This document shows, piece after piece, positions 1 to 33,207 of a DNA stretch of 33,207 bases. Numbering within the stretch: position 1 is the first letter of the stretch; every line of letters begins with the position of its first letter. The position numbers and the translations under genes are program-made. This stretch comes from Candidatus Parcubacteria bacterium (GTDB taxonomy: Bacteria; Patescibacteriota; Patescibacteriia; PEXW01): contig QZJU01000011.1 in assembly GCA_003597955.1 (NCBI GenBank), positions 1-33,207 of the forward strand. The letters are read 5' to 3'. The notes under the pieces are model-generated. The model ran no database searches, had not been told where the DNA came from, and saw only the letters and a program-made list of their open reading frames with translations.

Positions 1-50
1 ACTCTTCAAATAATCATTTACCCCCTTAACCGACGAGGCCTCATGACCCC

Positions 51-88
51 AAAAAGAAACCCCGGATGCAGCGAAGCGGAATCCGGGG
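51..88 (-). terminator. Rho-independent terminator of the calcium-binding repeat gene
   Basis: On the minus strand the arms CCCCGGAT (88-81) and ATCCGGGG (67-60) form an 8-bp stem whose inner part can extend around a TTCG-type loop. The run TTTCTTTTT follows (59-51). It lies 16 nt after the stop codon of the gene ending at 104. Confidence 0.8.
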
Positions 89-103
89 AGTAGGTCATTC
101 GCG

Positions 104-934
104 TTATCTGGCAAAAGTCATTTCTTCCAAATCCAAAACATTGTCATTGTCTTGATCAAAATTATAAGCATCGTATGAGTCTTCCAGGTTGTCATTATCA
201 TCATCACCGTCATTTAAATCATCAACGCCATCGTTGTCGTGATCCCATTCTTCGCCCTCTTCTTCATCTACATCATTTAAACCATCTTCATCATCATCAA
301 TATCTACCTTATCTAATTTCCCGTCATTATCGTGGTCCCAGTCTTTTTCGTCCTCATTATCATTAATGCCATCGTTATCATCATCTAAGTCAGTTTTGTC
401 TTTTATTCCGTCGTTGTCATGATCAAAAATATTGCTAGTCTCCGATTCGTCGGATAAGCCATCTTCATCATCGTCTTTATCCCGATCGTCACGAATTCCG
501 TCGTTGTCATGGTCAAACGCCTTGGTTAAGGATTTTTCGCGCAAATCACTAATACCATCTTCATCATCGTCAGAATCTTTTGAGTCCTTAGCTCCGTCAT
601 TGTCGTGATCAAATTGCTTTCGTCTTTCTTTTTCGTCTTTAATGGCGTCGTTGTCATCGTCTGCATCTTTTAAGTCCTTAATGCTATCGTTATCATGATC
701 CAGTCTAACAACAATTTTTTCCTTAAGATCCAAAGTGCCGTCATCATCGTCATCGGCGTCGCGCGAATCTACTAAGTTATCATTATCGTGATCGTAAGGA
801 AAAGGGTCGCGCGAATTACTTACCCCGTCTTGGTCGCTATCAACAAATGTTGCAGCCATACTTGGGGTTTGCCAAAAGATTAAAAGACCAAGGATAGAAA
901 GAAGCGAAAATAATATTTTTGTTTGTTTAATCAA
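104..934 (-). CDS. Secreted thrombospondin type 3 repeat (calcium-binding) protein
   Basis: Acidic secreted protein of 276 residues. I start it at the TTG at 934, because AAAGGAGG (GGAGG at 947-943) sits 8 nt upstream; an upstream ATG at 1033 is open in frame but has no ribosome site and would spoil the signal peptide. The N-terminus is a signal peptide (MIKQTKILF, hydrophobic stretch, SMA-A cleavage site). The rest is about eight tandem units of roughly 30 residues with the core DHDNDG..D..D.DDD.DG..D..E, the pattern of thrombospondin type 3 / EF-like calcium-binding repeats. Such repeats bind many calcium ions and often act as rigid spacers or adhesive segments on the cell surface. No anchor (LPXTG, C-terminal helix) is visible, so it is probably released or held by another protein. 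Single-gene unit with its own promoter and terminator. The exact role is unknown. Confidence 0.85.
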   Translation of the reverse strand: MIKQTKILFSLLSILGLLIFWQTPSMAATFVDSDQDGVSNSRDPFPYDHDNDNLVDSRDADDDDDGTLDLKEKIVVRLDHDNDSIKDLKDADDDNDAIKDEKERRKQFDHDNDGAKDSKDSDDDEDGISDLREKSLTKAFDHDNDGIRDDRDKDDDEDGLSDESETSNIFDHDNDGIKDKTDLDDDNDGINDNEDEKDWDHDNDGKLDKVDIDDDEDGLNDVDEEEGEEWDHDNDGVDDLNDGDDDNDNLEDSYDAYNFDQDNDNVLDLEEMTFAR

Positions 935-976
935 ATTAAACACCTCCTTTTTTGATAAATGCGAATATTTAGGGAT

Positions 977-985
977 ATTATAGCA
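977..985 (-). promoter_or_regulatory. Extended -10 promoter of the calcium-binding repeat gene
   Basis: The minus strand reads TGC TATAAT (985-977), a consensus -10 with the TGn extension. There is no good -35 at 17 bp, which fits an extended -10 promoter. The predicted transcript start near 970 leaves a leader of about 35 nt carrying the strong AAAGGAGG site. Confidence 0.65.
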
Positions 986-1008
986 GAATCGTAAAACCGG
1001 CCCGGGTA

Positions 1009-1054
1009 TTGACAGCAAATAGATTATGTACAATACTTTACCAAGTAAAGTATT
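1009..1054 (+). promoter_or_regulatory. Promoter and palindromic operator of the HxlR regulator
   Basis: TTGACA (1009-1014) and AATACT (1032-1037) are 17 bp apart and form a plausible promoter. A perfect inverted repeat overlaps the -10: AATACTTTAC (1032-1041), CAA, GTAAAGTATT (1045-1054). The palindrome ends 11 nt before the regulator's ATG. HxlR-family dimers are known to bind TACT...AGTA type palindromes, so this is very likely the autoregulatory operator. It lies about 50 bp upstream of the divergent extended -10 promoter and could also affect that gene. Confidence 0.8.
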
Positions 1055-1065
1055 AATACCAAAAG

Positions 1066-1356
1066 ATGCAAATCGAAAAGTGTTGCCAGATTTTAAGCGA
1101 CCGACTGGATTTCTGGATAATCCAAAGACTTCTCGAGGTCAAACATCTGCGTTTTAGCGGATTTTTAAAGCGGAATTTTAAAACCAGCACTCGAACATTG
1201 ACCAAGCGCTTGAAAAAGCTGGAAAATTGCGGAGTAATAAGCCGCCAGGCATTTGCCGAAGCACCACCCCGGGTTGAATACCGTCTAACCCAAAAAGGTC
1301 TGGCTTTGCGCAAGGTTTTGTTGGCCATGAGTGAATGGTCAAAGAAGCATGCGTGA
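1066..1356 (+). CDS. HxlR-family winged-helix transcriptional regulator
   Basis: A 96-residue DNA-binding protein covering a complete HxlR domain. The family pattern is clear: N-terminal Cys (C6, C7), the WIIQRLLEVKHLRFSGF segment, the recognition-helix region STRTLTKRLKKLENCGVISR, and the wing PPRVEYRLTQKGLALRKVL followed by a tryptophan helix. HxlR members often sense electrophiles or disulfide stress through an N-terminal cysteine (YodB, HypR); the usual CPV motif is CCQ here, so a redox role is inference. The operator palindrome just upstream implies autoregulation. Thioredoxin and thioredoxin reductase follow directly, which supports a thiol-stress role. No Shine-Dalgarno precedes the ATG. 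The gene is short for the family but complete. Confidence 0.88.
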   Translation: MQIEKCCQILSDRLDFWIIQRLLEVKHLRFSGFLKRNFKTSTRTLTKRLKKLENCGVISRQAFAEAPPRVEYRLTQKGLALRKVLLAMSEWSKKHA

Positions 1357-1384
1357 GAGTAAAGGAGCCTGAAAACCGCCAGAA

Positions 1385-1413
1385 TTGAAAATATTTTTAA
1401 GTTCATTTATTAT
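1385..1413 (+). promoter_or_regulatory. Promoter of the thioredoxin operon
   Basis: TTGAAA (1385-1390), a 17-bp spacer and TATTAT (1408-1413). It lies in the 94-nt gap between the regulator and trxA. No copy of the HxlR palindrome is visible in this gap. Confidence 0.55.
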
Positions 1414-1450
1414 ACATTCACAATTTATTTTTAATTTTTTAAATAAAAAT

Positions 1451-1777
1451 ATGTCAGAAATCCAGCTAACCGACCAAAATTTTCAGGCCGAGGTTTTAGA
1501 CGAGAAAACCAAGCCGGTTTTAGTGGATTTTTGGGCAGCTTGGTGCGGGCCTTGCCAAGTCCAGGGTCCGATTATCGAGCAGGTAGCCAAGGAAATCGGC
1601 GTCAAAGCCAAGGTCGGCAAGCTTGATGTTGACGCCAATCCCCAGACCGCCATGGCGCACGGTGTGATGAGCATTCCCACTTTGGTGATTTATAAGAACG
1701 GCAAGCCGGTCTGGCGGGTTTCAGGTTTGCAGCAAAAAGAAGCTATACTTAAAGAGCTGGAAGCGAACCTGAACTAA
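1451..1777 (+). CDS. trxA: Thioredoxin
   Basis: Cytosolic protein-disulfide reductant of 108 residues, the normal length of a thioredoxin. The active site WCGPC spans residues 31-35 (C32, C35), preceded by the FWAAW strand and followed by the cis-proline loop SIPT (P76) and a YKNGKPV hairpin. The ATG at 1451 is chosen over a TTG at 1385, because the upstream part would add a non-conserved 22-residue tail and overlaps the -35 box. There is no Shine-Dalgarno; the leader is AT-rich. The trxB start lies 6 nt after the stop, so the two are cotranscribed. The product should be reduced by the reductase encoded next to it. Confidence 0.96.
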   Translation: MSEIQLTDQNFQAEVLDEKTKPVLVDFWAAWCGPCQVQGPIIEQVAKEIGVKAKVGKLDVDANPQTAMAHGVMSIPTLVIYKNGKPVWRVSGLQQKEAILKELEANLN

Positions 1778-1783
1778 TTTTTT

Positions 1784-2749
1784 ATGCCAAATTTGGAAAA
1801 ATACGAAATCGTCGTGGTTGGCGGCGGAGCGTCCGGCTTAGTGGCCGGGCTTTTTACCAGCCGGCGAATGCTAAAAACCCTAATTATTTCCCAGGATGTC
1901 GGCGGCCAGGCCGCCACCACCCCGGATATCGAAAATTACCCAGGCTATGACAAAGTCGACGGGTTGGATTTGATGCATAAATTCAAAAACCAGGCCGAAA
2001 AGTTCGGCGCCATTTTTCGCTTGGAAACCGTGCAGAGCATCGAACCTCTGCCCGAGAATCATTACCGGGTGAACACAAACACTTTTTCCGTGGAAACCGA
2101 GGTGGTAATTTTGGCTTTTGGATTGTCGCACCGACACTTGGACATTCCCGGTGAGCAAGAGTACGTGGGCAAGGGAGTTTTTTATTGCGCCATATGCGAT
2201 CCCAAATATTATGAAGGCAAGAATGCCGTGGTTGTGGGCGGCGGTTCTTCGGCCGCGCAAGCGGCTTTGAGCATCAGCGAGTTGGCCAAGCAAGTGACAG
2301 TGGTCAATTTAAATCCGGCATTGAGCGCGGAAAACATCCTAATCCAAAGACTGAATGAAAAATCGAATGTAAAAGTAATTTCCAACATGCAAACTAAAGC
2401 AATCCAAGGCAAGGATTGGGTGGAAGGCATTTTGGTGGCCGACAAAGGTACCAAGCAAGAGCAAATTTTGCCGTGTGATTGCGTGTTCGTGGAAGTGGGC
2501 TATATGGCCAAAGCCGGTTGGATTAAGGATTTGGTTAAGACCGACCAGCGTAACCAGATTATCATCAGCCCGAATTGCGAAACCAGCCGACCCGGAATTT
2601 TCGCGGCCGGGGACATTACCACGATTAGCTTCAAGCAAGTGGTTATTTCCGCAGGCGAAGGCGCCAAAGCCGCATTGGAAGCTCATCAATATCTTCTGGC
2701 CAAGCAGGGCAAGCGCGCGGGCAAGATTGACTGGGGCACGAAAAAATAA
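1784..2749 (+). CDS. trxB: Thioredoxin reductase (FAD, pyridine nucleotide-disulfide oxidoreductase)
   Basis: A 321-residue flavoprotein that passes electrons from a reduced cofactor to thioredoxin. Seen: FAD-binding GGGASG (13-18), the redox-active CAIC (135-138), a second nucleotide-binding motif GGGSSAA (152-158), and the C-terminal FAD motif GIFAAGD (271-277). In NADPH-dependent enzymes the loop after the second Rossmann strand carries HRRxxxR; here the matching segment reads NLNPALS, with no arginine. This suggests a cofactor other than NADPH, such as NADH. Length and domain order are normal. It lies between trxA and gdhA in one operon. Confidence 0.94.
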   Translation: MPNLEKYEIVVVGGGASGLVAGLFTSRRMLKTLIISQDVGGQAATTPDIENYPGYDKVDGLDLMHKFKNQAEKFGAIFRLETVQSIEPLPENHYRVNTNTFSVETEVVILAFGLSHRHLDIPGEQEYVGKGVFYCAICDPKYYEGKNAVVVGGGSSAAQAALSISELAKQVTVVNLNPALSAENILIQRLNEKSNVKVISNMQTKAIQGKDWVEGILVADKGTKQEQILPCDCVFVEVGYMAKAGWIKDLVKTDQRNQIIISPNCETSRPGIFAAGDITTISFKQVVISAGEGAKAALEAHQYLLAKQGKRAGKIDWGTKK

Positions 2750-2764
2750 TTTTTTTTAAAAAAC

Positions 2765-4036
2765 ATGGCGAGCGATCCTTTTTCCAACGCGATGGCGCAG
2801 TTAGCGCAGGCTTTAAAATTTCTTGAGATTGAGCCGCAAATTTTAGAAATCCTAAAAAAACCTCAGCGGATTTTGGAAGCGGAAATTCCGGTTAAGATGG
2901 ATAACGGGATAACCAAAAATTTTTCCGCCTACCGCGTGCAGTATAATGACGCGCGCGGGCCATTTAAAGGCGGGATTCGCTTTCATCCTCACACGGACTT
3001 GGTTGAAGTCAAAGCGCTGGCTTTTTGGATGGCTATTAAATGCGCTGTCGTGGATATTCCGTTCGGAGGCGGCAAAGGCGGCGTTACGGTGGATCCGAAA
3101 AAATTAAGCTCACGCGAATTGGAAGCGCTTTCGCGCGGGTGGGTGCGGGCGTTTTTTGAATATCTTGGCCCGCAGAAGGATGTACCAGCTCCGGATGTTT
3201 ATACCAACCCAACCATTATGGGCTGGATGACCGATGAATTTTCTAAACTGGCAGGCAAATGGCGGCCCGCGGCGTTTACCGGCAAACCGGAAGACATGGG
3301 CGGCTCGGCCGGGCGAACCGAAGCCACGGGTCACGGCGGTTATTTGGTGGTGGACGCTTTGGCGGAAAAATTGAAATTGGAAAAAAACAAGACCACGGTC
3401 GCGGTGCAGGGCTTTGGCAATGTTGGTTATTACATTGCAAAAAAACTTCATGACGCGGGCTTTTGTGTTGTCGCGGTTTCGGATTCTCAAGGCGGAATTT
3501 TGGACAAAAGAAATCACGGGATGGATCCGGAAAACATTATGCACGCCAAAAAAGCCAAAGGCCTGATTGACGGCTGTTATTGCGTAGGCACGGTTTGCGA
3601 CTGCGAAAACTACCAAAAAATTTCCAATGCCGAACTTTTGGAACTGGAAGTTGACATTCTAATACCCGCAGCTTTGGAAAACGTCATCACGCTCGAAGTG
3701 GCAAAAAAAATTAAAGCCAAAGCCATCGTCGAAATGGCAAATGGTCCTACCACCCCGGAAGCGGATGAGATTCTAAAGGCCAGGCAGATCCCCGTGGTGC
3801 CGGATGTGCTGGCCAATGCCGGCGGGGTGACGGTTTCATATTTTGAATGGCTGCAGAATAACCGGGACGAGGTCTGGACTGCCGAAGAGGTTTTGGCGAA
3901 ATTAAAGCCGATAATAGAAAACGCATTTGAAAAAATTTGGGCAATGTCGCAGGCGAAAAAAGTGGGCTTGCGGACCGCGGCTTTTGTTTTGGCTCTGACA
4001 AGAATAATCGAGGCAATTAAAACCAGGGGTTTTTAA
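2765..4036 (+). CDS. gdhA: Glutamate dehydrogenase (Glu/Leu/Phe/Val dehydrogenase family)
   Basis: A 423-residue enzyme for the reversible oxidative deamination of glutamate to 2-oxoglutarate and ammonia. Seen: the substrate lysine in KGGIRFHP (K68), IPFGGGKGG with the catalytic lysine (K104), PAPDV (D144), and the Rossmann glycine motif GFGNVG (216-221). Length matches the hexameric ~420-residue bacterial/archaeal enzymes. An unusual C-x-C-x4-C-x-C cluster sits at residues 271-280 in the cofactor domain and could bind metal or form disulfides. Cofactor preference is not clear by eye. The start lies 15 nt after trxB in a T/A-rich gap without a ribosome site, so it is likely the last gene of the trxA-trxB-gdhA operon. 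Confidence 0.95.
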   Translation: MASDPFSNAMAQLAQALKFLEIEPQILEILKKPQRILEAEIPVKMDNGITKNFSAYRVQYNDARGPFKGGIRFHPHTDLVEVKALAFWMAIKCAVVDIPFGGGKGGVTVDPKKLSSRELEALSRGWVRAFFEYLGPQKDVPAPDVYTNPTIMGWMTDEFSKLAGKWRPAAFTGKPEDMGGSAGRTEATGHGGYLVVDALAEKLKLEKNKTTVAVQGFGNVGYYIAKKLHDAGFCVVAVSDSQGGILDKRNHGMDPENIMHAKKAKGLIDGCYCVGTVCDCENYQKISNAELLELEVDILIPAALENVITLEVAKKIKAKAIVEMANGPTTPEADEILKARQIPVVPDVLANAGGVTVSYFEWLQNNRDEVWTAEEVLAKLKPIIENAFEKIWAMSQAKKVGLRTAAFVLALTRIIEAIKTRGF

Positions 4037-4136
4037 AAAATTTGCGGCTTGAGAATTTTGGTTAAAGCCCGCCTAGTGCGAATTTTGCCAGTACCGCAAT
4101 CCAAACTCAAAATTTTTAATTAGCCAATTGCAAGCA

Positions 4137-4165
4137 TTGACGCTTTTTGGGGTATTGTTTAGGAT
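4137..4165 (+). promoter_or_regulatory. Candidate promoter of the phosphatidyltransferase gene
   Basis: TTGACG (4137-4142), a 17-bp spacer and TAGGAT (4160-4165). A GAGG ribosome site (4193-4196) follows, 8 nt before the ATG at 4205. Confidence 0.5.
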
Positions 4166-4204
4166 ACCTAGAATTGCACCTTAATAATTTGCGAGGCAAA
4201 AAGC

Positions 4205-4747
4205 ATGATCAGGAATTTCAATCTGCCGAATCTGCTTTCGATATTGCGCATGCTGGCCGTAATCCCAATTTGGCTTTTAAACCATAACCAAAGCCCCTGG
4301 GCTTTTTGGGTGTATTTGCTGGCGCTACTGACCGACTATTTTGACGGCGCCACGGCTCGTTGGCTTAAATCCGTCACGGATGTGGGCAAGCTTTTGGATC
4401 CTTTGGCCGATAAAATCCTGCATCTTTTTTTGCTTTTTCAATTTCAGCGGATTTATCCGGAAATTGAAAAGCAGTTTGTCTGGATTTTGGTCTTAGCCTT
4501 GATTTTGGCTGCCCTTCCAGGCATCGTGGCCCTTTTTAAAGTCAAAAGAAAATTGGGTTCGAATTTCTTTGGCAAAGCCAAAATGGCCTGTGAGGGCGCG
4601 GCTTTGATCTTGCTGTTTTTAGGCCAGCCAGGTTCTGCCGGCAAAATTTTATGGTTAGCCGTGGCCCTGGCTATTGCCAGTATCCTGGGTCATCTGTTAT
4701 TGCGGGAAAACATTGATTATCGCTGGTGGCGCAAAGCGCACAATTAA
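4205..4747 (+). CDS. pgsA: CDP-alcohol phosphatidyltransferase (phosphatidylglycerophosphate synthase-like)
   Basis: Integral membrane enzyme of 180 residues that transfers a phosphatidyl group from CDP-diacylglycerol to an alcohol, probably glycerol 3-phosphate. The full family signature D-x2-D-G-x2-A-R-x8-G-x3-D-x3-D is present at residues 44-69 (D44, D47, G48, A51, R52, G61, D65, D69). The start MIRNFNLPNLLSILRM is typical of PgsA. Several hydrophobic helices follow, and the length is normal. It stands alone between its own promoter and a strong terminator. Substrate assignment rests on general similarity, so another headgroup is possible. Confidence 0.85.
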   Translation: MIRNFNLPNLLSILRMLAVIPIWLLNHNQSPWAFWVYLLALLTDYFDGATARWLKSVTDVGKLLDPLADKILHLFLLFQFQRIYPEIEKQFVWILVLALILAALPGIVALFKVKRKLGSNFFGKAKMACEGAALILLFLGQPGSAGKILWLAVALAIASILGHLLLRENIDYRWWRKAHN

Positions 4748-4748
4748 T

Positions 4749-4794
4749 AACGACTTCTTATTTAAAACAAGAGGTCGTTTTTTTTTTTTTTTTT
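4749..4794 (+). terminator. Rho-independent terminator
   Basis: AACGACTTCTT (4749-4759) pairs with AAGAGGTCGTT (4769-4779), with one wobble, around a 9-nt loop, followed by an unbroken run of T to 4794. It starts 1 nt after the pgsA stop. Confidence 0.93.
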
Positions 4795-4823
4795 ATTTAG
4801 TATTTAGTTTTACAATCCCGTAG

Positions 4824-4868
4824 ACCCCGCACCACCCTGTACCGAAATGGTGCAGGGTGGTGCGGGGT
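4824..4868. repeat. Long GC-rich palindrome, copy 1 of a dispersed family
   Basis: Two 20-nt arms (4824-4843 and 4849-4868) pair completely except for one T-G wobble, around the loop GAAAT. The arms carry the core ACCCCGCACCACCCTGTACC. The same core recurs at 7534-7580 and 8074-8113. The right arm runs straight into TTGACA (4868-4873), so the element abuts a possible promoter. There is no T run on either side, so it is not a simple terminator. Confidence 0.8.
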
Positions 4869-4993
4869 TGACAAACTATCACCATATTTTGTAAGTTGTA
4901 CTAGTCAAAATTGTAAAATGTATTAATAAAACCAGGATCAAAAATTGCTTTTTTATGAGTCTTTATGGTTACTTTTTATTAATTTATGTGTTT

Positions 4994-5584
4994 ATGACAA
5001 AAAATCGACAAACCGTTTTAAATCTATTGTTAATTCTAAGCTTACTGATTTTGCCTGTTGCGGCTGGAGCGCGGAGCTTATCCGAATCCGATTTTTCAGA
5101 TGCCGACACTGGCGCGGCTCAAACTTCGTCTGCGAATTTAACATATCAACTTGTAGTGACCGGCGTTCCCAGCCAAGCGACTTATGGTCACACAATTTAT
5201 CCAAAAGTCTGGGCGTATAGCCAGAACCCCGATGGACCAGTACCGGGCGCGCGAGTTTGGATTACCATCAAACACAGCGGCAGCACGGTTTACACATCCG
5301 GCACCTGCACAACCGGGGCGCCTAATGGTGATTGTGCTTTTACCGTGAATTTAAACTTTGGGGCCGGGCATTTTTTCAGCATTTTAGCTTTTGGAATAGC
5401 GCCTGATGGCTCAACCATGTTTGATACAACCTATCCAAACGGCACATCTTTTGATATTCTTTTAGATCCACAAATTTATCTTCCTTATGGCGAAGGCGAC
5501 TGCGGGGACATAGGTTTAATGGATAAATATTTTTCATGTCGGATAGCAAACTCCATGCTCTATAACGACGAAGAAATGCTTTAA
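4994..5584 (+). CDS. Small secreted protein with an Ig-like fold, function unknown
   Basis: I do not recognise a specific family. Starting at the ATG at 4994 gives 196 residues with a clean signal peptide (MTKNRQTVLNLLLILSLLILPVAAGA, then RSLS). An in-frame ATG at 4955 would add 13 hydrophobic residues and seems less likely; neither has a ribosome site. Residues about 45-150 read like one bacterial Ig/invasin-type beta sandwich, with a probable disulfide in SGTCTTGAPNGDC. The C-terminus holds two more cysteines (GDCGDIG and FSCRIANSML). It is transcribed alone, between the palindrome at 4824 and a terminator. Likely a small extracellular or surface-attached protein. Confidence 0.7.
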   Translation: MTKNRQTVLNLLLILSLLILPVAAGARSLSESDFSDADTGAAQTSSANLTYQLVVTGVPSQATYGHTIYPKVWAYSQNPDGPVPGARVWITIKHSGSTVYTSGTCTTGAPNGDCAFTVNLNFGAGHFFSILAFGIAPDGSTMFDTTYPNGTSFDILLDPQIYLPYGEGDCGDIGLMDKYFSCRIANSMLYNDEEML

Positions 5585-5619
5585 ATTCGCGAATTGGTTA
5601 GAAGCCAAAATGTAATATT

Positions 5620-5654
5620 AAAAAACAACCCCCAAAGAAACGGGGTTGTTTTTT
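5620..5654 (+). terminator. Rho-independent terminator
   Basis: AAAAAACAACCCC (5620-5632) pairs with GGGGTTGTTTTTT (5642-5654) around a 9-nt loop. The symmetric A and T runs mean it could work in both directions. Confidence 0.9.
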
Positions 5655-5657
5655 CAT

Positions 5658-5685
5658 TTGACAAAAAATCATTGGGTGTTAGGTT
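5658..5685 (+). promoter_or_regulatory. Promoter of the M50 protease gene
   Basis: TTGACA (5658-5663), a 16-bp spacer and TAGGTT (5680-5685), with a TGT extension just before the -10. The downstream leader carries GAGG (5716-5719), 5 nt before the ATG at 5725. Confidence 0.6.
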
Positions 5686-5724
5686 TTAAAGAATAAAAAA
5701 GTTCATTTAAAAAATGAGGTTGAT

Positions 5725-6504
5725 ATGGCGCTGATTCTGTTTATACTGGGCAGTATTTTAATAATCATGACGCATGAAATGTGCCATATAGTGGCCATGA
5801 AAAAATACGGCATTGAAATCGCCAGGTTGTGCTTGGGTTTATTCCCGACTCGGTTTTCATCAATCAATTTTCCAGCTTCTTGGCTTGGCAAACAGTCTCA
5901 AATTACTCTTAGTTTTTGGTTTTTGGGCGCAATCGTTGAACCTTCCGCAATGGGCGCCGCGACGCTAAAAGCCCTAGCGTACAAAGAAAGGTCCGTCATT
6001 TATGGGGCTGGCATTCTTGGGAATATTATTTTAGGTTTGGTAATCGCTGGGCTTTGGCATATCTGCTTTGGTCATCAGCCTTTTCTTGGTTTCCTGTTAT
6101 GGGCATGCGCGTTGGGATTTTATCTAGCGCGGCGGTTGATCTGCAGATATCTTTTTCCGGTTTTAAGTTTTGTGATTTTGGGTTTAACAATCTGGATACT
6201 GTTTAGGCAGCCTTTTAGCGAACAGGAAGGGATAATTGTTTTTATCTCTAACAATTTCGGTAGCTTGCAGGTCGGGGACGCTATAAAATACCTCGCGGAA
6301 ATATCTTTGGTTCTGGGTTTTTTCAACCTTTTGCCTTTATTCCCGTTCGATGGCGGGAAGATTGTTTTGGCAGTGTTTAATGAGTATTTTCCAAAGCTAA
6401 AATATGTTTATATTATTCTAGCTTTTGGATTTCTGTTTTTGATTTCCGGCTGGGCGCTTGCCCTGGAAGCCCGAGATTTGTTCGTGCGACTAATAAACCC
6501 CTGA
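5725..6504 (+). CDS. M50-family (site-2 protease-like) membrane metalloprotease
   Basis: Polytopic membrane protein of 259 residues. The zinc-binding motif HEMCH (HExxH, residues 17-21) lies in the first helix, and the second metal motif NLLPLFPFDGG (D209) lies in a late helix, the order seen in M50 intramembrane proteases. No PDZ domain is visible, so it resembles the minimal SpoIVFB/Rip-like or M50B forms rather than RseP. It probably cleaves membrane-embedded substrates such as signal-peptide remnants or anchored regulators; the substrate is unknown. Monocistronic, with a GAGG ribosome site; its TGA stop lies inside the stem of the downstream terminator. Confidence 0.85.
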   Translation: MALILFILGSILIIMTHEMCHIVAMKKYGIEIARLCLGLFPTRFSSINFPASWLGKQSQITLSFWFLGAIVEPSAMGAATLKALAYKERSVIYGAGILGNIILGLVIAGLWHICFGHQPFLGFLLWACALGFYLARRLICRYLFPVLSFVILGLTIWILFRQPFSEQEGIIVFISNNFGSLQVGDAIKYLAEISLVLGFFNLLPLFPFDGGKIVLAVFNEYFPKLKYVYIILAFGFLFLISGWALALEARDLFVRLINP

Positions 6505-6520
6505 TTTTTTCAGGGGTTTT
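6495..6520. terminator. Shared bidirectional terminator containing both stop codons
   Basis: AAACCCCTGA (6495-6504) and TCAGGGGTTT (6510-6519) form a perfect 10-bp stem with a TTTTT loop. The TGA of the plus-strand protease (6502-6504) and the TGA of the minus-strand YjbQ gene (6512-6510) are both part of the stem. T runs follow on the plus side, with a weaker one on the minus side. Confidence 0.85.
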
Positions 6521-7049
6521 CTTTAACGCCTTGTACCAAAATTGTAATTTTTCTTTCCCGGTCGTGATCAAGCTCGACCAGCATAATTTGCTGCCACGGG
6601 CCTTTGACCAGCTGACTATTTTCAATTATCAAAGTTTCCGCGCAATGCAAAACCATGGCCTGAGCGTGGGCGTGGCCATTGATGCATTCGTGAACGACCC
6701 CGCAGGAATCGGGCGTGCATAAGTGTGTGTCTCTTTTGCCATCCGGATTGCGGCTGTCGCGGACATCGTTATGGTGGTATTTAGCATCAGGGTGCGCGAA
6801 TTCATCCAAGACTCGGGAGAGGTCATGAATGTACCCCAGTTTTTCCTTGGGGCCAATTAAATTTTTTTCGTCTTCATTCACCCAAATACTGGCGGTGGTG
6901 TGGTGGGATTGGACGGTGACCGTGCCGGTTCTTACCCTGGTTTTCTTGATGAAGCTTTCGACCGCCGGGGTAAGGTTTATAAATTCCTGACGATGCTTGG
7001 TTTTAATGGTTAAATGCTTGATGGCGGCAAAAGGAACGAGATTTTTCAT
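6510..7049 (-). CDS. yjbQ: YjbQ / UPF0047 family protein
   Basis: A 179-residue cytosolic protein of the YjbQ family, members of which show weak thiamine-phosphate synthase activity; the true role is uncertain. The conserved blocks are present: SHHTTASIWVNEDE, the metal-site region YHHND, INGHAHAQAMVLHCAETLII, and GPWQQIMLVELDHDRERK. An insertion with two cysteines (HLCTPDSCG) precedes the NGHAH block, and the protein is longer than the usual ~140 residues. No ribosome site precedes the ATG at 7049. It converges on the protease gene and shares its terminator. Nothing nearby belongs to thiamine metabolism. Confidence 0.88.
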   Translation of the reverse strand: MKNLVPFAAIKHLTIKTKHRQEFINLTPAVESFIKKTRVRTGTVTVQSHHTTASIWVNEDEKNLIGPKEKLGYIHDLSRVLDEFAHPDAKYHHNDVRDSRNPDGKRDTHLCTPDSCGVVHECINGHAHAQAMVLHCAETLIIENSQLVKGPWQQIMLVELDHDRERKITILVQGVKENP

Positions 7050-7105
7050 AAAAATTTAAACCTGATTTTTTATGATTTGCGTGAGTATGATAATATCAAA
7101 TTGCT

Positions 7106-7513
7106 ATGAAACCGCAAGTTTTTTTAAACCGGGACTTTTGGTACGCGGTGGTTGGCGCCAGTAAGAATCCGGAAAAATACGGATACAAAGTTCTGCTAGA
7201 TTTCGCGCGCGCTGGTTTGAGGGCGGTAGGCGTGAATCCGAAATATCGGGAAATTGAAGGTTTGAAGTGTTTTCCAAATTTATCCGCCGTCGCGCCCAAA
7301 CCCGATGTAGCGATTTTTGTGGTGCCGCCGATTATCGGTCTGAACATCGTGGATGAAGCATACAAATTGGGCATTACGAAATTGTGGTTTCAGCCTGGTG
7401 CAGAGTCGGCAGCTTTAATCGCTAAAGCTAAAAGATTAGAGATGACCATAAATACGCGTGGTTCTTGCATAATCGTGGCCAGACAGAGGATGTTCAGGAA
7501 GAGTCTTTGGTAG
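7106..7513 (+). CDS. CoA-binding domain protein (YccU-like)
   Basis: A 135-residue single Rossmann-type CoA-binding domain. Seen: WYAVVGASKNPEKYGYKVL near the N-terminus, VGVNPKYREIEGLKCFPNL, the strand VAIFVVPP, and KLWFQPGAES before the C-terminal helix, all typical of CoA_binding_2 proteins. Length is normal. The biological role of these stand-alone domains is not established. A possible -10 (TATGAT, 7086-7091) lies only 14 nt upstream of the ATG, so the transcript may be almost leaderless. It diverges from yjbQ, with a 56-nt gap between the two starts. Confidence 0.85.
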   Translation: MKPQVFLNRDFWYAVVGASKNPEKYGYKVLLDFARAGLRAVGVNPKYREIEGLKCFPNLSAVAPKPDVAIFVVPPIIGLNIVDEAYKLGITKLWFQPGAESAALIAKAKRLEMTINTRGSCIIVARQRMFRKSLW

Positions 7514-7533
7514 AAAAAGTACTAGATGTCTTG

Positions 7534-7580
7534 ACCCTGTACCAATGTACCAATAAGGCACAGGGTAGACCCCGCACCAC
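7534..7580. repeat. Dispersed GC-rich palindrome, rearranged copy 2
   Basis: ACCCTGTACC (7534-7543) and ACAGGGT (7560-7566) form an inner hairpin. Then TAGACCCCGCACCAC (7566-7580) repeats exactly the 15 bases at 4821-4835. The parts of copy 1 are here in a different order and one outer arm is missing. The rest of the gap to 7731 is a G/T-rich stretch with short near-repeats (GTAGATGTAGG, GTGTAGAT) and a weak stem GTTGTGG/CCACAAC (7636-7642 with 7672-7678). No gene is seen in it. Confidence 0.65.
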
Positions 7581-7731
7581 TTTTTAAAATGGTTGTAGAT
7601 GTAGGTTTTAGGTGTAGATTACCGTAGGGTTTTTAGTTGTGGATTTTCGGGATTTTTACAACAACCAGTGACCACAACGATACTGCTTGTTACAACCAAA
7701 ACGACACCCCTTTTTACAAAGTATTACGGGA

Positions 7732-7759
7732 TTGACAAAGTTTTTTAATTTGCTAGTGT
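7732..7759 (+). promoter_or_regulatory. Promoter of the zinc-ribbon gene
   Basis: TTGACA (7732-7737), a 16-bp spacer and TAGTGT (7754-7759), with the TGC extension. A strong GAGGTGA ribosome site (7794-7800) precedes the ATG at 7804. Confidence 0.6.
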
Positions 7760-7803
7760 GAGTTATTATTTTAAAAATCAAAATAAAAATAGCGAGGTGA
7801 AAG

Positions 7804-8016
7804 ATGACACAGTTTACCGAAGTTGAAATTAAGAGAATTTTCACCCAGCGGGTGAATATCCACCGCGATTCAACAAAAGTTGACGATCTGAATTGCCCAA
7901 GATGCCAAGGCTCGACCCATTTGACTAAATTCTGTGAAAGCCGACCAAATTTCTCTAAAATACAGTTTTTTATTGCCTGCGATACCTGCTTGTGGGAATT
8001 TGGCGTTTTTCTATAA
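7804..8016 (+). CDS. Small zinc-ribbon protein, function unknown
   Basis: A 70-residue cytosolic protein with two CxxC pairs, CPRC (residues 31-34) and CDTC (59-62), which should fold as a treble-clef or zinc-ribbon knuckle. A further Cys at 44 is not part of a pair. No enzyme or DNA-binding motif is recognised. The promoter, ribosome site and weak terminator support it as a real single-gene unit. Small zinc ribbons of this kind often bind nucleic acid or a partner protein; that is inference only. Confidence 0.7.
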   Translation: MTQFTEVEIKRIFTQRVNIHRDSTKVDDLNCPRCQGSTHLTKFCESRPNFSKIQFFIACDTCLWEFGVFL

Positions 8017-8033
8017 AATAGCCCTAAAATAAC

Positions 8034-8064
8034 AAAACCGTTTGGTATTTTACCAGGCGGTTTT
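8034..8064 (+). terminator. Weak terminator hairpin after the zinc-ribbon gene
   Basis: AAAACCGTTTGGTA (8034-8047) pairs with TACCAGGCGGTTTT (8051-8064) with two wobble pairs and a 3-nt loop. The T tract is short (TTTTACTTTA). Confidence 0.55.
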
Positions 8065-8073
8065 ACTTTATCC

Positions 8074-8113
8074 GCGCACCACCCTGTACCGTATTGTTGC
8101 AGGCTGGTGCGGG
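8074..8113. repeat. Dispersed GC-rich palindrome, decayed copy 3
   Basis: The left arm GCGCACCACCCTGTACC (8074-8090) matches copy 1 almost exactly. The right arm (TTGCAGGCTGGTGCGGG, 8097-8113) has several changes but still pairs. Confidence 0.6.
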
Positions 8114-8220
8114 ATTTACCGTCTCAACCCGCGGCTGCGGGAGCAGACGTGCAAGCGCCAGGCATTGTATCCTTTTAGATACCGCCAATTCCTGCTGATA
8201 GAGCTCATTAACAGAAAAAT

Positions 8221-8249
8221 TTGTGAAATATGGCGAAATTTGGCATAAT
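8221..8249 (+). promoter_or_regulatory. Promoter of the giant surface protein gene
   Basis: TTGTGA (8221-8226), a 17-bp spacer and CATAAT (8244-8249). Confidence 0.5.
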
Positions 8250-8335
8250 ATATTACAGTTTTTATCTTAACTTCTATGTTTTAGTTGAAAAACCAAAGAG
8301 CGTGTTGTGCGGGTTTTATATAAGTCGGACATGCG

Positions 8336-11300
8336 ATGCAAAAAAAACCGAGGAAAAATTCAGCAAAAAAAAATCAAAAAAGAAGAGATTTTTACAGTGT
8401 CTTTGAGTTTTTCCGATACAGCCTGAAACAATCGGCTGGGCTGGCCGTGGTTTTTTTGATCTTTGGCATCATATTTTTCAGCCAGGCGCAAAACACCGAA
8501 GTCAAAACCGTAAGTTTGCAACCCGGCAGTTGTTCAGGTTGGATCAACGCAGACCAGACCAAAAAACTTGACTTGATGGAAAACACGCGGCCCGAATGGT
8601 TTAATGACCAAAATTCCGCTAAAATCAGCGGTTTAAATTCGGATTTGGAGTCCAGTACAGATTTGAATTTGGTGTGTAAGGGGTTTGTCTTGCCCGTCGG
8701 CGTTGCCGAAGATTCCACTTTGCGAAACGCCAGAGTTGTGGTTTCTTTGGCCGCCCAGACCCAAGCCGGCAGCGAAGAGATTTTGGTTATTGAAACCAGC
8801 TTGGACGGCGAAAACTGGACCAAACAAGATTCATTCATGCTAAACCGGGAAGTCAGCAACGCGGCTCACGGCGGTTATTGGATTTTTGATTTTCCGCTTT
8901 TGAATGCGGATAATTTAAACGGCTTGCAGGCCAGATTCAGATTTGTCACCTGGCCAGCGGCAGCCCACAGTACGGTCTGGGTGGACGGGGTGCAAGTGTT
9001 GGCTGAAACCCGGCCCAAGCCCACGGTTGAACCTTTGTTTTTGCCAAAGGATGCCATAAAAATCAATAAAAAGGATTTTAAATTCGGCGAAAACCCTGTG
9101 GTTAAAGTCGAAGTAGAAAGAGCTTCGCCTTTACGATTTTTGGGGCTTAAAGGTACCCAGAGACAGGTGGAAGAAGTGAGACTCGAAGATCCTGATGGCG
9201 AAGCATTGCCACTGGAATATGACTTAACTGGTTCAGCTGAAGGTCGTTCGGTTTTTAGTAATTACACCTTTAAAACCGAAAAATTCACCAAGCCAGGCAA
9301 ATACACGGCGACTTTTACAATCCTACAAGACGGTAAGTTAAGCGAAATAAAAAACGAATTTTTTTGGGGCGTGCTGGTGATGAATATGAATCGTTCGGTT
9401 TACCGACCCGGACAGACGGTATATTTCGGCATGGCCACACTGGACCCTCAAGGTCACACCATTTGTGATGCCGAATTAGTTTTAAAGATTACTGACCCTT
9501 TTGGCGCTGTGAAAATTTTAAAAACCGAAGACGGCGGCATTACCCGCTCCAATGAGTGCGGGCCAATTACGGTGACAGATGTGCCTGACTACTCGGCAGA
9601 GTATGATACCGCCGACGAAGGTGAATATCAAGCGGAATTGACGGCTGTGACCACTTCAGGCGTGCATTTCATCTCCGAAACCATATATGTGGACGCAGTG
9701 ATTCCATTTGATATCAGTCGTTCTGGGCCCACCCGGATTTATCCGCTTGCCGATTACACTATGGCCGTTACCGTAAAAGCCCAGGACGATTTTGTGGGTC
9801 TGGTAGAAGAAACTTTGCCCGGGTCTTTTGAAGTATTGATTGTCTCGAATAACGGTCAAGTAAAAAAGGAAGGCAAGGTTTTAAAAATCAAATGGCAGGT
9901 GAAATGGCGCGCTAACCAAATTTACACTTTGTCATACCGGTTTAATCCGCCGGACATTAGCCCCGAACTTTTCCTTTTGGGGCCGGTTAAAATCGGTAAT
10001 TATTTAGAATCCAGGCAGTGGCAAATTGCATCTGATATCGTGGGTCTGGCAGCCCTGGAAACTTCAGCCAATACTAGTGTTTTTAGACATGAAGGCGAAG
10101 GTCGGCACCTAGTTTTTACCGACGATTTAACCGGCTATGCTTTTTATGTCAACAGCTCCGGTACCTTGGTTTACAAAAAGACAGTCAATGGCGGAATTGA
10201 TTGGGCTGACGCGATTAATGTGACCGACCAGACTGATTGTGAAAATTTTGCGATTTGGTATGATCGTTGGACCCCCGGCAGTACGGGTAACCTTATTCAT
10301 GTGGCGTTTTTGGAAAACGGCACCGACACGATTTATTACGATAATATAGATACCAGCAGCTCTGACACGCAAAAAGGCGAGGTCGCCGCCTATAGCGACT
10401 CCGCAACTGGTCGCACAGGTTCTACGGATAGTATCAGCATCGTCAGCGCCACTGATGGCGATATTTATATTGCCATCAGTTCAGGCGCGGCAAATTCGAC
10501 CGCGGTGGTTAGAAATTCCAGCGACACGGGGACAAATTGGAGCACCACAGCGGACGAAGGTTTGGATGATGTTACTCAGGATTATGTGTTGTTAATGCCA
10601 TTAGCCAGCGCGGATATTTTATTACTGCGTTGGGATGTTAGCGCCGACGACATTCAATCTAAAGAATACGAAGACAGCGCCAATTCTTGGGAGGCAAATT
10701 GGACTGATCATAATGTGGACACCAATGCCGTGGAAGGCGCATCCAGATCGGAAACCTGGGGCGCGACAATTGATCCCTATACTTACAATATATATTTGGC
10801 ATATGTAGATAACGCTTGGGATGCGTCTGCCACCCCAGATGTTCGAACCGCGGTTTACAATGGTTCAGCTTGGACCAGCAAAACCAATGTCATTACCGAC
10901 ACCAACACCATCACCAGCGCAACCATTGCCTTTGACACTTTTACCAGCGAAATATATGTCATTTACATCCGCGGCTCAACCGGCGCCAGCACGGTGTATT
11001 ATAAAGTTTCTGATGACGGCATGACTACCTGGAGCGCAGAGCGCGGCCCGGTAATGAATTTAAACACCACTCAAGTTGATACGGTTCACGCAAATACCGT
11101 CAGTGATAAAATGCTGGGAATGTGGGCGATTGACGGCAGCAACTTTGACATTTGGTATGGCACAGTTTTTGATGTTGGCTTGCTTTCCGGAGCGCTGCAG
11201 TTGACCAATATGAATGGGTTTGAAACTGCGGACAGCGTGGACGCTAACTCGACTTCCGGTACCCCCACCTATAGCAATTCGATTTATCGTTCGGGCGAAT

Positions 11301-14300
11301 ATAGTTTAAGGAGTAATCCCTCCTCTTCGGCTATGTGGGTCCAGCACGGCGTGACTTATAATGCCAATGGCAGCGAAGGCAGCACTGGTTATGATGTTTT
11401 AAGCAGCGTTTTTGCTTTGCGTGTGGCTTCAGGGACCACTCAAAATCAAGCGACAATTATTTATGATGTCCGAAGGGCGGCGGATTCGCAATTTACCATT
11501 ACTTTGAACACGGACCGCACGATTAGTATTACCGGCGGCGCGGCGGCTTCAACCACGGCTTTGGCGCAGGACACCTGGTATGTTTTGGCGATTACAATTA
11601 ACGCTGATACGGACACTCATGAGGTTGGAATTTACAATTCGGACATGACGGTATTTTACGAATCTCTGACCTCTGCCAGCGCTTTAGGCGGAACTAGTTT
11701 CACCTATGTTCGGCTTGGCGCCTCTACGGCTTCAACCACAGCTGATATTTATATTGATGATTTTATGGTGTATGTGAATAATACGACTGGAAATTTTCCT
11801 TTACTCAAGGGCGATTATCGTATTGCCAGAATGGACGCGGATTCTGCCGGCACCAACACGGCCTGGGTTGGCGCTGGCACTTGTACTGGTTGCACTGCCG
11901 ATTACCAATATATTAATGAAATTCCAACCAGCACGGCAAATTACATCCAAATTACGGCAGACGGGGATGAAACCTCAAATTTGGAGTCCGCTAGCAGCGC
12001 GGGGATTACTGGAACTTTTATGCAAGCGAGGGTCATGAACACGGTTTGGGAATCATCCAACACAAATCAAACCGTGGTGCATACGATCAGAGTGCTATCC
12101 GGCCTTACGAATGAAACCTCATCAATAAATACTACTACCACAGTGACCGATTTTATGAAGATGTATAACTTTGTTGATTTACGGCCAGCCATAGTCGGTG
12201 AATCAACTACTCCTTACACAGTTACTAATTTAGATTCATTACAAATTGGTGTTGGTACAGACCAAGATCCGGGCAGCGGATATTATCGCAGCGGTTCCAA
12301 CACAGTTCAGGTGGCTTACCAACCGTCAAAAATTTCAGTAAGTGGGAAAATTTATTCTGACGATGGCTCAACCGCTTATGATTGCTCGGCAAATAATTTA
12401 ACGATTTACGCTTCGACTAATGGCGGTTCCGATCGAACCGGGATTTGCATTTCTTCAGCCGGCGTTTATTCCGTGATAAGCGACCCAACAAGTTCGGCCG
12501 GAGATCCGATTGCGGTTTACATTGACAGCAGTGAAACGCCCAAAGCCACGACCGTGACCTTGGCCAATGATACGACTTCAAATATTAGCGGTTTTGATTT
12601 GTATCAAGACAGGGTGATTTTAAGGCATGAAACTTCTTCGGCGACGCCCATGACCAATGCCAAACTAGCCACTGCCGATAATGGCAATGGAGGCATTCGT
12701 TATGGCGTTTCCTCTTCGAATTTAACCACAGATTCTGGTTTGGAATTGCATGTCTGGACCGGCAAGACTTATGATCCCGGGGGGACGGTTACGACAAATT
12801 CTTCGGGCGGGAATTTTCACATCGACGATAGCGCCACGGCATATTTGGATACTGATAGCAATTCGATTGGCCAAGATATTTTGGTTGACGGCGCTGCGAG
12901 TTTAACTATTGACGGGAGCACGACGGTCGGTAGTGATATCATAACTTCCGGGACGAGCGCAACCATTACCCACGCGGCTAATTCTCCAATCATTACGCTT
13001 TCGAACACAAATGTTATTGGCGGCGGCACAACTCCCTCTCTGACTTTTTACAATTTGACAATTTCCGGTAGTTCAACTTTTAATTCCGACTTTACGGTTA
13101 AAAATAATTTGACCCTACCGGCGTCAGTGACAGCCAACAGCACGACTGTGACCATGACCGGCACCAGCAGCACCTTAACTGGGGGCGGCGCAACCATAAA
13201 TAATTTAACCATTGATCCGGCCAGCGCCGGCACGATTACTTTAAGCACTTCGGATCTTAACGTGTCCGGGACGGTTTCAATTGCCAGCGGCGATACCTTT
13301 AGCATGGGTAGCGGAAGGACTTTAACACATTCGGGCAGCACATTAACTTTGACCGGGACTTTGTCGGGCCCAGGCCGTTTTACCTACCGCTCCAGCACAG
13401 CTTTCCCTTCCGGCGGCACGCTTTCGGGGAGCTTGGTTTTGCGTTTTGACGCAACTTCAAACAACCAAACCATGACCAACCGAACGGATTATTTTACCGT
13501 GGAGGTTGACAATAGCGGTTCAACCGACGGACGGGTCGTCACCATGTCAGCCAGTACCCATACTTTGGGCGGCAATTTAACCATACTTTCGTCAGGCACG
13601 GGTTCTATCAACTTGTCCGGGGATACAAACGACCCAACCGTGAATATCACGGGAAATTTATCTTACACTTCTGGCGGTGGCACCAAAACCATTACCACTG
13701 GCACTGGCACTTGGACCGTAAGCGGAGATGTGAACATGACCAACGGCGTTTTTACACCCGACACCAACCACACCTTGGTTTTAAACGGCTCGGGCAAAAG
13801 CTTGACTTCTGCCGGCAACACGCCATTCAACATCACTGTCGATCCTGGAACCGGAAACACTTTCACATTCAATGATGCAGTAACCACAAAATTTGTTAAT
13901 CCGGTCAGCGGCGATTTGACAATATCCAGCGGTACGCTTGCGAGCGCCTCTGACATCACGGTTAACGGTGGTGATTTTACCGGTGCTGGCGCTCTCAACC
14001 ACACCGGCGGCACAGTGACGATTTACACTAGTGGTACGGTCGGCAGCAGTTCAGGTCAAGCCTGGAATTTCAATAATTTGACTTTTTCCATTGGTTTTTC
14101 GGGTTGCACATTGGACTACACCAGCACAGTACACGCCAGCGCCGGCACTATGACAGTTAACGGGGTTTTTGCTACCCAATCATGCTCATCCGGCGAAAGT
14201 ACCTATCGTCACTATTTGGATGCCGGCGCTAGCACTTGGATATTAGCGGGCGCGCAGGCTGGAACCGTTATTTATTTGCTTGATAACGGCGATACTTCGA

Positions 14301-16696
14301 CTTTTCGTTACACTTCTTCGAGCAACTCAAATATACTTGGTAACACCACTGGTTATTATAATCTTGAAATGATTCCTGCTTCGGGCACTCCGACTTACAC
14401 GCTTTACACATCTTATGTTTATGGTAATTTGACCATCAACTCCTCGGTTACCCTAAGCCACGGAACCAACGAGTTGCGCATGCGCGGCACGGGCAAAACC
14501 ATTGATGCTGGTGGCGCCACTTTTTACGATTTTTATTTAGATAATTCAAATACGGTTACAGTATCAAATACCGGGTTTACGGCCTCAAGGGTCTTAAGCA
14601 TCGGCGGTTCGGCGGTATTATCCATAAGTTCGGGCCAAACCGTTTCGCACACAGGAACTATCTTTATTTTAACCGGCACGATTTCTGGCGCCGGGACTTT
14701 GCGTTTTACCAATACATCAGCCGGGCCGGGCACCGGCGGCACTCTTTCTTCGGTAGTTCGCTATGATGCTTCCGCCAACAACATTAGTTCAACCATAATT
14801 GACGCCCGAACTTACGGCGGCAAAGTGGAAATCTATGCCAGTGATTCTGCCACCGCGGACCGGACGGTCACGCTTTCGGCCAGCACTTACACGCTTTCGG
14901 GTGCGACTTCGCACTTGCATGTGATTAATGATAGCAATACTTACACCTTGACTTTAGTCGGCACCAACAACCCAACTGTTAATATTGGCGGGGATTTGGA
15001 TTTTACGGGCGTGGGCTCAAGTTCGGAAATTATCACCAGTGGCACGGGCACCTGGACCGTGAGCGGAAATGTAAACTTCACTGACGGAACTTATACTGCG
15101 ACGAGTGGTAACACCTTAATTATGAATGGGACAGGGACTTTAACTAGCGCCGCCCAGACTTTACAGAACCTAACACTTTCCGGCACCGTGACTTTGGCTA
15201 ATGAAACCCACACAGTCTCCGGGGATTTTAGTATGGCTGGGGGTACAATTACCCCGGGGTCATCTTTGGTTTTAATGAATGGTACGGCAAATACCATAAC
15301 CGGTGGCGGTCAGACGCTTTATGATTTAACTATTAATCCCGCTCCTACCGGTACCATAACCTTGCAAACTTCGGACCTGACAGTTTCCAACACCTTAGTT
15401 ATAGCCATTCTTGATACTTTGGCGATTGATAATGGTCGGACTTTAACACATTCTGGGGCGACTTTAACTTTAAACGGAATTTTAAATGGTCCCGGTCGTT
15501 TAACCTATCGCAGCGGTACGGCTTTTCCAACCTCGGGCGTTTTAGCGAGCTCGCTTATTTTACGTTTTGATACAGTGGCTAACGATCAAACCATGAGTGC
15601 CAGAACAGATTATCAGTTCGTGGAAATCGATAACAGCGGTACCACAGCCGGTCGAACCGTAACCGCTGGTAGCGCCGGCGGTCAAACCATCATTATTGCT
15701 TCGACTTTGGATCTTTTGAATACTGGTGCTGACCCAAGCACCACGATATTTCAAGCCGACACCTATGACCCGACTTTGACGGTAACGGGCAATGTCACAA
15801 TTGCGGCAAATGCCACTTTTCAAGCCAGTTCGGCAACGACTATGAATTTCGGGTCGGGTTTCTCCAATTCCGGTACTTTCAACCACAATAGCGGCACAGT
15901 TGCTTTGACCACTTCGGCCGCTTCGACAATTTCCGGCAGTACGACCTTTAATAATTTATCCGTTACCGGCATTGGTGCGGCCAAAGCCATAACTTTTACC
16001 GCCGGCACGACCCAAACCGTAATCGGCACCTGGACAGTCACTGGCGCATCAGGTCAATTGGTGACTCTACAATCTTCTAGCAGTCCAACGCAATGGAATA
16101 TTAATCCAGCTTCGGCCTCGATTTCTTATGTTCAAATTTCAGATTCCTACAATACAAGTGGTTCCACGATTTGCGCAACCTATTCCACAGATACCGGGAA
16201 TAATAATACCGGCTGGACAGTGTCTGGCACAGGCAGTTGCGGTTCAACCTTGACCGTAGTTTTAAGCGGCAATGCAGCGGCTTTAGGCACTTTATCAGTA
16301 AGCAACATCAATCAGGCGGGTATAACCAGCACGGTCACTACCAATGCGACTTACGGCTACATCTCAATGGTGAAATACAACAACACTTTAACCTCTGGCA
16401 CAAACATAATTCCAGACACCACAGGAGGAACTATTGTGGCGGGCACTTCCGAATTCGGCGCGTCTTCTTCGGATTCCGGCAACACCATTGCCCAGTGGAA
16501 CCCGGCTGCTTGCTCAACCACGGCTACCACATCTAATGCCACAGCCTTATCCACAAATTTCCAGTCTTTCGCTTCGGCCACTAGCGCGGTCACCAACGAA
16601 TCAACCACGCTTTGCTTTTTGGCAAGTATTAGCGGCTTGACGCCCGCTGGCTATTACACCAGCACCGTATCCTTGGTGACAACAGCGAAATTTTAG
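8336..16696 (+). CDS. Giant secreted repeat protein (2786 residues), putative surface adhesin or stalk
   Basis: One uninterrupted frame. A basic N-terminus is followed by a single hydrophobic helix (about residues 32-52), so it is exported and either cleaved or anchored there. Next come beta domains, including an alpha2-macroglobulin MG2-like segment (MNRSVYRPGQTVYFG, near 350). Residues ~560-930 read like a BNR/sialidase-type propeller without a recognised active site. A LamG/concanavalin-like domain (~960-1145) and a carboxypeptidase-regulatory-like domain (~1335-1430) follow. Residues ~1500-2640 are a Ser/Thr/Gly-rich region like a beta-solenoid. In it a ~110-residue block starting GGGATINNLTIDPA recurs ~706 residues later as GGGQTLYDLTINPA, with a diverged copy between. 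The last ~145 residues are shared with the protein at 18476-19549. No LPXTG or enzyme motif was found. The start ATG has no ribosome site. Confidence 0.88.
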   Translation: MQKKPRKNSAKKNQKRRDFYSVFEFFRYSLKQSAGLAVVFLIFGIIFFSQAQNTEVKTVSLQPGSCSGWINADQTKKLDLMENTRPEWFNDQNSAKISGLNSDLESSTDLNLVCKGFVLPVGVAEDSTLRNARVVVSLAAQTQAGSEEILVIETSLDGENWTKQDSFMLNREVSNAAHGGYWIFDFPLLNADNLNGLQARFRFVTWPAAAHSTVWVDGVQVLAETRPKPTVEPLFLPKDAIKINKKDFKFGENPVVKVEVERASPLRFLGLKGTQRQVEEVRLEDPDGEALPLEYDLTGSAEGRSVFSNYTFKTEKFTKPGKYTATFTILQDGKLSEIKNEFFWGVLVMNMNRSVYRPGQTVYFGMATLDPQGHTICDAELVLKITDPFGAVKILKTEDGGITRSNECGPITVTDVPDYSAEYDTADEGEYQAELTAVTTSGVHFISETIYVDAVIPFDISRSGPTRIYPLADYTMAVTVKAQDDFVGLVEETLPGSFEVLIVSNNGQVKKEGKVLKIKWQVKWRANQIYTLSYRFNPPDISPELFLLGPVKIGNYLESRQWQIASDIVGLAALETSANTSVFRHEGEGRHLVFTDDLTGYAFYVNSSGTLVYKKTVNGGIDWADAINVTDQTDCENFAIWYDRWTPGSTGNLIHVAFLENGTDTIYYDNIDTSSSDTQKGEVAAYSDSATGRTGSTDSISIVSATDGDIYIAISSGAANSTAVVRNSSDTGTNWSTTADEGLDDVTQDYVLLMPLASADILLLRWDVSADDIQSKEYEDSANSWEANWTDHNVDTNAVEGASRSETWGATIDPYTYNIYLAYVDNAWDASATPDVRTAVYNGSAWTSKTNVITDTNTITSATIAFDTFTSEIYVIYIRGSTGASTVYYKVSDDGMTTWSAERGPVMNLNTTQVDTVHANTVSDKMLGMWAIDGSNFDIWYGTVFDVGLLSGALQLTNMNGFETADSVDANSTSGTPTYSNSIYRSGEYSLRSNPSSSAMWVQHGVTYNANGSEGSTGYDVLSSVFALRVASGTTQNQATIIYDVRRAADSQFTITLNTDRTISITGGAAASTTALAQDTWYVLAITINADTDTHEVGIYNSDMTVFYESLTSASALGGTSFTYVRLGASTASTTADIYIDDFMVYVNNTTGNFPLLKGDYRIARMDADSAGTNTAWVGAGTCTGCTADYQYINEIPTSTANYIQITADGDETSNLESASSAGITGTFMQARVMNTVWESSNTNQTVVHTIRVLSGLTNETSSINTTTTVTDFMKMYNFVDLRPAIVGESTTPYTVTNLDSLQIGVGTDQDPGSGYYRSGSNTVQVAYQPSKISVSGKIYSDDGSTAYDCSANNLTIYASTNGGSDRTGICISSAGVYSVISDPTSSAGDPIAVYIDSSETPKATTVTLANDTTSNISGFDLYQDRVILRHETSSATPMTNAKLATADNGNGGIRYGVSSSNLTTDSGLELHVWTGKTYDPGGTVTTNSSGGNFHIDDSATAYLDTDSNSIGQDILVDGAASLTIDGSTTVGSDIITSGTSATITHAANSPIITLSNTNVIGGGTTPSLTFYNLTISGSSTFNSDFTVKNNLTLPASVTANSTTVTMTGTSSTLTGGGATINNLTIDPASAGTITLSTSDLNVSGTVSIASGDTFSMGSGRTLTHSGSTLTLTGTLSGPGRFTYRSSTAFPSGGTLSGSLVLRFDATSNNQTMTNRTDYFTVEVDNSGSTDGRVVTMSASTHTLGGNLTILSSGTGSINLSGDTNDPTVNITGNLSYTSGGGTKTITTGTGTWTVSGDVNMTNGVFTPDTNHTLVLNGSGKSLTSAGNTPFNITVDPGTGNTFTFNDAVTTKFVNPVSGDLTISSGTLASASDITVNGGDFTGAGALNHTGGTVTIYTSGTVGSSSGQAWNFNNLTFSIGFSGCTLDYTSTVHASAGTMTVNGVFATQSCSSGESTYRHYLDAGASTWILAGAQAGTVIYLLDNGDTSTFRYTSSSNSNILGNTTGYYNLEMIPASGTPTYTLYTSYVYGNLTINSSVTLSHGTNELRMRGTGKTIDAGGATFYDFYLDNSNTVTVSNTGFTASRVLSIGGSAVLSISSGQTVSHTGTIFILTGTISGAGTLRFTNTSAGPGTGGTLSSVVRYDASANNISSTIIDARTYGGKVEIYASDSATADRTVTLSASTYTLSGATSHLHVINDSNTYTLTLVGTNNPTVNIGGDLDFTGVGSSSEIITSGTGTWTVSGNVNFTDGTYTATSGNTLIMNGTGTLTSAAQTLQNLTLSGTVTLANETHTVSGDFSMAGGTITPGSSLVLMNGTANTITGGGQTLYDLTINPAPTGTITLQTSDLTVSNTLVIAILDTLAIDNGRTLTHSGATLTLNGILNGPGRLTYRSGTAFPTSGVLASSLILRFDTVANDQTMSARTDYQFVEIDNSGTTAGRTVTAGSAGGQTIIIASTLDLLNTGADPSTTIFQADTYDPTLTVTGNVTIAANATFQASSATTMNFGSGFSNSGTFNHNSGTVALTTSAASTISGSTTFNNLSVTGIGAAKAITFTAGTTQTVIGTWTVTGASGQLVTLQSSSSPTQWNINPASASISYVQISDSYNTSGSTICATYSTDTGNNNTGWTVSGTGSCGSTLTVVLSGNAAALGTLSVSNINQAGITSTVTTNATYGYISMVKYNNTLTSGTNIIPDTTGGTIVAGTSEFGASSSDSGNTIAQWNPAACSTTATTSNATALSTNFQSFASATSAVTNESTTLCFLASISGLTPAGYYTSTVSLVTTAKF
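16264..16693 (+). repeat. Shared C-terminal module, copy 1 (giant protein)
   Basis: The last ~145 codons of the giant gene match codons 19115-19546 of the second secreted protein. Long identical runs (YISMVKYNNTLTSG, GTIVAG, EFGASSSDSGNTIAQW, PAACSTTATTSNATAL) and the same end LVTTAKF are visible. Nucleotide identity is also high, pointing to a recent duplication or gene conversion. Confidence 0.92.
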
Positions 16697-16705
16697 TTTG
16701 TTTGA

Positions 16706-16733
16706 TTTGTAAATTTCTTCAACTGTGCTAAAA
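16706..16733 (+). promoter_or_regulatory. Possible promoter before the deacetylase-like gene
   Basis: TTGTAA (16706-16711), a 16-bp spacer and TAAAAA (16728-16733), preceded by TGTGC. The -10 lies only 7 bp from the ATG, so any transcript would be leaderless. Read-through from the giant gene is equally possible. Confidence 0.3.
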
Positions 16734-16740
16734 AAGTGAT

Positions 16741-18354
16741 ATGAGCAAATGGCTGATTAAACCCTGGATAATTCTGGCACTATATGGTGCTTTTGCACTG
16801 TTTGGTCTAAGCGTTTTGAGTCAACCAGCAAATTCAATTACCGACTTGTCTGAAAGTGAACCAGTTACAATCATTAGCAAAAATTCAAACATTGCCAAGG
16901 TTTTACCAAGCCAGAATTCGATACAGCCCCTAACCAACTGTAAAGACTTTGACAACGGCCAGAATGTTTATGTTCGCAGTGCGGTAATGTCTGCCGTGGA
17001 GGATCAGTCAGAGAATTTTTATCTGGATAAGTGCGTAACTTCTGGTACTGCGAGCAGTCTTGAATATTATTCAAAATTGCAGGAATACTCTTGCGTGAAC
17101 CAGCAAATGGTTTCTAGAATTATTGACTGTCCATACGGTTGCATTAGCGGGGCCTGCCGACCTGCACCCACAAAAGGCACGGTGTATGTGGTGCACGCAG
17201 TGGATACGGAACGAGCCGCCTTTAATCCTCGAGTCTACTCGAATGATTTAAGCAGTTCGGATTTTGGACCAGGAAGCAATGTGGATTATGTTTTTGGACA
17301 GACTTATCGTAACGCCAATAAAGATTCTTTCGGCGGGTCAATAAAGCTTTCTTGGTTCCTAATGAATCACGAAGGCTACTGCCGCAGTCAGCAAGGAGAT
17401 TGTAATTCCGTCAACACGGCTATAAAACCTTACGCTAATAAAATTACCGGCTATGATGATGCCCTGGGTTGGCATTTTCACCTTTCTGATTGGACGGACA
17501 TCAATAATGACGATGTATTTTTCTGGAATCAATTACTGACTTTTAACAGCACCTTTTATGAGCACGGTACGGATATTCAATTGGCCGAAAAAATGCTGGC
17601 CAGCCAGATTCTCGATCAGCAATTTTTCCCCGCAATGTACCGTTCGGGTTGGGGTTGGGAAAATAATGATTATTCGAATTGGCTGGAAGATATTTTTCCG
17701 TTTGATTTAACCAATCTTTCGCCCGGCTATGGTCTACAGACTTTGGCTGATGGGATCGGTAACGTATATAATTGGCACGATGCGCCGGCGGATTGGTCGT
17801 GGTATCATCCCAGCCCGACAAATTACCAACAGCCGGGGAGCCAGAAAAGAATCATGTTCCGTTGTGGCGGCGATGTGAGTGACATGATTCAAGCTTTTGC
17901 TAAAGCTAACCAAGGCCAAGATGTCATGATCTGCACTTACAATCATAACTATTTTCCGTATTTTGGTCAGTACTCATTATTGACTACCCTGAACTTCATT
18001 AAGCAGTGGTATTACCCCGACATTAAGTTTAAATTCGTGAACGCTATGGAAGGTATCCGGATCATGCTGAATTTGTTTGATGAAGAACCACCAGTTGCGG
18101 AATTGATCCGCGTTGGCAACACTTACACTCTTCAAACCAATGAACAGTTATATGCATATCCATATGGCGCTATTAAAGACTCGAATGGTAATTATTGGCG
18201 AGTAAAACCTATACAATCCGTTCCAGATTTGGCAGGTGGAAAATATAGCTGGACCTTTAATTTAGAGGGCCGGAATTATGTGGAATTTGCCGCGGCAGGC
18301 TCGGATAAAAGCGGAAACACTTTCGTCACGCAAAAGCTTACCAACAAATTCTAG
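16741..18354 (+). CDS. Secreted polysaccharide deacetylase-like (NodB-fold) protein
   Basis: A 537-residue exported protein with an N-terminal signal or anchor helix (about residues 8-27). A small Cys-rich segment follows (YSCVNQQM... DCPYGCISGACRP, ending near 141). The main domain carries the landmarks of a polysaccharide-deacetylase-like family: HAVDTE (152-157), LSWFLMNHEGYC, a GWHFH metal-type motif (243-247), MYRSGWGWENNDYSNWLE (R301) and IFPFDLTN. These match the Asp, His-x-His and Arg positions of the NodB fold, but I cannot confirm the full metal triad. A C-terminal beta domain with PPVAELIRVGN follows. Expected role: removing acyl groups from, or binding, a surface or environmental glycan. 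It follows the giant gene after 44 nt in the same direction. Confidence 0.62.
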   Translation: MSKWLIKPWIILALYGAFALFGLSVLSQPANSITDLSESEPVTIISKNSNIAKVLPSQNSIQPLTNCKDFDNGQNVYVRSAVMSAVEDQSENFYLDKCVTSGTASSLEYYSKLQEYSCVNQQMVSRIIDCPYGCISGACRPAPTKGTVYVVHAVDTERAAFNPRVYSNDLSSSDFGPGSNVDYVFGQTYRNANKDSFGGSIKLSWFLMNHEGYCRSQQGDCNSVNTAIKPYANKITGYDDALGWHFHLSDWTDINNDDVFFWNQLLTFNSTFYEHGTDIQLAEKMLASQILDQQFFPAMYRSGWGWENNDYSNWLEDIFPFDLTNLSPGYGLQTLADGIGNVYNWHDAPADWSWYHPSPTNYQQPGSQKRIMFRCGGDVSDMIQAFAKANQGQDVMICTYNHNYFPYFGQYSLLTTLNFIKQWYYPDIKFKFVNAMEGIRIMLNLFDEEPPVAELIRVGNTYTLQTNEQLYAYPYGAIKDSNGNYWRVKPIQSVPDLAGGKYSWTFNLEGRNYVEFAAAGSDKSGNTFVTQKLTNKF

Positions 18355-18367
18355 TTGAATCAAAGAG

Positions 18368-18396
18368 TTGCAAGATTTTTGGGTCTGTGCTATAAT
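18368..18396 (+). promoter_or_regulatory. Strong promoter of the 357-residue secreted protein
   Basis: TTGCAA (18368-18373), a 17-bp spacer and TATAAT (18391-18396), with the TGTGC extension. The surrounding bases from TCAAAGA to TATAATAT closely match the promoter at 26019-26047. The leader of about 73 nt contains TAGGAGTTTACCTA (18407-18420), a small palindrome, and an A/T-rich run to the ATG at 18476. Confidence 0.85.
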
Positions 18397-18475
18397 ATCA
18401 TTAACGGTAGGAGTTTACCTAAGTCATTTTAAAAAATTAAAAACAAAATTAACCTTAAATTAATAAATTAAAAAT

Positions 18476-19549
18476 ATGAAAAACCACCTTAAGTTCCGGA
18501 AAAATTTTGGTCGATATTCAATAGCCATTTTAAGCGTCTTGGCTTTAATTTGGCAATTTAGCGCACCCCGAGTGGCTAATGCGGGAACCATGACGGTTTT
18601 GCGAATGTATTTAAATCGCCAGCAGGCCGATGTTGCGACCGGCGTGCAATTTGAGGTTTTCTTTACGCCTGTCACTAATGTCAGCGGCGGTTCAGGCGCA
18701 AACAGTGTGATTTTTGTTTTTCCGAACACTGCCAACCATAACACCAAATGGTGCCGCACTGTTGGAACCGGAGATTTGGTGATCACGGGTATTACCGACC
18801 CAACCGGCGGCAGTGAAACGGCCACGGCTTTGCCCGGCACAACCAAGACTGGGGCTTGCACACAAACTCCCGACACTTTCACGATTAGCGGGGTGGATAA
18901 CTTGACGGCTGGAACAAAATACGGTTTTCGAGTTGCTATGGCTTCTTCCACAGTTATCGGCACTACCAGTGCTGCGGCAAACGACATTCAAGTGACCGTG
19001 AAAACCAATAATGGCTCTGGGGATATCGACACAGGCACTTTAGCTTTGTCAATTATCGCTGCGGATCAAGTTAGTGTCACAGCAACCGTCACGCCGACTT
19101 TGACGGTGACCTTGAGCGGCACAAGTGCGGCCTTGGGTACTTTGACTACGGCTAATGTAAATCAGGCAGGCATTGACAGTACCGTGACAACCAATGCCGG
19201 CGGCGGCTACATCTCCATGGTGAAATATAATAACACCTTAACTTCTGGCGCCAGCGACACGATTGATGATACTTCCGGTGGAACAATCGTGGCGGGTACG
19301 GAGGAATTCGGCGCTTCTTCTTCAGATTCCGGCAACACCATTGCCCAATGGAGCCCTGCGGCTTGCTCAACCACGGCCACCACTTCTAATGCCACAGCCT
19401 TAACCACGGCTTTTCAATCTTTTGCCTCAAGTTCCACGCCGGTCAGTTCAGAGGCGATCACTCTATGTTTTCTAGCTAGTGTTAGCGGAACAACTCCGGC
19501 TGGATCCTATACCAGCACCGCCACCCTGGTTACGACCGCAAAGTTTTAA
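18476..19549 (+). CDS. Secreted beta-rich surface protein sharing the giant's C-terminal module
   Basis: A 357-residue exported protein. Signal peptide of about 36 residues (MKNHLKFRK, hydrophobic core, PRVANA-G). Residues ~37-205 form a Thr-rich beta domain with one probable disulfide (TKWCRT and TGACTQ). The last ~145 residues, from SGTSAALG to TTAKF, are nearly the same as the end of the 2786-residue protein. That module has two conserved cysteines (PAACST and LCFLAS). I do not recognise a named family; it behaves like a common attachment or assembly domain. The strong private promoter suggests high expression, as for an S-layer or fibre subunit; that is inference. A DUF916-like protein follows downstream. 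Confidence 0.8.
   Translation: MKNHLKFRKNFGRYSIAILSVLALIWQFSAPRVANAGTMTVLRMYLNRQQADVATGVQFEVFFTPVTNVSGGSGANSVIFVFPNTANHNTKWCRTVGTGDLVITGITDPTGGSETATALPGTTKTGACTQTPDTFTISGVDNLTAGTKYGFRVAMASSTVIGTTSAAANDIQVTVKTNNGSGDIDTGTLALSIIAADQVSVTATVTPTLTVTLSGTSAALGTLTTANVNQAGIDSTVTTNAGGGYISMVKYNNTLTSGASDTIDDTSGGTIVAGTEEFGASSSDSGNTIAQWSPAACSTTATTSNATALTTAFQSFASSSTPVSSEAITLCFLASVSGTTPAGSYTSTATLVTTAKF
19115..19546 (+). repeat. Shared C-terminal module, copy 2
   Basis: Counterpart of 16264-16693. It differs by one extra codon near TSGASDTIDD and by scattered substitutions, many of them synonymous. Confidence 0.92.
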
Positions 19550-19558
19550 TTCATTAGG

Positions 19559-19575
19559 CTGGTTTTAAAAACCAG
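19559..19575. other. Short hairpin after the secreted protein gene
   Basis: CTGGTTTT (19559-19566) and AAAACCAG (19568-19575) pair around a single A. No T run follows, so it is a weak or partial terminator at best. Confidence 0.4.
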
Positions 19576-19645
19576 GATAATACTTTTGGTCTCTGGCCAG
19601 CAAAAGCTGTTTATCTGAATTTAAGGCTTGTCTAAATTGAGATAA

Positions 19646-20707
19646 ATGAATCTGTTAAATTCCTTAAAATCCAAAAAATTTTTAGCCCCCTGGGGTTTGG
19701 TTTTTGGCTGGTTTTTGTTTGGGTTGTTATTCTCGTCTTCAGCCAATGCCATTACCCTTAGCCCGCCGATTATGGAGTTTGGGGTTCAGCCTGGCCAAAA
19801 AGCCGAAGTGGAAATCAAACTTTATAATGAAAGTAAAGACAAACCAGAAGTCATCTACATAAACACGGCGAATTTCACGGCTGGCGATGAACCCGGCGTG
19901 CCCATGATTGACTTAGAAGCACCCAAGGAGGATATAAGCACATGGATTAAATACCCGTCAGGTCCGATCACGCTTGAGCCCGAAGGCCGATATTCTGTGC
20001 CCATAACCGTGGAAGTTCCGACGACCGCGTATGCCGGGGGTCATTATGGCGTAGTGCTTTTTTCCAATACTCCACCCGAAGCCAAACCGGAAAATGGGGG
20101 TCAAATAGCAATTACTTCCAATATCGGGGTTTTGATGTTGGTGCGAGTTGACGGACCAGAGGCTAAAGAAAGCGCTATTATCAAATCCTTTACGGCGAAA
20201 TCCGGAAAAAAAGTTTTTAATCGTCTGCCCGTCGATTTCACCACGGAATTCCAAAACACCGGCAATATTCACCTAAAACCCATTGGCGGCATTACCATTA
20301 CCAACCTGTTCAAAAAAATCAGCGCAACCATTGAATTTAATACGGAAAAAGGCTATACCCTGCCGGGCGTTGCTCGAGTTTATGACAAAGAAGTCTGGCA
20401 AAAAGCCCAGGTGGCGCAAAGTCAGGGAAATTTCTGGAATGATTTTTGGACTGAATATAAAAACGAAAAGAACAATTTTGCGTTTGGGAAATACACCGCC
20501 GCATTAGAAATCAAGGTCGGCGTGCAAAAACCTTTTAACCTTTCGACCACCACGCAATTTTGGGTTTTGCCTTACCACCTGATCATTGTCTGGGGCCTGG
20601 TCATAATTATTTTAGTCATCATTATAATTTTGCTGATCCAGAAGTACAATCGGTGGATAATTAATAAATCAAAAAAAACCGAATCTGAGCCGAATCCTAA
20701 GCTCTAA
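19646..20707 (+). CDS. Membrane-anchored DUF916-like (WxL-interacting) surface protein
   Basis: A 353-residue protein with an N-terminal signal peptide (to SSANA, about residue 35). An extracellular beta-sandwich starts ITLSPPIMEFGVQPGQKAEV and includes VPITVEVPTTAYAGGHYGVVLFS, the pattern of DUF916. In Firmicutes, DUF916 proteins pair with WxL-domain proteins and bind peptidoglycan. A single C-terminal helix (about residues 310-336) and a short Lys-rich cytosolic tail anchor it. It lies directly after a protein with a repeated C-terminal module and 12 nt before the dockerin gene. This suggests it is a membrane receptor or chaperone for the secreted proteins of this locus; the partner is inferred from context. 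Confidence 0.78.
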   Translation: MNLLNSLKSKKFLAPWGLVFGWFLFGLLFSSSANAITLSPPIMEFGVQPGQKAEVEIKLYNESKDKPEVIYINTANFTAGDEPGVPMIDLEAPKEDISTWIKYPSGPITLEPEGRYSVPITVEVPTTAYAGGHYGVVLFSNTPPEAKPENGGQIAITSNIGVLMLVRVDGPEAKESAIIKSFTAKSGKKVFNRLPVDFTTEFQNTGNIHLKPIGGITITNLFKKISATIEFNTEKGYTLPGVARVYDKEVWQKAQVAQSQGNFWNDFWTEYKNEKNNFAFGKYTAALEIKVGVQKPFNLSTTTQFWVLPYHLIIVWGLVIIILVIIIILLIQKYNRWIINKSKKTESEPNPKL

Positions 20708-20719
20708 GGTTTTAATAAA

Positions 20720-21583
20720 ATGATGGCTAGGCTAAGTCGGCAGCAGCTATATCTAATCGGCCTGACTTTTTTTGTTTCTTTGCTTTTCGGTTTTTCCGCA
20801 AAAGCCGATTCTTTGGATATTGTTTCAGTCACGGCCTCCGTCCCTTCGTCAACGCCCCAGGAAACACCAATTACGGCCGTGATTTTTCGGGGCATTGCTT
20901 ATCCCGCTTCAGTTATTTCCATTTTAAAAGACGGGGTTTTAGCTGCTGAAGTTCCGGCTGACCCGCAGGCTCGGTTTGACATCACCTTAGGCAGTTTAAG
21001 CGCCGGAACCTACAATTTCAGCGTCTCTGGCAAAGATCAGAACGGCGTGCAAGGCCCACCCGCAAATTTTGCCATTACTCTGTCCACTGGCACGACCGTA
21101 ACCATCACCGGAATTTTTTTGGGGCCGACCATAGAGGTTGATAAAACCCAGGTGCGTTTGGGCGATACCGTAACGGTTTTTGGCAGCACCAGCCCAAGAA
21201 GCACAGTGAGCGTGTACTTAAGCTCGGAAAGCGAGCAGGCCTTTAACACCCAAGCGACGCATTCCGGCACCTGGACAAAACAGTTTCAAGCCAACGACCT
21301 TAGCCTGGGTTCGCACACAGCCAAATCCAAAGCCACTGACCCGGACGGGTCGGTTTCTGAATTCAGCAACACGGTCGCATTTCAAATTGCTACCACTGCG
21401 CAATGTGAAGGCAAAGTAATAGCAGATATCGATTGCGATAGCCATGTTGATTTGGTAGATTTTAGCATAATGCTTTATTACTGGAGCAAGCCCCCAGCAA
21501 AAAATTCTCGGGTGGACTTAAATGTCGACGGCGTAGTGAATATCATTGATTTTAGCATCTTGCTTTACTATTGGACTGATTAA
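20720..21583 (+). CDS. Secreted dockerin protein with Ig-like domains
   Basis: A 287-residue protein with a signal peptide (to SAKA, residue 29) and two Ig-like beta domains (about 33-125 and 133-225). A C-terminal type I dockerin follows. The dockerin shows two calcium F-hand loops, D236-x-D238-x-D240...D244..D247 and D266-x-N268-x-D270-G...N274..D277. Each is followed by an almost identical recognition helix (DFSIMLYYW and DFSILLYYW), giving the usual internal two-fold symmetry. Dockerins bind cohesin domains with high affinity; three cohesin proteins follow immediately (next start 3 nt downstream). There is no catalytic domain, so this is probably a structural linker or adaptor rather than a cellulosomal enzyme. 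Confidence 0.9.
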   Translation: MMARLSRQQLYLIGLTFFVSLLFGFSAKADSLDIVSVTASVPSSTPQETPITAVIFRGIAYPASVISILKDGVLAAEVPADPQARFDITLGSLSAGTYNFSVSGKDQNGVQGPPANFAITLSTGTTVTITGIFLGPTIEVDKTQVRLGDTVTVFGSTSPRSTVSVYLSSESEQAFNTQATHSGTWTKQFQANDLSLGSHTAKSKATDPDGSVSEFSNTVAFQIATTAQCEGKVIADIDCDSHVDLVDFSIMLYYWSKPPAKNSRVDLNVDGVVNIIDFSILLYYWTD

Positions 21584-21586
21584 AGA

Positions 21587-22753
21587 ATGTTTAATGCTTT
21601 CAAAAATTTAACTTCCGGACCGGGGAAAATTGTCTTAACCGGTTTTATACTCGGGGGACTGCTATTTGCTTGCCAATCCGCTTCAGCCGCGATTCTTTAC
21701 ATCTCTCCGGAAAATGACAGCATCAGCCAAGGTCAGACCGCAGTTTTTGAAGTTCGTTTGGACAGCGAAAAACAGGTCGTTAACGCCATCCAAGCCCGCG
21801 TTGTTTATGACCCGAATGTTTTGGAATTTGTTGAAGCCGCCAAATGGGGTTCGTTTTTGAGCCTCTGGCCGGAAATACCCAAAGCGGACATTGCGGCCGG
21901 CGTAATTACCTTTGCCGGCGGAATACCTAATGGTAGTTATGTGATTAACGGTAAAGTTTTGTCATTAGTTTTTAAGGCCAAAACTTTAGGTCAGACTCAA
22001 GTCAGCATTGACAGCGGAACCTCGGGTGTGTATTTGAACGACGGCTTGGGCACAAAAACCCCTTTAACCACAAAGCCTGGAAAATTGGAAATAAAGATTC
22101 CCGCTTCCACCCTGAATTTGACTTCGACCACCCATCCAGACGAAAACGAATGGTACAAAGCCCGGGACGTGAAATTTTCCTGGCGGGCGTCACAAGGCGC
22201 AATTTATGCTTTTACTTTTGGGCCAGACCCCGCGGCTTTGCCGGATTTGCGTTTTGGCAGCGCGGTCGGCGAAGCCAGTTATAGCAATGTCGACGAAGGC
22301 GTACAGTATTTTATTCTGCGGGAAAGGTTGCCGAATGACGATTGGGGTGAGCCAATGCGGGTGAGGGCGCAGATTGATGCCAGTCAGCCGGAACCAATTT
22401 CCGCTCAGCTAGCAAGGGGTGTTATTGAAGATAAATTGACTTTGGTTTTTAACGCTACGGATCATGTTTCCGAAGTTGTGCGGTATTCAATATTGGAAGG
22501 TGATGAATTTACAGAAAATGCGGCAAGCCCATATGTTCTGCTCGACCAAAAGCAAAGGCGGGACATTACGATTACAGCCTATGATGCAGCTGGAAATTTT
22601 ATCACGACAACCATTCTGGGCGTTAAAGCCCAAATCTGGGATTGGCGACAAATACTCCTGATCGTTAGTAGCGTGGTTTTAGCGGCCGCGGTACTTTGGA
22701 TTCGGTATAAAATTCGGAAAAAGGCCAAGGCAAAAATCATAGCGAACCACTAG
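21587..22753 (+). CDS. Membrane-anchored cohesin protein 1
   Basis: A 388-residue protein with a signal peptide (to ASA, about residue 34). Its cohesin domain (about 36-165) starts LYISPENDSISQGQTAVFEVRL and includes NAIQARVVYDPNVLEF, GVITFAGGIP and a YLNDG loop. Next is an HPDENEWYKARDVKFSW module (about 183-265) found in all three paralogues, then an Ig-like segment. A C-terminal helix (about 352-370) and a Lys/Arg-rich tail of ~18 residues follow. The cohesin should face outward and hold the dockerin protein encoded just upstream. Translation is probably coupled, as only 3 nt separate the genes. Confidence 0.88.
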   Translation: MFNAFKNLTSGPGKIVLTGFILGGLLFACQSASAAILYISPENDSISQGQTAVFEVRLDSEKQVVNAIQARVVYDPNVLEFVEAAKWGSFLSLWPEIPKADIAAGVITFAGGIPNGSYVINGKVLSLVFKAKTLGQTQVSIDSGTSGVYLNDGLGTKTPLTTKPGKLEIKIPASTLNLTSTTHPDENEWYKARDVKFSWRASQGAIYAFTFGPDPAALPDLRFGSAVGEASYSNVDEGVQYFILRERLPNDDWGEPMRVRAQIDASQPEPISAQLARGVIEDKLTLVFNATDHVSEVVRYSILEGDEFTENAASPYVLLDQKQRRDITITAYDAAGNFITTTILGVKAQIWDWRQILLIVSSVVLAAAVLWIRYKIRKKAKAKIIANH

Positions 22754-22763
22754 CAAAAGGCGC

Positions 22764-22769
22764 TATAAT
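22764..22769 (+). promoter_or_regulatory. Consensus -10 box giving a leaderless cohesin transcript
   Basis: TATAAT ends 6 nt before the ATG at 22776, so the expected transcript start is at or next to the A of the ATG. The preceding GCGC matches the base context of the promoter at 26042. No clear -35 is seen. Confidence 0.5.
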
Positions 22770-22775
22770 TCAAGA

Positions 22776-24245
22776 ATGGAGGTTAAAGCAAAAAAACTAG
22801 CCATGATTTTGCTCTTAGGTGCGCTGTTTCTAAGCGTGGCTCTGGGTTTGTTCGTCCAGCCGGCAACCGGCGCTGAAGGCGCAAGCCTGCTTTTCAGTCC
22901 GGCCTCCGGGAGCTTTACCGTGGGCAGCACTTTTAATGTTTCCATTCAGGTTAATACCGGCGGCAAAGCCATAAATGCGGTCAAGGCAGACATTAAATTC
23001 CCGCCGACAAAATTGCAGGTGGTGAATCCCAGCGCCGGCACTTCCTTCATTTCCATTTGGGTAGATCAGCCGACATATTCGAATGTTGCCGGCACCATTT
23101 CTTTTCAAGGCGGTTTGCCTAACCCAGGCATCACCACTAATGCGGGCATTGTCAGCACCATAACCTTTCGCGCGATTTCGCCCGGACCCGCCAAACTTAC
23201 TTTTGTTGACACTTCAAGAGTTTTAGCCAACGACGGTCAGGGCACCGACATCTTGACATCCCGCGGGGACGCAAATTTGGAATTGAATTTGGCCGCGCCT
23301 GAAGGTCCGGTGGTTTCTTCACACAGCCATCCTGATCAGAACGCCTGGTCGCAGAACCGGACCATAAATTTCGAATGGGATGAAATTGCCGGCGCCACGG
23401 GCTATAGTTATGTTTTTGATCAGAACTCCCGCACCACGCCACTGGAGCGAACCGATGCCACCACCAGCCGAACAACCACAGTCATGGCGGACAAAGACGG
23501 CCGCTGGTATTTTCATGTGCGCGCCAAGATCGAAAGTTGGGGCGGCACCTCCCACTACGCGGTTTTGATTGATTCAACACCGCCCGCTGCTTTTACGCCG
23601 ATATTGGATCCGCCCAAACCCGCGCCAGGCCAACGAGCTGAATTGAAATTTTTCACAACTGACGCCATGTCCGGGATTGAGCATTATGAAATGCAATTGT
23701 TATATTTGGACGATCCTAACCAGGGCACGCCTTTCTTTACCGAGCAGACCAGCCCGGTCAGGTTGCCGGATTTACCGGCAGGCAAGTACCAAGTATCCAT
23801 CCGGGTCTTTGACCAGGCCGGAAATTCCACCGACGGCAAATTGGATTTTGCCGTAGCGACGCCAGAAGCCGGCCCAATTCTGGGTAAAAAGCCGCTTTTG
23901 CAAAACACGCTTTTTACGAACCTGGCGCTGATTGGCGCAGGTCTCCTGGTGCTCGCTTTATTAGTTTGGCTGATTGCCCGCTGGCGCCGCAAGCCTCAGG
24001 ATGTGATTGAAGATATTAAAAAACTAGAAAAGGAAACCCTGACAAAAGAATCAGAACTGGCCAAAACCATCATGGCGGCGCGAGCGCTGGAAGAAGCCAT
24101 TGAAGACCAAGTGAAACAAGATAAACTAAATTCGCCAGCTAACTCGCCGAGCGCAAGCAATGCCCAAGCGGCGCCAGAACCGGAAGCGCAGGCGGCGGAT
24201 TTCCTTAATCCCGAAAACCAAGAAAAATTCGATAAAAATCCCTGA
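22776..24245 (+). CDS. Membrane-anchored cohesin protein 2 with cytosolic coiled coil
   Basis: A 489-residue protein with a signal peptide (MEVKAKKLAMILLLGALF... to about residue 33). The cohesin domain (about 35-160) reads LLFSPASGSFTVGSTFNVSIQV, NAVKADIKFPP, ISFQGGLPNPG and VLANDGQGT. The HPDQNAWSQNRTINFEW module (about 188-270) and an Ig-like domain with DQAGNST follow. A transmembrane helix (about 377-397) leads to ~90 cytosolic residues rich in Glu/Lys that should form a coiled coil, ending in a Pro/Ala-rich tail. It overlaps GGAGG within its own first codons, which cannot act as its ribosome site; a leaderless start is more likely. Confidence 0.88.
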   Translation: MEVKAKKLAMILLLGALFLSVALGLFVQPATGAEGASLLFSPASGSFTVGSTFNVSIQVNTGGKAINAVKADIKFPPTKLQVVNPSAGTSFISIWVDQPTYSNVAGTISFQGGLPNPGITTNAGIVSTITFRAISPGPAKLTFVDTSRVLANDGQGTDILTSRGDANLELNLAAPEGPVVSSHSHPDQNAWSQNRTINFEWDEIAGATGYSYVFDQNSRTTPLERTDATTSRTTTVMADKDGRWYFHVRAKIESWGGTSHYAVLIDSTPPAAFTPILDPPKPAPGQRAELKFFTTDAMSGIEHYEMQLLYLDDPNQGTPFFTEQTSPVRLPDLPAGKYQVSIRVFDQAGNSTDGKLDFAVATPEAGPILGKKPLLQNTLFTNLALIGAGLLVLALLVWLIARWRRKPQDVIEDIKKLEKETLTKESELAKTIMAARALEEAIEDQVKQDKLNSPANSPSASNAQAAPEPEAQAADFLNPENQEKFDKNP

Positions 24246-24247
24246 AG

Positions 24248-25990
24248 ATGAAGAAATTTTTTCACATCGCGGTCGTCGCCTTGATTTTAGGCCTGGCCGG
24301 CTGGCCGAAAACCACTCAAGCCGCCAGTCTGACGCTCTCGCCTTCAAGCGCGAGTTTAACCGTGGGTCAGTCCAAAACCATTTCCATTTTGGTAGTCAGC
24401 GCGGATCAGGCCATGAATGCCAGTCAAGGCGTGGTGAGCTTCCCCACGGATAAACTGCAGGTGACAAGTTTGGCAAAAACCGGGTTGTTCGGTTATTGGA
24501 CGCAAGAACCAACCTATTCCAACAACAGCGGGACCGTGAGTTTTGCCGGCGGCTTGCCCACGCCCGGTTATAAAGGTTCGGGTCGCAGTGTTTTGACTGT
24601 AACTTTTAAAGCCAAAAAGACCGGGGCGGCCAAAATCAGTTTTACTTCGGGCGTAATTTTAGCCAATGACGGTCAGGGCACGAATATCCTGACCGGTTAC
24701 GGTAGTGCGACCTTGAATATTACCTCGGTCAGTCAAAACACCAATCAACCCAGCGAGCCTTCTCAACCTGAAGCGCCAGCCATGCCCTCGCCAACCGTCA
24801 GCTCCAGCACCCACCCCAGTTCCGACGCTTGGTACAACAAATCAGACATTGCCATTACCTGGAGCCGACCAAACGGCAGTTCAGGCGTTAGTTATGTTCT
24901 GGATCAGATTTCCAGCACGGTTCCCGACGAAGCCTTGGAAGAAAATACCGGAACCCAGGAGTTCCGGCAGACGGCTGACGGGATTTGGTACTTTCATATT
25001 CGAGCCAGATTCCCGACTGGCTGGTCCGCAGTCAAGCATTTTCGAATCCAAATTGATACCCGGCCGCCGGAAAATTTCACGCCGCAGGTTTCTCGGGAAG
25101 GCGGAGAAAACAATCCCGATGTAACGATTATTTTTGCCACCACCGATACCTTAAGCGGAATTGCCAGTTATGCTTTTGCGTATGATGACGATAGTTTTTT
25201 GCCAATCACCAGTCCTTACACCCTAAAAAAACAGAAAGCTGGCCTGCATCAATTCACCGTTCGGGCGACAGATAAGGCCGGAAACAGCCGAGACGCCATA
25301 GGCCAGTTTAATGTGGAGGGCAGTCCAGCCCCGCGTCTGACGAAAGTGCCCAGAGTCGTAAATCTGTTTGAAACTTTTTCTGTGGAAGGCTTGGCTACCG
25401 AAGGAGATACCGTGATTCTGTTGATTGACGGCAAAGAAGTCGCCAGGTTTTTGAGCGAAAGCTATAAAATCGACTCCAGGGCCGGCGTGGCCGTGCCCGA
25501 AGGTTTGATTTTATGGCGTCAAGACCTCAAGCCCCTGTTACTCCCCGGTGAGCACAACTTGACCGCTTACAGCGTTAATCGTTTTGGCATTGAAAGTCCA
25601 GAGAGCGTGCCCGCGTCGTTTAAGACCTTGGGCTCCGTGGTTCAAATTTTCGGTATGTATATTTCAACCTGGGGCTTGATCGTGAGCTTGTTATTAATAA
25701 TTTTCGCTTTACTCCTGCTTTTGGTCATTTTGTACGAACGGTACCGGCACTGGCAAAAGCAGCAGAATTTTGATATCAATCGCGCCGAAGCGGAAATAAA
25801 CGAAGAAATTGAAAGATTACAAAGCGCGTTGGATAAAGACATTGCCGGCACTATTCGGTCAGCTATTCGGGAAAAGTCCGTGCAGGCCACTACGCACGAA
25901 AAAATAAAAACGGATTTGGTCCAGGCGCGCAGCCGGATTGATGCATTGTTGGAAAAAAACATCAAGCGAAAAAGACGCAGTCGAAAGTGA
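24248..25990 (+). CDS. Membrane-anchored cohesin protein 3 with cytosolic coiled coil
   Basis: A 580-residue paralogue of the previous gene, starting 2 nt after its stop. Signal peptide to about residue 25 (TTQAA). The cohesin domain (about 26-155) reads LTLSPSSASLTVGQSKTISI, MNASQGVVSFPTDKL, VSFAGGLPTPG and ILANDGQGT. A Pro/Ser linker leads to the HPSSDAWYNKSDIAITW module and two Ig-like domains, with one more domain than its neighbours. A transmembrane helix (about 467-490) and ~85 cytosolic residues that look like a long charged coiled coil (INEEIERLQSALDKDIAG) follow, ending in a basic KRKRRSRK tail. Cohesins 2 and 3 share the same layout, so they may dimerise through the coiled coils. 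Confidence 0.88.
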   Translation: MKKFFHIAVVALILGLAGWPKTTQAASLTLSPSSASLTVGQSKTISILVVSADQAMNASQGVVSFPTDKLQVTSLAKTGLFGYWTQEPTYSNNSGTVSFAGGLPTPGYKGSGRSVLTVTFKAKKTGAAKISFTSGVILANDGQGTNILTGYGSATLNITSVSQNTNQPSEPSQPEAPAMPSPTVSSSTHPSSDAWYNKSDIAITWSRPNGSSGVSYVLDQISSTVPDEALEENTGTQEFRQTADGIWYFHIRARFPTGWSAVKHFRIQIDTRPPENFTPQVSREGGENNPDVTIIFATTDTLSGIASYAFAYDDDSFLPITSPYTLKKQKAGLHQFTVRATDKAGNSRDAIGQFNVEGSPAPRLTKVPRVVNLFETFSVEGLATEGDTVILLIDGKEVARFLSESYKIDSRAGVAVPEGLILWRQDLKPLLLPGEHNLTAYSVNRFGIESPESVPASFKTLGSVVQIFGMYISTWGLIVSLLLIIFALLLLLVILYERYRHWQKQQNFDINRAEAEINEEIERLQSALDKDIAGTIRSAIREKSVQATTHEKIKTDLVQARSRIDALLEKNIKRKRRSRK

Positions 25991-26018
25991 GGCGGTAGTA
26001 ATTGTCGAGTCAAAGAAC

Positions 26019-26047
26019 TTGCAATTTTTTTGATTTTGCGCTATAAT
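26019..26047 (+). promoter_or_regulatory. Strong promoter of the 52-residue membrane peptide
   Basis: TTGCAA (26019-26024), a 17-bp spacer and TATAAT (26042-26047). It is near-identical in layout and upstream bases (TCAAAGA) to the promoter at 18368-18396. Confidence 0.85.
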
Positions 26048-26080
26048 ATATTCAGAAAATAAAAAAATAACACAAAAATC

Positions 26081-26239
26081 ATGTTTATTTCTCGGACCCC
26101 GCAGAAAAGTATTCGGCTCGCCATTATTTGGCTGGCTTTTCTCGCTTTTATAGCCGGTCTGCTGGCGGCTAGTTTCGGCCCAGAAAATCCAAACCCAAAA
26201 ATTTCACAATTTTTCAGTCAGCAACCAACCTTGAAGTAG
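26081..26239 (+). CDS. Small single-pass membrane protein (52 residues)
   Basis: An open frame starting ATG and ending TAG, 34 nt after a consensus promoter. It encodes a basic N-terminus (MFISRTPQKSIR), one hydrophobic helix (LAIIWLAFLAFIAGLLAASF, residues 13-32) and a polar tail with GPENPNPKISQ. No family is recognised. The helix may be an uncleaved anchor. The promoter and the codon use, which resembles the neighbours, support it as real. It may serve the upstream surface complex or the downstream zinc finger gene; the sequence does not decide. Confidence 0.65.
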   Translation: MFISRTPQKSIRLAIIWLAFLAFIAGLLAASFGPENPNPKISQFFSQQPTLK

Positions 26240-26273
26240 TTGATTTTAGGAATATCCAGATTTTTGCCCAGGC

Positions 26274-26302
26274 TTGCGAGATTTTGGGGGTTTTGTTATA
26301 GT
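26274..26302 (+). promoter_or_regulatory. Promoter of the zinc-finger/lspA/comM group
   Basis: TTGCGA (26274-26279), a 17-bp spacer and TATAGT (26297-26302), with a TGT extension. The spacer starts GATTTT-GGG like the promoter at 18368. The leader to 26370 holds a small stem CCAAG-ATAATAA-CTTGG (26322-26338). Confidence 0.7.
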
Positions 26303-26369
26303 GGTTTTGACAAGAGCACGACCAAGATAATAACTTGGCTAAAGTAACCGCTTTTGTTTTTTATTTTTT

Positions 26370-26777
26370 ATGCCCAAGAATTCCGGTAAAAAACAACAAA
26401 CCAAGACATCAGCGGTAAAAACGGATCGCAGCCGTTTGGCTTTTTTGACCGATGTAAAAAATAAGTTAGTCAAAGAATACAACAACCTTACTGCTCGCCT
26501 CGGTTCATTGCTCAGCAAAGGCAAGGGCTTGTGGGAAGAGCACGGCGCCAAGGATGAAGAAAACGCGGCTGAAGTGGCGGAATATCAGAACCGATTATCC
26601 TTGGAAAAAAATCTGGAAAAAGCCAAGTCCGAAATTGAAGAGGCTTTAAAAAAGGTCGAAGCCGGCACTTATGGAATCTGTCAGTCCTGCGGCAATCCGA
26701 TTGAGCCAGAAAGGTTGAAAATTTTACCTTCGGCCACGATCTGTATTGCTTGCGTGCAAAAATCACGAGGTCAATAA
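26370..26777 (+). CDS. DksA/TraR-type C4 zinc finger protein
   Basis: A 135-residue cytosolic protein. A basic, Lys-rich N-terminus leads to a long helical hairpin (about 20-95, with EENAAEVAEYQNRLSLEKNLEKAKSEIEEAL), then the C4 zinc finger CQSC (104-107) and CIAC (125-128) with the family signature YGICQSCGNPIEPERLKILP. DksA-type proteins enter the RNA polymerase secondary channel and change promoter output. This one looks like the small TraR/YocK-type members and lacks the clear DxxDxA coiled-coil tip of true DksA. It precedes lspA by 12 nt. Target and regulatory role are unknown. Confidence 0.85.
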   Translation: MPKNSGKKQQTKTSAVKTDRSRLAFLTDVKNKLVKEYNNLTARLGSLLSKGKGLWEEHGAKDEENAAEVAEYQNRLSLEKNLEKAKSEIEEALKKVEAGTYGICQSCGNPIEPERLKILPSATICIACVQKSRGQ

Positions 26778-26789
26778 GTCTTTAAAGTT

Positions 26790-27248
26790 ATGAAAAATAA
26801 ATTTTGGGGCGTGAGCTTAATAAGCGCCGGCCTGTTTGTGATTGACCGCATCGCTAGAGAGTTGGCTTTTCGGGCTGGCGCCAAGGAATTAATTCCCGGG
26901 TTTGCGGAAAATCTGCCGACCGTAAACGCGGGCGTGGCCTTGGGCCTTACTTTGCCCACTGGTTATAGGGGTGTTTTGATATTGAGTTTTATTTTGCTGG
27001 GCGTGGTCGTTGCGCTGGCTTACCGTTTTTTCAAACAAAGGCAATTCTGGCCCTGGTTGGGTTTAAATCTAATTTTTTTTGGAGCTTTTTCGAACTTCCT
27101 GGATAGATTGTGGTTCGGTGGGGTTAGGGATTTTTTGAAATTTTCTTTTTGGTTCACCACTAATAATCTGGGCGACTTACTGGTTACGGCCGGGGCGATT
27201 ATTTTAATTTTCACTTATAAATTAAAAGAAAACGAGAGAAGTAAATAA
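26790..27248 (+). CDS. lspA: Lipoprotein signal peptidase (signal peptidase II)
   Basis: A 152-residue inner-membrane aspartyl protease that removes signal peptides from prolipoproteins. Seen: an early Asp in the first helix (VIDR, D19), the NAGVALGL block (46-53) equivalent to NxGxAF, NFLDRLWFGGVRDFL with D105 and the catalytic D114, and NNLGD with the second catalytic D129. Four hydrophobic helices, normal length. The neighbouring surface proteins have no obvious lipobox, so its substrates lie elsewhere. No ribosome site precedes the ATG. Confidence 0.92.
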   Translation: MKNKFWGVSLISAGLFVIDRIARELAFRAGAKELIPGFAENLPTVNAGVALGLTLPTGYRGVLILSFILLGVVVALAYRFFKQRQFWPWLGLNLIFFGAFSNFLDRLWFGGVRDFLKFSFWFTTNNLGDLLVTAGAIILIFTYKLKENERSK

Positions 27249-27261
27249 ATATTTTTTTAAA

Positions 27262-27296
27262 GCTGAATTTTTTTAAAGAAAGGAGAAAGATTCAGC
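27262..27296 (+). other. Hairpin in the comM leader enclosing an AGGAG sequence
   Basis: GCTGAAT (27262-27268) pairs with ATTCAGC (27290-27296). The loop holds AAAGGAGAAAG, a ribosome-site-like sequence with no start codon at normal spacing. It might be a control element or chance. Confidence 0.3.
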
Positions 27297-27326
27297 GGAG
27301 ATTTTTTCAAAAGAAAGCGAAAAAAT

Positions 27327-28850
27327 ATGTCAACAATGATTTTGTCCGCCACCACTTTTGGCATTGAAGGCCGCCAGGTTAAGGTTGAAGCCGACACGCA
27401 ATTCGGTTTGCCGAATTTTATGATTGTCGGTCTGCCTGACACGGCTGTGCAAGAAGCCCGGGAAAGAGTCAGGTCAGCCATCAAAACTGCGGGTTTTGAA
27501 TTTTATCGGCATAAAATCACGATCAATTTGGCGCCGGCGGATTTAAAAAAAGCCGGGCCGGGTTTTGATTTGCCTATCGCACTAGCTCTTTTGGTGCAAA
27601 CCAATCAGTTGCCGGCGGAATTATGCGAAGGCATATACTTTATTGGCGAGCTGGGTTTGGATAGCAGCTTGCGCCCGGTCAGAGGCGCTTTGGCTTTGGC
27701 GCGGACGGCAAAGCATACCAAAGCGCGTTTTTGCGTGGTGCCAAAAGCCAATGGTCCCGAAGCCGCTTTAGTCGAAGGCTTGAAAGTTATTGCGCCAAAT
27801 TCTTTGCCGGAATTGATTGGGCATTTGACTAAAACCAAGATTTTAAATCCGGAAAAGGGGGCGAAACCCAAAAGTGCGGTTGAAAATGACGGAATGGATT
27901 TCGCCTATATTCGCGGCCAAGCCCAAGCTAAAAGAGCCATGGAAATCGCGGCTGCCGGCGGACACAATGTTCTGCTGATTGGCCCGCCAGGCAGCGGCAA
28001 AACCATGCTGGCGCGCAGCCTGCCTTCGATTTTGCCGGAATTAACTTACCCCGAAGCTTTGGAAGTCACCACGATCCATAGCATTGGCGGAATTTTGCCC
28101 GCTGATGCGCCTTTGCAGTTAAGCCGGCCTTTTCGCACGCCGCACCACACCACCTCAACCGTGGCTTTGGTCGGCGGCGGTTCCACACCCAAGCCCGGCG
28201 AAGTTTCGTTGGCACATAACGGCGTTTTGTATCTGGATGAATTGCCGGAATTCCCCCGTCAGGCTTTGGAAGCCCTGCGCCAGCCCTTGGAAGACGGGTT
28301 GGTTACGGTTTCGCGGGCCGCACAAACTCTGCAATTTCCCGCGCGTTTTACCCTCATTGCTAGCCAAAACCCCTGTCCCTGCGGCTTTCGCGGCGACCCC
28401 AAAAGAAATTGTCTGTGTACCCCGGCGAATTTATTGAAGTATGAAAGAAAAATTTCCGGTCCTTTGCTGGATCGAATCGATTTGTACATCCAAGTCGCCC
28501 GGCAGAATTTCAAAACTTTAAGAATCGACGGCGAACCCGCGGAAAGTTCGGCCGAAATCCGCCAGCGCGTCTTGGCCGCTCGGAAAATTCAAGATTCAAG
28601 ATTTAAAAAAGAAAAAATTTCCAGCAATTCGCAAATGTCCCAAAAACTGGTGACTCGGCATAGCCAAATCGAAGCGGCCAGTCAGGTTTTGCTTCAGCAA
28701 GCTGTCGACCAGATGCATTTGTCGGCGCGCGGCTATGTGCGCGTGCTAAAAGTCGCGCGGACAATCGCGGACCTGGAAGGCTCGGAAAAAATCGAGCTTA
28801 AGCACATTGCCGAAGCTTTGCAGTATCGCAATCAACCTTATGTAAATTAG
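27327..28850 (+). CDS. comM: ComM/YifB-family AAA+ ATPase (Mg-chelatase-like)
   Basis: A 507-residue cytosolic ATPase. The N-terminal S5/LonC-like domain (MILSATTFGIEGRQVKVE..., FMIVGLPDTAVQEARERVRSA, PADLKKAGPGFDLPIALA) is followed by the AAA+ core with Walker A GPPGSGKT (219-226) and a Walker B YLDELPEF near 302. The core also has the FRTPHHTTS block and a four-Cys patch (NPCPCGFRG..KRNCLC). The family is hexameric; ComM drives branch migration during natural transformation. Many transformable CPR carry it with com/pil genes, though none are in this window. Length is normal. It follows lspA by 78 nt. Confidence 0.95.
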   Translation: MSTMILSATTFGIEGRQVKVEADTQFGLPNFMIVGLPDTAVQEARERVRSAIKTAGFEFYRHKITINLAPADLKKAGPGFDLPIALALLVQTNQLPAELCEGIYFIGELGLDSSLRPVRGALALARTAKHTKARFCVVPKANGPEAALVEGLKVIAPNSLPELIGHLTKTKILNPEKGAKPKSAVENDGMDFAYIRGQAQAKRAMEIAAAGGHNVLLIGPPGSGKTMLARSLPSILPELTYPEALEVTTIHSIGGILPADAPLQLSRPFRTPHHTTSTVALVGGGSTPKPGEVSLAHNGVLYLDELPEFPRQALEALRQPLEDGLVTVSRAAQTLQFPARFTLIASQNPCPCGFRGDPKRNCLCTPANLLKYERKISGPLLDRIDLYIQVARQNFKTLRIDGEPAESSAEIRQRVLAARKIQDSRFKKEKISSNSQMSQKLVTRHSQIEAASQVLLQQAVDQMHLSARGYVRVLKVARTIADLEGSEKIELKHIAEALQYRNQPYVN

Positions 28851-28898
28851 CCTCCATTTTTAATGATTTTTTAAAACCCATTGCGTGAAAAAAGCGGA

Positions 28899-28933
28899 AT
28901 AAAAAAAGGATGTGTTTATTTAAACACATCCTT
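28899..28933 (-). terminator. Rho-independent terminator of the T-box operon
   Basis: AAGGATGTGTTTA (28906-28918) and TAAACACATCCTT (28921-28933) are perfect 13-nt arms with a 2-nt loop. Reading the minus strand a T run follows (28907-28901). It lies 15 nt after the stop of the phosphoribosyltransferase-like gene. Confidence 0.92.
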
Positions 28934-28948
28934 ACCGTAAAGAGCTTA

Positions 28949-29854
28949 TTAAAGTTTTCTAAGCACAGCATTTAGTGCTTCGGTGAATCTGCGCTTATCT
29001 CGGGCTACGCCTTTGGGCAAACGGGGGACATCCTGGGAGAGTATTGGTCGGCCTGATTCTTTTTCAATATTTTCCCAGAGCTCAAGGCTTAGTGAGAGAA
29101 TAAAACGTGAAAAATCTATGGCTCGATCAGTGGGAATAGAGGCTCCTTTAATAGGATCACCGAACGGTAAGCAGTATGGTAAAGATATTTCAGGCTCACA
29201 GGGACTGACAATACCGTGATCTACTTTTCCGGCGGTGCGTCCAGACAAAGGCACGCCAACATAGAAGTCACGTTCGCACACCCAGTCAATGACGTTTTCA
29301 TATTCCTTCACGGCCACCAGGGGTATTTCGGGATATCTCCTAATAAAACGGTTTTGGTGACGATCAATGACTAGGCCCACAATTATTCTTTCCACGATGA
29401 ATCCTTGATTCAGCATCAATTGATAAATCCTGGTTAGTGTACCCCCAGAGAAACAGCCGTCATCTACCAAAGTGATTGGCTGGTCTTTGGGTAGTTTCCT
29501 GATTTGCTCAGTCAGCGAAGCATGCCCAGGTCGATGGGCTTCACCGATGACCTCCATTGTGTCCAAATCCGCAATACGATTGCTTTCAAGATGATGTTTA
29601 CAACTATTATAAATCTGGTCTAATGAAACGACGGTTGTCCCGTTAGCTGATAGAATTAGTTGCTTTAAATCTTCTTGCAAACCCTTGTATGAGATAACAA
29701 CAGCGGATTTGTTACCAAAGATCGATTCGAGCTCGTTAATTAATTTAAGCTGAAGATTTTGGAAAAACCCATGATCAGGAACCCGTAACCTCATTTTTTC
29801 AGTCCACCTGTGGACAAGAAATTCAAGATCCTCGGTAATTATGTATGGTTTCAT
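28949..29854 (-). CDS. Phosphoribosyltransferase-like protein
   Basis: A 301-residue protein. The PRPP-binding signature of type I phosphoribosyltransferases is clear in LVDDGCFSGGT (129-139): two acidic residues followed by a Gly/Ser/Thr loop. The region around it (IIVGLVIDRHQNRFIRRYP) fits the fold's strands. The N-terminal ~100 residues and the C-terminal ~100 (GRTAGKVDHGIVSPCEPEISLPYCLPFGDP) are not those of the common base salvage enzymes, so the substrate is unknown. AAGGAGGAG lies 3 nt before the ATG at 29854. Last gene of the operon under the T-box, 14 nt after the HAD gene. It may use the product of the phosphorylase or make a nucleotide from an unusual base. Confidence 0.75.
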   Translation of the reverse strand: MKPYIITEDLEFLVHRWTEKMRLRVPDHGFFQNLQLKLINELESIFGNKSAVVISYKGLQEDLKQLILSANGTTVVSLDQIYNSCKHHLESNRIADLDTMEVIGEAHRPGHASLTEQIRKLPKDQPITLVDDGCFSGGTLTRIYQLMLNQGFIVERIIVGLVIDRHQNRFIRRYPEIPLVAVKEYENVIDWVCERDFYVGVPLSGRTAGKVDHGIVSPCEPEISLPYCLPFGDPIKGASIPTDRAIDFSRFILSLSLELWENIEKESGRPILSQDVPRLPKGVARDKRRFTEALNAVLRKL

Positions 29855-29868
29855 TAACTCCTCCTTAG

Positions 29869-30699
29869 CTACTCACAATCACGCCGCAAAAGCTCAATCA
29901 CCCCCTGTGTTATTGATGTTGATGCTACCCTATCGGCGATCGTTTTTAATTTTTTTTGGGCATTACCTACCGCCCAAAGCTCATCTACTACACCCGAAAG
30001 CGGGATTTCAGTGATGCCATCACCAATTGCAACGATGCGAAAATCAGGATACGCTTTGCGGAGCGCTGGTATTGAGATTGATTTCTGATTTGAGGGATCC
30101 GATAGGATACAAACTCCATACGAAATATTCGCATCAATTTCTATCCAGGTTTCCGGTAATTCGGCGAGCGTGCACTTGGTTACATCGATTACACTGCTAA
30201 AAAAACTTTCATCGTGCAACCATCGTCCTTTTTCACCGATTTTCCGCATATGCATGCTTAGCGAGCATCTTCGGTGAGGATTAAAAAGTAATATCAGAGT
30301 TCCGGGTGATTCTTTTGCGGGATTTTGAAATGCTTCCAAATATAATTCTTTCCTTACCTCAAGAGATGGAATCGCATTGAGCAACCGTATCACTAGAGCT
30401 TCACATAGTTTTTGCCAGTTTATGCGAGGCAAAAGCACCACCTCACTCCGTTTAGATTCATGAACAATGCATGCGCCACGTTCGGCGATCAGCGGACCTC
30501 GAAAATTAAAAATCCGCATCCATTTTTCAATTACCTCAATCGGAGAATCAGATATAATACCAATTCGATTACCACGCGCAATCAATTCTTGTGCGACACG
30601 CCCCACGATGTCTGAAGACACGACAGGCTCGTAATTTTCATTTACGAGCGTAAGATCGAGATCGATTAAATATAATGTTTTTGGCACAAGGCCTCCCAT
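29869..30699 (-). CDS. HAD-superfamily hydrolase (Cof/phosphatase-like)
   Basis: A 276-residue cytosolic protein with the HAD motifs: DLDLT (D13, D15, the nucleophile and acid/base pair), GIISDS (47-52, motif II) and AIGDGITE (motif IV, GDG 226-228). An inserted cap of ~130 residues fits the C2/Cof type. Such enzymes remove phosphate from sugar phosphates or nucleotides. Two starts are possible: the ATG at 30699, or the GTG at 30687, four codons on, which has GGGAGG 4 nt upstream. Translation is probably coupled with the next gene. Context suggests a nucleotide, ribose phosphate or similar substrate. Confidence 0.8.
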   Translation of the reverse strand: MGGLVPKTLYLIDLDLTLVNENYEPVVSSDIVGRVAQELIARGNRIGIISDSPIEVIEKWMRIFNFRGPLIAERGACIVHESKRSEVVLLPRINWQKLCEALVIRLLNAIPSLEVRKELYLEAFQNPAKESPGTLILLFNPHRRCSLSMHMRKIGEKGRWLHDESFFSSVIDVTKCTLAELPETWIEIDANISYGVCILSDPSNQKSISIPALRKAYPDFRIVAIGDGITEIPLSGVVDELWAVGNAQKKLKTIADRVASTSITQGVIELLRRDCE

Positions 30700-30740
30700 T
30701 CTTTTTATAGGTATTTATTGTTAAAGTTCTTTTTTATTTT

Positions 30741-31505
30741 TTAATTTTCCTGATCCAATAATTCTACCGCGCGTAAAGCTGTTCGTATTGCTCGATCAAT
30801 ACCCTCAGCAGCCCGGGGGGACACTTCAAGCTGGTATATTAAATCAGGGTTTTTAGCTATGCGATCAAGTGGTTCTGTCGTATTGACTGCCAAGACGGCG
30901 CCAGCTCGGGTATTTCGAAGTTTTGCTACGGTATAAATAGCCGAACATTCCATTTCAGAGCTAATTAGCTCACCGCAAGCGTATTCTGGTAATTTCATCA
31001 GCCGCAAGAAGCGTTCGGCACTTTCATAAAATGCGTCGTGCGTGCGGTTGACGCCAGTAAATGATTTAATACCCAATTCTTTCGCGCTTGTTTCAAGAGA
31101 CTTTAAAACCGTCGGATCTGCCGAAGCTTGAAAATCATCATTGACATATTCTTGTGTAGTTCCTTCGAGCCGAAGTGCACGCGACGGAATGATTATGTCG
31201 CCAGGCTGAATTTCTGATTTTAGTGCGCCGCATGTACCAATCCGTATGAATGTCTTGGCGCCAACTGCGACGAGCTCTTCGACGGCGATGGCGGCTGATG
31301 GCGACCCAATACCGGTTGAGGTGGCGGCAACAGGGATCCCTTTATATGTTCCTACACATGTGCGAAATTCACGCTGATAGGCGATTTCCTTCCAAGAATC
31401 CCAATATTTTGTGATCTTATCGATCCTTGCCGGATCGCCTGGCAGAAATACAAACGCCGGCACATCCCCAGTTATTAAATTTAAGTGTGGTTGCGTTTTT
31501 TCCAT
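30741..31505 (-). CDS. udp: Nucleoside phosphorylase (uridine phosphorylase-like)
   Basis: A 254-residue enzyme of the NP-I family, which cleaves nucleosides with phosphate to a free base and (deoxy)ribose 1-phosphate. Seen: FLPGDPARIDKI (phosphate loop), STGIGSPSAAIAVEEL, RIGTCGAL, GDIIIPSRALRLEGTTQEY, and SEMECSAIYTVA, the ribose-binding Met-Glu motif. Length and motifs fit uridine phosphorylase best, but a purine nucleoside phosphorylase cannot be excluded. It is the first gene after the T-box riboswitch. No ribosome site precedes the ATG, unlike the two genes downstream. Confidence 0.88.
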   Translation of the reverse strand: MEKTQPHLNLITGDVPAFVFLPGDPARIDKITKYWDSWKEIAYQREFRTCVGTYKGIPVAATSTGIGSPSAAIAVEELVAVGAKTFIRIGTCGALKSEIQPGDIIIPSRALRLEGTTQEYVNDDFQASADPTVLKSLETSAKELGIKSFTGVNRTHDAFYESAERFLRLMKLPEYACGELISSEMECSAIYTVAKLRNTRAGAVLAVNTTEPLDRIAKNPDLIYQLEVSPRAAEGIDRAIRTALRAVELLDQEN

Positions 31506-31529
31506 AAGATAAAGAATTATATTGGTTGA

Positions 31530-31597
31530 AAAAATAATTAAAATACCCTCGCCCCCTACGTGCTCCTGCGCATTAGCAGCAACCTGTAAGGAACGAG
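31530..31597 (-). terminator. Regulated terminator of the T-box leader
   Basis: CTCGTTCCTTAC (31597-31586) pairs over its whole length, with wobbles, with GTAGGGGGCGAG (31559-31548). TATTTTAATTATTTTTT follows. The 5' arm is the same sequence that closes the antiterminator, so the two structures exclude each other. Confidence 0.85.
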
Positions 31598-31822
31598 AGT
31601 CTTTATTTAATTAAGATTCTCGCGGTCCCATCCTTACTTTCCGGACTTTGCCCATTTATCTGGGTAATATCCGAACACTTAATTTATAATTCACGATGAG
31701 TGACCACCGTCCCCGCTTTTGGCGGAGCTGCTTGAGAGTTGTGTTCAGTAAACCCCTGGTATCCGGCTTACACTATCCCGGATTCGCTTGAAACCTATAA
31801 ATTTACTTACTATTTCTCTCTA
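31530..31822 (-). promoter_or_regulatory. T-box riboswitch, predicted tRNA-His specific
   Basis: Complete T-box leader on the minus strand. Stem I: AGTAAA (31807-31802) pairs with TTTACT (31752-31747), and ATCCGG (31783-31778) with CCGGAT (31766-31761). It carries the AAGCGA bulge and the apical GTGTAAGC of known T-boxes, and a 5' GAGAGAAATAGTA. The specifier loop reads GAA-CAC-A with CAC at 31743-31741, a His codon. Stem II region includes CCGC/GCGG; stem III has CCCA/TGGG inside TTCGGA/TCCGGAA. The T-box AAGGATGGGACCGCG (31635-31621) forms an antiterminator with CTCTCGTTCCTT (31599-31588), leaving the 7-nt bulge TGGGACC. TGGG pairs with a CCCA tRNA end; C73 is typical of bacterial tRNA-His. 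A TTGACA lies upstream (31850-31845) without a clear -10. Confidence 0.93.
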
Positions 31823-31903
31823 CAAACGCATTGTGTTCTTAAACTGTCAAAGGTTTAATTAGACTATACCCAAATGGCTTTTTTAGTCAAATTCGAGGCT
31901 TGT

Positions 31904-31932
31904 GAATAATAAGGGCTGAGCTGATTCAGCCC
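31904..31932 (-). terminator. Terminator of the EamA-like gene, stop codon in stem
   Basis: On the minus strand GGGCTGA (31932-31926) pairs with TCAGCCC (31919-31913) around a 6-nt loop, followed by TTATTATT. The TGA stop is part of the stem. It isolates the upstream genes from the T-box unit. Confidence 0.72.
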
Positions 31933-32417
31933 AGAACTTTTTTGAAAAACTTGATTACGGTTTCCTGCGGAAAATACAGAAGAAAAATCGCCACTCCCCC
32001 TAATAATAAACCAATAACCTTTGTCCAGGGAAAACCCTCATGCAGGAATTTTGTGCCAATAAGAGCGACTACCGATATTGTGCCTACCGATACTAACGGA
32101 TAAGCGATGGACATCTGCAGGGCGCCGTAAACCTTAACCAGCAATAAAAGAGTTATTGCCCAGACTAAGGAACCAAAAATTACATATTTTAAGCTGATTG
32201 GCGTAAAAGCCAAACTGGCAACAGTGCTGGATTTCTGTCCCAGAAACTGCCCGGCCAACCAATGAAACAACAGTCCGACTATAATCAAGGCAATACCCGA
32301 ACTGATTGCCATTAAGGGCGGCGTTGCGCCATTTACGGCTGCCTTACGCAGGCACAGGCTGAAAAGTCCATTCGCTATGGAAACAGCGACCAAAAAAACG
32401 ATTAACTGCTTGCTCAT
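31926..32417 (-). CDS. Four-helix DMT-superfamily (EamA/SMR-like) membrane protein
   Basis: A 163-residue hydrophobic protein with four predicted helices, about residues 5-25, 36-56, 77-98 and 103-150 (the last region holding one or two). SIAYPLVSVGTISVVALIG is the Pro-containing helix typical of EamA and SMR half-transporters, followed by FLHEGFPWTKVIGLLLGGVAIFLL, the usual last helix. It resembles half-size transporters that work as dimers. The substrate is unknown. GGAGA (32427-32423) lies 5 nt before the ATG. It is separated from the T-box unit by its own terminator and from the next gene upstream by 64 nt. Confidence 0.75.
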   Translation of the reverse strand: MSKQLIVFLVAVSIANGLFSLCLRKAAVNGATPPLMAISSGIALIIVGLLFHWLAGQFLGQKSSTVASLAFTPISLKYVIFGSLVWAITLLLLVKVYGALQMSIAYPLVSVGTISVVALIGTKFLHEGFPWTKVIGLLLGGVAIFLLYFPQETVIKFFKKVLG

Positions 32418-32481
32418 ACAAATCTCCGAATTACTAATTTACTAGTTGTTTATTGATGCTCTTTTTTTAATAAACAAATTT

Positions 32482-33006
32482 TTATACTTTTTCTAAAAAT
32501 TTCACCGCTTGCGAAATACACTCTTCAGCCGTTGAAGCGCCAATAAATACAACTTTTTGGCTTTCGTCAAAAGAAGTACCGGCCAGCCGATCGAACTCCT
32601 GGCTGAAACCAGTATACACGATCATCGGTATGCCCAAACGATAAGCCATATAGATTTCAGCCCAAGTGCCCGGCCCGCCCGGCAATATGATTATTGCGTC
32701 GCAGCTTAATAACCCGGCAAACAGGAAATCACCGACATCAATGGGAGTGCATATTTCCACATCGACAAATTCGTTTGACCCCTTGCGATTCCTGCCGGGA
32801 GTGCCGACAGTGATTCCACCGCCTTCTTTCGCTCCTTGACAGGCTGCCTGCATGACTCCGTCCATGCCGCCGGTTATCAAAATTATTTTCTGCTTAGCTA
32901 ATAAAAACCCGATTTGGTGCGCGGCGCTCAATACAGCGTCTGCTTTGTCACCCAGGGCAGCCAAACTCGCTTGACTACCCCCAATTACTCCAATCTGCGT
33001 GCTCAT
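32482..33006 (-). CDS. LOG/TIGR00725-type Rossmann protein (possible nucleotide-processing enzyme)
   Basis: A 174-residue cytosolic protein of the SLOG/lysine-decarboxylase-like superfamily. Seen: GVIGGSQAS near the N-terminus, ITGGMDGVMQAA (44-55), GITVGTPG, and PGGPGTWAEIYMA (109-121), equivalent to the PGGxGTxxE nucleotide-binding motif. The LOG enzymes of this fold cleave nucleoside monophosphates to a base and ribose 5-phosphate; TIGR00725 members are uncharacterised. The GTWAE form and short length fit TIGR00725 better than the cytokinin-activating LOG. AGGAGA (33018-33013) lies 6 nt before the ATG. It could contribute to nucleotide turnover with the downstream salvage genes, but it has a separate promoter. 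Confidence 0.82.
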   Translation of the reverse strand: MSTQIGVIGGSQASLAALGDKADAVLSAAHQIGFLLAKQKIILITGGMDGVMQAACQGAKEGGGITVGTPGRNRKGSNEFVDVEICTPIDVGDFLFAGLLSCDAIIILPGGPGTWAEIYMAYRLGIPMIVYTGFSQEFDRLAGTSFDESQKVVFIGASTAEECISQAVKFLEKV

Positions 33007-33048
33007 TTGCGTTCTCCTATTTTTTTAAAAGTGCGATTAAATTATCTT

Positions 33049-33075
33049 AATATAGCAGGGTTTGTACTTAGTCAA
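33049..33075 (-). promoter_or_regulatory. Extended -10 promoter of the LOG-like gene
   Basis: The minus strand reads TTGACT (33075-33070), a 15-bp spacer, then TGC TATATT (-10 at 33054-33049). The spacer is short, but the TGn extension compensates. Confidence 0.6.
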
Positions 33076-33079
33076 ATAT

Positions 33080-33114
33080 AAAAAACCGTTGAGAATGATA
33101 CCCAACGGTTTTTT
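33080..33114. terminator. Symmetric terminator hairpin
   Basis: AAAAAACCGTTG (33080-33091) and CAACGGTTTTTT (33103-33114) are perfect 12-nt arms with an 11-nt loop. A and T runs on both sides allow use in either direction. It lies just upstream of the LOG promoter and probably ends a minus-strand gene outside the window. Confidence 0.8.
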
Positions 33115-33127
33115 CTAATCCAGGAAA

Positions 33128-33180
33128 CCCCGCACGGAAGCGGCGTCAGGAGTAGTCTTTTAGCCGCTTTAAGTGCGGGG
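33128..33180. other. Two-part GC-rich stem-loop near the window end
   Basis: CCCCGCAC (33128-33135) pairs with GTGCGGGG (33173-33180), and AAGCGGC (33138-33144) with GCCGCTT (33163-33169), separated by a small internal loop, with an 18-nt apical loop. Only a short TTT follows on the minus strand. It may be the 3' end of an RNA or a terminator of a gene beyond the edge. No gene is seen in 33115-33207. Confidence 0.65.
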
Positions 33181-33207
33181 ATGAATGGAACCTCTCTTGC
33201 CAGGCCG

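Follow-up and report, generated by a model that had tools for sequence, protein, structure and literature searches.

A histidine-specific T-box leader precedes a nucleoside phosphorylase operon that probably belongs to a histidine-supply module of Patescibacteria

We report that in the window, the whole 33,207-nucleotide stretch of Candidatus Parcubacteria DNA analysed here, a T-box riboswitch leader specific for histidine precedes an operon for a nucleoside phosphorylase (NP), a HAD protein and a phosphoribosyltransferase-like protein (PRT). Regulation of the operon by this leader is well supported by the features set out below, and we consider it probable that antitermination by the T-box places the three genes within a Patescibacteria module for histidine supply. 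Relatives of the PRT lie beside other histidine sensors and histidine-related genes and therefore indicate a histidine-linked pathway that is so far undescribed.

Results

The leader is a class I T-box with a histidine specifier

The predicted elements upstream of the operon are as follows.

31863-31890, minus strand: sigma-70-type promoter TTGACT-16-TATAGT, 5' of the T-box (10/12 matches)
31586-31835, minus strand: T-box riboswitch leader, class I layout, Stem I to antiterminator (RF00230 match)
31741-31743, minus strand: specifier codon CAC (His), in the loop GAA-CAC-A at 31746-31740 (sequence)
31621-31634, minus strand: T-box core AGGATGGGACCGCG, with the bulge UGGG at 31630-31627 (Rfam alignment, comparison with tRNA-His)
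31586-31637, minus strand: antiterminator helix GUAAGGA...UCCUUAC with GCGAGA/UCUCGU (-17.9 kcal/mol)
31529-31600, minus strand: intrinsic terminator with U-rich tail, excluding the antiterminator (folding energy)

The leader aligns to the full RF00230 model (1-219) with 88.7 bits (E=5.7e-20) and is unlisted in a default Rfam scan because this score is just under the gathering score of 93. That cut-off is uninformative in this class, since T-boxes directly 5' of valS, thrS, aspS, glyS and argG score 25-98 bits. No other T-box was found in the 990-kb host genome. The full-length Rfam alignment, which contains two non-standard pairs in Stem I, gives a Stem I with a specifier loop of the form GAA, codon, purine, and the reading frame of GAA-CAC-A is supported by the argG T-boxes of related genomes, where GAA-CGC-G (Arg) occupies the equivalent position. 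The same genome supplies the tRNA-His that matches this specifier (anticodon GUG, G-1:C73; contig G000:C20, near 32132), and the bulge UGGG is complementary to its CCA end plus C73, with the caution from TBDB that the discriminator of tRNA-His may pair with G-1 (PMC7778990). Among the 12 T-box cores listed for the class, UGGG occurs in two, this leader and its counterpart in G044, a genome of another family. The sequence thus gives good support for a complete class I T-box specific for histidine.

In the predicted antiterminator, AGGAUGGGACCGCG pairs with CUCGUUCCUU to give the core with its UGGN bulge. The 3' strand of this helix is also the 5' strand of the terminator, so that the two folds are mutually exclusive, and the terminator stem (31600-31545) has a folding energy of -34.4 kcal/mol (z=-7.9) that none of 200 shuffles equalled. 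A translational T-box was considered since the first hairpin has no U tract, and was ruled out by the downstream terminator. Charged tRNA-His would let the leader end in the terminator at 31600-31529, while uncharged tRNA-His would pair with CAC and UGGG, whereupon the antiterminator would form and the operon would be transcribed. The terminator tail ends at 31529, 24 nt from the ATG of NP at 31505, in line with the 25 nt given by an earlier sequence-only reading.

The promoter TTGACT-16-TATAGT ranks best among four promoter-like sites in the region, whose frequency is not above that in shuffles, and the element TTTGACTA is common to the G044 leader at the same place as in the window promoter. 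The leader has, on this prediction, its own transcription start from 31890-31863. The span of 28949-31822 assigned by the earlier reading is slightly short, as the leader begins near 31835 and its promoter starts at 31890.

The operon encodes a divergent phosphorylase and a divergent phosphoribosyltransferase

Transcription from the leader would run through three genes to a terminator.

30741-31505, minus strand: NP, 254 aa (PF01048, PNP_UDP_1, 3e-37; alignments)
29869-30699, minus strand: HAD-IIB type hydrolase, 276 aa (PF08282, 1.7e-7)
28949-29854, minus strand: PRPP-motif PRT, 301 aa (PF00156, 1.5e-5)
28906-28933, minus strand: intrinsic terminator at the operon end (12-pair stem, T tail)

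Both the order of T-box, phosphorylase, HAD phosphatase and phosphoribosyltransferase and the closing terminator had been proposed by the sequence-only reading, and the elements listed here bear it out, with the leader predicted to control the trio directly. Its term 'uridine phosphorylase-like' fits NP in part. The phosphate and ribose residues are retained in alignments of the family, but Gln166 and Arg168, the uracil-binding residues of uridine phosphorylase, are not: the Q position is A/T/I/L and the R position is N in five of six members and R in the window NP. NP scores 202 bits against TIGR01718 (cut-off 280). As far as can be judged from the alignments, its base pocket differs from those of the uridine and purine enzymes. 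The HAD protein matches TIGR01487 at 3e-11, under the family cut-off.

The PRT falls narrowly under the Pfam cut-off for Pribosyltran (PF00156), yet ITLVDDGCFSGGT comprises a hydrophobic strand followed by a DDxxxSG PRPP loop in a Rossmann-like core, as in a type I phosphoribosyltransferase. An AlphaFold2 model (pLDDT 95) contains the type I core only, which resembles XPRT/APRT/OPRT at E of about 1e-4. The PRPP loop is partly degenerate in certain homologues, and no known subfamily lies close to the PRT. A phage or defence origin of the module was rejected, as the PRT had no matches in viral contigs or phages and PADLOC recognised only the LOG-like protein described below, weakly.

The arrangement is conserved in a second family

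G044 has the same histidine T-box 5' of the same NP. All 18 tested pairs of Stem I are kept between the two leaders, seven of them by compensatory changes on both sides, and CAC, UGGG, the terminator and the antiterminator are retained in both. Chance adjacency of T-box and operon was rejected on this conservation and covariation, and the arrangement is no accident of one contig. Loss of a hisS between T-box and NP was likewise rejected: the second hisS of G044 sits upstream of the T-box, and neither genome has a his or hisS gene in between. The histidine ammonia-lyase (HAL) of G044 retains the residues of P. putida HAL.

PRT homologues are linked to histidine genes across Patescibacteria

Two further genes lie beyond the promoter in the window.

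31926-32417, minus strand: small-multidrug-resistance-like four-helix membrane protein (PF00893, weak, 0.0098)
32482-33006, minus strand: LOG/TIGR00725-like protein (SLOG cluster 4), a module partner (PF18306, 2.4e-30)

The former is upstream of the promoter, is probably a separate unit and was absent from the other module loci searched. Elsewhere in the host genome there is a single hisS, and the HAL gene lies on another contig, where it is cut by the contig end.

PRT homologues were found in 18 of the 381 genomes of the class. A genome scan then used a subset of these sequences, the alignment of all 18 being too diverse. We assembled 31 PRT loci, in which every named host belongs to Patescibacteria, and counted partners within 9 kb. 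A histidine-linked partner is present at 27 of the 31: a histidine T-box at 2, HisR/YerC at 13, a gene for HisRS, mostly an extra copy, at 12, tRNA-His at 10 and HAL at 7. The LOG-like protein accompanies the PRT at 22/31. Across the 381 genomes, PRT and HAL occur together in 8 (1.1 expected, p=2e-6), PRT with NP in 6/7 (p=3e-8) and NP with HAL in 6/7 (p=2e-7). Further partners vary and include NP or a nucleoside hydrolase, a HAD protein, AstE/AspA or M20 acyl/peptide hydrolases, GNATs, HAL and a second HisRS/tRNA-His pair. The HisRS genes of the module branch separately from those with a housekeeping role.

The sequence-only reading had asked whether a histidine T-box always precedes these genes, and it does not: among the six loci that hold NP and PRT together two have it, the others having tRNA-His, the second HisRS or HAL. 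HisR is found at many of the PRT loci that lack NP. No T-boxes were found at module loci L056-L059 and L068, and a core-motif match at L105 was not counted because Rfam found nothing there. Urocanase is present in 6 of 34 genomes checked; it is absent from 28, the host genome included, and on this ground an ordinary Hut pathway was rejected as a full explanation. Certain HAL loci resemble ordinary hut operons.

The HisR genes form the second regulatory link. All nine tested of the 13 at PRT loci score above the TIGR02531 cut-off, and so does a tenth, from a remote NP locus. Operators that agree with the consensus in the literature, cacTTTAnnnnnnTAAAgtg, sit 5' of hisR or of LOG-PRT, with 12 exact copies against 0.2 expected, and L112 carries a complete 20-mer operator, CACTTTAGTATACTAAAGTG. 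HisR is a histidine-dependent repressor, as shown in vitro (PMC9413887). Its presence, its predicted operators and its linkage to the PRT are well supported at the sequence level. With T-box(His) in two genomes and the HisR gene and operators elsewhere, two independent histidine sensors therefore appear to act on one gene family.

Discussion

We propose that the NP-HAD-PRT operon represents, in this genome, a histidine-limitation module of Patescibacteria (CPR), whose PRT family would elsewhere be controlled by HisR. Histidine supply is the most likely role because T-box and HisR both turn genes on when histidine is short. The operon is most likely a salvage cassette for a histidine-linked riboside or ribotide, and the module may release histidine or an imidazole precursor from derivatives that carry ribosyl, phosphoribosyl or acyl groups, with the PRT and LOG taking a putative part and HAL perhaps running toward histidine. 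The alternative offered by the earlier reading, synthesis or scavenging of a compound related to histidine or derived from a nucleoside, gains strong indirect support from HisR, second HisRS, tRNA-His and HAL beside the PRT family. For its other suggestion, that the operon sets the flow of PRPP into histidine biosynthesis, the analysis gave no support. Several observations speak to the other side: PRT, GNAT and kinase attach groups, which suits salvage less well than removal would; HAL may just as well degrade histidine, and urocanase accompanies it in a minority of the genomes checked; and the T-box is confined to two of the six NP-PRT loci, in a host with one hisS and with its HAL gene on another contig.

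A more specific version, which we put forward tentatively as somewhat less likely than not to be right, is an undescribed Patescibacteria route that treats histidine, or its imidazole, like a nucleobase. The PRT would ribosylate it, LOG, NP or nucleoside hydrolase would free it, and HAL and the separate HisRS/tRNA-His would connect the route to yield histidine, charged tRNA-His or a histidyl nucleoside, under T-box(His) or HisR.

Two other explanations are both unlikely. In one, a small nucleoside-like molecule that contains histidine is made or recycled. A dedicated HisRS/tRNA-His pair and a GNAT would transfer histidine from His-tRNA, and PRT, LOG, HAD and NP would build or recycle the nucleoside part. 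The second HisRS, the dedicated tRNA-His, which often has no G-1 or has A73, the GNATs (at 9/23 HAL and 7/31 PRT loci, with a GNAT-LOG fusion in G003) and the precedent of SbzA in altemicidin (PMC9437257) agree with this. However, induction when histidine runs short, which T-box and HisR would both bring about, is not expected of a pathway that consumes histidine, the GNAT fold is so broad that these may be ordinary N-acetyltransferases, and the host genome has neither a GNAT adjoining the operon nor a second hisS; the pair occurs at sister loci including L098, L218, L219, L220, L226, L228, L229 and L230.

In the other, the module performs plain nucleoside or ribose salvage, NP and HAD recovering ribose-1-phosphate and bases and the PRT recapturing bases, with the charging state of tRNA-His signalling starvation in general. 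NP, nucleoside hydrolase, PfkB, PRT and HAD all have classical salvage folds, and a dependence on scavenging is generally assumed for CPR cells. Against it, the linkage is specific to histidine (T-box(His), HisR, second HisRS, tRNA-His, HAL), no T-box for any other amino acid was recognised beside the PRT, and the base pockets and the remote PRT are unlike the known enzymes. Finally, that the T-box arrived by chance or by transfer from hisS, without metabolic meaning, is very improbable: it occurs in two genomes only and the G044 hisS is just upstream, but two families share covarying leaders with all functional elements, and a different histidine regulator accompanies the same PRT family elsewhere.

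If our preferred reading of a histidine-supply module is true, histidine metabolism extends past the his and hut genes, and it would be clear why these small genomes retain a second HisRS together with dedicated tRNA-His genes. A histidine T-box and an independent HisR on one unassigned PRT family also offer a testable handle on a pathway in mostly uncultured bacteria, and there is precedent for inferring what uncharacterised genes do from the T-boxes that control them (PMC7778990). Patescibacteria would join the phyla with published T-boxes, namely Firmicutes, Actinobacteria, Chloroflexi, Thermus/Deinococcus and Geobacter (PMC3766115); literature searches on T-boxes in CPR and on HAL with Patescibacteria returned nothing relevant.

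The T-box itself is of a known kind, and its target gene set is without precedent in the literature searched. Firmicutes T-box(His) leaders precede the his operon, hisXYZ, yuiF and hisC (PMC9413887) and share with ours the histidine specificity, the sensing of tRNA-His charging, the core and the terminator/antiterminator switch; they differ in targets, here NP, HAD and PRT, and in host. The HisR (YerC) regulon likewise has the same histidine-responsive regulator family and the same operator consensus as our sister loci, but its targets are his biosynthesis and transport (PMC9413887), whereas here they are LOG-PRT and elsewhere tRNA-His, second HisRS and HAL. SbzA, an IleRS paralogue, transfers Ile onto altemicidin, and the same source names no functional duplicate of HisRS that acts in aminoacylation (PMC9437257). 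Certain sister loci similarly combine a duplicated aminoacyl-tRNA synthetase with a nearby GNAT, although the synthetase is HisRS rather than IleRS and the window operon has neither part. Uridine phosphorylase and PNP (PF01048) resemble NP in fold and in phosphate and ribose residues, and differ at Q166 and R168, with NP scoring far under the equivalog cut-offs. Plants interconvert cytokinin bases, ribosides and ribotides through a system centred on LOG. This system has enzyme types in common with the module (LOG, phosphatase, nucleoside hydrolase/phosphorylase, PRT and kinase), whereas the module described here is tied to histidine sensors, HAL and HisRS.

A histidine T-box precedes the nucleoside phosphorylase gene

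The operon for the nucleoside phosphorylase (NP), HAD hydrolase and phosphoribosyltransferase-like protein (PRT) is headed by a full-length match to RF00230 on the minus strand (31835-31586; 88.7 bits, E=5.7e-20 in a search by E-value); the window is contig C7 of a 990-kb genome that is 98.5% complete. The genome's class also takes in records named Kerfeldbacteria and Uhrbacteria, which places it in Patescibacteria, probably in ABY1. A default-threshold Rfam scan of the window, with a cut-off of 93 bits, did not report a T-box; this score is no argument against the element, because T-boxes of the same class directly before valS, thrS, aspS, glyS or argG score 25-98 bits. T-boxes are common in the class, with a match at E<=0.001 in 160 of 381 genomes and several directly before valS, thrS, aspS, glyS, trpS and argG; a published survey placed them only in Firmicutes, Actinobacteria, Chloroflexi, Thermus/Deinococcus and Geobacter (PMC3766115).

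The specifier loop reads GAA-CAC-A, and T-boxes before argG of related genomes carry GAA-CGC-G at the equivalent position, which fixes the frame and makes the window specifier CAC, for histidine. The bulge is UGGG and, since the genome's tRNA-His (anticodon GUG, G-1) has C73, is complementary to its 3' end; a G at the last bulge position occurs in only two of the 12 class T-box cores listed, both before NP of this family. Because the tRNA-His discriminator may pair with G-1, and TBDB leaves it unused for His T-boxes (PMC7778990), we regard this match as supportive of the histidine specificity proposed in the sequence-only reading, which the CAC specifier bears out, and not as decisive.

Antiterminator and terminator are mutually exclusive and have the strand CUCGUUCCUUAC in common; 24 nt separate the end of the terminator tail from the NP ATG.

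Features of the window operon
31890-31863, minus strand: promoter-like site TTGACT-16-TATAGT, found in the same place in genome G044; such sites are no more frequent in this region than expected by chance
31637-31586, minus strand: antiterminator, sharing CUCGUUCCUUAC with the terminator
31600-31545, minus strand: terminator (-34.4 kcal/mol, z=-7.9), with a U-rich tail to 31529
28933-28906, minus strand: operon-closing terminator with a 12-pair stem

The same leader precedes an NP orthologue (62% identity) on contig C3 of G044, which belongs to a different family of the class. All 18 Stem I pairs tested form in both leaders, seven of them changed on both sides, and the G044 genes follow on a single strand in the order HAL (histidine ammonia-lyase), two tRNA-His, hisS, T-box, NP, TIM-barrel protein, kinase-like, HAD and PRT. 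Covariation and gene order thus argue against an adjacency peculiar to one contig and against a his or hisS gene deleted from between T-box and NP, as hisS lies upstream of the T-box.

Elsewhere in the window, the C-terminal stretches of two predicted proteins (8336-16696, 2786 aa; 18476-19549, 357 aa) are closely similar, which suggests a repeated surface domain.

A second histidine-responsive regulator

The strongest new point of our analysis is that the PRT family is tied to histidine status twice over, by a repressor protein and by an unrelated RNA switch. At many loci the small gene before LOG-PRT (LOG, a LOG-like protein of SLOG cluster 4) is YerC/YecD; ten such proteins, nine from PRT loci, were compared with TIGR02531, and every one scored above its cut-off. 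YerC has been named HisR, a TrpR-family repressor whose DNA binding needs L-histidine and whose operator is cacTTTAnnnnnnTAAAgtg (PMC9413887). Scanning 772 kb of module loci with ACTTTA-N6-TAAAGT returned 12 exact predicted operators against 0.2 in shuffled sequence, most of them at most about 35 bases from hisR or LOG start codons; the complete consensus CACTTTAGTATACTAAAGTG is present in L112. One-mismatch sites precede hisR of L228 and L230, which also carry a second histidyl-tRNA synthetase (HisRS2), HAL, GNAT and tRNA-His. These matches suggest that HisR functions in CPR bacteria as a histidine repressor.

Exact predicted HisR operators before hisR and LOG-PRT
L112:8970
L105:3059
L116:8969
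L117:3316
L118:8844 and 8862
L091:7862 and 8211

Gene content and proposed role of the module

PRT was found in 18 of the 381 class genomes and, among named records, in CPR only (Kerfeldbacteria, Uhrbacteria, Woesebacteria, Taylorbacteria, Staskawiczbacteria, Parcubacteria and others). A gene map based on simple ORF calling and home-made profiles gave the following partners at 31 distinct PRT loci, counted up to 9 kb away: LOG-like (22), HisR (13), HisRS (12), tRNA-His (10), HAD (9), AstE/AspA (8), HAL (7), GNAT (7), NP (6), M20 (3), nucleoside hydrolase (2) and His T-box (2). At least one histidine-linked partner was present at 27 loci; those without one, L090, L101, L114 and L121, either sit on short contigs or are truncated at a contig end. 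HAL occurs in 24 of 381 class genomes, with HisRS at 16 and tRNA-His at 13 of 23 HAL loci. Across class genomes these families co-occur far more often than chance would predict (PRT-HAL, p=2e-6; PRT-NP, p=3e-8; NP-HAL, p=2e-7), with p-values that overstate the evidence as the genomes are not phylogenetically independent. In G003, from the window's family, a gene next to HAL joins a GNAT domain and a LOG-like (SLOG cluster 4) domain in one fusion protein (L218:6653-7861).

The window NP matches PF01048 (3e-37), and a six-member family alignment keeps the phosphate-site residues GDP, R45 and R88-x-G-T and the E-x-E motif of the ribose site. The positions of uridine phosphorylase Gln166 and Arg168 are not conserved, which makes uracil or a common purine an improbable base for this enzyme. 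Aligned to P. putida HAL, the G044 enzyme keeps the MIO motif ASG and the residues corresponding to Tyr53, His83, Asn195, Gln277, Tyr280, Arg283, Phe329 and Glu414; it should therefore act on histidine. Urocanase was not found in 28 of the 34 genomes checked, the window genome included, nor in 18 of the 24 HAL genomes. Some genomes have HAL in an ordinary Hut operon, with urocanase, FTCD-like and imidazolonepropionase-like genes (L231:9221-15474), and HAL alone is therefore no marker of the module. The AlphaFold2 model of PRT (pLDDT 95, pTM 0.90) overlapped XPRT, APRT and OPRT only partially in a PDB search (TM-score ~0.3 by query length).

At the level of sequence, our comparisons establish the His T-box, its predicted transcriptional switch, their conservation, HisR with its putative operators and the gene linkage. 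T-box and HisR both imply opening under histidine shortage, hence a role in supply or salvage, and we lean towards supply under histidine limitation. Most other parts at these loci would remove groups: HAD would take off phosphate, NP, nucleoside hydrolase and LOG ribose, and AstE/AspA and M20 acyl or peptidyl groups, which suggests that free histidine or an imidazole precursor is released from conjugates; HAL possibly aminates urocanate. PRT, GNAT and the kinase do not fit such release simply, and a specific imidazole riboside or ribotide chemistry is a tentative proposal that we consider rather doubtful.

A second HisRS and the module tRNA-His

Finally, two or three hisS genes are present in nine of the 18 PRT-bearing class genomes (G034, G044, G093, G115, G135, G181, G243, G246, G336), whereas five genomes taken for comparison, none of them with a PRT, NP or HAL match, have a single hisS each. 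The window genome has one hisS; its HAL lies on contig C1 and is cut by the contig end, so an adjoining second hisS could have been lost in the assembly gap. Module hisS copies branch apart from housekeeping copies. Two hisS and two tRNA-His genes surround PRT-LOG-HAD-HAL in L093, and the L226 cluster combines two of each with HAL, GNAT and M20; in G135 the clustered pair of hisS genes is additional to the housekeeping HisRS. Housekeeping tRNA-His genes retain G-1:C73; module tRNA-His often has no G-1, with A73 in three among those listed.

Module tRNA-His with A73 and no G-1, beside a second HisRS
L059:6875-6950
L098:2851-2927
L093:7601-7674

No HisRS duplicate functioning in aminoacylation is listed in PMC9437257. 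In Caulobacter, the absence of G-1 from tRNA-His makes the HisRS/tRNA-His pair orthogonal to the E. coli pair (PMC3875453), so an orthogonal module pair inside one genome is plausible.
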